Below are positions 1 through 54,820 of a stretch of DNA of 54,820 bases, one piece after another. Numbering within the stretch: the stretch's first letter is position 1; each line of letters starts with the position of its first letter. Below the pieces are notes generated by a model. That model worked only from the letters and a program-made list of their open reading frames with translations. It made no database searches and had not been told where the DNA came from. Where the stretch lies: contig PLUM01000107.1 of the NCBI GenBank assembly GCA_003165465.1, positions 531 through 55,350 on the forward strand, in the 5' to 3' direction. This DNA is from Acidobacteriota bacterium (GTDB taxonomy: Bacteria; Acidobacteriota; Terriglobia; Acidiferrales; UBA7541). Made by a program: the position numbers and the translations under genes.

Positions 1-73
1 TGCGGAAGGTCACGCTAAAACCCTTTACCAGAGTGACGAACGTTTCGCCAGCTTCTTTAATCATCGACGACAT
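1..73 (-). CDS. nuoI: NADH-quinone oxidoreductase subunit I-like, 5' end only
   Basis: Only the first 24 codons lie in the window; the gene runs off the left edge. The peptide begins MSSMIKEAGETFVTLVKGFS and continues VTFR. That is the amphipathic N-terminal helix style of NuoI, the two-[4Fe-4S] ferredoxin-like subunit of the peripheral arm of complex I. None of the diagnostic cysteine motifs is inside the window, so this call rests on a short stretch and on memory of acidobacterial NuoI N-termini. A second in-frame ATG lies three codons downstream. If correct, a nuo operon continues to the left. Confidence 0.45.
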   Translation of the reverse strand, partial: MSSMIKEAGETFVTLVKGFSVTFR

Positions 74-141
74 CGTTTTTCAGTGTAGCAAAGTCACGGA
101 TGGGGGGCAAATCCGATGAAGCAATCGGTAATCGGATGGAA

Positions 142-216
142 TGTGTTGCATGACCTGGCGGAAGGCCCCGCCTCTACCCCTTCGCGTTCTCTCCGGGCAA
201 GAGGGGCGGACTACAG
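142..216. repeat. Degenerate copy of palindromic repeat family A
   Basis: The segment has the family A layout: a GTGTTGCATGACCTGGCGGA leader, a CCCCGCCTCT arm and a closing AGAGGGGCGGACTACAG. About 30 extra bases sit between the arms and the right arm has diverged. It lies in the gap between the nuoI-like gene and the small membrane protein and may be a decayed or expanded copy. The rest of the 74-235 gap holds nothing recognisable. Confidence 0.55.
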
Positions 217-235
217 CCCCAGCTCGCAACCAAGG

Positions 236-427
236 CTATTGCGAAAATGGATACATCATCCAGCCGATTCCGATCGCGACTAGCAAAAAGGCGAGGAACG
301 CCCACAGAGCGTATTTCGCGCGTTCGACCGCGCCGCGCTTGGACAGGAATGCGAATGTCAGCGAGACGACGACCGCGAAAAACACCAGCGCCGCGAAATG
401 GGTGAGGCTGCCAAAGAGATAATTCAT
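236..427 (-). CDS. Small two-helix membrane protein, unknown function
   Basis: This is a 63-residue protein made of two hydrophobic segments, roughly residues 8-27 and 40-58, joined by a short basic linker (SKRGAVERAK). Such a layout gives a hairpin membrane protein with the loop probably facing the cytoplasm. The start codon overlaps the stop of the upstream membrane protein by four bases (ATGA), which implies translational coupling and supports its being a real gene. I do not recognise a named family. Confidence 0.6.
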   Translation of the reverse strand: MNYLFGSLTHFAALVFFAVVVSLTFAFLSKRGAVERAKYALWAFLAFLLVAIGIGWMMYPFSQ

Positions 428-855
428 TTCGTTTCGCCTCCCCGGCCGATATCATAGGCTTCGAGCACGGTCAGGAGATTGAGCATGCCGGCGGCCGCGA
501 ACAGCCGCGTGCCGTAGTCTCCTGTCGCGTGGGCGACATCGGGGCCCGCCGCCTGAAGCTCGTGCGCGAGGAAATAGAACACTCCCGCGCCAAGGTCCGC
601 AAAATATCCCAGCCGGTCGAATAAGTCTTCCGCGCCCGAGCCGAAGATGCCTCCCCGCATGGCCAGGCCCGCGCACGCCAGGCCGCCAATGCAAAGAAAA
701 TAGACCGCGGCTTTGGTCCATCGGCGGAGCAAGAGATGTCCCAGTCCGGGAACGAACCAACCCGCAATTGCGGCCACGATTGCCATCACCTGGCTGCCTT
801 TGCCCGCTGCGCTGTTCTTCGTTTCATCCACGGTTTCATCCACGGTTTCATCCAC
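424..855 (-). CDS. DUF6677-like integral membrane protein
   Basis: This 143-residue protein has an acidic N-terminus (VDET repeated three times). Hydrophobic segments follow at about residues 23-45 (with a GWFVPGLGHLLLRRWTKAA motif) and 52-68, and a weaker one lies at about 80-100. The GLGHLLLRRWTKA pattern matches, from memory, the DUF6677 family of acidobacterial membrane proteins; the function is unknown. Translation starts at GTG, 18 bases after the stop of the M24 peptidase gene, with GAGGGG eight bases upstream. The first twelve codons are an exact 12-base tandem repeat, so further in-frame GTG starts lie at 843 and 831. It is the fourth gene of the yggS-yggU-peptidase run and is coupled to the small membrane protein. 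Confidence 0.65.
   Translation of the reverse strand: MDETVDETVDETKNSAAGKGSQVMAIVAAIAGWFVPGLGHLLLRRWTKAAVYFLCIGGLACAGLAMRGGIFGSGAEDLFDRLGYFADLGAGVFYFLAHELQAAGPDVAHATGDYGTRLFAAAGMLNLLTVLEAYDIGRGGETK
820..855 (-). repeat. 12-bp tandem repeat, three units, at a gene start
   Basis: Read on the minus strand, the unit GTGGATGAAACC occurs three times (the last ends in G). It encodes VDET each time. Every unit carries a possible GTG initiation codon, so copy-number change by slippage would stay in frame and alter both the acidic N-terminus and the distance to the GAGGGG ribosome-binding site. Confidence 0.85.
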
Positions 856-873
856 GCCAATCGCCCCTCATCT

Positions 874-2049
874 TCACGGCAGCAGCTTCAGAATTTCTGT
901 CTGCGCCGCGCCTGTCACTTCCGCGATGCCCTCCGCGACGTAGACGTTCACTTCACTACGCACGCCGAATTCCGGCAGGTAAATTCCCGGCTCGATCGAA
1001 AAGCAAGTATGCGAGATGATGCGCCGAATGTCCCGCGTTTCGAGGCTGTCCATATTCGCGCCCGCGCCGTGTACTTCCTGCCCGATGTTATGCCCCGTGC
1101 GATGCGTGAAATATTTCGCGAATCCCGCCTTGCGAATCACTTCGCGCGCGGCGCGATCCACCTGCCAGCCCTCAATCGCCCGTCCTGCGCTCACATTTTC
1201 TTTCACAAAATGAACTGCCGCGTCGCGGGCCTCACGCACAATCGAGAAAATCTTCGCACACTTTGGTGGAACTTTGTCTCCCAGAAATCCGGTCCATGCA
1301 ACGTCATAGTAGACGCTGTTGGGAGCAAGCGTTTTCGCCCAGATGTCGAGCAGCAGCAGATCGCCCCGCCGCACGGGCGATGAACCTTGCGGCCGAGGCT
1401 CGTAATGCGGATTGCCGGAGTGCCGTCCAACGGCCACAATCGGCGGAGAATCGGAAATCACGCCATTCGCACGAAATTGGCCGAGAATCCACTGTTGCAA
1501 GTCGAACTCGGTGAACGATTCTCCGGCGGACACGCGCCTAGCCGCCTTGGCAAAGGCCGCCTGCGTGATCGCGTCAATGGCGCGGCCCGCGGCGCGATGC
1601 GAATCGAGCTGCTCCGCCGTCCAGGCCGCCTCGAATTGCTGGACGAGATCCGCCGAGCTGACCACTTTGCAACCCTGCGCGCGAATCAACTCGACCGTGC
1701 CCGCGTCCACCAGGGAAATATACGGGATCGAGTTCTTCGGCGAATACTGCATGGCTACGTTTTTCGCGCGGCCGATCAGTTTCTTCAGATTCTTTTCCAG
1801 CTCTTCCGCCGCCGCGTAGAGCAGCTTCTCGCCCGGCAGCGCGTCGAGCGTGCCCGCTTCGATCCGGTGCACGAGTTTGCGAGGTGCGCCTTTCGCCGGA
1901 ATCATATAAAACCAGCGGCGCTTGGCCAGAGCATGATCGAGTCCGAGAACGCGGTAGGCGATCGGGTCGCGGTGAAGAATGTCGTAGAAAAGCCAGCCAT
2001 CGATTTTCAGCTGGCGTAGCGCGCTCTGAATGGCTTCGATGTTTGGCAT
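874..2049 (-). CDS. M24-family metallopeptidase (Xaa-Pro peptidase / creatinase fold)
   Basis: This 391-residue protein has a creatinase-type N-terminal domain (about 1-150) and a pita-bread peptidase domain (about 165-385). All five metal ligands of the M24 family can be assigned: D235, D249, H320 (in HRTGHNIG), E353 (SIEPGIY) and E366 (RSEVNV). The family hydrolyses peptide bonds with proline in P1' or related substrates using two divalent metals; there is no signal peptide, so it is likely cytoplasmic. I chose the ATG at 2049 rather than an upstream TTG at 2106, which would overlap the end of yggU. It lies in a co-directional run behind yggS and yggU. Confidence 0.88.
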   Translation of the reverse strand: MPNIEAIQSALRQLKIDGWLFYDILHRDPIAYRVLGLDHALAKRRWFYMIPAKGAPRKLVHRIEAGTLDALPGEKLLYAAAEELEKNLKKLIGRAKNVAMQYSPKNSIPYISLVDAGTVELIRAQGCKVVSSADLVQQFEAAWTAEQLDSHRAAGRAIDAITQAAFAKAARRVSAGESFTEFDLQQWILGQFRANGVISDSPPIVAVGRHSGNPHYEPRPQGSSPVRRGDLLLLDIWAKTLAPNSVYYDVAWTGFLGDKVPPKCAKIFSIVREARDAAVHFVKENVSAGRAIEGWQVDRAAREVIRKAGFAKYFTHRTGHNIGQEVHGAGANMDSLETRDIRRIISHTCFSIEPGIYLPEFGVRSEVNVYVAEGIAEVTGAAQTEILKLLP

Positions 2050-2095
2050 AGAGGAATGGATTTGGCGACCGGGCCGGCCACGGAAACTTTTTCTC

Positions 2096-2377
2096 TCAGC
2101 CGGCAAGGCCGCGAATCGTCGCGACGGTCACTCCGGTGACTTCGACGCGCTTCGTGCGGCTGCGCTCACCCGACGCGATTCTAACAGCGGCCAGCGGCAC
2201 TTTCAAACGCGCGGCCAGGAATTTGCGCAACGCCTCGTTCGCGCGGTCGTCCACGGGCGGCGCGGTGAGGCGTATCTTGAGCGCATCCTGATTCTCGCCG
2301 ACGATTTCGTCGCGGCTTGCCCGCGGTTGTACGCGAACCACAAAGCTGATCGCTCCATCCTTCTCCGTGATCAGCAT
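2096..2377 (-). CDS. YggU / DUF167 family protein
   Basis: This 93-residue protein has the DUF167 signature: a VRVQPRASRDEIVG segment, then LKIRLTAPPVDDRANEAL, then a C-terminal SGERSRTKRVEV stretch. The family is widespread and its biochemical role is unsettled. The gene follows yggS with a gap of six bases. The yggS-yggU pairing is conserved in many bacteria, which supports the call. Length and start (ATG) fit the family. Confidence 0.88.
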   Translation of the reverse strand: MLITEKDGAISFVVRVQPRASRDEIVGENQDALKIRLTAPPVDDRANEALRKFLAARLKVPLAAVRIASGERSRTKRVEVTGVTVATIRGLAG

Positions 2378-2383
2378 GGCGGT

Positions 2384-3148
2384 TTACGTCCCTTCTCGCT
2401 GGCCGAAGAGAGCGGTTCCCACTCGAACCTCGGTCGCGCCTTCTTCGATGGCGATCTCGAAATCGTGGGACATGCCCATCGAAAGAACTGGCAGCGCCTC
2501 CGCTCCGAGTTGCGCGCGCATCGCATCGCGCAACGCGCGCAAGCGGCGGAAATAGGACCGCGCATCCTCCGGGTCATCCACATAAGGAGGGATGCCCATC
2601 AGGCCGCCCAATTCCAGATTCGGCAGGCGCAGGATGCCCTCGACGAGACGCGGCAACTCATCGGCGTCCGCGCCGGACTTGGCCGGTTCCGGATCGAGTT
2701 TGATCTCGATCAGCACACGCAATCGGTTTCCGGATGCGGCGAGAAGCGGCTCCGAGGCCGCCAGGCTTGTATTGGCACTCTCCGCGTTGAATTCTCCTCT
2801 TGCGCGGTCGAGCTTTTCGGCGAGCGCGAGATTATCCACCGAATCGATGCTTGAGAAAAGTCTCGCGGCCTTAGATGTCTTATTCTTTTGCAGGTGGCCG
2901 ATCATGTGCCATGTCGCGTCAAGCCCTGCGAGGTGGGCGAGTTTCGATTCCCGCTCCTGCACGCGATTTTCGCCGAAATGGCGCGCTCCAGCTTCGTACA
3001 ACTCCTGAATTTTCCGAGCGGATTGCGTTTTGGAAACCGCGATCAGCGTGATCTCTTCGGGGCGGCGTCCGGTGCGCAAAGCGGCCAGTTCGATTCGTTC
3101 GCGCACGCGGACAAGATTTTCGGCGATTTCTCCGGACGTGGCACTCAT
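2384..3148 (-). CDS. yggS: YggS/PLPBP-family pyridoxal-phosphate homeostasis protein
   Basis: This 254-residue protein has the alanine-racemase-like N-terminal TIM-barrel fold. The PLP lysine is K40 in ITLIAVSK, followed by GARHFGENRVQE. Near the C-terminus are SMGMSHDFEIAIEEGATEVR and VGTALFG, the phosphate-binding region. These proteins bind PLP without known catalysis and buffer vitamin B6 and amino-acid pools. Compared with typical members (about 230 residues), there is an insertion of about 15 residues rich in Ala and Ser around residues 125-142. It is the first gene of the minus-strand run and is divergent from tmk. Confidence 0.92.
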   Translation of the reverse strand: MSATSGEIAENLVRVRERIELAALRTGRRPEEITLIAVSKTQSARKIQELYEAGARHFGENRVQERESKLAHLAGLDATWHMIGHLQKNKTSKAARLFSSIDSVDNLALAEKLDRARGEFNAESANTSLAASEPLLAASGNRLRVLIEIKLDPEPAKSGADADELPRLVEGILRLPNLELGGLMGIPPYVDDPEDARSYFRRLRALRDAMRAQLGAEALPVLSMGMSHDFEIAIEEGATEVRVGTALFGQREGT

Positions 3149-3180
3149 CGCGCGAATTCTAACACGCGCGCGCTACACGC

Positions 3181-3208
3181 GGTGGCGTAGGCTTCAGCCT
3201 GCACCACC
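3181..3208. repeat. Palindromic repeat family B, single copy
   Basis: The palindrome GGTGGCGTAGGCTTCAGCCT continues GCACCACC, with an AGGCTTCAGCCT core. It sits between the divergent yggS and tmk genes, unlike most copies, which follow stop codons. Confidence 0.75.
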
Positions 3209-3301
3209 GGCACTGGACAACGCCGCGAGAATTTTCCCCATCCTTGTGCGTGCGGCATCCTTGCGGCAAAACGGCGCTCACGCTAGACTGGCACATCGAA
3301 T

Positions 3302-4003
3302 ATGGCGACTCGTGGAAAATTAATTGCCCTGGAAGGAATCGACGGATCGGGAAAGCGCACGCAGCTTGACCTGCTGGCGCACGCGCTCGATGTCCGGGGG
3401 CTGTCCACGTTTCGCATCAGCTTTCCGCGCTATGAATCGTTCTACGGAAAACTTGTCGGTCGGTACCTCAACGGAAAATTCGGCGCACTGAGCGCCGTTG
3501 ACTCGCACCTGTCGGCGCTGCTCTATGCCGGAGACCGGCTGGAGGCGAAGCCGGAAATCGAGGCGGCCCTGTCGGCGGGGAAAATTGTGCTTGCCGACCG
3601 CTACATCGCCTCGAACCTGGCGCACCAAAGCGAACGAGTCCCGCCTGAACAGCGCGAAGAATTTCTCGACTGGCTAAAGCGCCTTGAATATGGGCTTTAC
3701 GGGCTGCCGGCGGAAGATCTGGTGATCTATCTGCGCGTGCCGGTTGCGGAGGCGCAGCGCCTGGTGGGACTGAAATCCGCGCGCGCATACACCGAATTGA
3801 AACGCGATATTCAAGAAGCGAACATCCGGCATCTCGAGCAGACGGCTATGATTTACGATCGCCTGGCAACCGGGCCGAACTGGGTGCGCATCAATTGTAG
3901 CGACGCGGTTTCCGGTGTTCTGCATTCGTCCGAGGAAATTCACCGGGCGGTTTTGCAGGTCGTGGAATCGCGCATCCTGTCGCGGGCTTCGGCCGGGCAG
4001 TGA
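3302..4003 (+). CDS. tmk: Thymidylate kinase
   Basis: This 233-residue protein would phosphorylate dTMP to dTDP with ATP. The P-loop is at residues 11-21 (EGIDGSGKRTQ), the DRY motif at 99-101 (DRYIASNLAHQ), and a basic LID-like segment (GLKSARAYTELKRDIQE) lies near residue 155. The residue after the P-loop lysine is arginine (K18-R19-T20) where most Tmk proteins have Thr or Ser; the rest of the family pattern is intact. The ATG at 3302 is the only sensible start. The gene is followed after 31 bases by holB, a tmk-holB linkage found in many bacteria. Confidence 0.92.
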   Translation: MATRGKLIALEGIDGSGKRTQLDLLAHALDVRGLSTFRISFPRYESFYGKLVGRYLNGKFGALSAVDSHLSALLYAGDRLEAKPEIEAALSAGKIVLADRYIASNLAHQSERVPPEQREEFLDWLKRLEYGLYGLPAEDLVIYLRVPVAEAQRLVGLKSARAYTELKRDIQEANIRHLEQTAMIYDRLATGPNWVRINCSDAVSGVLHSSEEIHRAVLQVVESRILSRASAGQ

Positions 4004-4034
4004 ACATCATCCCTCAGAGAAGAAAAGGAACTTC

Positions 4035-5165
4035 GTGAGCTTCGCGGATTTTCTTGGCAATCCACGCATCGTCACCGCGCTACGGGGCATGCTTTCCTCC
4101 GAGCGCGTACCGCACGCGATGCTTTTCTCCGGCCCGCGCGGCGTCGGCAAATTCACGCTCGCGCGGATGTTCGCGCAAGCGGCCAACTGCGAGCGGATGC
4201 GCGACGACTTTTGCGGCGAATGCGAGCCTTGCCGGAAAATCGCGCAACTCGCCGATCTCCGCCCGCTTATCGAGGCCGGACTTGCGCAGCGCGGCGAACG
4301 TCCCGACTCCGCGACCGTCGAACGCATCCCACTCTTACTCGAAACGCATCCGGACGTTTGGGCGATTGTTCCCGACCCGGTGCGCCCGAAGGATCCCGTG
4401 GCACGCCCCGTGCTGCACGTCGGGCAACTTCGCGCCGTCCAGCGCGCCGCGTATTTCAAGCCGCGCGGACGCCGCCGCATGTTCCTGATCGATGGCGCGG
4501 AAACCATGCGCTGGGACCTCGCCAATATCTTCCTGAAAATTCTGGAAGAGCCGCCCGAATCGGCCACCTTGATTTTGCTCGCTCCCAGTCCGTTTCAACT
4601 TTTGCCGACGATCCGTTCGCGCTGCCTGCAATTTTCCTTCACGCCGCTTGCAACGCCTGAAGTCGAACAAATCCTGAAAGCGCGCACGGAAATGACGGCC
4701 GAAGAGCGCCTCCTCGCCGCGCAGTATGCCGAGGGGTGCCCCGGCGCCGCGATCGGAATGAATATCGAGGCCCTCGCGAAGCTGCACCGCGACGCGCTGA
4801 CCATTCTCGAACGCTCGGTCGAGTTGCGCGGCGTCGCCGATCTATTTGCGGCCACCGCGGCGCTGGCCAAAAGCCAGGAAGTTGCGTTTGAAAATGTCCT
4901 CGAAGTGTTCTATAGTTTACTCACGGACCTCCTAGGCCTATCCAGCTCTTCCTCGAAGAAGGCGTTGCGAAATCCAGCATTAGGCCGGGAACTCGAAGCA
5001 CTGAGCAAGAAGGTGGATGTGGCATGGATTGGCAAAGCCGTCGAAGGTTTCGATGTGCTTCACGCCCGTACGCGGCGGAATATCAATCGGTCACTGGGAT
5101 TGGATGCGCTGGCTATTTCCCTGGCTCGCCCCTCGATGGGCGCAAAACAATCCATAAATCGTTAG
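4035..5165 (+). CDS. holB: DNA polymerase III subunit delta' (clamp-loader subunit)
   Basis: This 376-residue AAA+ protein belongs to the sliding-clamp loader. It has a Walker A at residues 33-41 (GPRGVGKFT), a zinc module with C52, C60, C63 and C66 (NCERMRDDFCGECEPC), and the SRC arginine-finger motif near residue 195 (TIRSRCLQF). The reading frame is open further upstream into tmk. The GTG at 4035 is preferred because AAAAGGA lies just upstream and the protein then begins SFADFLGNPRI, as family members do. It is co-directional with tmk and hfq. Confidence 0.9.
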   Translation: MSFADFLGNPRIVTALRGMLSSERVPHAMLFSGPRGVGKFTLARMFAQAANCERMRDDFCGECEPCRKIAQLADLRPLIEAGLAQRGERPDSATVERIPLLLETHPDVWAIVPDPVRPKDPVARPVLHVGQLRAVQRAAYFKPRGRRRMFLIDGAETMRWDLANIFLKILEEPPESATLILLAPSPFQLLPTIRSRCLQFSFTPLATPEVEQILKARTEMTAEERLLAAQYAEGCPGAAIGMNIEALAKLHRDALTILERSVELRGVADLFAATAALAKSQEVAFENVLEVFYSLLTDLLGLSSSSSKKALRNPALGRELEALSKKVDVAWIGKAVEGFDVLHARTRRNINRSLGLDALAISLARPSMGAKQSINR

Positions 5166-5253
5166 CGGCGGCGTAACTCAATCCGTCTCTCGTGCATCAT
5201 ATGTGGTGAGAATATTCGTCTTACCGGTAGCCATTCATAATCGAAGGAGTTTT

Positions 5254-5607
5254 ATGGTGAATCGCAAGTTATTTCGTCCTACTTTAACCGAAATTAAGGA
5301 GCCTCAGGGCAATTTGAGCCGCATCCACTCTTCCACGTCCGGACCGCAGCCGCACAAAAAGCCGGCTCCTCCGGAACAGACCCACGCGGAAAACTTTTAT
5401 TGGATCAAGCAGATGCAGGCCCGCACGCCCGTCGTTGTCGTTCTGACCGACGGCGAATCCTTGCATGGCCTGGTGGAGTGGTACGATCGCGAGTGCATCA
5501 AGCTGACGCGCACCGGCAGCCCCAACTTGCTGATATACAAGCATTTCATCAAATACATCTACAAAGATGGCCCGGAAGCGGCAATCGGCGGCAGCAACGG
5601 GCAGTAG
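5254..5607 (+). CDS. hfq: RNA chaperone Hfq
   Basis: This 117-residue protein carries an Sm-like core at about residues 51-107: a Sm1 segment (YWIKQMQARTPVVVVLTDGE, then SLHGLVEWYD) and a Sm2 segment NLLIYKHFIKYIYK in place of the classic YKHAI. Hfq forms hexameric rings that pair small RNAs with mRNAs. The 45-residue N-terminal extension rich in Pro, His and Lys is longer than in enteric Hfq. The ATG at 5254 has AAGGAG five bases upstream, which decides it over a start 17 codons earlier. A repeat element follows the stop. Confidence 0.9.
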   Translation: MVNRKLFRPTLTEIKEPQGNLSRIHSSTSGPQPHKKPAPPEQTHAENFYWIKQMQARTPVVVVLTDGESLHGLVEWYDRECIKLTRTGSPNLLIYKHFIKYIYKDGPEAAIGGSNGQ

Positions 5608-5641
5608 TTTTTCTCCCAACTCAGAATTTTGTCGCGTTTCA

Positions 5642-5670
5642 TGGTGGCGCAGGCGTCAGCCTGCGCCATC
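5642..5670. repeat. Palindromic repeat family B, single copy
   Basis: The copy reads TGGTGGCGCAGGCGTCAGCC then TGCGCCATC, an inverted repeat with one mismatch at the centre (GCGTCAGC). It lies between the convergent ends of hfq and the thioesterase gene. Confidence 0.75.
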
Positions 5671-5680
5671 ACGCCGAGCG

Positions 5681-6145
5681 TCATTTTGATCGTCGCTTGG
5701 AGCTGCGTGCTTCCGGTTTCGGCGGGCGCACGGCAAACGTCATGAGCGCTTTGCTCACGAGACGCCCATCCTGGTCGGTGACGTCGCACTCCACCACACT
5801 CGTGTTTCTTCCTTGCCGCAGGACGCGCGCATCGGCTTTGATTTCGCCGTGCTCGACCGCCTCCAGAAAATTGATCTTCATCTCGATGGTCGAGACACGA
5901 GATCCGACGGGAGAAGCGAGAAATGCCGCGAACCCTCCCGCCGTATCCGCCAACATGGCGAGAACCCCGCCGTGGACCGCCCTGTAAATCTGCTTGTGCC
6001 GTTCCAGCACCGGCATATGGAAGACGACTCGTCCACGCTCGGCCTTCACCAGCTGGAAACCAAAGTGGTTGATTGGATTGCTGCGGCGCAGCCGCTCATC
6101 GGCTCGCGCCAGGTCGGCTTTCGATAATTTTCCTCGCGGCATCAT
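5681..6145 (-). CDS. PaaI-type hotdog-fold thioesterase
   Basis: This protein of about 154 residues has the hotdog thioesterase pattern: NHFGFQLVKAERGRVVFHMP, then YRAVHGGVLAMLADTAGGFA with the conserved HGG of the PaaI/YdiI type, then a central strand FLEAVEHGEIKADARVLRQG. Such enzymes hydrolyse acyl-CoA thioesters; the substrate cannot be told from sequence. The reading frame is open to 6262, but the segment before the double ATG at 6140-6145 does not resemble the family, so one of these is the likely start. The basic C-terminus (KPEARSSKRRSK) is probably disordered. Confidence 0.8.
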   Translation of the reverse strand: MMPRGKLSKADLARADERLRRSNPINHFGFQLVKAERGRVVFHMPVLERHKQIYRAVHGGVLAMLADTAGGFAAFLASPVGSRVSTIEMKINFLEAVEHGEIKADARVLRQGRNTSVVECDVTDQDGRLVSKALMTFAVRPPKPEARSSKRRSK

Positions 6146-6332
6146 AGTGTTCGGGCGCCCCTTCGCGGTATCCGCATCCTTCCATTCTTCTCTAAAACCA
6201 CAAATATTGTCACCCCGGAGCCTCGCTGCGCGTCCAATGAAGAGGTTTAACCGGGATTGCATCCAAGGTCCGGGAATCTAGCATTCCGCCAGCACCGGCG
6301 CAACAGATTCCCTATCTAGTTGGAGACCGGGT

Positions 6333-6360
6333 TTGTTAGACTTTTGCCGTAGGCTATATG
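6333..6360 (+). promoter_or_regulatory. Candidate sigma-70-type promoter for bshA
   Basis: TTGTTA at 6333-6338 and TATATG at 6355-6360 are separated by 16 bases, about 48 bases upstream of the bshA start. Both are partial matches to consensus. This is a visual match only. Confidence 0.3.
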
Positions 6361-6407
6361 TCACGAGCGCCATTTGAGGAGCAAACGGGCAGTTTGCCCG
6401 AATTGAG

Positions 6408-7547
6408 ATGAAGATCGGGATCACGTGTTACCCAACCTACGGCGGCTCGGGCGTTGTGGCCACGGAACTTGGCGTGGAACTCGCCGCGCGCGGCCACGAG
6501 ATTCACTTCATCAGCTATGCTCCTCCCATCCGGCTGACGGGCACGAGCGAACGAATTCAATTTCACGAAGTGGAAATTTCCAGTTATCCCCTGTTCGATC
6601 ACGCGCCCTATGCCCTTTCCCTGGCCGTGAAAATGATGCAGGTGGCGGAAGCCGAAAATCTCGATCTCCTGCATGTCCATTACGCGATTCCCCACTCCGT
6701 GAGCGCGATGCTCGCGCGCATGATGGCCGCTCCCAAGCCGCTGCCGTTCATTACCACGCTGCACGGCACGGACATCACGCTGGTCGGAAACGACCGCAGT
6801 TTTCTGCCCATCACTAAATTTTCGATCGAGCAATCCGACGGCGTCACGGCCATCTCGCATTATCTGAAGCAGCGCACCATCGAGGAATTCGATATCAAGC
6901 GCCCGATTGAAGTGATCCCCAATTTCGTGAACTGCGATCTGTATTGCCGCAAACCCGATCCCGCGCTGCGCGCCGAGTGGGCGCCGGACGGCGAGCCGAT
7001 CCTGATGCACCTGTCGAATTTCCGGCCCGTCAAGCGCATCACCGACGTCGTCGAAATATTTGCCATGGTGCGGGAAAAGCTGCGCTGCAAGCTCGTGCTC
7101 ATCGGTGACGGCCCCGACCGCGCCGCCGCCGAATACCTGGTCCGCAAGAAAAAGCTCGCGCGCGACGTTCATTTCCTCGGCAAGCAGGACAGCGTCTACC
7201 ATCCCCTCTCGCAAGCCGACTTATTTCTGCTCCCTTCGGACATGGAATCGTTCGGCCTCGCGGCTCTGGAAGCGATGGCCTGCGAAGTGCCCGTCGTGGC
7301 AACGAACGTGGGCGGCTTGCCGGAAGTGGTGGAGCACGGAGTCGACGGCTATCTTTTCACTCCGCGCATTGTGGAAACCGGCGCAAAACACGCCCTGGAA
7401 ATTTTGTCCCGGCCGGATCGCGGCCGCTCCATGGGACAAGCCGCGCGCGTCAACGCCCGGAAAAAATATTGCGCCAGCGACGTGATACCGAAGTATGAAG
7501 CGTACTACCGCCAGGTGATCGAAGCCGTGGTCGCGACGCGCGCGTGA
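6408..7547 (+). CDS. bshA: N-acetyl-alpha-D-glucosaminyl L-malate synthase BshA
   Basis: This 379-residue GT4 glycosyltransferase transfers GlcNAc from UDP-GlcNAc to L-malate, the first step of bacillithiol synthesis. The N-terminus [20 protein letters not shown], then LG, is the BshA hallmark. [20 protein letters not shown] and [11 protein letters not shown] follow in order. The C-terminal half has [10 protein letters not shown] and the [20 protein letters not shown] segment with the GT4 E-x7-E pattern. No other bacillithiol gene (bshB, bshC) is in the window. The ATG at 6408 fits the family start although no strong ribosome-binding site is visible. Confidence 0.93.
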
Positions 7548-7611
7548 GCGCCAAAACACTAAAATTCGCCGCCGATTGTTTGCATTCCTCAAGTGTGGGA
7601 ACATCAATACC

Positions 7612-8856
7612 GTGTCCACTCGTTTTCGCGCCTTAGAACACCGCAATTTCCAACTCTTCTTTGCCGGCCAGCTTACCTCGCTTATCGGCACGTGGATGCA
7701 ATCGACCGCGCAGCTCTGGCTTATCTACAGGTTGACGAACTCGCCCGCGCTGCTCGGTGTTTTCGGATTCGCCAGCCAAATTCCAATTCTCTTCCTGGCC
7801 TCGCTCGGCGGATATGTGGGTGACCGTTACAACCGCCAACGAGGAGTGATCTGGACGCAAACCGCCGCACTGGTCCTGTCGTTCGTGCTGGCCGCGCTCA
7901 CGCTGCTCGGCGTCATTCGCGTCTGGGAAATCATTCTGATCGGATTCCTTGCCGGCATCGTCAATGCGTTCGACGTGCCTATTCGACAGTCATTTCTCGT
8001 TCACATGGTTGGCAAGGAACATTTGCCCAACGCGATCGCGCTGAACGCCTCCATCTTCAATGGCGCGCGCGTCGTAGGCCCGGCCCTTGCGGGCTTCGCC
8101 ATCCTGTGGTTTGGCGAGGGTTGGTGTTTTTTCCTGAACGGCATAAGTTTTCTGGCCGTGATCATCGCGCTGCTGATGATGCGGATCGAAAAAATCGAGT
8201 CGAGCGCGGGCAAAGGCTCTCCATGGCAAAACTTCGTTCAGGGATTCCACTTCGTGATGAGCGACGCGCCGATTCGCTCCTCGCTGCTGCTCGTGAGCGT
8301 GATGAGCATGTTTGGCCTGCAATACACCGTGTTCCTGCCGATTTTCGCGCGCGACATCCTCCATGGAGGGCCGGGGCGGCTGGGGATGCTGATGAGTTTC
8401 GCCGGAGTCGGCGCGGTCATCGGCGCACTGCACTTTGCCGCGCGCACCGATTACAAGGGCCTTGTGGAATGGATCGCCGCGACCGCCTTAACGTGCTCGC
8501 TGGGCCTCATCCTGTTTTCACAATCGCACGTCTTTTGGCTGTCGGCCGCAATGCTGCTGATCGTCGGCTTTTCGGCCACCTCGCAACTGGCGGCCACCAA
8601 TACCATTATCCAGGGCCGCGTGCCCGACCACCTGCGCAGCCGCGTCATGGCCGTTTACGCCTCCATGTTCATGGGCGTCCAGCCGATTGGCGCATTGATC
8701 GCCGGCGTCGTGGCGAAGCGGATCGGCGCACCCTACGCGCTCAGTGGATTTGGATCGGTCTGCCTGCTGGCGAGCGTATTCTTTGTGTTTCGCATCGCCA
8801 TGCGCCTGGGGCAAACGGAAACCCCGGCGGAACATCAGGCGGGATTGGAACGATAG
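7612..8856 (+). CDS. MFS transporter, EntS-like exporter family
   Basis: This protein of about 414 residues has twelve predicted hydrophobic segments. It opens STRFRALEHRNFQLFFAGQL, typical of the MFS exporter group that includes the enterobactin exporter EntS. The loop motif GGYVGDRYNRQR lies between segments two and three, and NAFDVPIRQSFLVHMVGKEH lies in the middle, also typical of this group. The substrate is unknown. The frame is open to a TTG at 7576; I prefer the GTG at 7612 because family members begin near this point. Its last 22 bases overlap the convergent pqqE gene. Confidence 0.85.
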   Translation: MSTRFRALEHRNFQLFFAGQLTSLIGTWMQSTAQLWLIYRLTNSPALLGVFGFASQIPILFLASLGGYVGDRYNRQRGVIWTQTAALVLSFVLAALTLLGVIRVWEIILIGFLAGIVNAFDVPIRQSFLVHMVGKEHLPNAIALNASIFNGARVVGPALAGFAILWFGEGWCFFLNGISFLAVIIALLMMRIEKIESSAGKGSPWQNFVQGFHFVMSDAPIRSSLLLVSVMSMFGLQYTVFLPIFARDILHGGPGRLGMLMSFAGVGAVIGALHFAARTDYKGLVEWIAATALTCSLGLILFSQSHVFWLSAAMLLIVGFSATSQLAATNTIIQGRVPDHLRSRVMAVYASMFMGVQPIGALIAGVVAKRIGAPYALSGFGSVCLLASVFFVFRIAMRLGQTETPAEHQAGLER

Positions 8857-9944
8857 ATCCAGTCTGGCTTTATATTTACAAAGGATTCCGCGGAAGGCCG
8901 ATTCACGGCGGAAATAATGGCGTCCACCTTGGAACGCTCCGGCGCAAGGAAACAAACCGGATCGGTCGCCGCTGCATCGCCGGTTACAAGAAACGCCTGG
9001 CAACGGCAGCCGCCGAAATCTCGCTCGCGCCGGTCGCAACTCTTGCAGGGTTCGGGCATCCACTCCTCGCCGCGAAATTTTCGGAAGGCTTCCGATGTTT
9101 CCCAAATTTCACGCAGGCCGCGATCTTTCACGTTGTCGAAATGCAAGCCCGGTATAATTTGCGCCGCGTGGCACGGAAGCGCGTCGCCGTTTGGCGTGAC
9201 CAGCAGCATCTTGCGTCCCCACCCTCCCATGCACGCCTTCGGATACTTCGCGTAGTAGTCGGGCACGACGAATTCAACATTAATTTTTCCGCGCAAACGT
9301 TCTTCCGCGCGCTTTAGAAATTCGATAGAGCGATCGAGCTGCTCGCGCGTGGGCAGAAGATTCTCGCGATTGGCAAAGGCCCAGCTGTAATACTGCACGT
9401 TCGCGAATTCAATGCGGCCGGCGCTCGACGATTCGGCGAGCGCGAGCATTTGTTCGATTTGATCGATGTTGCGGCGGTGAATGACAAAGTTCAGCGTCAA
9501 GGCCACGCGGCGCGTCTTCAGCCAGTCGAGAACCAGGAGCTTGTGCGCGTGCGATTTCGCGCCGGAGATTTCATTGGCGGACTCTTCCTGCGCGCCCTGA
9601 AAACTCAACTGAATATGATCGACGCCCGCTTGAATCAGTTCGTCCAGCCGCGCTTCCTCCAGCGGAAGCCCCGACGTGATGAGGTTGACGTAGAGTCCGG
9701 CGCCGCGGGCGGCCCGGACCAGATCCAGCAGGTCAGTGCGGGCCAGCGGCTCTCCTCCCGTAAAATCCGCCTGGAGGACGCCCGCTTCGGCGGCTTCGCG
9801 GAATACGCGCGACCAATTCTCGGTGGAGAGTTCGCCCGCGCGAGGCCCCATTTCAACGGGATTCGAGCAATAGACGCAATGCAGCGGACACCGATACGTC
9901 AATTCGGCGATGAGCGCGAGCGGCGGCGGAGCCGCGGAAGTCAT
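8835..9944 (-). CDS. pqqE: PQQ biosynthesis radical SAM protein PqqE
   Basis: This 369-residue protein has the radical SAM motif C19-x3-C23-x2-C26 (RCPLHCVYC), the FTGGEPL SAM-binding segment and a SPASM-type C-terminal region (PCHAAQ, EPCKSCDRRERDFGGCRCQA, DPVC) that would hold auxiliary clusters. PqqE forms the carbon-carbon bond between Glu and Tyr of the PqqA peptide, the first step of pyrroloquinoline quinone synthesis. It is the last gene of pqqABCDE; its ATG overlaps the pqqD stop by four bases, so translation is coupled. Its 3' end overlaps the convergent MFS gene. Confidence 0.95.
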   Translation of the reverse strand: MTSAAPPPLALIAELTYRCPLHCVYCSNPVEMGPRAGELSTENWSRVFREAAEAGVLQADFTGGEPLARTDLLDLVRAARGAGLYVNLITSGLPLEEARLDELIQAGVDHIQLSFQGAQEESANEISGAKSHAHKLLVLDWLKTRRVALTLNFVIHRRNIDQIEQMLALAESSSAGRIEFANVQYYSWAFANRENLLPTREQLDRSIEFLKRAEERLRGKINVEFVVPDYYAKYPKACMGGWGRKMLLVTPNGDALPCHAAQIIPGLHFDNVKDRGLREIWETSEAFRKFRGEEWMPEPCKSCDRRERDFGGCRCQAFLVTGDAAATDPVCFLAPERSKVDAIISAVNRPSAESFVNIKPDWIYRSNPA

Positions 9945-10252
9945 TTCGTGTCCGCACTCCCGCCGGCCGGGTCGGAAAGGAAGTCGAGCGCCCGCTGGTC
10001 GTGGAGAAGCGCGAGGTAGGCGAGGATATCCGTTTCGACCTTCCGTGACTCGGCCTGCGAATAGACCTTCTGCAAATCGGAAACAATTTCCTGAACCGTG
10101 CGTGTGCCATCGCAGCGTTCGACGATTTCCAGGCTCGGGCCGTTCAATCGCAGCGCGCGCTCAGGCATGTGCAGAACGCGCGACGGCTGGCTCTTTTCAT
10201 TCAGGCGGCAACCCATGGCGAGGCGCGGTCGGCTTTTCAGTTCAGGCGTCAT
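9941..10252 (-). CDS. pqqD: PQQ biosynthesis peptide chaperone PqqD
   Basis: This 103-residue protein has the PqqD/RRE fold pattern: RPRLAMGCRLNEKSQPSRVL, HMPERALRLNGPSLEIVERC, DGTRTVQEIVSDL and DILAYLALLHDQRALDFL. PqqD binds the PqqA precursor and presents it to PqqE. The start is the ATG at 10252, four bases after the pqqC stop; a longer open frame to 10387 overlaps pqqC and is not family-like. The C-terminal SDPAGGSADTK is probably disordered. It overlaps pqqE by four bases. Confidence 0.92.
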   Translation of the reverse strand: MTPELKSRPRLAMGCRLNEKSQPSRVLHMPERALRLNGPSLEIVERCDGTRTVQEIVSDLQKVYSQAESRKVETDILAYLALLHDQRALDFLSDPAGGSADTK

Positions 10253-10256
10253 CGCG

Positions 10257-10994
10257 TCAGCCTCCTCCCGTGCGCGTTTCAGCAGGTTTGAAAGCTCCGG
10301 GGGCCGGCCAGCCCGGTTCGACGTAGGCGAAGTACAGCGCATCGAGCTGCGCCCAGAGAATGTCGCACTTGCCTCGCAGCGCGGCATAAGCCTTGTCCTG
10401 ATCCTCGCGCGTGCGCGCGTGCTTCACGACCCAGGCGAGAGCGAATTCCGCGTCTTCGGGGGCCTGCGTCAGGCGCCCGGTGAAATAGTCGAGGCCGCCA
10501 GAGAGCCAGGGATAGTGCTTGCGAAGGGCGTCGATGCGCAGGGCAATGAGCTTGCCTGAAAAAAGCTCCGTAAGCGAAGAGGCAACGGCTTCGGGAAACG
10601 ACCGCGTGGAAACAAACTCAATGTACGCCTGCACGGCGTAGCGCGTGGCCGGCAAGATGCCTTCGCCGCGAATCGCTTCCTCGCGCGACAGGCCCGTGGC
10701 CGCAACCAAGTGGAGCCACTTTTCGATGCCTCCGGGGCGCGTGCCGTCGCCATCGTGATCGATGATGCGTTTGCGCCAGGCGCGCCGGAAATCCGGATCG
10801 TCGGTCCGCATGAGAATGGCGGCGTCCTTGATCGGAATTCGGCTCTGGTAGTAGTAGCGATTGAGCGCCCAGGCTTGCAGTTGCGCGCGCGTCAGCTTGC
10901 CCTCGTGCATCAAAAGGTGAAATGGGTGCTGGTGGTGATACCGTTCCTTGCCGATGGCGTGAAAGCCGGCGATGAAGTCCGATTCCGAGAGCAA
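10257..10994 (-). CDS. pqqC: Pyrroloquinoline-quinone synthase PqqC
   Basis: This 245-residue all-helical protein of the heme-oxygenase-like fold would catalyse the final ring closure and oxidation giving PQQ. Family segments seen include GKERYHHQHPFHLLMHEGKL, then LQAWALNRYYYQSRIPIKDA, the IIDHDGDGTRPGGIEKWL loop and the C-terminal ALRGKCDILWAQLDAL. The start is chosen by ribosome-binding site: the TTG at 10994 has AGGAGA (11001-11006) at a good distance. The TTG six codons further upstream has none. The pqqB stop lies 20 bases upstream. Confidence 0.93.
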   Translation of the reverse strand: MLSESDFIAGFHAIGKERYHHQHPFHLLMHEGKLTRAQLQAWALNRYYYQSRIPIKDAAILMRTDDPDFRRAWRKRIIDHDGDGTRPGGIEKWLHLVAATGLSREEAIRGEGILPATRYAVQAYIEFVSTRSFPEAVASSLTELFSGKLIALRIDALRKHYPWLSGGLDYFTGRLTQAPEDAEFALAWVVKHARTREDQDKAYAALRGKCDILWAQLDALYFAYVEPGWPAPGAFKPAETRTGGG

Positions 10995-11014
10995 AGCGTC
11001 TCTCCTATCCAAAG

Positions 11015-11947
11015 TTATACGTCGAAATTCATTCCATCATACGCAATTTCCCAGCCTGCGTCTCGCACTTCGCGGCCCTCAGGGCTTTCCTCATCCAAGA
11101 TCGGATTCGTATTATTGATGTGAATGAGGACGCGCCGGCCCCGTTCCGCAAAATTACACTGCGCAAGCATTCCATCGGCTCCGGAAAGAGGAACGTGTCC
11201 AATTTCGCGCGCCGTTTTCGTCCCGACTCCCGCGGCAATCAATTCGTTCTCGTCCCAAAACGTTCCGTCGACAAGGGAAAGGTCGCTGGATCGCACCCAG
11301 TCCTTCCACTCCTCCGAGCGCCCAGGGAGAGTGGGAGCATAAAACATCTGTTTCTTTCCCTGCGACAACACCAGACCCATAACGGCTTCATCCGCAGGAA
11401 GCGTTCGCCGCAACTCTTCGCTCACATAATCGGGATACGCGCCGCCAAGAGGGACCATGCGAAAGCGCATGGAGGTTTCTTCACTTGAAGAATTGCCCGA
11501 ATCCAGTGAAATCCACGTGTTGGTTGCAACGTCGCGCCAGACCGCAGGGGGATTCGCGCGGTCCAGCACGCGAAACACGCGATTATCTTCCAACAAGATG
11601 CGCCGGATTGACGGCGTGGCATAAATTTGTAACGGCTGAAATTCGCGCAGATGAAGCAGCCCAATAACGGAATCGACGTCGGCGCTTGTGAGGATGACGC
11701 CAACAATCGGCGTATGCCGCAGCGGTTGCGCGGGATTGAGAAGAGACGCTGATAGAATTTGGGTGCGAAGATCGGGCGAGGCGTTGAGAAGAAAATATTT
11801 CCCTGCGCTTGGGGACACTACCACCTGCGCCTGCGAACGTGCCTGGCCACGCATCGTACCCGCTCTCAGGCGAGAGCAGTTATGGCAGGCACAATTCCAC
11901 TGGGGAAAACCACCCCCGGCCGCTGAGCCGAGGACCGTAACGCGCAT
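11015..11947 (-). CDS. pqqB: PQQ biosynthesis protein PqqB (metallo-beta-lactamase fold)
   Basis: This 310-residue protein begins MRVTVLGSAAGGGFPQWNCA, which is diagnostic for PqqB, and has the C-terminal HINNTNPILDEESPEGREVR segment. The fold is a metallo-beta-lactamase; PqqB is thought to hydroxylate the Glu-Tyr-derived intermediate. The ATG at 11947 lies 12 bases after the pqqA stop. It is the second gene of the operon. Confidence 0.95.
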   Translation of the reverse strand: MRVTVLGSAAGGGFPQWNCACHNCSRLRAGTMRGQARSQAQVVVSPSAGKYFLLNASPDLRTQILSASLLNPAQPLRHTPIVGVILTSADVDSVIGLLHLREFQPLQIYATPSIRRILLEDNRVFRVLDRANPPAVWRDVATNTWISLDSGNSSSEETSMRFRMVPLGGAYPDYVSEELRRTLPADEAVMGLVLSQGKKQMFYAPTLPGRSEEWKDWVRSSDLSLVDGTFWDENELIAAGVGTKTAREIGHVPLSGADGMLAQCNFAERGRRVLIHINNTNPILDEESPEGREVRDAGWEIAYDGMNFDV

Positions 11948-11959
11948 GTGAACCCAGGT

Positions 11960-12037
11960 TTAGAGTTCAGCGTTCGCGTACGAGCTGATTTCGCAGCTCA
12001 AGCAAATCTCTTCGTGCCGGGGAGTTGTCCATTCCAT
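11960..12037 (-). CDS. pqqA: PQQ precursor peptide PqqA
   Basis: This is a 25-codon gene, below usual ORF cut-offs. The peptide begins MEWTTPRHEEICLSCEISSY and ends ANAEL. The W..P..EI opening and the E-x3-Y pair (E16 and Y20), the two residues that PqqE crosslinks, match known PqqA peptides. An AAGGAG ribosome-binding site lies at 12048-12053, ten bases before the ATG. It is the first gene of the operon, directly upstream of pqqB, so the product supplies the backbone of PQQ. Two cysteines (C12, C15) near the crosslinked Glu are an unusual detail. Confidence comes from motif, length, ribosome-binding site and position together. Confidence 0.92.
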   Translation of the reverse strand: MEWTTPRHEEICLSCEISSYANAEL

Positions 12038-12080
12038 ATTGTAGGTGCTCCTTAGTCTTTGGGACTGAATTACTGCGGCA

Positions 12081-12109
12081 AGAGTAATTCGAAAAGGCAG
12101 GAAAATCAA
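12081..12109 (-). promoter_or_regulatory. Candidate promoter of the pqqABCDE operon
   Basis: On the minus strand TTGATT (12104-12109) and TACTCT (12081-12086) are separated by 17 bases, about 44 bases upstream of pqqA. The rest of the 12038-12257 gap, between pqqA and the divergent receptor gene, is AT-rich near this site and shows no riboswitch-like structure that I recognise. Confidence 0.35.
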
Positions 12110-12257
12110 CACCAAAATTTTCTCCACATTCCCTGCCCTCGAAAATTGCAGGAAAAAATAATCGCGTCAATGACACAAGCCCAATGGTTGAGGCATACTA
12201 GCGCGCCATCAAGGGGTGCGTGGCCTCGAACTAGGGGGGGGCCACTCAGGGGGATCC

Positions 12258-15200
12258 GTGTTCAGAGAACGATCTATATTGCGTATTCAAAGGAGTTGCC
12301 GCGGCTGCATTCCCATTTTCGGATTATTGTTCTTCGCCATTATGCCCACGGCTGGGCAAGCTCAGGTCACCGCCTCGATTACGGGAAACGTGGTGGATGC
12401 CACGGGCGCGGTTGTGCGGGACGTACGCGTTACCGTCACGAGCATGGAGACGGGTGCAACGCGGACGGTCACCACGGACGATTCGGGCAATTATCGCGTA
12501 CTGTCCCTCCCCCTCGGCCCTCAAGAACTGAAGGCCGAAAAGCAGGGCTTCAAGTCCGTCGTGCGCATGGGCGTCAGCCTGGAAGTGGGCCAGGAAGCGG
12601 TCGTGAATTTCCGCCTGGCGCCGGGCGAACTCATCCAGCGGATTAGCGTTTCGGAACAGGCGCCCGTCGTCAACGTTACGACCGCGTCCGTTTCCGGGAT
12701 GGTTGATGAACGCCAGATCAAGGAATTGCCGCTGAACGGCCGCAGCTTCGACACTCTGATCGCCCTCAACCCCGGCGCGATCAATTACAGCGCGTTGAAA
12801 AGCCTCAATACCAGCACGAGCGATGGGAACACGTTCTCCGTGGCCGGGCGGCGCACCAGCGAAAATTTATTCCTCCTCAACGGCGTCGAGTACATGGGAT
12901 CGAGCCAACTTGCCGTGACTCCGGGAGGCGTCAGCGGCTCTTTGCTGGGGATCGACGCCGTGCGCGAGTTCAACGTGCTTACGGACACCTACTCCGCTGA
13001 ATACGGAAAGCGCGCAGGAGCGCAAGTCAGCATCGTCACGCAATCCGGAACAAATCAATTTCACGGCTCCATTTTTGAATTTTTGCGAAACAGCGCCCTC
13101 GATTCGCCGGGGCCGTTCGACCGGGGAACCGTTCCTCCCTTCCGAAGAAATCAATTCGGAGGCGCGGCTGGCGGCCCACTCATGAAAGATCGCCTCTTCC
13201 TGTTCGGCAACTATGAAGGATTCCGGCAAGCGCTGGACATGAGCAGTCTGAGCGTGGTCCCCGATCTTCTGGCACGGACCGGCTCATTGCCGAATGCTGG
13301 CACCGGCGTATATGCGCCCGTCAGCCTGCTGAACGCAGCGATGCTGCCGTACATGTCCTTTTGGCCGCAGCAGGATGTCGGCCCTGGTGCGGAGTTGATG
13401 GTGCCGTCGACAACTACTCCCGCAACTCTCGTTCCGAGTGGCACGGCGTACTCGCACAACCATCCCAATTCGCACATCCAGGAAGATTTCGGAACCCTGC
13501 GAATGGACTACAACATTGGCAATCGGGACACGCTTACCGGAGCTTACACGATCGACGATGGAAACAGCCTCATTCCCATGGCCGATCCGCTGTTCGCGTC
13601 CTACACGCCTCTGCGCATGCAAGTCATCAGCCTGAGCGAAACGCATATTTTTTCTCCGTCGATCCTCAACACGGCCACGCTCGGATTTTCGCGCGCCTCT
13701 TTTGCGTTGGGGTCGGTTCCCCTCGCCGTGTTCCCCGCCAGCCTCTCGTTCGTTACGGGCATGGGGCCCGGCGGAATCGTCGTGGGCGGCGGCGCGACGA
13801 CCACGGCGAATGGGTCCATTACATCGGCTGGTTCAAACAATGCGGCGGGCGCCGCCAACCACAGGAATCTGTTCACATACGAAGACAGCCTGCGAATGAT
13901 CCATGGGATTCATCAGATCAGCGTCGGCGTATCGCTCCAGCGGCTTCGCGACAACGAGGACACTGCGTCACGGCAACTTGGCCAGGCTACCTTCACGAGT
14001 TTGACGACTTTCCTGCAAGGGACGGTCAGCAATTTTCAGGTAGTTCCCCAACACACGGAACTGGGCTGGCGAAGTCTCTTCGGCGCATGGTACGTGGACG
14101 ACACCATCCGTCTGCGGCGCAATCTCACGCTGGAAGCCGGCATACGCCACGAATTCACCACCGGCTGGAACGAAGCCAACGGAAGGGCCGCTAACTATGT
14201 TTTCAATTCGGCAGGAGTGCTCGTTACAGCCCCAATCGTGGGCAACTCGGTGTACACGCAGAACAACGCGACGCGCCTGTTCAGCCCGCGCGTGGCCCTT
14301 GCGTGGGACGTCTTCGGAAACGGAAAGACCGCTATCCGCGCCGGATACGGCATGTACTACTCGTTGATCGATGATCTCGCTTTTCTGCAGAATTCGTTGC
14401 CACCCTATAACGGCGCCGCAACCTATGCGGGATCGTTATTCTCCTTTGCCCCGATCACTCCTGGGCCGCCGCCGGCGAACACAATCTATGCGCCTCAGGG
14501 AATCCAGGCGGATGCGAAAACGCCCACCGTACAGGAATGGAATTTGACCGTCGAGCAGCAGATCGGTCACAACACCGCGCTGCGCGTCGCCTATGTCGGG
14601 TCATTCGGCGTGCATGAATTGCTGAGCATCGACCCAAATACGATCCCCGCGCAGACTTGCACGCTAGCGGCAGGTTGCCCCTCGGGTGGCACTGGCACCC
14701 TGAGTGGCTTAGCCCCGCAAGGCGCCCTGTACGTCCCGGGACCTGGGACAGCCCGCCCGAACCCTCTGCTCTCGGCTGGATTTTTCTGGCTCACCGAAGG
14801 CAACAGCAGCTACAACGCTCTGCAGGTGGACGTGACTCACCGCATGAGCAAAGGGCTGGAGTTTCGCGGCAACTATACATGGTCGAAAAATATGGATATC
14901 AATTCCGCGCTGACCGGCGCGCAATCCAACAATCAGGCGCAAATGGTCCTCAATCGCAACAATCTGCGCGCGGACTGGGGCCCTTCCGCGTTAAATCCCG
15001 CCAGCCAGGCCAGCCTCTCAGCCAACTACGAACTTCCCTTCGGCCACGGCCAGCGCTGGCTGAACGATGTCTCCCGAAGGGAAAGCAAATTCGTTACCGG
15101 CTGGCAGTTGAACGGCATCGGAACATTTCTGTCCGGCTTCCCTTTCACTCCACTCATTGGCTCGAATCGCTCGGGCGACGGAGACATACGGAATCCGGAC

Positions 15201-15560
15201 CGGCCTTCCCTCAACCCCGCCTTCACCGGCTCAATTGTGACGGGAAATCCAAACCAATGGTATAACCCGAGCGCCTTCATTTTGCCGACACCGGGAACCT
15301 ATGGAAATTTGGGGAGAGGCACGCTGACCGGGCCGGGACTCGCGGATGTGGACATGTCGCTGTTCAAAAGCACCGGCATCACGGACAAAACTACGCTGCA
15401 ATTTCGTGCGGAGTTCTTCAATCTTCTTAATCGGTCGAACTACGGCCCGCCCAACGCAACCACTTTCTCGAAAGGCTCGGTCAGTCCTTCCGCCGGGCTG
15501 ATCACCACGACGGCTACTTTTCCGAGGCAAGTTCAACTTGGATTGAAACTGATTTTTTAG
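12258..15560 (+). CDS. TonB-dependent receptor, Oar-like, with carboxypeptidase-type N-terminal domain
   Basis: This outer-membrane protein has about 1100 residues. A signal peptide (hydrophobic IFGLLFFAIM ending AGQAQ) is followed by a carboxypeptidase-regulatory-like beta-sandwich (about 36-115, starting ASITGNVVDATGAVVRDVRV). A TonB plug follows (KELPLNGRSFDTLIALNPG, then a YSAEYGKRAGAQVSIVTQSG segment), then a long beta barrel that ends in a terminal aromatic (QLGLKLIF). This architecture is the greatly expanded acidobacterial Oar/SusC-like family used for uptake of large or complexed substrates. The GTG at 12258 is chosen because GGGGGAT precedes it; the frame is open 14 codons further. 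It is divergent from pqqA; any link to PQQ is inference only. Confidence 0.9.
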   Translation: MFRERSILRIQRSCRGCIPIFGLLFFAIMPTAGQAQVTASITGNVVDATGAVVRDVRVTVTSMETGATRTVTTDDSGNYRVLSLPLGPQELKAEKQGFKSVVRMGVSLEVGQEAVVNFRLAPGELIQRISVSEQAPVVNVTTASVSGMVDERQIKELPLNGRSFDTLIALNPGAINYSALKSLNTSTSDGNTFSVAGRRTSENLFLLNGVEYMGSSQLAVTPGGVSGSLLGIDAVREFNVLTDTYSAEYGKRAGAQVSIVTQSGTNQFHGSIFEFLRNSALDSPGPFDRGTVPPFRRNQFGGAAGGPLMKDRLFLFGNYEGFRQALDMSSLSVVPDLLARTGSLPNAGTGVYAPVSLLNAAMLPYMSFWPQQDVGPGAELMVPSTTTPATLVPSGTAYSHNHPNSHIQEDFGTLRMDYNIGNRDTLTGAYTIDDGNSLIPMADPLFASYTPLRMQVISLSETHIFSPSILNTATLGFSRASFALGSVPLAVFPASLSFVTGMGPGGIVVGGGATTTANGSITSAGSNNAAGAANHRNLFTYEDSLRMIHGIHQISVGVSLQRLRDNEDTASRQLGQATFTSLTTFLQGTVSNFQVVPQHTELGWRSLFGAWYVDDTIRLRRNLTLEAGIRHEFTTGWNEANGRAANYVFNSAGVLVTAPIVGNSVYTQNNATRLFSPRVALAWDVFGNGKTAIRAGYGMYYSLIDDLAFLQNSLPPYNGAATYAGSLFSFAPITPGPPPANTIYAPQGIQADAKTPTVQEWNLTVEQQIGHNTALRVAYVGSFGVHELLSIDPNTIPAQTCTLAAGCPSGGTGTLSGLAPQGALYVPGPGTARPNPLLSAGFFWLTEGNSSYNALQVDVTHRMSKGLEFRGNYTWSKNMDINSALTGAQSNNQAQMVLNRNNLRADWGPSALNPASQASLSANYELPFGHGQRWLNDVSRRESKFVTGWQLNGIGTFLSGFPFTPLIGSNRSGDGDIRNPDRPSLNPAFTGSIVTGNPNQWYNPSAFILPTPGTYGNLGRGTLTGPGLADVDMSLFKSTGITDKTTLQFRAEFFNLLNRSNYGPPNATTFSKGSVSPSAGLITTTATFPRQVQLGLKLIF

Positions 15561-15570
15561 ATTTTAGAAC

Positions 15571-15622
15571 GTGTTGCGTAAACTGGCGGAAAAACCCCGC
15601 CTCTGAAGAGGCGGGCTACAGC
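15571..15622. repeat. Palindromic repeat family A
   Basis: A GTGTTGCGTAAACTGGCGGA leader is followed by the perfect palindrome CCCGCCTCTGAAGAGGCGGG and the CTACAG border. It lies just after the receptor stop codon. Confidence 0.85.
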
Positions 15623-15646
15623 AATCCGCCGGCGGCATCGCCAATG

Positions 15647-15690
15647 CTGTAGCCCGGGTCTTCAGACCCGGGGATTTCTTACGGCGTTCG
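15647..15690. repeat. Palindromic repeat, covariant form of family A, inverted
   Basis: Read on the minus strand this has the family A layout, but the stem is CCCGGGTCTGAAGACCCGGG. Two base pairs have swapped (C-G to G-C) relative to the neighbouring copy while the CTGAAG centre and CTACAG border are kept. It faces the first copy, making an inverted pair between the convergent receptor and histidine kinase genes. Confidence 0.85.
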
Positions 15691-15780
15691 AGAATCCCGC
15701 TCTCGAAGCGACCGCCTCGCGGAATCTCCCAATGAATTCCGGATTGGACTCCGCGACAGCTTCCAGTGTCCATGAAACGA

Positions 15781-17124
15781 TTATATTTTCGTGGCGGGAA
15801 GAATGATCGAAGGCTCGGTGAGCGCGGGCACCACTTCCGGAATCTCGATGCGGATGCACGTTCCCTTGCCTTCGCGACTTGAAATATCCATACGGAAATC
15901 CGCGCCATAGAGCACGCGCAGGCGCTCGTGGACATTGCTGATGCCGATTCCCTCGTCAAACACCTGCGGCATGCGTTCCTTGGGAATTCCGACGCCGTTG
16001 TCCTCAATCGAAACAATGAGCCGGCCGTCCAGCAACTCGGTGCGGATCGCCAGTTCGCCGCCGCCAAGCTTTCCCGCAAGGCCATGCTTCAGCGCATTTT
16101 CGACAATCGGCTGCAGGAGCATGCTGGGCACAAAGGCGTCCAGCGTGTCCGCGTTGATCTGCTTATGAAACACAAGATTGTCGCGGCCGAACCGCGCGAC
16201 TTCGATATCCAGATAGTCGTCGATGAACTCGAGTTCCTCGTGCAGCGGCACAAACGTCTCGTGCTTGCGCAACAGCCGCCGCAGGATATTGCTCAGCTTG
16301 ATGACCACGCCTCGCGCCATATCCGGGTCATAGCGGATCAGCGACGAAACGGTATTGAGCGTATTGAACAGGAAATGCGGATTGATTTGCGCGGTCAGCG
16401 CGTCCATGCGCGCCTTGAGCAGCAATTGCTGGTGCTGCTCGAGATTCATCTCGATGCGCGTGTTGTTCCAGATCTTCATCGGCACGGCAACGGCCATGAC
16501 CGTGGACAGCAGGACCAGCGCCAGCCCCCAGCTCTTCCCCGCATTCAGAAAAAAAAGCCATTGCGGCTTGGTGGCGTACCCGAGAGCCTGGCGCGACAAC
16601 TCCAGAACAACGCACGCCGCGAGCGGCAGCATTTCCCAGGTCACTTTTTTCCCGCGGAACACGCGCACGAGCCAGCGCGGCGTGCTCAGAAACGTGTACG
16701 GACCAAGCCTCCAAACTTCCTCCGTGTTCGGCAGCGCCAGGCGAATCAATCCGCCCACGAGCCCCGCCGATGCGGCAACGGGCATCGAGAGCCACTCATG
16801 ATGCATGAACGCCGGCAGGCTGATGATCGATCCGCCGAGAGGCCCCACCACGCGCCCGCCAAGCAACCCGAGCAGGAACGATCCTTCGAGCATCAGGTCG
16901 GCGGCGCGATACGGTTGCCCCACAATGCGCAGCATCACGCCAAACGCCAGCGGCGGCGTGACAAACAGCATCAGCTTTACTTTTTGGTCCGAATCGCGAA
17001 GTTCGGTGAAGAGCACCTTGCGGAACGTGGCCGAGCGCGCCAGCCAGGCGCAGATCGACGACGCCGCGCCAACGTGGAGCAGAAGCGTGAGCAGTAAATC
17101 TCCGCCAAAACTGAGCGTATTCAT
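15781..17124 (-). CDS. LytS-type membrane sensor histidine kinase
   Basis: This 447-residue protein has an N-terminal membrane region (about 1-215) of the 5TM-5TMR_LYT kind, with GLLGGRVVGPLGGSIISLPA typical of that domain. A His_kinase (PF06580) domain with H250 in ALTAQINPHFLFNTLNTVSS follows. The N box is QPIVENALKHGL near residue 340, and the G box DNGVGIPKERM is near 385. LytS-type kinases sense cell-envelope or metabolite signals and phosphorylate LytTR regulators. No response regulator is adjacent, so the partner is elsewhere or the kinase is an orphan. The ATG at 17124 fits. Confidence 0.88.
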   Translation of the reverse strand: MNTLSFGGDLLLTLLLHVGAASSICAWLARSATFRKVLFTELRDSDQKVKLMLFVTPPLAFGVMLRIVGQPYRAADLMLEGSFLLGLLGGRVVGPLGGSIISLPAFMHHEWLSMPVAASAGLVGGLIRLALPNTEEVWRLGPYTFLSTPRWLVRVFRGKKVTWEMLPLAACVVLELSRQALGYATKPQWLFFLNAGKSWGLALVLLSTVMAVAVPMKIWNNTRIEMNLEQHQQLLLKARMDALTAQINPHFLFNTLNTVSSLIRYDPDMARGVVIKLSNILRRLLRKHETFVPLHEELEFIDDYLDIEVARFGRDNLVFHKQINADTLDAFVPSMLLQPIVENALKHGLAGKLGGGELAIRTELLDGRLIVSIEDNGVGIPKERMPQVFDEGIGISNVHERLRVLYGADFRMDISSREGKGTCIRIEIPEVVPALTEPSIILPATKI

Positions 17125-17219
17125 GCGAACGGTTCCAACACGGCTACGTTAGCCAATCACCGTGCCGATGTAAAGCGCCGCTTGCGCCACTTGCGCGGAT
17201 AAATCAGTCTGCCGCCTGA

Positions 17220-17225
17220 TATAAT
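17220..17225 (+). promoter_or_regulatory. Consensus -10 element immediately before ribA
   Basis: A perfect TATAAT lies 11 bases upstream of the ribA ATG with no obvious -35 match. Transcription would begin about 5 bases before the ATG, leaving no room for a ribosome-binding site and suggesting a nearly leaderless mRNA. Confidence 0.4.
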
Positions 17226-17236
17226 ACGAAGTCTTT

Positions 17237-17878
17237 ATGCCACGAAAAACCCGACCATCCGCGCGCGCCTCGCGCAAAAAGAAAAATAGCGACATCCGGA
17301 TTATCGCCCGCGCCAAGTTGCCCACGAAATTCGGCCCGTTTGAAATTCTTGGCATCGAGGGAAAAAACGAGCGCGAAAGTGCGGTGGCGCTTGTCCGCGG
17401 ATCGATTCGCGGCAAAACGCCGCTCGTGCGCATCCATTCGCAATGCCTGACCGGCGACGTTCTTTCCTCCCAGCGCTGCGATTGCCGCGCCCAACTCGAG
17501 CTTTCCCTGCGCCGCATCTCGGGAGTGCCTTCCGGCATCCTGCTGTACCTGCCGCAGGAGGGACGCGGCATCGGCCTCATGAACAAGCTACGCGCCTACG
17601 AATTGCAGGATCAGGGCATGGATACGGTCGAGGCCAATGAGGAGCTTGGTTTTGCGGCCGATACGCGGGATTACGGATTTTCCGCGGAGGCTCTCCAGCT
17701 GCTGGGCGTAAAGCGCGTGCGGCTGCTTTCCAATAATCCGGATAAGGTTCAGCAGCTTGAGGCTGCGGGCATTCGCGTTGTGGAGCGCGTGCCGTGCCGC
17801 CCGCGCACGTCTCGCGTTTCTCGCGCATACATGGAAACCAAAAGAACGAAGCTGGGCCACCTTCTGGATCACGTGTAG
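17237..17878 (+). CDS. ribA: GTP cyclohydrolase II
   Basis: This 213-residue enzyme would open and deformylate GTP at the entry to riboflavin synthesis. Zinc ligands are C70, C81 and C83 (RIHSQCLTGDVLSSQRCDC). The substrate-binding motif is LPQEGRGIGLMNK (residues 105-117), and YGFSAEALQLLGV and RLLSNNPDK follow. It is a stand-alone RibA, not fused to RibB. A basic N-terminal extension (RKTRPSARASRKKK) precedes the core. Its TAG stop coincides with the GTAG border of the downstream palindromic repeat pair. Confidence 0.93.
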   Translation: MPRKTRPSARASRKKKNSDIRIIARAKLPTKFGPFEILGIEGKNERESAVALVRGSIRGKTPLVRIHSQCLTGDVLSSQRCDCRAQLELSLRRISGVPSGILLYLPQEGRGIGLMNKLRAYELQDQGMDTVEANEELGFAADTRDYGFSAEALQLLGVKRVRLLSNNPDKVQQLEAAGIRVVERVPCRPRTSRVSRAYMETKRTKLGHLLDHV

Positions 17879-17950
17879 TAGCGCGGGCTTTAGCCTGCGG
17901 GGTTTCTTCCTAGCAAACCCGAAACCGCGCAGGCTAAAGCCCGCGCCTCT
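17876..17950. repeat. Inverted pair of palindromic repeats (family B, GGCTTTAGCC variant)
   Basis: The left arm is GTAGCGCGGGCTTTAGCCTG and the right arm CGCAGGCTAAAGCCCGCGC, separated by about 30 bases containing GGGGTTT and AAACC. It fills the gap between the convergent ribA and lipoprotein genes and could fold as a large cruciform or serve as a bidirectional terminator. There is no T-tract. Confidence 0.85.
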
Positions 17951-17953
17951 CCA

Positions 17954-19468
17954 CTACGGCGCAGTGTTGTAATACACCGCGCTGCTGAGAGCGCCCGGCA
18001 CGCCGATCGTCCCCGAAAAAGTTTGTCCTCCGAGAAGCAGGAAACGCGGCCCGTTCGTCGTTGGAGCAAGAAGAGGGCTGGTGAATCCGGCGGCATTGTA
18101 CACATTAGCGCCCGGCACAGCGGCTCCGGTCAATCCGCTCCACCCGTTCAAAGCGGAGCTCGTCATGTTAGCTGCGTTGATCGAGGCCGTTTCCATTTCG
18201 CCAGATCCCACCGCGCCAGAGTAAACACCTTCCGCGGCGATGACCTGCCCGAATGCATTATAGACAACGCCCTTGGCGCGGTCATGAATCGTCAGGTTCG
18301 AGTTCAACTGCCAGACGCCAACCGCGCCGCGCACGGCGCTCGCGAAAAAAACGTTCATATCGCCAACCCCTTGCGCGTTCAGCGTACCGGAATTATTCGG
18401 ATCGCCGTTGATGTAGTAGATTACGCCGCCAGAAACGAACATTGTTCCAAAAGCCCGTGCCGTTAGCAGCGTGTTGGTGGCGGTGGCCCAGGTTCCGATC
18501 GTCCCATCGGAATTCACCGGCGCGGAGTACACCGCGCTTGTAGGAATATTGTTGTTCCCGAACAGTCCGCCCGCCACATACAGATAGCCGTTGTGCACGG
18601 TCGCCGACTCGCCCACCAGCGCCTGAGGCAGATTGCTGGTCAGAGTTGTCCAGGTTCCGACAACTCCCGTGGTGGCATTTACGCTGGCCATGTAAATCGT
18701 ATTCGTTCCTCCAGGCGTGTCCGCCGAGTGAACCTGTCCTCCGATAACGTAGATATAGCGTTGGCCAGAAGCTACCAGCGAATTGGAATCGTCGGCTTCG
18801 GCCATGGCATGATGCGCGAGAGTGGACGGGAGCGGACTTGTGGCGATGGTGGTCCACGTGGTATTCGTCGCGCTGCCCACCGTGCCATCCGGATTCAAAT
18901 TGTTTGACCACACGGTAGTCGTATTGGCGTTGGACGTAATATCGTAACCACCGGTAACGATGGCAAACGCGGTGGTGCTGCTCGTGCCGGGCACGCCCAC
19001 GGCGCGCAATCCGCTCAACGCCTTGGGGAGCGCCATGGTCGTTCCCCAGGTCATTCCGCTGGGATTGAAGCTGACGGTCGCGACGAGGTTTAGTGTTACG
19101 GCGGTGCTGGTTCCGCCGGAAGTCGTAACGGTTACGGATACAGTTCCGGGAAGCGTGAAATTCGTAGTGACATTTCCCATGGGCACCAGCGCCACAATGC
19201 CCGTAGCAGACCACGAAGACGCAGCCGGAACCACATCCATCGAAACACTTCCCTGCGTAAAGGTGACTTTTCCGGGTGCCGCTTGAAAGCCCGTACCGTT
19301 GATCTCGATCGGCAGGCCGACGGAGCTGGTCGGCGTAGTCGCACTGTTAATGTTTTGGATGCTGGGAAATGACACAATCGAGTTCGTACTTCTGCATCCA
19401 GACAAGAAAATTCCCATGCCCACCGCCACAACCATGCCAAAAGCCGCCATCCACTTTTGTTGAGCCAT
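17954..19468 (-). CDS. TIG-domain / kelch-like repeat lipoprotein
   Basis: This protein of about 504 residues has a lipoprotein signal peptide (MAAFGMVVAVGMGIFLSGC; lipobox LSGC). A TIG/IPT-like Ig domain (about 30-130, with SSVGLPIEINGTGFQAAPGK) follows. After that come several loosely repeated blades with IYVIGG, LYVAGG, IYYING and FLLLGG motifs, like kelch or galactose-oxidase-type beta propellers. It would be anchored at the cell surface or periplasmic face; the ligand is unknown. I prefer the second ATG (19468) because GGGAG lies nine bases upstream; the first ATG at 19477 touches that site. Confidence 0.75.
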   Translation of the reverse strand: MAQQKWMAAFGMVVAVGMGIFLSGCRSTNSIVSFPSIQNINSATTPTSSVGLPIEINGTGFQAAPGKVTFTQGSVSMDVVPAASSWSATGIVALVPMGNVTTNFTLPGTVSVTVTTSGGTSTAVTLNLVATVSFNPSGMTWGTTMALPKALSGLRAVGVPGTSSTTAFAIVTGGYDITSNANTTTVWSNNLNPDGTVGSATNTTWTTIATSPLPSTLAHHAMAEADDSNSLVASGQRYIYVIGGQVHSADTPGGTNTIYMASVNATTGVVGTWTTLTSNLPQALVGESATVHNGYLYVAGGLFGNNNIPTSAVYSAPVNSDGTIGTWATATNTLLTARAFGTMFVSGGVIYYINGDPNNSGTLNAQGVGDMNVFFASAVRGAVGVWQLNSNLTIHDRAKGVVYNAFGQVIAAEGVYSGAVGSGEMETASINAANMTSSALNGWSGLTGAAVPGANVYNAAGFTSPLLAPTTNGPRFLLLGGQTFSGTIGVPGALSSAVYYNTAP

Positions 19469-19820
19469 CGTTTTCATCTCCCGTAATTCCCCGTCGGTAA
19501 AATCGTCGTCTCACCGGGCATTGGAGCATTCCACAAAACCGCCACGTATTTCGCAAATGCCTGGCGTCGGAATTTCAGCGTTCCTGAACGCGCCTGACAC
19601 CACGCGACCAAATAAAAATTGACCCAGCGATCCAAATGAAACGAATTTCCCCACAACAGTACTCTGGCAGCAACGATATGTCACCTATACAGAAGGACAA
19701 TTTTTTGCAGCATCCTCCCTAAATTAGGATGCAGACAAGGGTTGGCCCGCATTTCTCACAAGCGTAACTTGGATCCCTGGATTTTTCGATGAATGACTTC
19801 ACATTTTGCCAGCTTCGCGA

Positions 19821-19853
19821 TTGTAGGGGCACGGCATTGCCGTGCCCCTACAA
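19821..19853. repeat. Perfect 33-base palindrome in a 396-base intergenic gap
   Basis: Two 16-base arms TTGTAGGGGCACGGCA and TGCCGTGCCCCTACAA surround a single T. There is no run of T on either side, so it is not a standard terminator. The surrounding gap 19478-19873 has no gene I can support. Besides this palindrome it holds only a weaker hairpin (GCATCCT / AGGATGC near 19710-19732) and AT-rich sequence upstream of the lipoprotein gene. Confidence 0.85.
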
Positions 19854-19873
19854 CGAACCTATGAACCAACGCA

Positions 19874-20098
19874 TCAGGAATCCTTGCTGGTAAGGTGCCA
19901 CCCGTTGCAATGCAGGCACCTATAAATTCTCAGTTGAGTTGGGTGTGTTTCCTTGTCCGACATCCGGTGTGCCGCCGTACTTTTCGCTTCGCGTTCGCTG
20001 GTATAAATGCGCTTGCCGGACACCGGGCAGGTTCGAGGCAATTCCTTCTTTACCTCATCCTCTTCCCACCTGCGGTCGGTATGCCGGTACTTTGTCAT
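19874..20098 (-). CDS. Small zinc-ribbon-like protein, unknown function
   Basis: This is a protein of about 74 residues with one CP pair and one CLHC pair (TCPVSGKRIYTSEREAK ... IYRCLHCNGWHLTSK). The spacing suits a small zinc-binding fold; the RCLHCNGWHLTSK ending is common in small hypothetical and phage-associated proteins. I chose the ATG at 20098 (MTKYRHTDRRW); the frame is open nine codons upstream. It starts the AT-richer patch that ends at the RNase P gene. Confidence 0.6.
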   Translation of the reverse strand: MTKYRHTDRRWEEDEVKKELPRTCPVSGKRIYTSEREAKSTAAHRMSDKETHPTQLRIYRCLHCNGWHLTSKDS

Positions 20099-20253
20099 CG
20101 CCAAATTATAATTTGCAGTGTCCACTTTTGAATGCAGCAGAACGAACTAATATTTTCATGGCCTTCCCTGCATCGATTCGGAAGAACTGAGGATGCGCGA
20201 TACGATTTCACCTTTCCTGCACGGCTATTCACTCGCGAAGAATACATAGTTCT

Positions 20254-21405
20254 CTACAACCTGAGCAGCCGCGCCGGGTTTTCGCAAAGAATCAGCTGGC
20301 ATTCCTTTTGTGTAATGTTTGGAATCGCTTCTACATATTCCACTGGCTTCATAATAGCCATGAGCTGCGGAAAATCCGTGCCACACACTACCCGGTCTGC
20401 ACCCACAAGATCAATGAGCATCCGGGAAAGTCCCGGGTCGTGCATGATGAGGTCATAGTGAAATCGGCGCCGGTAATCGCTCGCTCGCGGGAGCTTTACG
20501 TTCTTGAAGGCATCATTGCGCCCGCGCGGCGAATACGCGGCGGTACCCATCGCACTATCGATTCGAGGAGTGACGAACGGGAAAAAACCGCCCGAGTGAG
20601 GGAGATATACGTCCAGTTTCGGAAATTCGTCCATCACTCCGCCCAAGACGAGTGCGGTGGCCGCGATGGTGGCCTCGAACGGGTTCCCCAGCACGTTCAT
20701 CATCGAATAGTCCTTCTCGACAAGCCGCTCGGAGACGGGATCGAGGTTGTGCAGAAAGATGGGAAGATTCAGCGCCTCGATGCGCTCATAGACGGGCCAG
20801 AATGATTTGTCATCGAGGTTCTTGCCGAGAATGTTTTCCGTAATGTTAACGGCCTTCATGCCCGGCAACTTCCGGCCGCGCTCCAGCTCCTGCAGTGACG
20901 CGCTCACGTCCTGCATGGGCAGAGTGATTGCAGCGGTGAATCGCTTCGGGTACTTCACGCACAATGCGGAGCTTGCATCATTGATGCTCTGGGCGAGTTT
21001 CATGCCGAAATCGGGCGGCGCCCACAGGACGTGCGGGTTCGTCTGGGTGAGGGTACTCATGTCGACGTGGCGATCATCCATGTCCTTCAGGACGATATTG
21101 AAGTCCGTCATTTGGCGGCGAAATACGGCGCGCGGAGCATACGGATGATCGCCCGGAACGATGCACTCGAGTTCGCCGTTTTCGTTGCGTTTAATGTTCT
21201 TGACACCGTTCGCCGCCCCTTCTTTTTCGATCAGGTCGACAAACTCAGGTGGATACCAATGAATGTGCGCATCAATCACCGGCTTGCTGTAGTGGTACTT
21301 CGGTTGCGATGCAATCTCTTGTGCGGCGTCAGCTTTGGGATGAATCAGGGATGACGCACCGACTGCAGCGATTCCTGTCAGAAAAGCACGTCTTTCGATA
21401 GTCAT
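20254..21405 (-). CDS. Exported amidohydrolase of the ACMSD-like family
   Basis: This 383-residue protein begins with a twin-arginine-like signal (ERRAFLTGIAAVGASSLI). The metal-dependent hydrolase domain (PF04909 type) follows: the D45-A-H47-I-H49 metal motif, LPIFLHNLDPVSE, LPHSGGFFPFVTPR and CGTDFPQ with a likely metal aspartate. Relatives include 2-amino-3-carboxymuconate-6-semialdehyde decarboxylase and other decarboxylases of ring-cleavage products. The substrate is not evident. It is the last gene of a three-gene minus-strand run, 16 bases after the metallo-beta-lactamase gene. All three products carry export signals. Confidence 0.82.
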   Translation of the reverse strand: MTIERRAFLTGIAAVGASSLIHPKADAAQEIASQPKYHYSKPVIDAHIHWYPPEFVDLIEKEGAANGVKNIKRNENGELECIVPGDHPYAPRAVFRRQMTDFNIVLKDMDDRHVDMSTLTQTNPHVLWAPPDFGMKLAQSINDASSALCVKYPKRFTAAITLPMQDVSASLQELERGRKLPGMKAVNITENILGKNLDDKSFWPVYERIEALNLPIFLHNLDPVSERLVEKDYSMMNVLGNPFEATIAATALVLGGVMDEFPKLDVYLPHSGGFFPFVTPRIDSAMGTAAYSPRGRNDAFKNVKLPRASDYRRRFHYDLIMHDPGLSRMLIDLVGADRVVCGTDFPQLMAIMKPVEYVEAIPNITQKECQLILCENPARLLRL

Positions 21406-21421
21406 ATCATCTCCGATCAGG

Positions 21422-22327
21422 CTATTCGTAGTACTCCGGCGCGTGTGTCTGTTTCTTGCTCTGCTCGATCTCGTGATTGATCCAGAGTTGGGCGTGGTAG
21501 AAGGAAATCAGGTCGGCCATGCGTTGCATGGACAGAAGGGTTTGGAACTTCTGCTCGGTTGGCATGGTGTTGAAATAGGGAATTCTGCGGTTGTCCCAAT
21601 TCGTCTGGAGATGAACAGCATCTCCGCTCAACAGAATCCATCCTGTCTTTCGAAGGTGCACAAGCAGAGATTCGTGCCCTGGCGTGTGCCCCGGAGTAAA
21701 AACGATCATTACGCTGCCGTCGCCAAACACGTCGAGATCTTCGTCAATTATTTTGACTGGATGGTCTTTTGCAAACCTCGGGGTCGGGTCCCCGGGAGGA
21801 ACCGTTAGCGCCTCAGCAGGCAACGTCGCCGCGCCTGATTTGGCGGTGCCGAAGAAAAAGTCATATTCGGCCCTCTGAATCATGACGGTCGTGCGAGGGA
21901 AAAGTTCAACATTGCCGATGTGGTCCGGGTGGGTGTGGGAAATGCCGATGTAACGGATATCGTCCGGCGTCACTTTAATTTCTCTGAGTTGCGACATCAG
22001 AGTTTTAGAGCGAGTCCAGAGAATGTCCACCGCCGGATTGTTCGTCGGAAGCCACCCGTCTGACAAGGAGGCAACGTGGTCGGAGATCCCCGTATCCCAC
22101 AGAAAATAGCCCTGAGCATGATGGATCAAATAGCAGCTCACGGAAATGTCGATCGGTTTCCCGATGTTAAAGCCGGGTGTCCAGCGGCGCGACTCGTCTG
22201 GCGCATGGCCTTTACCACAATCAAGGACGTAGAGCCTGTCGACGCCTTCTGGATTTGATTGTGCCCGGCCGGAACCACCCCATACCAGGACGCATAGCGC
22301 CACCAATACGGTGCTGCATCGTTTCAT
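21422..22327 (-). CDS. Exported metallo-beta-lactamase-fold hydrolase, AHL-lactonase-like
   Basis: This 301-residue protein has a Sec signal peptide (MKRCSTVLVALCVLVWGGSG). The binuclear zinc motif is H131-x-H133-x-D135-H136 (ISHTHPDHIGNV), followed by H214 in FTPGHTPGHES and D236 in LLSGDAVHL. The overall arrangement resembles N-acyl homoserine lactonases and related lactone or ester hydrolases. Export to the periplasm is predicted. It lies between the VOC and amidohydrolase genes, suggesting a joint pathway, possibly hydrolysis of a lactone intermediate (inference). Confidence 0.85.
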   Translation of the reverse strand: MKRCSTVLVALCVLVWGGSGRAQSNPEGVDRLYVLDCGKGHAPDESRRWTPGFNIGKPIDISVSCYLIHHAQGYFLWDTGISDHVASLSDGWLPTNNPAVDILWTRSKTLMSQLREIKVTPDDIRYIGISHTHPDHIGNVELFPRTTVMIQRAEYDFFFGTAKSGAATLPAEALTVPPGDPTPRFAKDHPVKIIDEDLDVFGDGSVMIVFTPGHTPGHESLLVHLRKTGWILLSGDAVHLQTNWDNRRIPYFNTMPTEQKFQTLLSMQRMADLISFYHAQLWINHEIEQSKKQTHAPEYYE

Positions 22328-22483
22328 GAAATCCCTCCGCGGTGGAAAATCAAACTATCGAAATATCTCCCGGCTGCGATCATGGAGTCACGCTATTTCG
22401 AGCTGTTCCACATTTTGCAGTTGTTGCCGCGCATCCCACCCGGCTATCACTCCAAATATCGTGAGCACCGGGCGGACCTTAAA

Positions 22484-23551
22484 CTAGCCGCGAACTCCTC
22501 CGGGACAACTGGTATTCACACCCTTGCAATCGTTCGCGATATGTTCCGGCAAACCGGGTCCAGCGACCTCTACCCTGAATCCGTCCGGGTCCGTGAATGT
22601 CCAGGCCAATTTTGAATCCGGCTTTGGATCGAGTCCGCGGCGCTTCAGTTCCGCTTCCACTTTCCCGGAATCGTAGTTTTCAATGACGAATGCAAAATGG
22701 GTACAGTACGGTTTATCGTCAGGGTGTGTGGTTTTGCGCAGATACAACGTATTCTGACCGAATCTGAGGAAAGTTTCAGGGTTGTCGGTCATCTTGTTGT
22801 AAATCATTTTCATTCCCAGCATTTCTCGGTAAAACTCAGATTCTTTCGAAAGCTGGGGTCCAGGAACGTTCAAGACGACGTGGCTGAAATAGAGCGCTTG
22901 GAATCCTGAGCCGCTCGGTTTTAGCGCTGCACTGATGTTCTTCATTCCTTCCGCAGATGCTTGCTTGCATTCGTCTGACCCGGCAACATCACATGGCTTG
23001 GCTGCCCCGGGAAACATCGCCTTGTCCTTTTCGACCACGATATTCAGCATGTATCCTGCCGGATCATTGCAAATCCACCCCACCTCTCCATCCGGCCGGA
23101 TTTCCGTCAAATGGTAACGCTCCATTTCCGCTTTGATCGGAGCCTTGTACTTCATGAAGTTCGGGATTCCATAAGCGATGTGGCCTACATCCGGCTTATC
23201 CGTTGGCTTGCCAAGAGGCCGGATGTAGAGACCGTTTGGAGCCGCAGGATTGCCAAATTCGAGCGCGCATTGTTTGCCGTTGTCCCACACCAGCCGCATC
23301 CCAAACAGGTCTACATAAAAGTCGCGGCTCTTGGCGTAGTCGTTTACGGCACAGGACAAATGGTTGATATTCGTCGGGGATGGAAAAAGTCTGTCACCAC
23401 GTGCGCTTCCTTGAGCAGTGAGGTGGGCGCCGGTGCGTAGAGAAGGCGGCAAGATGGCGGCCAAAGCGCTGAACCCTAGACCCTGAATAATCTGGCGGCG
23501 GTCCATCCTTCCGGCCACTACATTGTGCCGGATGGCAGTTTTTGTACTCAT
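22484..23551 (-). CDS. Exported double-VOC-domain protein (glyoxalase/dioxygenase superfamily)
   Basis: This 355-residue protein has a twin-arginine-like signal (MDRRQIIQGLGFSALAAILP, starting at residue 16). Two VOC domains follow, at about 61-174 and 220-331. The second keeps a metal triad H224, H285, E328; the first has candidates H64, H124 and E174. VOC proteins include extradiol dioxygenases, glyoxalase I and isomerases, so the reaction is open. The ATG at 23551 has AGGAGG four bases upstream, which decides it over the longer frame to 23674. It is first in the VOC / metallo-beta-lactamase / amidohydrolase run, with 156 bases before the next gene. Confidence 0.8.
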   Translation of the reverse strand: MSTKTAIRHNVVAGRMDRRQIIQGLGFSALAAILPPSLRTGAHLTAQGSARGDRLFPSPTNINHLSCAVNDYAKSRDFYVDLFGMRLVWDNGKQCALEFGNPAAPNGLYIRPLGKPTDKPDVGHIAYGIPNFMKYKAPIKAEMERYHLTEIRPDGEVGWICNDPAGYMLNIVVEKDKAMFPGAAKPCDVAGSDECKQASAEGMKNISAALKPSGSGFQALYFSHVVLNVPGPQLSKESEFYREMLGMKMIYNKMTDNPETFLRFGQNTLYLRKTTHPDDKPYCTHFAFVIENYDSGKVEAELKRRGLDPKPDSKLAWTFTDPDGFRVEVAGPGLPEHIANDCKGVNTSCPGGVRG

Positions 23552-23599
23552 AAGTCCTCCTGGCATCCTGAAACCGAGTGGCTTTACCCAGGTGCTAAA

Positions 23600-23993
23600 C
23601 AGCTCGTGGATGCTAACAGTGGTGTTTGAAGGCCGGCCCGGGAATGCACCAGAAAATGGCGCACGGCCATTCACAGGCGATCAGCTTACCAAATTACGAG
23701 AAGCCGCCAAAGAGGATTTGATGACGTACTTACTTCTCCGCTAGACCGGACTTCGCGGCTCAGATGTCGTGCGTCTCACACGCGCTGAGATCGACTGGCA
23801 ATCGGCAAGAAATAACGCGGCAGATATGCTTGCCCGTAGAGCAAGCCCCTACGACGTGGCGAAGCTTTTGAGCGATATTGTTGCGACCGTCGAGAAACAC
23901 TACGCGCCATTCGTGAAGGAACTGCGAAATCGCGCTAGGCGCGTCATGGAAAACAGCAAAGCAGTTAATGGCGGGCAAGCCTGTAAGCCGGAT
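23600..23993 (+). pseudogene. Decayed tyrosine recombinase (integrase) remnant
   Basis: One frame reads ENGARPFTGDQLTKLREAAK, EDLMTYLLLR, then a TAG stop (23742), then TGLRGSDVVRLTRAEIDW, which holds the catalytic Arg region of phage-type integrases. It then jumps to NNAADMLARRASPYDVAKLL, SDIVATVEKHYAPFVKELRN and RARRVMENSK, the C-terminal end with the catalytic Tyr. The central catalytic segment with the Lys and the H-x-x-R box is missing, so there is an in-frame stop and an internal deletion. The N-terminal DNA-binding part is also absent. The remnant ends at the 3' terminus of the RNase P RNA gene. Confidence 0.75.
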
Positions 23994-24472
23994 TCTGTAC
24001 AGCGCGCTCGCGTTGCCGCGTGCGCTCTGTGGCGATCATTCCTCTAGGTCCAGGTTCGCACCTGGACTCCAGCAGCCTACCCGAGGGTCCTAACGAGCTG
24101 GGCGAGCTCTCCCCTCCTATTTGGCCTTGCACCACGCGGGGTTTGCCGTGCCGTCCCGATTGCTCGGGACGCGGTGGGCTCTTACCCCACCGTTTCACCC
24201 TTACCAATGGCTGCCACCTTCCGCAACCCGCTTGCGCGGGCCGCTTTCAGGCCGTCCGAAGGTTTTCCTCCGGATGACCACCGAGGCGCATTGCACTGGC
24301 GGTTTATTTTCTGTGGCACTGTCCGTAGCCGAAACCTCGCCTCGCTTGCGCGAACTGCACGAAGAGCCAGCCCCCTGGCGTTACCAGGCGCGTTGCCCGA
24401 CGGTGTCCGGACTTTCCTCCCGGCCTGCCTTCTTGCGAAGGCCGGCCCAGCGATCACCCGGCTTGCCCGCCA
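23970..24472 (-). ncRNA. rnpB: RNase P RNA, class A
   Basis: On the minus strand the gene opens GGCGGGCAAGCCGGGTGATC and contains the invariant GAGGAAAGTCCGGAC, ACAGAAAATAAACCGCC, GGTAAGGGTGAAACGGTGGG and AGAGCCCACCG. It closes ACAGAATCCGGCTTACAGGC, then TTGCCCGCC. The terminal 12 bases pair perfectly (helix P1). It is the catalytic RNA that matures tRNA 5' ends. At about 500 bases it is longer than typical class A RNAs (about 350-400); the extra length seems to lie in extended hairpins. The 3' end abuts the integrase remnant. Confidence 0.93.
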
Positions 24473-24516
24473 TGCCTAGTATATCATCTGCCAGCGCAAC
24501 ATGAGTTTCGTGATCC

Positions 24517-27771
<3,255 letters not shown>

Positions 27772-27786
27772 TATTCCTCCTCTACC

Positions 27787-27935
27787 GTGGCGTAGGCTTC
27801 AGCCTGCGCTGTTTAAGTGTCGCCGGGGTTCGCGCCCTGAAATCCATCGTGGCAATTTTTTGCGCGCGGGATTGATGTCGCTTTGCGCCGCGGGCTGTGC
27901 CCTACTTTACGGCGCAGGCTGAAGCCTACGCCACC
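27787..27935. repeat. Inverted pair of palindromic repeats (family B), about 95 bases apart
   Basis: Left GTGGCGTAGGCTTCAGCCTG and right GCGCAGGCTGAAGCCTACGC, then CACC, are inverted copies. The spacer is longer than in other pairs and unrelated to them. The right copy ends 11 bases before the next start codon and leads into its AAAGGA ribosome-binding site. Confidence 0.85.
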
Positions 27936-27946
27936 AAAGGAAAACG

Positions 27947-28933
27947 ATGGAACCTGTAACTCATGCGCTGACGTCCATCGCTCTCGGGCGCGCCGGACTA
28001 AATAAAATTACACGCGCCGCGACTCCCATGCTGCTGGTCTCCGGCCTGATTGCGGATGTCGACTGGGTCACGCGGCTCGGCGGAGCGGCCATATTCTTGC
28101 GCGGCCATCGGACGGCGACGCATTCGCTCGCCGGCACCGTGGCGATCATCGCTGCGGTCGCGGCGGCGACCTGGTTCGCCGGGCGCAAATATCCGAAGTT
28201 CGCAGTAGGATTTTTCCCCGCGCTCGCGATTTGCGCGATTGGCGCGGGAACGCATTTGCTGCTCGACATGCTGAACGGCTACGGAATCAAACTGCTCTGG
28301 CCTTTCACCGCGAAGTGGTACGCGTGGGATCTGGCGGACTCGGTGGACTTGTGGATTCTTTTCTTCCTGCTCGCCGGATTGCTTATTCCGGAATTATTTC
28401 ATCTGGTGCTCGAAGAGATTGGATCGAAGCCCCGGCGGCAGGGCCGTCAGCGAGGCGCGATCGCGGGTCTCGCGTTCGTCGCCCTGTTTATCGCGGGCCG
28501 CGCCTTCGCGCACCAGCGTGCGATTGCGCTGCTCGATGCGCGCGAGTATCGCGGGCAAGCCCCTCTCGTGGTGGCGGCATTTCCGAGGCCGCTCAACCCG
28601 CTTCTCTGGTCGGGAGTCGTCGAGACGGATAACGCGGTCGTCAACGTGGAAGTTCCTTTCGTGCCCGGTCGCACGTTCGATCCCGACTTGGCGGACGTGC
28701 ATTTCAAGCCGGAGCCGTCCCTGACGCTGAAAAACGCGGTCGGCAGCGTCACGGCCACCGAGTTTTTGAATTTTGCGCGATTTCCGCTCGCCAGCGTCCA
28801 GCCCTCGGGCGACGGTTTTCAGGTACGCCTGCGCGACATGCGTTTTGCATCCGAACCAGACGGGCGGCGCGGAATCATCGCCGTGATTGACCTGAATGCG
28901 CAAAGCCTCGTAACAGGAGAACATCTTGAATAA
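27947..28933 (+). CDS. YdjM-type membrane-bound metal-dependent hydrolase family protein
   Basis: This 328-residue protein opens MEPVTHALTSIALGRAGLNK, with GLIADVDWVTRL and FLRGHRTATHSL, the histidine and aspartate motifs of the YdjM (PF04307) family. About four transmembrane segments lie in the first 200 residues, and the C-terminal 130 residues are a soluble domain. Members are predicted zinc-dependent hydrolases; the role is unknown. The ribosome-binding site AAAGGA lies just upstream. A repeat pair starts immediately after the stop. Confidence 0.82.
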   Translation: MEPVTHALTSIALGRAGLNKITRAATPMLLVSGLIADVDWVTRLGGAAIFLRGHRTATHSLAGTVAIIAAVAAATWFAGRKYPKFAVGFFPALAICAIGAGTHLLLDMLNGYGIKLLWPFTAKWYAWDLADSVDLWILFFLLAGLLIPELFHLVLEEIGSKPRRQGRQRGAIAGLAFVALFIAGRAFAHQRAIALLDAREYRGQAPLVVAAFPRPLNPLLWSGVVETDNAVVNVEVPFVPGRTFDPDLADVHFKPEPSLTLKNAVGSVTATEFLNFARFPLASVQPSGDGFQVRLRDMRFASEPDGRRGIIAVIDLNAQSLVTGEHLE

Positions 28934-28935
28934 GG

Positions 28936-29018
28936 AGTGGCACAGGCTTCGCCTGCGTTCTTTTGATTTTCGTCGGCCACAAATTAAAACCACACAAGCT
29001 GAAGCCTGTGCTACTGAA
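28936..29018. repeat. Inverted pair of palindromic repeats (family B), conserved spacer type
   Basis: The copy runs GGCACAGGCTTCGCCTGCGT, TCTTTTGATTTTCG, GGCCACAAATTAAAACCAC, then ACAAGCTGAAGCCTGTGCTA. The spacer matches that of the pair after ssb, so this is a dispersed unit of about 80 bases and not a chance inverted repeat. Confidence 0.85.
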
Positions 29019-29031
29019 AAGCAACGTCCAT

Positions 29032-29640
29032 TCAGCTTGCCCTTTGCGGACGAAACGCGATGCGCGACAAAAGATAGAGGCACAGGACGACGCCCAGCGT
29101 AATTCCCGCCACATCCAGCTTGTGAGTCAGCAGAAACTCGCTCGCCCGATCGCCGTAACGAATCGCCAGAAAACCTTCGCCAAAGAAACGAATCGAGCGC
29201 GCCGCCAGCAGGCCCAACACAAATGTGCCCACGGGCATTTCCAGGGCGCCCGCGGCAATCACAAATATCTTGAACGGGACGGGAGGCGGCAAGAGCGCCG
29301 TCACCAGAATACTGAGAAAACCGTTCCGGTTGATCCAGGCGTGGATGTGCTGCGCGCGAGGTCCGGCGTGCTTGTGAAACATCGCCTCCCCGCCCTTCCG
29401 CGCAAGGTAGTAAAGGAGCAGGCAGCCTCCGACCGAGCCGAGCGTGGTCATCGCCGCGTAATACGGCATCCGCGCCGGATTGCGGACGGAAAGATCGATC
29501 AGCATTAAATCGTTGATGATCGGAAACGTCAGGACGGACGAATCGAGAAACGCGATCAGGAAAAGGCCAAACCCTCCCGCTGAGGCAACAATCGCCTGCA
29601 ACCAGAGAGGTAGATGAAATTTCGGTGTCGGTGTGTCCAT
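29032..29640 (-). CDS. VTT-domain (YqaA/DedA-like) inner-membrane protein
   Basis: This 202-residue protein has hydrophobic segments at its start (LQAIVASAGGFGLFLIAFLD), middle (YYAAMTTLGSVGGCLLLYYL) and end. In between lies the VTT-type re-entrant region ILVTALLPPPVPFKIFVIAA, then GALEMP. Proteins of this group act in membrane homeostasis or lipid transport. The ATG at 29640 is chosen since the 30 codons upstream are not family-like. No strong ribosome-binding site is seen. Confidence 0.8.
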   Translation of the reverse strand: MDTPTPKFHLPLWLQAIVASAGGFGLFLIAFLDSSVLTFPIINDLMLIDLSVRNPARMPYYAAMTTLGSVGGCLLLYYLARKGGEAMFHKHAGPRAQHIHAWINRNGFLSILVTALLPPPVPFKIFVIAAGALEMPVGTFVLGLLAARSIRFFGEGFLAIRYGDRASEFLLTHKLDVAGITLGVVLCLYLLSRIAFRPQRAS

Positions 29641-29723
29641 AACGATCGAAAAAGAAAAATTGTACCAGAGTCGTTCCACCGGCAAGCCCGCCGGCTGCAA
29701 ATTAGCGGCAATATGATTCCTGC

Positions 29724-29752
29724 TTGACACGATCTCGGCGCTTTTGGATTAT
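29724..29752 (+). promoter_or_regulatory. Candidate sigma-70 promoter
   Basis: A perfect TTGACA (29724-29729) is followed after 17 bases by GATTAT (29747-29752). It would start transcription about 70 bases before the hypothetical gene at 29827. Confidence 0.5.
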
Positions 29753-29826
29753 GGCCCTTCGCAATCATTTCCAGTTAATTCATTCCTCAAGCTAAAGAGC
29801 GACATGAGGAATTAGGGTGAAAGACA

Positions 29827-30348
29827 TTGAGCCGATTCAAAAAAACGCATCCAGGAAAAACCTTCGCCATGCCAGATGGCGAAGGGTACGCCGTCAAGAA
29901 ACGCAAACCCGTCCCGCATGAGTTCGTTCTTGATGCAATCTCTTCGGTATCTCCCTGGACGCGCCCGATGTTCGGCTGCGTCGCGGTCTATGTGCAGGAA
30001 AAAATTGTTCTGATCTTGCGCGACAAGCAAGATAACACCACGGATAACGGGGTGTGGCTCGCCACGACGAGCGAGCATCATGAGAGTTTGCGCCGTGAAT
30101 TCCCCAATATGCGGTCCATTCAAGTTCTCGGAAGCGGTGTGACGGGCTGGCAAGTCCTTCCCGCCGATGAAGGGGATTTCGAGGGAGCGGCCCTGCGCGC
30201 CTGCGAGCTGGTCGTGGCCGGTGACCCTCGAATCGGCAAGGTCCCGGGAACAAAGCGGTCTGCGCGAACGGGATCCGGGAAAAAAGAAAAGGCCTTGAAG
30301 CGGGCGAAGAAAACAAAGAGGACAGCAGGAAAGCGATCAAGACAGTAA
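29827..30348 (+). CDS. Conserved hypothetical protein with lysine-rich tail, TfoX-like features
   Basis: This protein of about 173 residues has a compact domain (about 25-135) with WTRPMFGCVAVYVQEKIVLI, then LRDKQDNTTDNGVWLATTSE and VTGWQVLPADEGDFEGAALR. The RPMFGCVAVYV stretch recalls the N-terminal domain of TfoX/Sxy proteins, but the match is from memory and weak. The last 35 residues are very rich in Lys and Arg and could bind nucleic acid. The start is probably TTG at 29827, with AGGGTG upstream; an ATG lies at codon 15. Function is unknown. Confidence 0.65.
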   Translation: MSRFKKTHPGKTFAMPDGEGYAVKKRKPVPHEFVLDAISSVSPWTRPMFGCVAVYVQEKIVLILRDKQDNTTDNGVWLATTSEHHESLRREFPNMRSIQVLGSGVTGWQVLPADEGDFEGAALRACELVVAGDPRIGKVPGTKRSARTGSGKKEKALKRAKKTKRTAGKRSRQ

Positions 30349-30456
30349 GGCGCCGCACCCCGCCGGTTGGGATGTCCGCAATATGCATCCCCTTGAACCG
30401 GCTAGTCATCCGTCGTATGCTGCCATGATTGAGTGATCTCAAAGGAGAATACGGAA

Positions 30457-30990
30457 ATGAAACGACTGATCTGCCTTGCAGCGATTTGTTTGATTGCGCC
30501 CATGATGGCCCAGGCGCAGGATGCGGCGGCAAACCCGCTTACCGCCACCGTTCGCAAGGTGTTCGACGACTACTCGAAAAATCTGGTTGCGACCGCCGAA
30601 ATCATGCCGGCGGACAAGTATAACTTCCGCCCGACGCCCGAAAATATGACGTTCGGGAAAACGATTTCCCACATTGCCGAAGTGAACGACAAGGTATGCG
30701 CCATGCTCTTCACACCTGCAACTCCCGCGCCCGAGCTGGCGGCCGAGACCGATTCCAAAGAAAAATTGGTCTCCGGCCTCAAGGCCTCCATGGACTATTG
30801 CGCGGCGGCATTCTCGAAAATGACGGATGCGAATCTGTCCGAGATGGTTCCATTCTTCGGCGGCAGGAAGATCACGCGTCTGGGAGCGGCCCTGGCCGTG
30901 ACCAACGATTTCGTGGATCACTACGCCGGGCTCTCCATGCACATGCGCATGAACGGTCAGCTCCCGCCCACCGCACAGAAAAAGATGTAA
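30457..30990 (+). CDS. DinB-like four-helix protein with signal peptide
   Basis: This protein of about 177 residues starts at the ATG at 30457, with AAAGGAGA upstream. A Sec signal peptide (MKRLICLAAICLIAPMMAQA) precedes a DinB/YfiT-like helical bundle: RKVFDDYSKNLVATAEIMPA, KYNFRP, MTFGKTISHIAEVND and FVDHYAGLSMHMR. The three histidines in SHIAE, DHY and SMHM are placed as in metal-binding DinB proteins. Export of a DinB-type protein is uncommon outside Acidobacteriota and relatives; the function is unknown (thiol transferase-type chemistry is one possibility in the wider superfamily). Confidence 0.78.
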   Translation: MKRLICLAAICLIAPMMAQAQDAAANPLTATVRKVFDDYSKNLVATAEIMPADKYNFRPTPENMTFGKTISHIAEVNDKVCAMLFTPATPAPELAAETDSKEKLVSGLKASMDYCAAAFSKMTDANLSEMVPFFGGRKITRLGAALAVTNDFVDHYAGLSMHMRMNGQLPPTAQKKM

Positions 30991-31009
30991 CGCACGCCTC
31001 TAAGTAATC

Positions 31010-31083
31010 CAGTAGCGCGGGCTTCAGCCTCCGGGGTTTAGTCTGGGCAAGCACCAAACCCCGCAGGCTGAAGCCCGCGCTAC
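31010..31083. repeat. Inverted pair of palindromic repeats (family B)
   Basis: Left AGTAGCGCGGGCTTCAGCCT and right CGCAGGCTGAAGCCCGCGCT, then AC, enclose a spacer with GGGGTTT and AAACC as in the pair after ribA. It lies between the convergent DinB-like gene and the bifunctional-nuclease gene. Confidence 0.85.
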
Positions 31084-31131
31084 ATTTTTATAAAGAGCAA
31101 GACATCTGAATTTTGGCTGGCGATCCAACCG

Positions 31132-31617
31132 TTACATTTTGTATCGTCCGAGGTCTTCGTCGGACAGGCCCTCGAGCCATTTGCGAAGTTCTTCACTGGT
31201 GGATCTTTCGGAGATGGCGCTGGAAACCTTCGAGCTTTTCAGAACATCATCTTCCACAAAAATGGGGCAATCGACGCGCAGGGCCAGGGCGAGGGCGTCG
31301 CTCGGGCGCGAATCGATCGAAAACATTTCGCCGTTGCGCTCGACCCAAATCAACGCATAAAACGTGTCGTCCTTCAGATCGTTAACCACAACCTTTTGCA
31401 CGCGCACATCAAGACCCAGGAACACATTGCGCAGCAGGTCGTGCGTCATCGGGCGCGGCGTCTGCACCTTTTCGATTTCGAGAGCGATGGCGTTGGCTTC
31501 GTAAATCCCCACCCAGATTGGCAGGACGGCGGTTCCCTGCACATCCTTGAGCACAACAATAGGCATGTTCGTGACGGGGTCCATCATCAGTCCGCGGATT
31601 TTCATTTCCACTTCCAT
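31132..31617 (-). CDS. Bifunctional nuclease (BFN/DUF151) family protein
   Basis: This 161-residue protein has the BFN signature: GLMMDPVTNMPIVVLKD, LPIWVGIYEANAIALEIE, TPRPMTHDLL and the RPSDALALALRVDCPIFVED segment. Plant and some bacterial members have been reported to have nuclease activity; the role in bacteria is unclear. A strong AGGAGG lies six bases before the ATG at 31617. It follows miaB after 22 bases; miaB-BFN linkage suggests co-expression with RNA modification (inference). Confidence 0.88.
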   Translation of the reverse strand: MEVEMKIRGLMMDPVTNMPIVVLKDVQGTAVLPIWVGIYEANAIALEIEKVQTPRPMTHDLLRNVFLGLDVRVQKVVVNDLKDDTFYALIWVERNGEMFSIDSRPSDALALALRVDCPIFVEDDVLKSSKVSSAISERSTSEELRKWLEGLSDEDLGRYKM

Positions 31618-31639
31618 GCTGGCCTCCTCGGACGCCTAT

Positions 31640-33043
31640 TTAGACGACATGCTCACCAACCAGGCTATTCGGAGCCGAGCGCGTGACGCGCACTTGCACG
31701 TATTGTCCCAAAAGACCCGGTTGCGGCGAAGTAAAATTTAGGATGCGGTTGCTGGAACTGTGTCCCGCCCACTGTCCGGCACGCCGCGACGCGCCGTCCA
31801 CCAGCACTTCAAACGTCTCGCCAACGAGCGCCTCATTGCGCACAATCTGGATTTCGCGCTGGCGATCCAGTACGCGCGCGAGTCGCCGCCCTTTTTCTTC
31901 CTCGGGAATGGCGTCGGGCATATGTTGCGCCGACGTGTTAGGCCGCGGCGAATACTGAAAGGCGTACACGCCGTCATATTGCGCGACGTCGAGCAAGGAA
32001 AGCGTTTCCTCCACGTCCTCGTCCGTTTCGCCCGGGAATCCCACAATAATGTCCGACGTCACGCTGATCGGCCGGCGCGCCTCGCGGATCATGGCGATCT
32101 TTTCGAGATATTCCTCGCGCGTGTAGGTGCGCAGCATGGAACGCAAAACGCGCGTCGATCCCGACTGCACGGGAAGGTGAATGTGATCGCACAGCCCCGG
32201 CACCGCATCGATGGCCTCGACGATGTCGCGCCCGAAATCGCGCGGATGCGAAGTCGTGAAGCGCACGCGACGAATTCCCGGAACCGCCGCCACTTCCACG
32301 AGAAGCTCCGCGAACGACATGCGCCTCGGCGACGAATCCCGGTACGAATTCACGGTCTGCCCGAGGAGCTGAATCTCCGAGTAGCCCGCGTCGGCCAGCC
32401 GGCGCGTCTCTTCCAGGACCGATGCGCTCGATCGGCTGCGCTCCGGCCCGCGCGTGAAGGGCACGACGCAATAGGAGCACGCCTTATCGCAGCCTTCGAT
32501 AATCGTCAGGTACGCTCGAAAGGGATTGTCGCGCCGCGTAATTTCCGTTTCAAACGTTGCGTCGGTATCCTTGTCCAGGCCCATGACGCGGCGATTGCCC
32601 CTTTCCAGCTCCTCGATCAGATCGGGCAGCTTGCTGTAGCTCGCCGACCCACATACCAGCCGAACCCAGGGCGAGCGCTCAAAAATATCCTCGCCTTCCT
32701 GCTGCGCGAGACAGCCCAGCACGCCGATAATTTTCTCATCGCCGGGATATTTCTGGTAGGCGCCGAGCCGCGAGTAGATTTTCTGCGCGGCCTTTTCGCG
32801 GATGCTGCACGTGTTATAGAGGACCAGCCTTGCCGCGTCGATCGTTTCCACTTGCCGGTATCCGCGGCCGAGAAGGACTCCGGCAACTTTCTCCGAATCG
32901 TGGGCGTTCATCTGGCAGCCGAAGGTTTCGAGATAAAACGTATTGTCGCCGCTCGCGGAGCCGCAAGACACACTTTCACGAGCATTCATCCCGGCATTCA
33001 AGCCGGTCAAAGCATCGAGATGTACATCCACGCGTTCCGTCAT
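31640..33043 (-). CDS. miaB: tRNA-2-methylthio-N6-dimethylallyladenosine synthase MiaB
   Basis: This 467-residue radical SAM methylthiotransferase modifies A37 of tRNAs reading U-starting codons. It has the N-terminal UPF0004 domain (FYLETFGCQMNAHDSEKVAG, then LYNTCSIREKA), the radical SAM motif C-x3-C-x2-C (IIEGCDKACSYCVVPFTRGP), the SEIQLLGQTVNSY segment specific for this group, and a C-terminal TRAM domain. The first 30 residues precede the conserved core, so an internal ATG is also possible. It is the upstream partner of the BFN-family gene. Confidence 0.93.
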   Translation of the reverse strand: MTERVDVHLDALTGLNAGMNARESVSCGSASGDNTFYLETFGCQMNAHDSEKVAGVLLGRGYRQVETIDAARLVLYNTCSIREKAAQKIYSRLGAYQKYPGDEKIIGVLGCLAQQEGEDIFERSPWVRLVCGSASYSKLPDLIEELERGNRRVMGLDKDTDATFETEITRRDNPFRAYLTIIEGCDKACSYCVVPFTRGPERSRSSASVLEETRRLADAGYSEIQLLGQTVNSYRDSSPRRMSFAELLVEVAAVPGIRRVRFTTSHPRDFGRDIVEAIDAVPGLCDHIHLPVQSGSTRVLRSMLRTYTREEYLEKIAMIREARRPISVTSDIIVGFPGETDEDVEETLSLLDVAQYDGVYAFQYSPRPNTSAQHMPDAIPEEEKGRRLARVLDRQREIQIVRNEALVGETFEVLVDGASRRAGQWAGHSSSNRILNFTSPQPGLLGQYVQVRVTRSAPNSLVGEHVV

Positions 33044-33251
33044 GCGGTTGGAAGCCCATCATACCACAGGGCATTTGAGCGGCCCGGAATCGCTTCGCGC
33101 AGTCGACTTCCCGCCGTCCCGGAGCCTTGCGAGAAAATCGGCACCGCACCTTGCGAAATAATCCCATCCGAGCTGATTCTTGCCGATTACATCGCACTGC
33201 GATATGTGGTACTTGTCGGACACACGGAAGCACTTTTGCATCCGTAATCGT

Positions 33252-33280
33252 TTGACCGCATTTTGGGCGTGTGCTAGCTT
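33252..33280 (+). promoter_or_regulatory. Candidate promoter of the tol-pal operon
   Basis: TTGACC and TAGCTT lie 17 bases apart. Transcription would start near 33287, just past the ATG at 33285 of a short unrelated frame and before the proposed tolQ start at 33323. The rest of the 33044-33251 gap shows no gene. Confidence 0.35.
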
Positions 33281-33322
33281 GCCCATGGAGCTATTATTGA
33301 CCGGCATTCTGAGGGGGAAACC

Positions 33323-34015
33323 ATTCCGCCATCCGCATTTTTACTTTTCACCGGCGAACTCGGCACACTGATCGAGCAAACAGGCTGGGTTGCCCGCGTC
33401 GTTCTCGCCATGCTTCTGTTCTTTTCCCTTTTTTCCTGGGCGCTCATTTTTCAAAAATTGCGGCTGTTTGGGCGCATCAACCAGCAGACCTCCCTTTTCC
33501 TGCGCATCTTCCGCGCGAACCGGACTCTTCCCGACCCGAAGCAGATGGGCGGCGGCGGTTCTCCGATGGAAGTGGTGTACAGCGCCGGCTATCGCGAGAT
33601 GGAAAGCCAGGTTCGCGCCGGAGACCCGCACGCAAAACTCACAAGCCTCAATGCGGTGACCGTGAGCATGCAACTGGCTGCCGGTGAGGAAGTCCGCAAA
33701 GTTGAAAAATACATGCCGTGGCTCGCAACGACCGGGTCGGTCACGCCCTTCATCGGCCTCTTCGGCACCGTGTGGGGCGTCATGGACGCGTTCACGGGAT
33801 TGGGCGCTGCCGGGTCCGCAAGCCTTCGCGCGGTCGCGCCCGGCATCGCCGAAGCCCTGATTACAACCGCCGCGGGACTCTTCACCGCCGTTCCCGCCGT
33901 AATCGCGTACAACCATTTCTTGCACGATATCCGGGATCTTGGCTTGCGGCTGGACAGCTTTGCGCTGGAAGTCACGTCGCTCGTCGAAAAATTGTATCCG
34001 GGACAGCGCGGGTAA
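33323..34015 (+). CDS. tolQ: Tol-Pal system proton channel protein TolQ, probable ATT start
   Basis: This protein of about 230 residues belongs to the TolQ/ExbB/MotA family, which powers outer-membrane constriction. The first helix is ARVVLAMLLFFSLFSWALIF. Helices two and three surround TGSVTPFIGLFGTVWGVMDA and ALITTAAGLFTAVPAVIAYN. The first in-frame ATG (33410) would cut the first helix. The 29 upstream in-frame codons encode a typical TolQ N-terminus (LLFTGELGTLIEQTGWVAR) but contain no ATG, GTG or TTG. An ATT at 33323 has GAGGGGG five bases upstream and gives the usual family length. It is the first gene of tolQRAB-pal-cpoB. Confidence 0.85.
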   Translation: MPPSAFLLFTGELGTLIEQTGWVARVVLAMLLFFSLFSWALIFQKLRLFGRINQQTSLFLRIFRANRTLPDPKQMGGGGSPMEVVYSAGYREMESQVRAGDPHAKLTSLNAVTVSMQLAAGEEVRKVEKYMPWLATTGSVTPFIGLFGTVWGVMDAFTGLGAAGSASLRAVAPGIAEALITTAAGLFTAVPAVIAYNHFLHDIRDLGLRLDSFALEVTSLVEKLYPGQRG

Positions 34016-34061
34016 AGCGTTCCTGTAGTTTAGGTATGGGAGAAATACAGTAAGACGAATT

Positions 34062-34156
34062 CTTTAACACAGAGCACGCAGAGAAAAGATGAGAATCCTT
34101 TTCCAGAATGAATTGAATTTCCCGTCTCTGTGAACTCTGTGTTCTCTGTGTTAAAA
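34062..34156. repeat. Inverted pair of CTCTGTGTT-type repeats between tolQ and tolR
   Basis: The left arm TTTAACACAGAGCACGCAGA and the right arm, with CTCTGTGAACTCTGTGTTCT then CTGTGTTAAAA, are inverted imperfect repeats about 45 bases apart. They fill the 172-base tolQ-tolR gap and could fold into a long imperfect hairpin in the operon mRNA. Confidence 0.8.
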
Positions 34157-34187
34157 GCCTTTAGGGTTTGACTGGAAGAAAACGAAG

Positions 34188-34604
34188 ATGCCTCAACTAT
34201 CTCGCCAAACCGGGACTTCCCTTTCGGACATCAACATTGTCCCTTTCGTGGACGTCATGCTCGTGCTCCTCGTGATATTCATGATTACGGCGCCGATTCT
34301 GCAATCCGGCATCCAAGTGGACGTGCCAAAGACCAAAATCGTCAAGGAAATTTCCGAATCGCGCGTGGTCGTTTCGATCGATCGCGCGCAGCGCATTTAT
34401 ATTGGCGACGACGCCGTCAATATCCACGAACTGGGCAACAAAGTCCACGCGCAATTGCATAATTCGCAGGGAGATGCCATCTATCTGCGGTGCGATAAGA
34501 CGGTACCGTTCGGCGCCTTCGCCCTGGTAGTGGACACATTGCGCCAATCCGGCATCCAAAATATCAGCGTCGTAACCGAGCCGCTGGACGAAGCTCCCCG
34601 CTGA
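34188..34604 (+). CDS. tolR: TolR/ExbD-type biopolymer transport protein
   Basis: This 138-residue protein has one transmembrane helix near residues 17-37 (INIVPFVDVMLVLLVIFMIT) with the conserved proton-path aspartate (D22 of PFVDVML). The periplasmic domain ends with LVVDTLRQSGIQNISVVTEP. It acts with TolQ to energise TolA. It follows the repeat-filled gap after tolQ and precedes tolA by five bases. Confidence 0.93.
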   Translation: MPQLSRQTGTSLSDINIVPFVDVMLVLLVIFMITAPILQSGIQVDVPKTKIVKEISESRVVVSIDRAQRIYIGDDAVNIHELGNKVHAQLHNSQGDAIYLRCDKTVPFGAFALVVDTLRQSGIQNISVVTEPLDEAPR

Positions 34605-34609
34605 GACTT

Positions 34610-35404
34610 ATGCCATATCTCCCTCACCATCCCGGCGCCGAAAGCCTAAAGAAACCGTTCTTCTGGTCTGTCATGTTTCATGTACTCCTGTTCAGCTCGC
34701 TCGTGGTGTCCACAATTTATTCGCACCGCGGTGACACGTGGGGAAGCACGGGAGGCGACGGCTCGGTTTCCGTCGGACTCGTCGCGAAACTTCCCGGGGT
34801 CACGCTGCCCCGCCCCGATGCCGTAACCACGAGCCGCGTGGTGGACACGAGCAAGGGGCTGTACAAAGCCGAGCCGCAGCCCAAACCCGAGCCAGTCGCG
34901 GCCGACGAAAAAAAGATTCCCGTATTCGCAAAGGAAAAGGCTCCCCATTACATCACGCAGCCGTCCAAGGTTTTTGAGGATAAAACTACTCCGCCACCGA
35001 ATGCCGTTCCCTACGGGCAGGGCGGGGCTCCGTCGCTCCCCTACTCGTCCTTCGCGATGAATGGCCCGACGCAGGGCGGCATGGGGTTCAGCGGCCCCGG
35101 CAGCGGCGATTTCTCGGGAAAGTTTCCTTCTTATGTGGATGCCGTGCGAAACCGGATCAGCAGCAATTGGTTGCAGTCCACGGTGGACCCGGCGGTGCGC
35201 TGGGCGCCGAGGGCGAGTTTTTCGTTTCAGGTCTTGCGGGACGGCACGGTCGCAAATGTTCAGATGACGCAATCGAGCGGCAATCGTTCGGTCGATAATT
35301 CCGCCTTGCGTGCGATATTAAGTTCGAGCCCCATGTCGACGCTGCCGTCGAATTATTCGGGGAACAGCGTGACCGTCGAGTTCTGGTTCGACTTCCGCCG
35401 CTAG
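34610..35404 (+). CDS. tolA: TolA/TonB-family energy-transducing protein
   Basis: This 264-residue protein has a single N-terminal transmembrane helix (about 18-40, FFWSVMFHVLLFSSLVVSTI). A Pro/Lys/Gly-rich linker of about 110 residues follows, then a C-terminal TonB/TolA-like domain (about 170-260) with PSYVDAVRNRISSNWLQSTV, FQVLRDGTVANVQMTQSSG and SNYSGNSVTVEFWFDF. It lies between tolR and tolB, so a TolA role is favoured over TonB. The linker is much shorter than in enteric TolA. Confidence 0.85.
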   Translation: MPYLPHHPGAESLKKPFFWSVMFHVLLFSSLVVSTIYSHRGDTWGSTGGDGSVSVGLVAKLPGVTLPRPDAVTTSRVVDTSKGLYKAEPQPKPEPVAADEKKIPVFAKEKAPHYITQPSKVFEDKTTPPPNAVPYGQGGAPSLPYSSFAMNGPTQGGMGFSGPGSGDFSGKFPSYVDAVRNRISSNWLQSTVDPAVRWAPRASFSFQVLRDGTVANVQMTQSSGNRSVDNSALRAILSSSPMSTLPSNYSGNSVTVEFWFDFRR

Positions 35405-35436
35405 AAGGAAACGTGGAAACGAGTGGAGACAATGGA

Positions 35437-36858
35437 ATGATTGGCAATTCATACAGCAGCCGAAAAATAAACACCATGATCCAGCGCTCGAGCAAACTCT
35501 CGGCAAAAATACGTTCCTTCTTTTATCTGTGTCTATCCGTGTCCATCTGTGGTTCCATCCTTTTCTTTGGCGCCGCTCCGGCCTCCGCGCAGGATTGGTT
35601 CAAAACCGGCACGGGGCTGGGCGTTTCCAAGGCGCGCGTCGGCGTGGCGGATTTCGCGTCCAAGGAAGCTCCCTCCCAGCCGCTGGCCACGCTATTTGGC
35701 GAAGTGGTGCGCACGGACCTCGACTTCAGCGGCATTCTCGAAATGGTGAGCAAGAGCTACAACCCGTTGCAGACGCCCGGCACTCCCGCCGAAGTCGACT
35801 TCAAGGCCTGGGCCGCCGCGCCCGCTTCGGCGCAACTTCTCGCCTTCGGCAATTTCTCCATGACCGGCAATTTCGTCGAGATACAGGCCTGGCTGAACGA
35901 TGTGCGCGACGCTTCCCTGCCGTCGGTGATCGGAAAAATATATCGCGGCGAAGCCACTCCCGCGCAGGTCCGCATCTTCGCGCACCAATTCGCGGATGAG
36001 ATCATCGGAAAACTTTCCGGGGGCCTGCCGGGAATCGCGAGCACCCAGATCGCCTTCGTCAGCAATCGCAGCGGCAACAAGGAAATCTGGGCGATGGATT
36101 ACGACGGCGAAAATCAGCATCAGTTGACGCAGATCCATACCATTTCGCTGACGCCGCGCTGGTCGCCTGATGCCTCGCGCATCGCATTTACCTGCTACGC
36201 GCAACCCGGCAGCAGCAGCGTCCTGACCGCGCAGATTTGCGTTTATTCAACGCTGACCAGCCACCTGATTTCCTGGCCGCGCTTTCGAGGCACGAATTCG
36301 TCTCCCTCCTGGTCGCCCGATGGATCGCGAATCATGTTCATGTCCAGCATGTTGGGAAATCCGGAACTGTTTATCACGGAGGCTTCGGGTCAGAGGCCGA
36401 AGCGCCTTACTTTTTCCACTGGAGCGAACACATCGCCGTCCTGGAATCCGAAGACCGGCCAGCAGGTCGCCTTCGTCAGCGACCGGGGCGGCATCCCGCA
36501 GCTGTACACCATGAATTCGGATGGATCGAACCAGGCCAAGGTCGACCTGCCCGACATGGGCTATGTCATCGATCCGGCGTGGTCTCCTAACGGCCAGTTG
36601 CTGGCGTTTAGTTGGCGCCGTCCGAGCGGAAACTATGATATCTATGTCATGGAAATCGTTACCCGGCAACTGGTGGAACTGACGCGAGACGTCGGCCGCA
36701 ACGAACGGCCAAGCTGGGCCCCCGACGGGCGTCACCTCGTGTTCGAATCCACGCGAACAGGAACGCGGCAAATTTGGTCCATGCTTGCTGACGGAACCGA
36801 TGCCCGCCAGCTGACCAAGCAGGGACAAAATGAATCTCCCAACTGGTCGCCCAAATGA
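35437..36858 (+). CDS. tolB: Tol-Pal system beta-propeller protein TolB
   Basis: This protein of about 470 residues has a signal peptide whose core FYLCLSVSICGSILFFGAA ends ASA before QDWF. An N-terminal domain (VGVADFASKEAP, LDFSGILEMVS) and a six-bladed propeller follow, with repeated TPRWSPDASRIAF, SPSWSPDGSRIMF, SPSWNPKTGQQVAF, DPAWSPNGQLLAFS and RPSWAPDGRHLVFES motifs. TolB binds Pal and links the system to the outer membrane. The ATG at 35437 has GGAG eight bases upstream; a GTG at 35413 and an ATG at 35476 are in frame, the last giving the most standard signal peptide. The bases encoding the signal core match a dispersed repeat. Confidence 0.92.
   Translation: MIGNSYSSRKINTMIQRSSKLSAKIRSFFYLCLSVSICGSILFFGAAPASAQDWFKTGTGLGVSKARVGVADFASKEAPSQPLATLFGEVVRTDLDFSGILEMVSKSYNPLQTPGTPAEVDFKAWAAAPASAQLLAFGNFSMTGNFVEIQAWLNDVRDASLPSVIGKIYRGEATPAQVRIFAHQFADEIIGKLSGGLPGIASTQIAFVSNRSGNKEIWAMDYDGENQHQLTQIHTISLTPRWSPDASRIAFTCYAQPGSSSVLTAQICVYSTLTSHLISWPRFRGTNSSPSWSPDGSRIMFMSSMLGNPELFITEASGQRPKRLTFSTGANTSPSWNPKTGQQVAFVSDRGGIPQLYTMNSDGSNQAKVDLPDMGYVIDPAWSPNGQLLAFSWRRPSGNYDIYVMEIVTRQLVELTRDVGRNERPSWAPDGRHLVFESTRTGTRQIWSMLADGTDARQLTKQGQNESPNWSPK
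35521..35556. repeat. TCTGTGTC-type short-period repeat inside tolB
   Basis: The bases TTTATCTGTGTCTATCCGTG, TCCATCTGTGGTTCC form about three copies of a 10-12-base word, related to the CTCTGTGTT repeats nearby. They are translated as the hydrophobic core of the TolB signal peptide (YLCLSVSICGS). Confidence 0.65.
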
Positions 36859-37073
36859 CGCACTCCCAGGTGAACCGGTGGACGGGTGAATTCCATGCGC
36901 TGTCATTCCAGGCCAAACGAGAAATCTTTCTTTTCTTCACAATCGGGAAGAGAGAGTTATCTCGGCACTCAGCCTGTCCTGGAACGGCAACTTCTGGATT
37001 TGTTTCGCAGGCTATAAATGCGGTGGATTCAGATCGACTGCTCTCGTAAATTATCAAAGGAGGAAGAAGAAAG

Positions 37074-37820
37074 ATGCGAACACGTAAGCACGCCAGGATA
37101 TTGTTTGGTGCATTACTCGCGATCCTTGCCGTGAGCGCGGCTTGCAAAAAGCCCGCGCCTCAAGCGCCACCACCACCCCCACCGCCGCCCGCGGCGCCGC
37201 CGGCCAAGCCGACGGTAAATCTGCAGGCTTCATCCAATTCGATTCAGCGTGGAGAGTCGGTTACCCTGAACTGGTCCTCGACCAATGCGACCAGCCTGAG
37301 CCTGTCGCCCGAAATCGGCGCCGTCACCGCCGAAGGCAATCAGCGTGTCACGCCTCAGGATTCGGTCACGTATACGTTGACCGCCACTGGGCCGGGTGGT
37401 TCGGCGGACGCCAGCGTGCAGATCGCCGTCAAAGTTCCTCCTCCGGTCGTAAAAGCTCCTGAGTCGACACTGCAGGAGCTATTCGACAAGGCAGTGAAGG
37501 ACGCTTTCTACGACTACAACAAAGCCGATGTGCGCGCCGACGCCCGCGACGCTCTCACGCAGACCGCTCAGTTCTTGAGCGCGCATCCCGCCGTCAAGGT
37601 CGTCGTTGAAGGCCATTGCGACGAACGCGGTTCCACCGAGTACAATCTTGCTCTGGGGGACCGGCGCGCCTCGGCCGCTAAACAATTCCTGACTTCGCTG
37701 GGAATTACGGCCGACCGCATGGAAACCGTCAGCTACGGCAAGGAACGCCCGTTCTGCACTGCTTCCACCGAGGATTGCTGGCAGCAGAACCGCAGGGCGC
37801 ATATCATCCTGGCCAAGTAA
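37074..37820 (+). CDS. pal: Peptidoglycan-associated lipoprotein Pal, with extra Ig-like domain
   Basis: This 248-residue lipoprotein has the signal ending LAVSAAC with lipid attachment at C24, then a run of Pro and Ala (about 28-43). An Ig-like beta-sandwich (about 45-120; PTVNLQASSNSIQRGESVTL, then NWSSTNATSLSLSP) follows, then an OmpA-type peptidoglycan-binding domain (about 135-245) with VVVEGHCDERGSTEYNLALG and DRRASAAKQFL. The OmpA part and operon position identify Pal. The Ig-like insert is not part of classical Pal. AAAGGAGGAAG lies upstream of the ATG. A terminator-like hairpin follows the stop. The 215-base tolB-pal gap holds no other gene. Confidence 0.9.
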   Translation: MRTRKHARILFGALLAILAVSAACKKPAPQAPPPPPPPPAAPPAKPTVNLQASSNSIQRGESVTLNWSSTNATSLSLSPEIGAVTAEGNQRVTPQDSVTYTLTATGPGGSADASVQIAVKVPPPVVKAPESTLQELFDKAVKDAFYDYNKADVRADARDALTQTAQFLSAHPAVKVVVEGHCDERGSTEYNLALGDRRASAAKQFLTSLGITADRMETVSYGKERPFCTASTEDCWQQNRRAHIILAK

Positions 37821-37829
37821 CCGGACAAC

Positions 37830-37881
37830 CTCCGGGGCTTGCCTATCGATGGTTGTTGCCGGCGAGCCCCGGAGAATTTTT
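37830..37881 (+). terminator. Rho-independent terminator-like hairpin after pal
   Basis: CTCCGGGGCTTGCC and GGCGAGCCCCGGAG pair over 14 positions (one T-G wobble) around a loop of about 17 bases, followed by AATTTTT. It would end or attenuate the tolQ-pal transcript ahead of cpoB. Confidence 0.72.
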
Positions 37882-37898
37882 AGGCCCGAGTTGGATGG

Positions 37899-37972
37899 AA
37901 AAAGTTTGATGGAGAATGTTTAATCGACAATGTTTAATCGACAATGTTGGATGGAGAATCTTTGACGAAGAA
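37899..37972. repeat. Short-period tandem repeat between pal and cpoB
   Basis: Words of about 14 bases alternate: TTGATGGAGAATG, TTTAATCGACAATG twice in a row, then TTGGATGGAGAATC and TTTGACGAAGAATG. All share the pattern TT-x-GA-x-x-x-x-AATG. It ends just before the cpoB ribosome-binding site. Confidence 0.8.
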
Positions 37973-38003
37973 TGTACACACCCCTCTCGGAGGAGGAACA
38001 CCC

Positions 38004-38927
38004 TTGCGTATTCGATGGATTCTATTTTTCGGCGCCGCAATGCTTGCTGGAGCGCTTGGCGGCACATGGTTTGGACCCGCGCCGGCTGGGGCCGTGGCGC
38101 GCGAGATTATTGAGCTTCAGTCGGGCGTGACGGAACTGATTCAGGGCCAGCAGAGCCTGCAAACGCAAATGACGCAAAATGCCGCCGTGCAGCGCACGCT
38201 GATCGAGCAGTCGTTGGACGCCGTGACCAAGCTTAATACCTCCATGTCCGCCGTGCAGAAGACCACGCAGGACTTCTCGGCGGCTTCCGGTGCGCGCCTC
38301 GATACAATGGGAACGCAGGTGCAAGGCGTCTCGGACAACATCGCCGACTTGCAAGCGCGCCTCGGCAAGCTCGACCAAAAAATGACCGACGTTCAGAACA
38401 CACTGCAAAGCGTGGATTCGAAACTGGCCGCGCCCGCGCCATCCGCATCGGCTCCTCCCGCGGCAATGAGCGGACCTGGAGGTGCAATGCCCCCATCCGC
38501 GCCCGGCGCCGCCTTGCCTGCGGCAAGCGCCAATCCTCCGGCCTCGGCCGACGTGCTCTATTCCAACGGGCTGCGGGACATCAACGGCAAGCATTACGAT
38601 CTCGCCACGCAGGAGTTTCAGGACTATCTGAGGTTTTACAAGGATACGGATCTGGCGTCCAACGCGCAGTTCTATCTCGGCGAAATCGCCTACATGCAGG
38701 GCGAGTACCAGGCCGCGCTCGACGCCTACAACAAAGTAACGGAAAACTATCCGAAGAGTTTCAAGATAGCCTCCGCCCGGATGCGAAAAGGCTATTGCTT
38801 TGCCGAACTCGGGCAAAAGGCCTCGGCCATTCGCGAACTGCGCGCCGTCGTGCGTCTGTATCCTGGCACGGACGAGGCCAAGCGGGCCGCCGCCAAATTG
38901 AAAGAACTGGGCGCCAGCGCGGGATAA
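38004..38927 (+). CDS. cpoB: Tol-Pal-associated TPR protein CpoB (YbgF)
   Basis: This protein of about 307 residues has an N-terminal hydrophobic segment (RWILFFGAAMLAGALGG) as signal or anchor. A Gln/Thr-rich coiled coil (about 35-130) and an Ala/Pro linker follow, then C-terminal tetratricopeptide repeats (about 180-305; DVLYSNGLRDINGKHYDLAT, AQFYLGEIAYMQGEYQAALD, KGYCFAELGQKASAIRELRA). CpoB couples Tol-Pal to peptidoglycan synthesis. The start is chosen as the TTG at 38004 because AGGAGGA lies six bases upstream; the frame is open 20 codons further back. It is the last gene of the operon. Confidence 0.88.
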   Translation: MRIRWILFFGAAMLAGALGGTWFGPAPAGAVAREIIELQSGVTELIQGQQSLQTQMTQNAAVQRTLIEQSLDAVTKLNTSMSAVQKTTQDFSAASGARLDTMGTQVQGVSDNIADLQARLGKLDQKMTDVQNTLQSVDSKLAAPAPSASAPPAAMSGPGGAMPPSAPGAALPAASANPPASADVLYSNGLRDINGKHYDLATQEFQDYLRFYKDTDLASNAQFYLGEIAYMQGEYQAALDAYNKVTENYPKSFKIASARMRKGYCFAELGQKASAIRELRAVVRLYPGTDEAKRAAAKLKELGASAG

Positions 38928-38930
38928 TGG

Positions 38931-38976
38931 GCCGTGAATCGTGACTCGTAATTCGTGAAACTCAATTCGTGAAAAC
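38931..38976. repeat. TCGTGAA-type short-period repeat
   Basis: The segment GCCGTGAATCGTGACTCGTA then ATTCGTGAAACTCAATTCGT and GAAAACG repeats CGTGA(A) about four times with a period of 10-14 bases. It begins a few bases after the cpoB stop and is the first part of the 353-base cpoB-ssb gap (38928-39280), which also holds two other repeats and a candidate promoter but no gene. Confidence 0.7.
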
Positions 38977-39012
38977 GCTTTCCCATTCCATCTTTCGTGG
39001 CAGTTTCTCCAG

Positions 39013-39104
39013 CTTTTCTCTGTGCCCTCTGTGTTCTCTCCGTGTCCTCTCTGTTAAGTCTTTCCGGAAAAGCTTTTAACACAGAGAACACAGAGTTCAA
39101 GGAG
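39013..39104. repeat. Inverted pair of CTCTGTGTT-type repeats
   Basis: The left arm TTTTCTCTGTGCCCTCTGTG, TTCTCTCCGTGTCC and the right arm TTTTAACACAGAGAACACAG, AGTTC are inverted. The TCTTTCCGGAAAAGC between them is itself partly palindromic. The architecture is the same as in the tolQ-tolR gap. Confidence 0.8.
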
Positions 39105-39129
39105 AGTCCGGTGCCGCCTCTGCGGATTG

Positions 39130-39170
39130 CTGTAGCCCGCCTCTTCAGAGGCGGGGGTTTTCGCGGCGTC
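39130..39170. repeat. Palindromic repeat family A, single copy
   Basis: The copy reads CTGTAG then CCCGCCTCTTCAGAGGCGGG and GGTTTTCGCGGCG, a family A element on the minus strand. Confidence 0.85.
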
Positions 39171-39226
39171 ACGAAAAATGCGCATTCGTCATATTCTGCC
39201 ACTCTTTGAAATCCGCAGACTGTAAT

Positions 39227-39255
39227 TTGCACACTGCCCCTCGCCGTGTTATCTT
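39227..39255 (+). promoter_or_regulatory. Candidate ssb promoter
   Basis: TTGCAC and TATCTT are separated by 17 bases and lie about 25 bases before the ssb start, with GGAG in between as ribosome-binding site. Confidence 0.4.
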
Positions 39256-39280
39256 CCACTGACAAATTGGAGACTAAACC

Positions 39281-39742
39281 ATGTCCGTCAACAAAGTAAT
39301 CTTAGTGGGGCGCTTGGGCAAGGATCCGGAGACTCGCTACACGAGCGGCGGCCAGGCCGTGTGCCACTTCACGCTCGCCACCGACGAAACCTACAAAGAC
39401 AAGAGCGGCGAGCGCCAAAAGCACACCGAGTGGCACAGGATCACCGTATGGGGCAAGCAAGCCGAAATCGCCCAGCAATACCTGAAAAAAGGTTCGCAAA
39501 TCTATGTAGAAGGCAGCATTCGATCCAGCGAATATACAGACAAAGAAGGACAAAAGAAAACCAGCTTCGAAATAAATGCTTCCAACTTCCGCATGCTTGG
39601 CTCAAAGTCGGACTCCGCTGGCTCTAGCTACCGCAGCAATTCCGCAACTGCCGGCTCGTCTGGCTTTGACAGCGGCGCTTCCGCGCCAGCGGAGCATGAT
39701 CAGTCCGGCCCCGAAGTCACGGACGAAGATATTCCGTTCTGA
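39281..39742 (+). CDS. ssb: Single-stranded DNA-binding protein
   Basis: This 153-residue protein has the OB fold (VNKVILVGRLGKDPETRYTS, HTEWHRITVWGKQAEIAQQY, KKGSQIYVEGSIRSSEYTD), a Ser/Gly-rich linker, and the acidic tip DEDIPF that recruits partner proteins. It binds single-stranded DNA during replication and repair. The ATG at 39281 has GGAG eight bases upstream. A repeat pair begins at the stop codon. Confidence 0.95.
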   Translation: MSVNKVILVGRLGKDPETRYTSGGQAVCHFTLATDETYKDKSGERQKHTEWHRITVWGKQAEIAQQYLKKGSQIYVEGSIRSSEYTDKEGQKKTSFEINASNFRMLGSKSDSAGSSYRSNSATAGSSGFDSGASAPAEHDQSGPEVTDEDIPF

Positions 39743-39826
39743 AGTAGCGCAGGCTTCAGCCTGCGTTCTTTTGACCTTCACCGCGCCACAGATCAAAACC
39801 ACACAGGCTGAAGCCTGTGCCACGCA
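39743..39826. repeat. Inverted pair of palindromic repeats (family B), conserved spacer type
   Basis: GTAGCGCAGGCTTCAGCCTG, CGTTCTTTTGACCTTC, CGCGCCACAGATCAAAACCA, then CACAGGCTGAAGCCTGTGCC. It shares its spacer with the pair at 28936-29018. It lies between the convergent ssb and ABC permease genes. Confidence 0.85.
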
Positions 39827-39829
39827 AAC

Positions 39830-41047
39830 CTACTCATATCGCAACGCTTCGATCGGGTCGAGCTGCGCGGCTTTGTGCGCGGGGTAGTAACCGAAGAAAA
39901 TTCCAACCGCGGCGGAAAAAATCACCGCCGCAATGATCGCCTTGCCGGAAATAAGCGTGGGCCACGACAGCAAATTACTGATCAGCGCCGAACCGAGAAG
40001 CCCAAATATGATTCCTATAAACCCGCCCATCATGCTGAGCGTAAAAGCTTCCACCAGGAATTGCATCCGTACGTCGTCTTCGGTGGCCCCCACGGCCATG
40101 CGAACGCCAATCTCCCTCGTACGCTCCGTGACGGACACCAGCATGATGTTCATGATTCCGATGCCGCCGACCAGAAGCGAGACCGACGCAATTCCGCCAA
40201 GCAAATACGTCATTGTCGACTGCGTTTGATTCTGCAGGTCGGCGATGTCCGCTTGCGTGCGAATCAGGAAATCGGCGTCGTCGCCGGCGCGGATGCGGTG
40301 CCGCTCGCGCAGCAGGCTGGTGATCGGCGTGACCGCCGCCACCGAGGCTTCCTGCGACACGGCCGACGCGGCAATGAACTGAAGCCACGTAATTCCGGAA
40401 ATTTTACGCTGCACGGTGGTGTAGGGTGCGAAAATCACGTCGTCCTGATCCTGTCCCGTCACGTTCTGCCCTTTCGATTCGAGCACGCCATCCACGCGGA
40501 ACGGGAGGTTTCCGATGCGAATCTCTTGCCCAATCGGGTTTTGATCCACGAATAGAATTTTTTCGACCGTCGTGCCAAGCACGCAGACGTTCGCCGCGAT
40601 GTCTACTTCCTCATCGCTGAAGGCCGACCCCTGTTGCACGGGCCACGTTCGAATATCGAAATAATTTGGCGTGGTGCCGGTGATGCTCGTGTTCCAGTTC
40701 TGGTTCCCATACACGACTTGCTGGCGGCTGGAGAGCGCCGGCGCGGCCTGCGCGATGAGTGGGACTTCCTTCAAGATGGCGTTCATATCGTCCACCGTGA
40801 GAGTTTTCACACCGCCGTATCCCTGCCGCACGCCGCCCGCGCGGTTGCTTCCCGCCGCGATGAAGACAGCGTTGGTTCCCATGGCCTGAATGCCCTGCTG
40901 TACTATGTATTGCGCGCCCTGTCCGATGCTCACGACAGCGATCACGGCGCCCACGCCGATAATGATGCCGAGCATCGTCAGTGCCGAGCGCATCTTGTTG
41001 CGCGCCAGAGCCCGCAAAGCCAGCCGAAATGTATTCATGAAGTCCAT
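39830..41047 (-). CDS. MacB-type ABC transporter permease
   Basis: This protein of about 405 residues has an N-terminal transmembrane helix (MRSALTMLGIIIGVGAVIAV), a large periplasmic MacB core domain (about 45-270), and three C-terminal helices of the FtsX family (LLGGIASVSLLVGGIGIMNI, then a VSVTERTREIGVRMAVGA coupling segment). The family drives mechanotransmission to export substrates from the periplasm. The ATP-binding protein is encoded separately just upstream, so it is a split MacB. The ATG at 41047 is preferred; one three codons further is also possible. Confidence 0.88.
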   Translation of the reverse strand: MDFMNTFRLALRALARNKMRSALTMLGIIIGVGAVIAVVSIGQGAQYIVQQGIQAMGTNAVFIAAGSNRAGGVRQGYGGVKTLTVDDMNAILKEVPLIAQAAPALSSRQQVVYGNQNWNTSITGTTPNYFDIRTWPVQQGSAFSDEEVDIAANVCVLGTTVEKILFVDQNPIGQEIRIGNLPFRVDGVLESKGQNVTGQDQDDVIFAPYTTVQRKISGITWLQFIAASAVSQEASVAAVTPITSLLRERHRIRAGDDADFLIRTQADIADLQNQTQSTMTYLLGGIASVSLLVGGIGIMNIMLVSVTERTREIGVRMAVGATEDDVRMQFLVEAFTLSMMGGFIGIIFGLLGSALISNLLSWPTLISGKAIIAAVIFSAAVGIFFGYYPAHKAAQLDPIEALRYE

Positions 41048-41071
41048 GTGCGATTCAGGTGGCCGCAAAAA

Positions 41072-41923
41072 TTAAGCGGTCGCATCGTCTTTTGCCAGCC
41101 GTTGGGTCTCCTCTTCCGCATCCTCGGCGGCTTGCTGCTCCGCTGTGGGAAGCGATTTCAGCACTTCGTGCGCTACCTGACGGTCCTCTACCAGGCTATC
41201 CCGCTTCAACTTGCCGTCGCGAAACAGCAGCGTGCGCTTGGCGAATAGCGCGATGTCCGGCTCGTGCGTCACGAGGACGATCGTCAGGCCCTGCTCGTTG
41301 TTCAGCGTCTGGAGAATGTCCATGATTTCGACCGATGTCCGGCTGTCGAGGTTTCCTGTCGGCTCGTCGGCCAGCAAGATCGATGGTCGGTTCACCAGGC
41401 CGCGAGCAATGGCCACGCGCTGCTGCTGTCCGCCGGAAAGTTGCGACGGGTGATGCCCCGCGCGATCGGCAAGGCCCACACGGGTGAGCGCCTCCATGGC
41501 GCGCCTGGTACGCTCCTCGGGACTTACTCCGGCGTAGACCGTGGGCAGCTCCACATTTTCCAGGGCCGAAGTCCGCGACAGAAGATTAAATTGCTGGAAC
41601 ACAAATCCAAGTTTCCGGTTCCGAATCCGCGCCAGCTCCGTTTTCGTCATTCCCGAAACGTCGACGCCATCCAGAAAATAGCGCCCCTTGGTCGGGCGGT
41701 CCAGACATCCCAAAATATTCATGACCGTCGATTTGCCCGAGCCCGAAGGCCCCATGACCGCCACAAACTCCCCTGCACGAACCTCGACAGAAACTCCGCG
41801 AAGCGCCTGAACTTGAATTTCCCCCAGATCGTAGGTCTTAAATACATTTTCGAGACGAATGACGGGTTTGCCGCCCGCTGCGGCTTCTTTTGGTTCGGAT
41901 GCGATTGTAATTTGGTCGGCCAT
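41072..41923 (-). CDS. ABC transporter ATP-binding protein (MacB/LolD type)
   Basis: This 283-residue ATPase has Walker A GPSGSGKST, signature LSGGQQQRVAIARGL, Walker B ILLADEPTGNLD and the switch histidine in VLVTHEPDIA. The pattern matches the MacB/LolD subgroup. A charged C-terminal extension of about 55 residues (EVLKSLPTAEQQAAEDAEEE) is longer than usual. It lies between the macA-like adaptor and the permease genes and would energise the latter. Confidence 0.92.
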   Translation of the reverse strand: MADQITIASEPKEAAAGGKPVIRLENVFKTYDLGEIQVQALRGVSVEVRAGEFVAVMGPSGSGKSTVMNILGCLDRPTKGRYFLDGVDVSGMTKTELARIRNRKLGFVFQQFNLLSRTSALENVELPTVYAGVSPEERTRRAMEALTRVGLADRAGHHPSQLSGGQQQRVAIARGLVNRPSILLADEPTGNLDSRTSVEIMDILQTLNNEQGLTIVLVTHEPDIALFAKRTLLFRDGKLKRDSLVEDRQVAHEVLKSLPTAEQQAAEDAEEETQRLAKDDATA

Positions 41924-41949
41924 CGGAAAATCGTGTACGTCCGCCAGAG

Positions 41950-41974
41950 TGTGGCGTGGGCTTTAGCCCGAGCC
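41950..41974. repeat. Palindromic repeat family B, single TTTA-centred copy
   Basis: GTGGCGTGGGCTTTAGCCCG, then AGCC. It is a single copy between the adaptor and ATPase genes, inside an operon. Confidence 0.7.
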
Positions 41975-41989
41975 AATTCATCTTTGCAA

Positions 41990-43573
41990 TTAAAACCGCC
42001 GCGGCACGCCGGAAGTGGCATTGGCGGGCCCGCCCACGGGGCTGCGCGCCGGCGATTGCGAAGCCGACGACTTGTTCGTGGATTGGCCAATGACCAGATC
42101 GTCTCCTGAATTCACGTTGCCGCTGACAAGCTCCGTGAACGTAAAATCCGTGACCCCCAGCGTGACCTGCACGGGCTGCAGCGATTTATTGGGAAGCAGC
42201 TTCCAAATGATCACGGAATCTTGCCGTTTGCCGCCTCCGCCGGAGCCGGAGCGCCCGCCGCCTCCCGGCCCGCCTTGTCCACTCTGTCCGCCTGGCGTTT
42301 GTCCTGCGGCGGAAGCGCTAGTCGCCGCAGCGTTGCTCGCTCCGCCCGCAACCGCGCCATCTCCAGGCGGGGCTGCAACTCGTCCGGCGGCTGTCGCTCG
42401 TGCAGTGTCCGTTACGCCGTATTTTGCGTAGAGGGCCGTGCGCTCGCTGTCCGACAAATCCGGTTTGAACCGTAATGCCCCGTTAGGAATTTTGACAACA
42501 TTCTTCGCTTCCGCGACCGGTATGGATACGTACGCCGTCATTCCCGGAAAAAGCTTCAAGTCCAGGTTGTCGAATGCAATCATCGTGTTGTAGGTGACGA
42601 CGTTTTGAATCGTCATGGCGTTCATGCGCACCTGCGACACGGTTCCGGTAAACGTTTCGCGCGGAAACGAATCCACGCGAAAGGTCGCCTGCTTCCCTAC
42701 CTTGATGCGGCCCACGTCGGCCTCATCGGTATTCGAATAGACGAGCATGTGTTTCAAATCCTGCCCGATGCTAAAGAGGTTGGGCGCTTGCAGGCTGGCC
42801 GCCACCGGTTGCCCCACGTTCACGGTGCGGTTGACGACCGTTCCGTCGATGGGCGCTTTAATCGTGCAATAGCTCAGTTGCAATTGGGCGGAATCCACGG
42901 CGGCTTTTTGGATGAGGACCTGCGCCTTGGCTTGGTCACGCTGGGCGACCGTCGCCGCCAATTGCGACTCGGATTGCTTCTCCTGGGCGATGGTGGCGTT
43001 CTCTGCCGCGACGGCGACGTCATAGTTGGCCTGCGCGTCGTCATTCTGTTGCGCGGACAGCACGCCCTGCTCGGCCAGCAACTTGGTGCGTTTCAGCTGC
43101 GTGCTCATATCGACCGTTGTCGCATGGGCCTTGGCAATATTGGCTTTCATCGTCGACACATTGGCTGTGGATGTACCGATCTGCGCCTCCAGATTTGCCA
43201 CGTTCGCCACTGCATTCTGCTGCGATGCCTGCGCCTGAGCCAGCGCCACCTGAAACGGGACGGGATCGATCTGCGCGAGGAGGTCGCCCTTCTTCACTTG
43301 CGAATTAAAATCAACGCTGACGGAAACCACATTCCCGGAAACCACCGAACCCACCGGAACCGTGTTGACCGGATTGATCGTCCCCGTGGCCTGCACGACC
43401 TGCGAGATGTCGCCGTGTTCCACCTTGGCGGTGAAATACTGCGCGGTCGAACGCTCTCCAACAGAAACATAGCCCGCCAGTAGAAGCAATACCACCGGCG
43501 GCGCAACCAACATCGCCCGGTGCATCATGGACCGCTGCCAGAGATTTTTGAGGATTTCCAGAACCCGTGCCAT
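41990..43573 (-). CDS. MacA-like periplasmic adaptor protein
   Basis: This protein of about 527 residues has an N-terminal membrane anchor (AMLVAPPVVLLLLAGYVSVG). A barrel-sandwich (lipoyl-type) half with ISQVVQATGTINPVNTVPVG follows, then a long alpha-helical hairpin (about 85-210), the second half IKAPIDGTVVNRTVNVGQPV, a beta-barrel domain and a membrane-proximal domain. MacA-type adaptors link a MacB transporter to an outer-membrane channel. A low-complexity Gly/Ser/Ala-rich stretch (about residues 405-450) interrupts the C-terminal domain. No TolC gene is in the window. Confidence 0.88.
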   Translation of the reverse strand: MARVLEILKNLWQRSMMHRAMLVAPPVVLLLLAGYVSVGERSTAQYFTAKVEHGDISQVVQATGTINPVNTVPVGSVVSGNVVSVSVDFNSQVKKGDLLAQIDPVPFQVALAQAQASQQNAVANVANLEAQIGTSTANVSTMKANIAKAHATTVDMSTQLKRTKLLAEQGVLSAQQNDDAQANYDVAVAAENATIAQEKQSESQLAATVAQRDQAKAQVLIQKAAVDSAQLQLSYCTIKAPIDGTVVNRTVNVGQPVAASLQAPNLFSIGQDLKHMLVYSNTDEADVGRIKVGKQATFRVDSFPRETFTGTVSQVRMNAMTIQNVVTYNTMIAFDNLDLKLFPGMTAYVSIPVAEAKNVVKIPNGALRFKPDLSDSERTALYAKYGVTDTARATAAGRVAAPPGDGAVAGGASNAAATSASAAGQTPGGQSGQGGPGGGGRSGSGGGGKRQDSVIIWKLLPNKSLQPVQVTLGVTDFTFTELVSGNVNSGDDLVIGQSTNKSSASQSPARSPVGGPANATSGVPRRF

Positions 43574-43615
43574 CTCCCACACTCTTTCCGGAACATGAAA
43601 CCCAACGCACCGAAT

Positions 43616-44026
43616 CTAGTCGCGGATTCCCGCAGCCTGCCGCTTAAGCCGATCCTCGTCCATCTGGCGCAACAATTCTTCAAACTTCGGCCGCTGCTCC
43701 GGAGTTAAAAGCTGGCGAATCCGCTCCCGTCCTTCCTGCCGTACCTTTTCATATTCGGGATCGAGTTTTTGGTGTAACGCCGCGTAGCGCGCGCGCATGT
43801 CATTCAGGATTGTCTGGATTTGGTTTTGCTGGTCGGAATTCAGATCCAGGTTGCGCGTAAACTTCGCCATCGTACGGGCGGGATTGCGGGCCAGCATCGG
43901 CTGAGTGCGCGCGGCAAGAACACGCGTGGTCAGATAGGTGCCAACGCCGCCCAGCGCTATCCCCAGGACGAAGAGGACCAATACGAGCAGGACTGCCTTG
44001 CGGCTTCCTTCTTGGTTAGCGTCCAT
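43616..44026 (-). CDS. CpxP/Spy-like periplasmic helical protein, membrane-anchored
   Basis: This 136-residue protein has an N-terminal membrane helix (VLLVLVLFVLGIALGGVGTY). A helical periplasmic part follows with DLNSDQQNQIQTILNDMRAR, then LLTPEQRPKFEELLRQMDED, which resemble the paired LTxxQ motifs of Spy/CpxP and of the heavy-metal-resistance/sensor (CnrX-like) family. Such proteins act as periplasmic chaperones or sensors. It overlaps the end of the anti-sigma gene by 11 bases, so translation is coupled. Confidence 0.78.
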   Translation of the reverse strand: MDANQEGSRKAVLLVLVLFVLGIALGGVGTYLTTRVLAARTQPMLARNPARTMAKFTRNLDLNSDQQNQIQTILNDMRARYAALHQKLDPEYEKVRQEGRERIRQLLTPEQRPKFEELLRQMDEDRLKRQAAGIRD

Positions 44027-44513
44027 TGTCCCTCTCAGCCAGCGACTGCAGCACCTCTTCGTTGCTCACCGGATCTCGCGGAGGTTGCGGAAAATCAACG
44101 GCGCTCAACTCCGTGCGAACCGATCCCAGCGAGACGCCTCGCTGCGGAGCAAATTCCACCAAGTAGGCCGAGAGCGCGAGTAAAACGACCGCCGCGGTCA
44201 AGGACAAACGCGAAGCCAGAAACTCCAGCGGAGTCCAGAACGCCGCGGGCGACTTCGCTCGAATCTCTTCCCGTTGAATCCTGGCCATGACATTCGCCAG
44301 AAACGCCTGCCCCGGCTCTCCGGCCGGATCCCAGGCTTCGCGCAGCAGTTCGCCGGCAAACCGCAAATCCGCGAGAGCCGAGCGGCAGTGCTCGCAGCGG
44401 GTCATGTGATCGTCCAGTTCGGTGTCCGAAACGCCATCGAGGCAGTCCTCAAATCGCGATTCGAGCTTTCGGCATTGCGCGGGAATATTTGATTTGTTAA
44501 ACACGGGTTTCAC
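44016..44513 (-). CDS. Zinc-finger anti-sigma factor
   Basis: This 165-residue protein has the ZAS motif H36-x3-C40-x2-C43 (DDHMTRCEHC), with C14 as a possible fourth ligand. It has one transmembrane helix (about 110-125, LTAAVVLLALSAYLVEF) and a periplasmic tail. Such membrane proteins hold a co-encoded ECF sigma factor inactive until an envelope signal arrives. It lies 14 bases after the sigma gene and overlaps the CpxP-like gene. Confidence 0.88.
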   Translation of the reverse strand: MKPVFNKSNIPAQCRKLESRFEDCLDGVSDTELDDHMTRCEHCRSALADLRFAGELLREAWDPAGEPGQAFLANVMARIQREEIRAKSPAAFWTPLEFLASRLSLTAAVVLLALSAYLVEFAPQRGVSLGSVRTELSAVDFPQPPRDPVSNEEVLQSLAERDNGR

Positions 44514-44527
44514 TCCTTCGCCGTCTG

Positions 44528-45244
44528 CTAATACCTTCCCATGGAAGTCGGCCGCTTTTGCATCCGCTTCCGGTGCATTTCCACGAGCCGGGCGCGCGCC
44601 CGAAATAGCCGCACTTTCACGGTATTGACGTTCAACTCCAGGAGGGTCCCGATTTCCTCCACCGAAAACCCTTCCACTTCCTTCATCACCAGCATGGCCT
44701 GATCCTTCTCATCCAGTTCACCAAGCAGCCGCTCCACCAGTTGCCGCTGCTCCACCCGCCTCCCGGTATCTTCCCGGTGCGAAGCCCCGCCGTATCCATG
44801 CTCGGGGATGGATTCCATCTTTCGCACCTGGTCTTCGCTGAGATCCGCTTCGTACACGAGGCGCCGCACTTTCTTCTTTCTCAGATAATCCCAGCATTCG
44901 TTGACCGCGATCTTGTACAGCCACGTGCCAAACGCCGACCGCAAATCGAAACGCCGAATCGAAAAGTAAGCCTTCGCCAGAGCCTGCTGCGCTACGTCCT
45001 CCACGTCCAGGCTGCCCCGCAGGATGCCGCCCACGACGGCCAGCACGCGGCGCTGGTGAATCCCCACCAATTCCTCGTACGCGCCCGCATCGCCCGCCTG
45101 CGCCCGGCGGACCAGCGCTTTTTCTTTCTCCGCCGGCGTCAGAGCCTCTTTCCCGGCTGCCGCCTGCGCCCCGCGGAGAATCCCTGTATTTGTGACGTTT
45201 GCCATCGCTTCCCGGTTACCGAATTTTCCGTCCTTATTTTCCAT
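44528..45244 (-). CDS. ECF-family RNA polymerase sigma factor
   Basis: This 238-residue protein has a sigma region 2 (YEELVGIHQRRVLAVVGGIL, DVEDVAQQALAKAYFSIRRF, AFGTWLYKIAVNECWDYLR) and region 4 (LLGELDEKDQAMLVMKEVEG, FSVEEIGTLLELNVNTVKVR, LFRARARL), with no region 3. It heads the operon with the anti-sigma, CpxP-like, MacA-like and ABC genes, which it probably also activates (inference). The N-terminal 40 residues precede the core; the ATG at codon 14 (45205) is an alternative start that would leave more room for the divergent promoters. Confidence 0.92.
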   Translation of the reverse strand: MENKDGKFGNREAMANVTNTGILRGAQAAAGKEALTPAEKEKALVRRAQAGDAGAYEELVGIHQRRVLAVVGGILRGSLDVEDVAQQALAKAYFSIRRFDLRSAFGTWLYKIAVNECWDYLRKKKVRRLVYEADLSEDQVRKMESIPEHGYGGASHREDTGRRVEQRQLVERLLGELDEKDQAMLVMKEVEGFSVEEIGTLLELNVNTVKVRLFRARARLVEMHRKRMQKRPTSMGRY

Positions 45245-45279
45245 TTGCAGGCATTATGACTCTATGCAACAATAGCGAC

Positions 45280-45651
45280 ATGATTATAGGAGATAGACTT
45301 CGCGCTTTGCGCGAGGAAAAACAGCTTTCCCAAGGGGATATCGAAAAGCGCACCGGACTGCTCCGCTGCTATATCTCGCGCGTTGAAAATGGCCATACCG
45401 TTCCGGCCATCGAAACGCTCGAGAAAATGGCGCGCGCTTTGGAAGTCCCTCTTTATCAACTCTTCTATGACGGAGAAGAACCACCCGAGCTTCCCAACCT
45501 TCCGAAGCGCAAAAGCGCCGACGATATCGTCTGGGGCAGCGCCGGGAAAGAGGCTCGCCTTCTGAACAAGTTTCGCAGACTGATGGGTCGCATTGAAAAC
45601 GGTGACCGCCAGCTCCTGCTTTACATGGCTCAGAAGATGTCCTCCCGCTAA
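45280..45651 (+). CDS. XRE-family helix-turn-helix regulator
   Basis: This protein of about 123 residues has an HTH_3 domain near residues 1-65 (DRLRALREEKQLSQGDIEKR, then CYISRVENGHTVPAIETLEK) and a charged C-terminal part (LPKRKSADDIVWGSAGKEAR). It is divergent from the ECF sigma gene with only 35 bases between start codons (11 if the upstream ATG at 45256 is used), so it may control the sigma operon and itself; that is inference. No effector domain is recognisable. Confidence 0.85.
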   Translation: MIIGDRLRALREEKQLSQGDIEKRTGLLRCYISRVENGHTVPAIETLEKMARALEVPLYQLFYDGEEPPELPNLPKRKSADDIVWGSAGKEARLLNKFRRLMGRIENGDRQLLLYMAQKMSSR

Positions 45652-45706
45652 ATCCGGTGAATTTCTATACCCTTCGGATCGGCGTTCTCTGACATACAGG
45701 CTTGCA

Positions 45707-45761
45707 GGCCCGGTGGCTGCTTTGGGTGCTCTATCCACAACCAAAGCAAGCCATCCGGGCC
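45707..45761. terminator. Large hairpin between convergent genes
   Basis: GGCCCGGTGGCTGCTTTG and CAAAGCAAGCCATCCGGGCC pair with small bulges around a loop of about 17 bases. It lies between the 3' ends of the XRE gene and guaA. There is no T-tract, so a terminator role is plausible but unproven. Confidence 0.45.
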
Positions 45762-45825
45762 TCAGCCACACTCTACCCCGCAAGCACTGTTTCATTTCGG
45801 AACACATCGCCTCTGCTCGGCTCCC

Positions 45826-47376
45826 CTATTCCCACTCGATCGTGCTCGGCGGTTTCGAGCTGATGTCGTACACCACGCGGTTAATGCCGCTCACTTCATT
45901 CACGATTCGGGTCGATATCCGCTCAAGAACTTCCGACGGCAGCCGCGCCCAATCGGCCGTCATGGCATCTTCCGATTCCACGACCCGCACGGCAATCGTG
46001 AACCCGTAGCTTCGCTCATCGCCCATCACGCCCACGCTTCGAACCGGGAGCAACACGGCAAACGCCTGCCAAATTTTCTCATAGAGGCCGGCGCGGCGAA
46101 TTTCCTCGACTACGATCGCATCCGCATCCCGAAGCGGCGCGAGGCGTTCTTCCGTTACTTCGCCCAGAAGCCGAACGGCGAGGCCTGGCCCTGGAAACGG
46201 GTGCTTGGTGAGCATTTCTTCCGGAAGCCCCAGTTCGCGCCCGATGCTTCGCACTTCGTCCTTAAACAACTCGCGCAAAGGCTCGATCAGCGCAAACGGC
46301 AGATCCGCAGGCAGGCCTCCCACATTATGGTGCGTCTTGATCGTTTGCGACGGGCCGCGCACGGCCACCGATTCGATCACATCCGGATAGAGCGTTCCCT
46401 GAACCAGGAATCCGGCGCGGTCCGGGCCGGTTGCCAACTGGCGGGCCTGCTCGTCAAACACGGCAATGAACTCCCCGCCGATTCTCTTGCGCTTGTCCTC
46501 GGGATCCACGACTCCTTTTAGGCGCGCAAGAAATCGTTCCGACGCGTCCACGCCGATCACCTGCAAGCCCATGCGGTCCCGCAGCAATTCGAGCGTCTCG
46601 CTAAACTCGTTCTTCCGCAAGAGGCCGTTGTTCACAAAAATATTCGTGAGGCGGTCGCCCATCGCGCGGTGAACCAATACGGCGGCCACCGCCGAATCCA
46701 CTCCCCCGCTCAAGGCGCAGATTGCGCGGCTATTGCCCACTTGCTTGCGGATCGACTCCACCGTTTCCGCAATGAACGCCGCGCCGCTCCACAGCGGCTT
46801 CGCGTGGCAAATATTGAACACAAAATTGCGGAGAATCTCCGAGCCGCAATCGGTGTGGCGCACTTCGGGATGGAATTGGACGGCGTACAGTTTTCGCGCC
46901 GGATCTTCGGCGGCGGACACGGCATTGCCCGTTTCTCCCGTCACATGAAAACCTGGCGGCAGCGCGCGCACATGATCGCCGTGGCTGTTCCAGATGCGCA
47001 GCGTCTTCGGCAGGCCCTCGAACAAGAGCGAACCGTCTTTCACGACCAGCTCGGTGCGGCCATACTCCCTGCGATCGGCGCGTTCGACGCGGCCCCCAAG
47101 AATGTGCGTCATCCACTGCAGCCCGTAGCAAATTCCCAGGACCGGCAGCCCCATGGACAAAATGCCGGGGTCGCATGGCGGCGCCCCCGCGTCGTACACG
47201 GAATTCGGTCCGCCGGAGAGAACAATCCCGGTCGGCTCAAATTTGCGAATCTGCTCGATCTTCGCCGTGCACGGCAGGATCGCGCTGAACACTTGTTGCT
47301 CGCGGATTCTCCGGGCAATCAACTGCGTATACTGCCCGCCAAAATCCAGTACCACAATGCCGCCGCGCTCGCTCAT
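45826..47376 (-). CDS. guaA: GMP synthase (glutamine-hydrolysing)
   Basis: This 516-residue enzyme would convert XMP to GMP. The glutamine amidotransferase domain has the nucleophile C83 in GICYGLQWM. The ATP pyrophosphatase domain has the PP-loop [12 protein letters not shown]. The C-terminal dimerisation domain ends KPPSTIEWE. The ATG at 47376 has AGGAACGA upstream. It is downstream of the dehydrogenase gene with a 94-base gap containing a short-period repeat. Confidence 0.95.
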
Positions 47377-47430
47377 TCGTTCCTCATGGTTAGGCCAAAC
47401 CTTATTTCCCCAGGCATTCGATAGCGCATG

Positions 47431-47470
47431 TTTTGAATCTCAAATTTCAAATCTCAAATCTCAAATTTCC
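47431..47470. repeat. CAAATCT/CAAATTT short-period repeat
   Basis: TGAATCTCAAATTTCAAATC, TCAAATCTCAAATTTCC: five units of the form TCAAAT(C/T)T in a row. It ends at the stop codon of the dehydrogenase gene. Confidence 0.8.
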
Positions 47471-48466
47471 TCAAGCCACACGGCGCGCAGGCTGTCCCGC
47501 GCGAAACGCCTCCAGATTCGCCAGCGTCATTTCCAAAATCCGCACAAGGGCCTCCTGGCTATTGAACGCATTGTGCGGCGTGAATACCACATCGTCGCGC
47601 GCGAGCAGCACGCGATTGCGCACCGCCATCCGCAGACGTTCCACATCGATCGGCTGGTGCAGCAACTGCTTTTCTTCCTTAATCAGTTCCTCGCCCTCGA
47701 GCACATCGAGTCCCGCGCCGCCCAGCTTGCCGCTCTCCAGCGCATCCACCAGCGCGTCCGTATCGATCAGCCCGCCGCGCGCCGTATTTACGATCACGGC
47801 GCCGGCTTTCATCGCGGCAAACTGCTCGCGCCCAAGCAAATGATGAGTCTTCTCCGTCAGCGGCGTATGCAGCGTCACGATATCGCTCTCGGCCAGCAGC
47901 CGGTCCATCGTCGCATATTCGAAACCCAGCAGATCGGCCAGGAATGGCTCCCGCGAAACGTCAAAGGCGAGCACTTTCATGCCGAACCCGCGCGCGATTC
48001 GAATCACATGCAGCCCGATGTGCCCCGCTCCGATCACGCCAATCGTCTTGCCCTGCAGATCGAACCCGGTCAGCTCCGCCAGGTCCACGTGGCCGCTGCG
48101 AATCTGGAGGACCGACTGGTGCACCTTCCGCGACAGCATCAGCAGCAGGGCAATCGTGTGTTCGGCGACGGTATTCTCCCCGTAGGAGGGCACGTTCGAA
48201 ACCGCAATGCCGCGGCTCCGGCAAGCCTCCACGTCGATGTGATCGAACCCAGTCGAGCGCGTCGCGATGAATTTCAGTTTCGGCAGCGCGTCCAGCGCTT
48301 CGCGCGTCACACGCGAATAAATGAACACGGAAATCGCGTCCAGTTCCGGGAAGCGGGCATCGGAAGGCGGAAGCACGCCGGGTTCAAAAACAATCTCGTC
48401 CGACGGCAGCCTCTCCGCCAGATAAGCCCGCTCCCAATCCTTCACCTCAAAAAACGCGACACGCAT
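47471..48466 (-). CDS. D-isomer-specific 2-hydroxyacid dehydrogenase (D-lactate dehydrogenase-like)
   Basis: This protein of about 331 residues has the NAD-binding motif GVIGAGHIGLHVIRIARG. The catalytic residues of the family are Arg (in IVNTARGGLIDTDALVDALE is the later conserved segment; the catalytic Arg lies in ATRSTGFDHID), Glu (near EGEELIKE) and His (FTPHNAFNS). The pattern EACRSRGIAVSNVPSYGENT resembles D-lactate dehydrogenases. The ATG at 48466, four bases after the leuS stop, is chosen; the frame is open 15 codons further, inside leuS. It is likely co-transcribed with leuS. Confidence 0.88.
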   Translation of the reverse strand: MRVAFFEVKDWERAYLAERLPSDEIVFEPGVLPPSDARFPELDAISVFIYSRVTREALDALPKLKFIATRSTGFDHIDVEACRSRGIAVSNVPSYGENTVAEHTIALLLMLSRKVHQSVLQIRSGHVDLAELTGFDLQGKTIGVIGAGHIGLHVIRIARGFGMKVLAFDVSREPFLADLLGFEYATMDRLLAESDIVTLHTPLTEKTHHLLGREQFAAMKAGAVIVNTARGGLIDTDALVDALESGKLGGAGLDVLEGEELIKEEKQLLHQPIDVERLRMAVRNRVLLARDDVVFTPHNAFNSQEALVRILEMTLANLEAFRAGQPARRVA

Positions 48467-48470
48467 GGCT

Positions 48471-50993
48471 TCAGCCCACCACGATGTTGACCAGTTTATC
48501 CGGCACCACAATGATCTTTTTCACGCTCTGGCCATCCAGCAGTTGCGCGACTTTCGCATCGGAGAGAGCGCGCTTTTTAAGCTGTTCCCGGTCGAGACCC
48601 GCCTCGACCGAAATCTTGCACTTCACGCGTCCGTTCAACTGCACGACGATCTCGACCTGGTCTTCCGCTGCAAGCTCGGGAACGAATTTCGGCCACGCGG
48701 CATGAGCCAGCGTGTCCCGGGAGTGGCCCAAAATTTCCCACAACTCCTCGGCCAGATGCGGCACCATGGGATTGAGCATCAGCGTCAGGAGTTCGAACAC
48801 TTCCTTCGCGATTTCCGGGCGCACGCCCTCTTCCAGCGGTTCCTGCGCGTGAATCTCGTTGACGAGTTCCATCAGCAGGGCCGTGGCGCTATTAAAATGC
48901 CAGCGCGTATCGAAATCGTGCGTCACGCGGCGCAACACCTGATGCGCCTTGCGCAGCAATATTTTTTCCTTGGCCGTGGCCGAATCGAGCGAAGCCGCCG
49001 CTCCGCTTCCCACGCGAACCGCGTTCAGCCGCTCGGCGTGCCTGGCTACGAGCCGGTAAACGCGCTGCAGGAAACGCGAGCATCCTTCAATCGCCTGTTC
49101 GCTCCACTCCAAATCTTTCTCGGGAGGCGCGGCGAACAGCGTGTAAAGCCGCCCCGTGTCGCACCCATACTTGTCCGCCATGTCCTCGGCCCCAACGACA
49201 TTGCCTTTTGACTTGGACATGGCCGTGCCGCCCTTGAGCACCAGGCCCTGCGTAAACAGGCGCTTCACCGGCTCATCGTGACTCACAAGGCCCAGGTCGC
49301 GCATCACCTTGCAGAAAAAACGCGTATACAGCAAATGCAGAATCGCATGAACGATCCCGCCGATATATTGATCGACCGGCAGCCAGTACCGCGCCAGGTC
49401 CGGATCGAACGGCGCCTTGCCGTTGTGCGGATCGGCATAGCGGTAGAAATACCAGGACGAATCGATGAACGTGTCCATCGTGTCCGTTTCACGCCGCGCC
49501 GCGCCGCCGCATTTCGGGCATTTTGCATTCACGAATTCCGGCACGCTCGCCAGCGGAGATTCGCCCAGCCCGGAAAATTTCGCCATCGGGGGAAGCACCA
49601 CGGGCAAATCCTCGTCCGGAACCGGCACCATGCCGCACGTCTCGCAGTACAGCACGGGGATCGGCGTGCCCCAGTAGCGCTGCCGCGAAATCCCCCAATC
49701 CTTCAGCCGAAAAACAATTTCGCCTTTGCCAAATCCGCGCGCCTCAGCGTCCGATACCATGATTTCAATGGCTTTTTCGGAGGAGAATCCGGTATAGGGA
49801 CCCGAATTCACGGACCGGCCATAGTCGGTAAATGCCGCGTTGAGCGTCTCCGGCGTCAGTGCTTTTCCTTCGTTCGGTTGCACCACAATCGGTATCGCCA
49901 GGCCGTACTTGGTCGCAAACTCGAAGTCGCGCTCGTCGTGCGCCGGAACGCACATCACCGCGCCCGTGCCGTATTCCATCAGCACGAAATTTCCCACCCA
50001 GATCGGAATTTTGTTTTGGTTGAATGGGTTCACGGCGTGGAAATCGGTTTTAAATCCAAATTTCTCCGCTGTCGCAATGTCCGCAGCGCGAGCGGTTTGC
50101 TGACGCATTTTCGCTAGTGTTTCCAGCCTCGCCATCCTTTCCGGGATGGCCGTCTTTACGTCGATGCCAGCAACGAACTTGTCGATGAATGGGTGGGTTG
50201 GTGCAAGGATAATCGCAGACGCGCCATAGATCGTGTCAACTCTCGTAGTGAATACTTCAATGGACTCGCCCCGGAGTTCCTTCACAGCAAAACGCACGCG
50301 CGTGCCGCGCGACTTCCCAATCCAGTTGCGCTGCATGGTCAGAACGCGCTCGGGCCAGCCGCCTTCGAGCTGGCCAAGCCCGTCGAGCAACTCATCGGCG
50401 TATTGCGTGATGCGCAGGAACCACTGCTCGATCACTTTCGCGTCGACTGGCGTATCTTCGTGCCGCCAGCAGCACCCGTTCACCACCTGCTCGTTCGCCA
50501 GCACCGTCGCGCATTTCGGGCACCAGTTCACGCGGCTGCGCTTGCGGTAGGCGATTCCCTTTTCCAGCATGCGCAGGAAAAACCACTGGTTCCACTTGTA
50601 ATATTCCGGTTCGCACGTGGAAATCTCGCGCCGCCAGTCGTAGCTGAATCCAAACCGGTGGCAGACGCGCTTGAAGGACTCGATATTCAGATTGGTCCAC
50701 TCGCGCGGGTGGATGCCCCGCTGAATGGCCGCGTTTTCCGCCGGCAAGCCGAATGCGTCCCATCCCATCGGGTGAATCACATGAAAACCCTGCATGCGCC
50801 GGAAACGCGCGGTCACGTCGCCGATCGTGTAGTTGCGCATGTGCCCCATGTGCAGCGTTCCCGAGGGATACGGCAACATTTCGAGCACGTAATATTTCGG
50901 CTTCGAGGTATCGGCATCCGCCTCGAATGCGTGGTCTTCGTTCCACCGCGCCTGCCATTTTTTCTCAATAATCTGTGGATCGTATTCCGTCAC
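48471..50993 (-). CDS. leuS: Leucyl-tRNA synthetase
   Basis: This 840-residue class I synthetase has the HIGH-type motif HMGH (48-51, [17 protein letters not shown]), an editing domain (including [20 protein letters not shown]), zinc-type cysteines ([17 protein letters not shown]), the KMSKS motif as [10 protein letters not shown] and an anticodon-binding domain. The length is near the bacterial norm. The start is GTG with GGAGCGG upstream. It is the first gene of leuS-dehydrogenase-guaA. Confidence 0.96.
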
Positions 50994-51014
50994 GGTTTCC
51001 GCTCCGCCTCTAAT

Positions 51015-51090
51015 TGTAGCCCGCCTCTTCAGAGGCGGGGGTTTTTGCCGGCGCTACGAAAGTCCCCGCCTCTGAAGAGGCGGGCTACAG
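51015..51090. repeat. Inverted pair of palindromic repeats (family A)
   Basis: TGTAG plus CCCGCCTCTTCAGAGGCGGG and the mirrored CCCGCCTCTGAAGAGGCGGG plus CTACAG face each other with about 24 bases (TTTTTGCCGGCGCTACGAAAG) between. It lies between leuS and the gene for endonuclease IV. Confidence 0.88.
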
Positions 51091-51120
51091 CAGATCCGTC
51101 AGCATTTCAGCCCAGCAAAA

Positions 51121-52260
51121 TTATTTTCTTCCCTTACTCTTCCGCGCTTTTGCTTTTGCGCCTTTTAAACTCTGTTTCTTACTCTGTGCCCTCTGTGTTC
51201 TCTGTGTTCTCTGTGTTAATGCTTTTTCTTTTTTCTTTGCCTTCGTCATCGAGAATCCGTCTTCCGCCTTGGGCGCCTGCCGCACGCTCACGCCCACCAG
51301 ATCCCACAACGCTCGCACGTTGCGCCGGTCGTCCCCCGGCTCGTCGATCGGAGTCTCCAGGATAAACGCGCGCCCCGGCAATCCCTGCAAACCGGGACCG
51401 AGGCGAGCATGATTCAGAATCCGGCCAAATGCCGCAAGCCCAATTTTTCCGTGCCCAATATTTTCGTGCCGATCGACGCGCGACCCCAGCGGCGTTTTCG
51501 AATCGTTCACATGCAGCACATGCACGCGGCTCAGCCCCACGCTTCGGTCCACGGCGGCAAGCGTCGCCTCAAGACCCTCTTCGGTCGTGATATCGTACCC
51601 GGCCTCGAACGTGTGCGCCGTGTCCAGGCACACGCCCATCGGCAAATCGCCGGTCTGATCCAAAATCGCCTTGATCTCTTCAAACCGCGCGCCCACCGCC
51701 GTGCCCATCCCGGATGTGTTTTCGATAAGGATTCGCAGCGAACCCAGCTTCATGCCCTTCGCCGCATGGCGCAGGCCTTCGGCGATTTCCGTGATGGCCT
51801 GGTCCTTGTCCGACCCGAGGCCGGAGCCGGGATGCGCTACGAGAAAATCCGCGCCCAGCGATACCGCGCGAACCAGCTCGTCGTGAAACGCCTGGATTGA
51901 CCGCGTACGCATCACGCGCTCGGGCGACGCAAGATTGATCAGGTAATTGTCGTGAATCACGAGCGGCCCGAGAGCCAGCTCCGCGCGGCGCGCCCGAAAC
52001 CTCGCCGCATCCGCCTCCGCAATGCGAGCGCTTCCGCCCGGCCACATCCTCGGGCTTGCGGAAAAAATCTGGAGCGCGTTCGCGCCAAGCTTCGCGGCCG
52101 AATCGAGTGCCCCCGCGATATCACCCGCGATCGAAGTGTGAATTCCAATGCGAAAGCTGCCATCCTGCCACGCCGGCGGCTGGGGGATCGGTACAGGCTC
52201 GGGGCGATATTCGTCGCTGGCGTCGTAGGCGGGTTCCGTGCGGATCAATGGGTCAGCCAT
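51121..52260 (-). CDS. nfo: Deoxyribonuclease IV (endonuclease IV, AP endonuclease)
   Basis: This 379-residue TIM-barrel protein cleaves DNA at abasic sites using a trinuclear zinc centre. Motifs in order are IGIHTSIAGDIAGALDSAAK, ALQIFSASPRMW, LVIHDNYLINLASP, ADFLVAHPGSGLGS, RILIENTSGMG, GVCLDTAHTFEAGYDI, VHVLHVNDSKTPLGSRVDRH, ENIGHGKIG and FILETP. The core ends near residue 330. A C-terminal tail of about 45 Lys/Arg-rich residues follows and includes TQRTQRTQRAQS, encoded by a dispersed DNA repeat. An N-terminal extension of about 35 residues precedes the core. Confidence 0.9.
   Translation of the reverse strand: MADPLIRTEPAYDASDEYRPEPVPIPQPPAWQDGSFRIGIHTSIAGDIAGALDSAAKLGANALQIFSASPRMWPGGSARIAEADAARFRARRAELALGPLVIHDNYLINLASPERVMRTRSIQAFHDELVRAVSLGADFLVAHPGSGLGSDKDQAITEIAEGLRHAAKGMKLGSLRILIENTSGMGTAVGARFEEIKAILDQTGDLPMGVCLDTAHTFEAGYDITTEEGLEATLAAVDRSVGLSRVHVLHVNDSKTPLGSRVDRHENIGHGKIGLAAFGRILNHARLGPGLQGLPGRAFILETPIDEPGDDRRNVRALWDLVGVSVRQAPKAEDGFSMTKAKKKEKALTQRTQRTQRAQSKKQSLKGAKAKARKSKGRK
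51182..51222. repeat. CTCTGTGTT-type repeat inside the nfo 3' end
   Basis: CTCTGTGCCCTCTGTGTTCT, CTGTGTTCTCTGTGTTAA: four near-perfect 9-base units. Read on the minus strand in frame they encode LTQRTQRTQRAQS of the endonuclease IV tail. Confidence 0.85.
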
Positions 52261-52521
52261 TCCCTCGGTAAACCTTCGTGTCCGTCATGCGCCTTCAGGT
52301 GCCGGCAAGTGCCATCAAGTGACGATAAGCTGTTCATTCTAACGGATGACCGCTCCAGCGGCAACGATATCCGCCGGATGATCGCGGGCCAAACTTCGGA
52401 CTCAGGAATTATTTTGGAAGTTATCGGCGAGCGTGGCATATTCTCTACACGTTTCGCCCGCATGAAAACATTCGGGCCGCCACAAAACAACTTGAGATTG
52501 TCTTTTTCGAAGAGGAATGGC

Positions 52522-53262
52522 ATGGCCAAACTCGACTCGCTGATTGAGGATCTCGTCGCCGCCAATCGCATCCTGGCGAACGAAGGTATCGTGGACGCTT
52601 TTGGCCACATCAGCGCGCGCCACCCGGATGATGATGGCCGCTTCCTGCTATCGCGGGCAATATCACCCGAATTGGTGGAACCCGGCGATATCATGGAGTT
52701 CACGCTCGACGGCGCGCACACCGACTCGGTTCCCGGAAAACCGTACCTCGAACGGTTCATTCACGCCGCGCTCTATCAAACCCGGCCGGAGATTCAGAGC
52801 GTCGTCCACAGCCATAGCCGTGGCCCCATCCCTTTTGGTTTGACGGGCGAAAAACTCCGCCCCGTGGTGCATAGCTGCGCGACCTTAGGGGCCGAGGTCC
52901 CGGTGTGGGACGCGCAAACCAGCTTCGGCGACACGGACTTGCTGGTTTCGAACATGTCCATGGGGCTTGATCTGGCCCGCGCCGTCGGCGACGGCAATTG
53001 CATCCTGATGCGCGGACACGGTTCCACGGTCGTTGGAAAATCAATCCGTGAGGCCGTTTATACGGCGGTGTATTTGGACGTCAATGCCGATCTGCAAATG
53101 AAGGCCAGTTCCCTGGGCAAAGCCACCTTTCTTTCGGCGGGCGAAATTGAAAAGATCAACCTGCGTCTGAGCCAGTCCAGACCGGGAGAGGGTTTTAATC
53201 GATCGTGGGAGTATTGGTGCCGGCGCGCAGGCATCCACTCCAAGCCCGGCGAATCACTGTAG
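52522..53262 (+). CDS. Class II aldolase/adducin-family protein
   Basis: This 246-residue protein has the metal-binding pattern of the family: E77 (LERFIH), H96 and H98 (VVHSHSRG) and a later histidine in LMRGHGSTVVG. The N-terminal FGHISARHPDDDGRFLLSRA and LVEPGDIMEF segments are typical. Members include fuculose-phosphate aldolase and decarboxylases of aromatic ring-cleavage products; the latter fits the aromatic-acid-type transporter downstream (inference). The ATG at 52522 is preceded by GAGGAAT; the frame is open far upstream into antisense nfo. The stop codon lies in a palindromic repeat. Confidence 0.82.
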   Translation: MAKLDSLIEDLVAANRILANEGIVDAFGHISARHPDDDGRFLLSRAISPELVEPGDIMEFTLDGAHTDSVPGKPYLERFIHAALYQTRPEIQSVVHSHSRGPIPFGLTGEKLRPVVHSCATLGAEVPVWDAQTSFGDTDLLVSNMSMGLDLARAVGDGNCILMRGHGSTVVGKSIREAVYTAVYLDVNADLQMKASSLGKATFLSAGEIEKINLRLSQSRPGEGFNRSWEYWCRRAGIHSKPGESL

Positions 53263-53306
53263 CCCGCCTCTTCAGAGGCGGGGATTTTCGCCGGGTGATG
53301 CAACGC
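53257..53306. repeat. Palindromic repeat family A, single copy
   Basis: CTGTAG, CCCGCCTCTTCAGAGGCGGG, GATTTTCGCCGGGTGATGCA, ACGC: a full-length family A copy on the minus strand. Its CTGTAG border forms the last codon and stop of the aldolase gene. Confidence 0.88.
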
Positions 53307-53362
53307 GTAGAAAACGAGTGGTTGTGTGGCCCGCGTCGTCAGCACCAAAAGGAAACGAAACG

Positions 53363-54760
53363 ATGGAAAACCCCCCGACAATCAACATCACACGGCTGGT
53401 CGACGAACAGAGGATCAGTCTCTTTGGCCTGGGTATCATCCTGCTCTCGTTCCTGGTGATGTTTTCCGATGGCTATGCGCTCGCCTCTGCGGCCTACGCG
53501 GCGCCGTCCATCGTGCGGCAGTGGCACTTGAACCGCGCGGTGATGGGGCCCGTGTTCAGCGCCAGCCTCTTCGGCATGTTGTTCGGAGCGCCGGTGTTTG
53601 GCTATCTCGGGGATCGTTTTGGACGCAAGGGAGCCATCATTCTGGGCTGCGTGCTGTACGGACTTTCGTCGCTGGCCATCGTCGAATCGCACACGCTGCA
53701 TCAACTGATCGCGCTCCGGTTTATTTCCGGCATTGGCCTCGGCGGTTTGCCGCCCAACACCATCGCTCTCAACGCCGAGTTCGCACCCAAGCGCGCGCGG
53801 GCCACCATGATCGTCTTCATGTTCATGGGCATCACGGTCGGCGGCATTCTGCCCGGCGCCGTCACCGCGTACCTGCCGCAGTACGGCTGGCAGGGACTGT
53901 TCTTCATCGGAGGCGCATTCCCACTCGCCGTCGCGCTGGCCGCGTTTTTCTTGCTGCCCGAATCCATCAAGTTTCTGGTGTTGCGCAATGCCCGCGACAA
54001 GGTCGCGCAGCTGGCGCGGAAGTTGAGTCCCGGCATTTCGATTGCCCCGGACACTACATTCCTGATTGACGAAAAGCCCAGAAGCGGGTTCTCCATCCGA
54101 CTGATTTTTGCCGAGGGGCGCGCCTGGATGACGCCACTGCTCTGGATCGTCTTCTTTTCGAACCTCATGGCCAATTTTTTCCTGAATAGCTGGATGCCCA
54201 CACTATTTCAAGACTCGGGCTTGTCGGCCCGGCAAACTGCGCTGACCATGACCATGTTCTATTTCGGCGGCATCGCGGGCGGTATCACCATCAGCCGGCT
54301 GCTCGATAAGAGCGGTCTCGCGGCCATTGGCCTGTCGTTCCTCGTCGGCTGTCCCATCGTCGCGGCCATTGGCACGCCGGGGCTTTCGCATCGCTTGCTG
54401 ATCGTCACCGTTTTCTTCGCCGGATTTTGCATCCTGGGCAATCAGCTCGGCCTGAACGCCGTGTCGGGCTTGCTGTATCCGACGGCGATTCGCTCCAACG
54501 GCGTGGGCTGGGCGAACGCCATCGGCCGGTTCGGAGCGATTGCCGGTCCCATGATCGGCGGCTGGCTCATCGGACGTCATTTGCCGCTGCAACGCCTCTT
54601 CCTCGTCCCGGTTGTCCCCATGGCCCTCGGCGCAGTGGCCAGTTTCGCGCTGATGCGCGTTTGCTTCGCGCGGTTTGGCGGGCGGCATCTGGAAGCGGAA
54701 GGGCGCTCCGTTCCCGAGACACGTTCGAAAATACCGATGGCTGACCCGATTTCGCGTTGA
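53363..54760 (+). CDS. MFS transporter, aromatic acid:H+ symporter-like (AAHS)
   Basis: This protein of about 465 residues has twelve predicted membrane segments. It has the AAHS-type first helix (LSFLVMFSDGYALASAAYAA), the loop motif FGYLGDRFGRKGAIILGCVL and FISGIGLGGLPPNTIALNAE, then FAPKRAR. Family members import benzoate- or hydroxybenzoate-like acids with protons. The ATG at 53363 has AAAAGGAAA upstream; the frame is open 15 codons further. It follows the aldolase-family gene after 100 bases, so the two may form a small catabolic unit. Confidence 0.86.
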   Translation: MENPPTINITRLVDEQRISLFGLGIILLSFLVMFSDGYALASAAYAAPSIVRQWHLNRAVMGPVFSASLFGMLFGAPVFGYLGDRFGRKGAIILGCVLYGLSSLAIVESHTLHQLIALRFISGIGLGGLPPNTIALNAEFAPKRARATMIVFMFMGITVGGILPGAVTAYLPQYGWQGLFFIGGAFPLAVALAAFFLLPESIKFLVLRNARDKVAQLARKLSPGISIAPDTTFLIDEKPRSGFSIRLIFAEGRAWMTPLLWIVFFSNLMANFFLNSWMPTLFQDSGLSARQTALTMTMFYFGGIAGGITISRLLDKSGLAAIGLSFLVGCPIVAAIGTPGLSHRLLIVTVFFAGFCILGNQLGLNAVSGLLYPTAIRSNGVGWANAIGRFGAIAGPMIGGWLIGRHLPLQRLFLVPVVPMALGAVASFALMRVCFARFGGRHLEAEGRSVPETRSKIPMADPISR

Positions 54761-54779
54761 TTGCAGCGATCCCCCTGTC

Positions 54780-54809
54780 CAGTAGCACAGGCTTCAGAGC
54801 CTGTGTGGC
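54780..54809. repeat. Palindromic repeat family B variant
   Basis: CAGTAGCACAGGCTTCAGAG, CCTGTGTGGC, with the inner part CAGGCTTCAGAGCCTG. It has a slightly longer loop than other copies and may be the left arm of a pair continuing past the window edge. Confidence 0.75.
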
Positions 54810-54820
54810 AATTCACTAAT

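Follow-up and report, generated by a model that had tools for sequence, protein, structure and literature searches.

The window, by which we mean the whole stretch of 54,820 nucleotides that was analysed, comes from the genome of a soil member of the Acidobacteriota and carries many copies of a short palindrome; two of them sit side by side, with the end of a 1114-aa ORF on one side and an opposite-strand ORF on the other. In this focal pair, sequence inspection places CCCGCCTCTGAAGAGGCGGG at 15596-15615 with CTAC at 15616-15619, while the second hairpin occupies 15653-15672 with GTAG at 15649-15652. Read on the strand where the border comes first, both follow the same plan of GTAG, a 7-base arm, CTTCAG and the matching arm, and what distinguishes the hairpins at 15596-15619 and 15649-15672 is stem positions 5 and 6, counted from GTAG, where the C-G pairs of the first are G-C pairs in the second; these are the two base pairs that the initial annotation had described as swapped on both arms. 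The "GCTAC border" of that annotation corresponds, on the opposite strand, to a 5' tag (GTAG/GTGG) at the hairpin's foot, as in GTAG-type REPs, and we therefore take the palindromes to be GTAG-type REP elements. Those of the window are as follows, the source being the hairpin scan unless another is given:

15596..15619, minus strand: REP B1 (GTAG CCCGCCT CTTCAG AGGCGGG), half of the tail-to-tail B1-B2 pair (sequence and hairpin scan)
15649..15672, plus strand: REP B2 (GTAG CCCGGGT CTTCAG ACCCGGG), other half of the tail-to-tail B1-B2 pair (sequence and hairpin scan)
17878..17899, plus strand: REP of family A type, CTTTAG centre, one G.T pair; inverted partner arm at 17921-17954
24518..24538, plus strand: REP of family A, GTGG tag; head-to-head with 24575-24596
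24575..24596, minus strand: REP A1 (GTAG CACAGG CTTCAG CCTGTG); partner of 24518-24538
27787..27808, plus strand: REP of family A, one imperfect pair; head-to-head with 27913-27934
27913..27934, minus strand: REP of family A, one imperfect pair; partner of 27787-27808
28993..29014, minus strand: REP of family A, one imperfect pair
31012..31042, plus strand: degenerate A2 REP, head-to-head partner of 31062-31083 (inverted repeat)
31062..31083, minus strand: REP A2 (CGCGGG/CCTGCG, one G.T pair on the GTAG strand)
39132..39155, plus strand: REP B1, single
39744..39765, plus strand: REP of family A (CGCAGG/CCTGCG); head-to-head with 39802-39823
39802..39823, minus strand: REP A1, GTGG tag; one compensated stem pair apart from 39744-39765
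51016..51039, plus strand: REP B1; head-to-head B1-B1 REPIN with 51065-51088
51065..51088, minus strand: REP B1; partner of 51016-51039
53259..53282, plus strand: REP B1, single

The window was scanned for GT[AG]G followed by a hairpin of at least 7 pairs with at most one bad pair, which gave 22 tagged hairpins against a mean of 1.0 and a maximum of 3 in 40 dinucleotide shuffles; the 22 matches represent 21 places, one palindrome being tagged on both ends. A CTTCAG or CTTTAG centre is present in 15 of the 22, in good agreement with the "about 15 loci" estimated initially. None of these 15 sites falls within an ORF of a greedy set covering 85% of the window, making them intergenic within the window, and the four places (of 21) located within long ORFs all lack the CTTYAG centre, so that they are probably chance matches. 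An Rfam scan of the window returned no family for the hairpins and only RNase P RNA at the gathering cut-off, namely a bacterial class A RNase P RNA at 23968-24469 on the minus strand that adjoins the REPIN at 24518-24596. Inverted repeats rich in CTCTGTG/CACAGAG, of another repeat type, were seen at 39017-39105, next to the B1 copy at 39132, and a palindrome with GTAG on both ends (GGGGCACGGCATTGCCGTGCCCC) at 19823-19851 matches the hairpins that adjoin L103, a weaker RAYT relative in the same genome, and L136 of the same genus.

The same plan is abundant throughout the assembly to which the window belongs (4.6 Mb in 121 contigs, 89% complete, 6.9% contamination). With centre and border fixed and arms left free, the 7-bp stem class (family B) gave 178 matches against 11 in the reversed control and the 6-bp class (family A) 436 against 43, the high copy number of GTAG-type REPs. 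Strict patterns matched 471 times for family A and 91 times for family B in this genome, compared with 16 to 195 and 0 to 39 times, respectively, in five other genomes of the genus, with zero control matches for either pattern in any of 61 genomes.

Arms were analysed in the first 100 of the 178 B matches and the first 100 of the 436 A matches listed. Among these B matches, all 24 close pairs are inverted, as expected of REPINs, 17 being head-to-head and seven tail-to-tail; all seven B1-B2 pairs are tail-to-tail, with GTAG inside, and the remaining 17 pairs are all head-to-head. The focal element is thus a B1-B2 tail-to-tail unit, and six further such units were present in the fetched loci, with spacers of 17 to 55 bases. 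When the seven were aligned, a left flank motif like CGTGTTGC was common to five and a right flank motif like GCGTTCG(A/C)GAATC to four. Units of the B1-B1 type are numerous in this genome.

Five fully paired arm sets account for 60 of the 100 B matches listed (of 178), namely B1 CCCGCCT (33), B2 CCCGGGT (10), B3 CTCGCCT (9), B4 CCCGCGT (4) and B5 CCCACCG (4), and the differences between these subfamilies fall on both arms; another seven of the 100 were assigned to no family. The short perfect stem and short loop of GTAG-type REPs are therefore found in the 60 B matches with 7/7 pairs, A2 retaining one G.T pair. Pairing reached 627 of 700 cells in the listed B matches (permuted mean 499) and 499 of 600 in the listed A matches (permuted mean 468), values never attained in 2000 right-arm permutations of either set. 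The asymmetry of wobble pairs on the GTAG strand was considered as a marker of the folding strand and dropped, since the counts for A (56 G.T vs 15 A.C) and B (13 G.T vs 21 A.C) point in opposite directions. Palindromic and intergenic sequences of this kind could also be duplex sites of a dimeric DNA-binding protein, although this is a most improbable reading, given that the arms are exchanged wholesale while the non-palindromic tag and the centre persist, and that the same arms flank RAYT genes.

Among the B matches listed, 33 diverged copies with one to three changes from the nearest consensus carry 44 changes (one copy owes its two "changes" to unread bases, N), and no pair was altered on both sides, so that a compensated change within subfamilies was seen in 0 of the 33, a count that is partly circular because any compensated variant, once it had spread, would itself be classed as a subfamily. 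Nor is the left arm better kept than the centre: of 30 loci retrieved through their right arm and border, 26 were recognisable as B1, and these show differences at 5 of 182 left-arm places and at 3 of 156 places in the centre. In two of the 30 fetched loci (L027 and L028, near 1501) the B1 right arm and border are present and the CTGAAG centre is replaced by a much longer, partly paired insert. Pairing is therefore a property of the lineages that spread, and no sign was seen of its being guarded in resident copies, which are young and were counted in small numbers.

This bears on the earlier proposal that covarying arms indicate selection on a fold and not on a protein site. The pairing excess between subfamilies is strong, as that proposal requires, but covariation between subfamilies with none within them is no demonstration of a selected folded function in each copy, and a protein is still the likely reader. 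One-sided arm changes, named beforehand as an outcome that would speak against the proposal, are indeed common, yet pairing is in large excess. The hairpins might instead act mainly as RNA, as terminators or stabilisers of the 3' ends of messages, with stems kept paired for that role at each site; the position of the focal pair, between the end of the 1114-aa ORF and an opposite-strand ORF, would suit this, and such functions have been attributed to some REPs in parts of PMC3733652. We regard it as very unlikely to be their main role, considering the fixed tag outside the stem, the 33 diverged copies out of 33 without a compensated change and the left arm being no better kept than the centre, though an RNA role can coexist with REP identity as a by-use.

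We are highly confident that the palindromes belong to the GTAG type of REPs, that many of them form one half of a REPIN, and that they are copied by RAYTs that read tag, paired hairpin and centre. Anatomy, copy number, subfamilies, one-sided decay and, in relatives, RAYT genes with the same REPs around them were observed directly, while the recognition rules and single-strand mobilisation would follow by analogy from published work on other REPs. According to this model, REPs and REPINs would be small non-autonomous elements that RAYT (TnpA-REP) Y1 transposases copy in single-stranded form, recognising them by three features: the GTRG tag on the 5' side, the pairing of the hairpin and the conserved CTTCAG/CTTTAG centre. 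The bases of the stem would be free to vary provided that pairing holds, and a source with a compensated stem could therefore found a new subfamily, resident copies afterwards decaying base by base. The reader of the elements is then likely to be a protein acting on the folded single strand, and our data fit a rule of tag, pairing and loop. For other RAYTs, parts of PMC8266576 describe that the GTAG tag matters for cleavage and that two systems depend critically on certain bases of the loop; in E. coli binding and cleavage persist when the upper-stem or loop sequence is exchanged for its complement, while two bases of the lower stem matter. Sections of PMC3686654 describe how REPs decay once the RAYT is lost and how new REP variants arise at orthologous RAYTs.

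The border is the GTRG tag, and RAYT genes with these REPs on their flanks occur within the genus and the GTDB family, which bears out the initial choice of RAYT-mobilised REP/REPIN elements as the nearest known concept. The RAYT L129, from a genome of the same genus with 16 strict A copies in total (G004), is surrounded by five A REPs with two compensated stems, CACAGACT and CACAGGCT. L133 (G034) has B1 on one side and, on the other, a B1 truncated by the contig end, and its 61% identical relative L143, from another genus, has the REP arms B4, B1 and B4. Among more distant relatives of L133, L144 (53%) has the REPs CCGCGGTCT and CCGCCCTCT, and L145 (49%) and L146 (52%) have CTCACCCCT and CTCAGGCCT; for L147 and L148, also related to L133, the flank scan found no such hairpins. 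These B-clade RAYTs are placed in Acidobacteria, four of them in gp2 MAGs. A profile search of genome contigs with the B-clade alignment gave seven loci and no new RAYT: five matches in Acidobacteria MAGs, one in a Terriglobia MAG and a weak one in Bacteroidales, the first six of which appear by their coordinates to be RAYT genes already in the set. For one of these six, L162, a shared exact 200-mer confirmed that it is L145.

In the 13 B-clade REPs (8 distinct), all 72 cells pair and six of the nine pairs change on both sides, in rows picked by a scan that favours paired arms. Their covariation score of 0.746 was reached by none of 500 shuffles and by no slid version, whereas two of the five covariation measures were within the shuffle range (pairs with two-sided change, 100/500; further pair types, 430/500). 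Clade A (99/95) comprises ten rows of a 62-transposase tree; nine of them are flanked by related GTRG hairpins, invariably of the (C/G)(A/G)CAG type, while the tenth, L137, gave no such hairpin passing the scan. At least two related GTRG hairpins were found at 27 of 76 distinct RAYT loci (L162 merged with L145, and L148 with L081) and in 0 of 390 shuffled copies, L103 and L089 qualifying by one palindrome tagged on both ends; the other 49 loci fail this two-hairpin rule, which is unspecific on its own because 5 of 23 RAYT-free tiles of the REP-rich window also pass. A second flank scan dropped the pairing requirement of the first, taking its seed arms from it, and found 72 of 85 GTRG sites perfectly paired (L162 excluded).

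The genome to which the window belongs has an NCBIfam REP-associated transposase (L002/L102), a weaker relative (L103), an IS200-type gene (L001) and a fragment (L104). L002 and L103 are each adjoined by a hairpin class of their own, and no A or B1-B4 REPs flank L001, L002 or L103. With the L133 protein as query, a tblastn-type search gave no match in this genome at 1e-20, and within the order 15 of 95 genomes had matches. A RAYT of the kind suggested in the initial annotation was thus found in relatives (L129, L133, L143), while the 89%-complete assembly itself yielded none with A or B1-B4 REPs around it; the corresponding RAYTs are lost or unassembled there, loss itself being possible.

Two of these genes deserve separate mention. 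At L001:1204-1954 (contig C98) the IS200-type Y1 transposase lies between two direct copies of a GTAG-tagged B5 hairpin (CCCACCGCTTCAGCGGTGGG), which stand among GGAGGGGC-type palindromes; GTAG hairpins next to an IS200-type and not a RAYT gene look unusual. L104 (C16:247-369), close to the end of a contig, is a short C-terminal piece of a RAYT-like gene, and its candidacy as a dead B-type RAYT was rejected, since it groups with L071 and L064, in the flanks of which the scan found no related pair of GTRG REPs.

The family shares with the GTAG REP superfamily, as treated in sections of PMC3733652 (Di Nocera 2013), the GTRG tag, short perfect stem and short loop, high copy number, inverted pairs, subfamilies with alternative complementary stem residues, homo- and heterodimers and RAYT association. 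The stem switching first taken for a distinctive design is thus already on record, both in those subfamilies and in the differing REP classes at orthologous RAYTs of PMC3686654 (Nunvar 2013), and is explained here as free variation under the rule of tag, pairing and loop. Acidobacteria appear in those sections of PMC3733652 only with TIR-flanked transposases (TIRYTs) and with no GTAG family, whereas the present GTAG family is acidobacterial. With the Pseudomonas and Stenotrophomonas REPINs (parts of PMC3116915 and PMC3686654) it has in common inverted doublets, a cognate RAYT, REPs that differ between orthologous RAYTs and the decay expected after RAYT loss, although loops and arms differ. The class 3 TnpA-Y1 elements of Acidobacteria (sections of PMC6006769) are likewise abundant transposase-linked hairpins, but have the foot CnGA in place of GTRG, and the GTRG terminal motif also sets the family apart from CGTC-type REPs. 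In the main texts of the open-access papers searched, we recognised no report of GTAG REPs with cognate RAYTs in Acidobacteria, and the present data add such REPs with flanked RAYTs in Acidobacteria gp2 and relatives.

The part of the result worth following is the difference between the two ends of the REPINs at RAYT loci. Across 20 distinct RAYT loci, the mean arm difference is 0.95 bases for opposite-strand REPs (78 pairs) and 0.30 for same-strand REPs (54 pairs), a contrast reached by 0 of 20,000 within-locus permutations, which overstate independence because the REPINs of one locus are probably copies of each other; L145 and L146 are, moreover, related. Ten of the 20 loci have no arm shared between strands, five are fully homodimeric and five mixed or one-stranded. 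The 12 loci that have two paired stems show 18 end differences, of which 14 turn C-G into G-C; every one of the 18 falls within stem positions 4-7.

These differences also change the predicted folding. By DNA energies, for which the inner pair of 2-base loops was opened, subtracting the two hairpins from the long one gives -4.8 to +6.1 kcal/mol in 11 distinct hetero-ended REPINs and -11.1 to -8.9 kcal/mol in seven homo-ended ones. The end differences weaken the long REPIN hairpin relative to two separate hairpins, an effect that is expected of any mismatch but of notable size. In a supplementary legend of PMC3116915 (Bertels and Rainey 2011), the long hairpin is considered unlikely to be recognised and a two-hairpin "clover" is suggested as the recognised form. 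As an extension of the REP/RAYT explanation, it is conceivable, though we lean against it, that hetero-ended stems at RAYT loci are selected, mid-stem swaps blocking the long hairpin and favouring two RAYT-usable ones; strand contrast, loci without shared arms, clustered C-G to G-C swaps, folding energies and the legend all point this way, while the probable mutual copying within loci, the five fully homodimeric and five mixed or one-stranded loci, the many B1-B1 units in the genome of the window and the weakening of the long fold by any mismatch argue against it. Only tentatively, then, do we suggest that many acidobacterial RAYT REPINs may be actively kept hetero-ended, with strand-specific stems and recurrent compensated C-G/G-C swaps at stem positions 5-7. 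If so, the swap would remove the perfect long REPIN hairpin and tip the balance to two hairpins, the proposed RAYT substrate, and stem switching would set the mobilisability of a REPIN.

REP heterodimers and asymmetric REPINs as such are already known. The Pseudomonas fluorescens GI REPIN has been described as symmetrical (parts of PMC3116915 and PMC3686654), whereas many loci here are hetero-ended; the two ends of enterobacterial BIME/REPINs differ as well (parts of PMC8049555 and PMC8266576), but by a single-base indel and a bulge, while those described here differ by compensated swaps in perfect stems.
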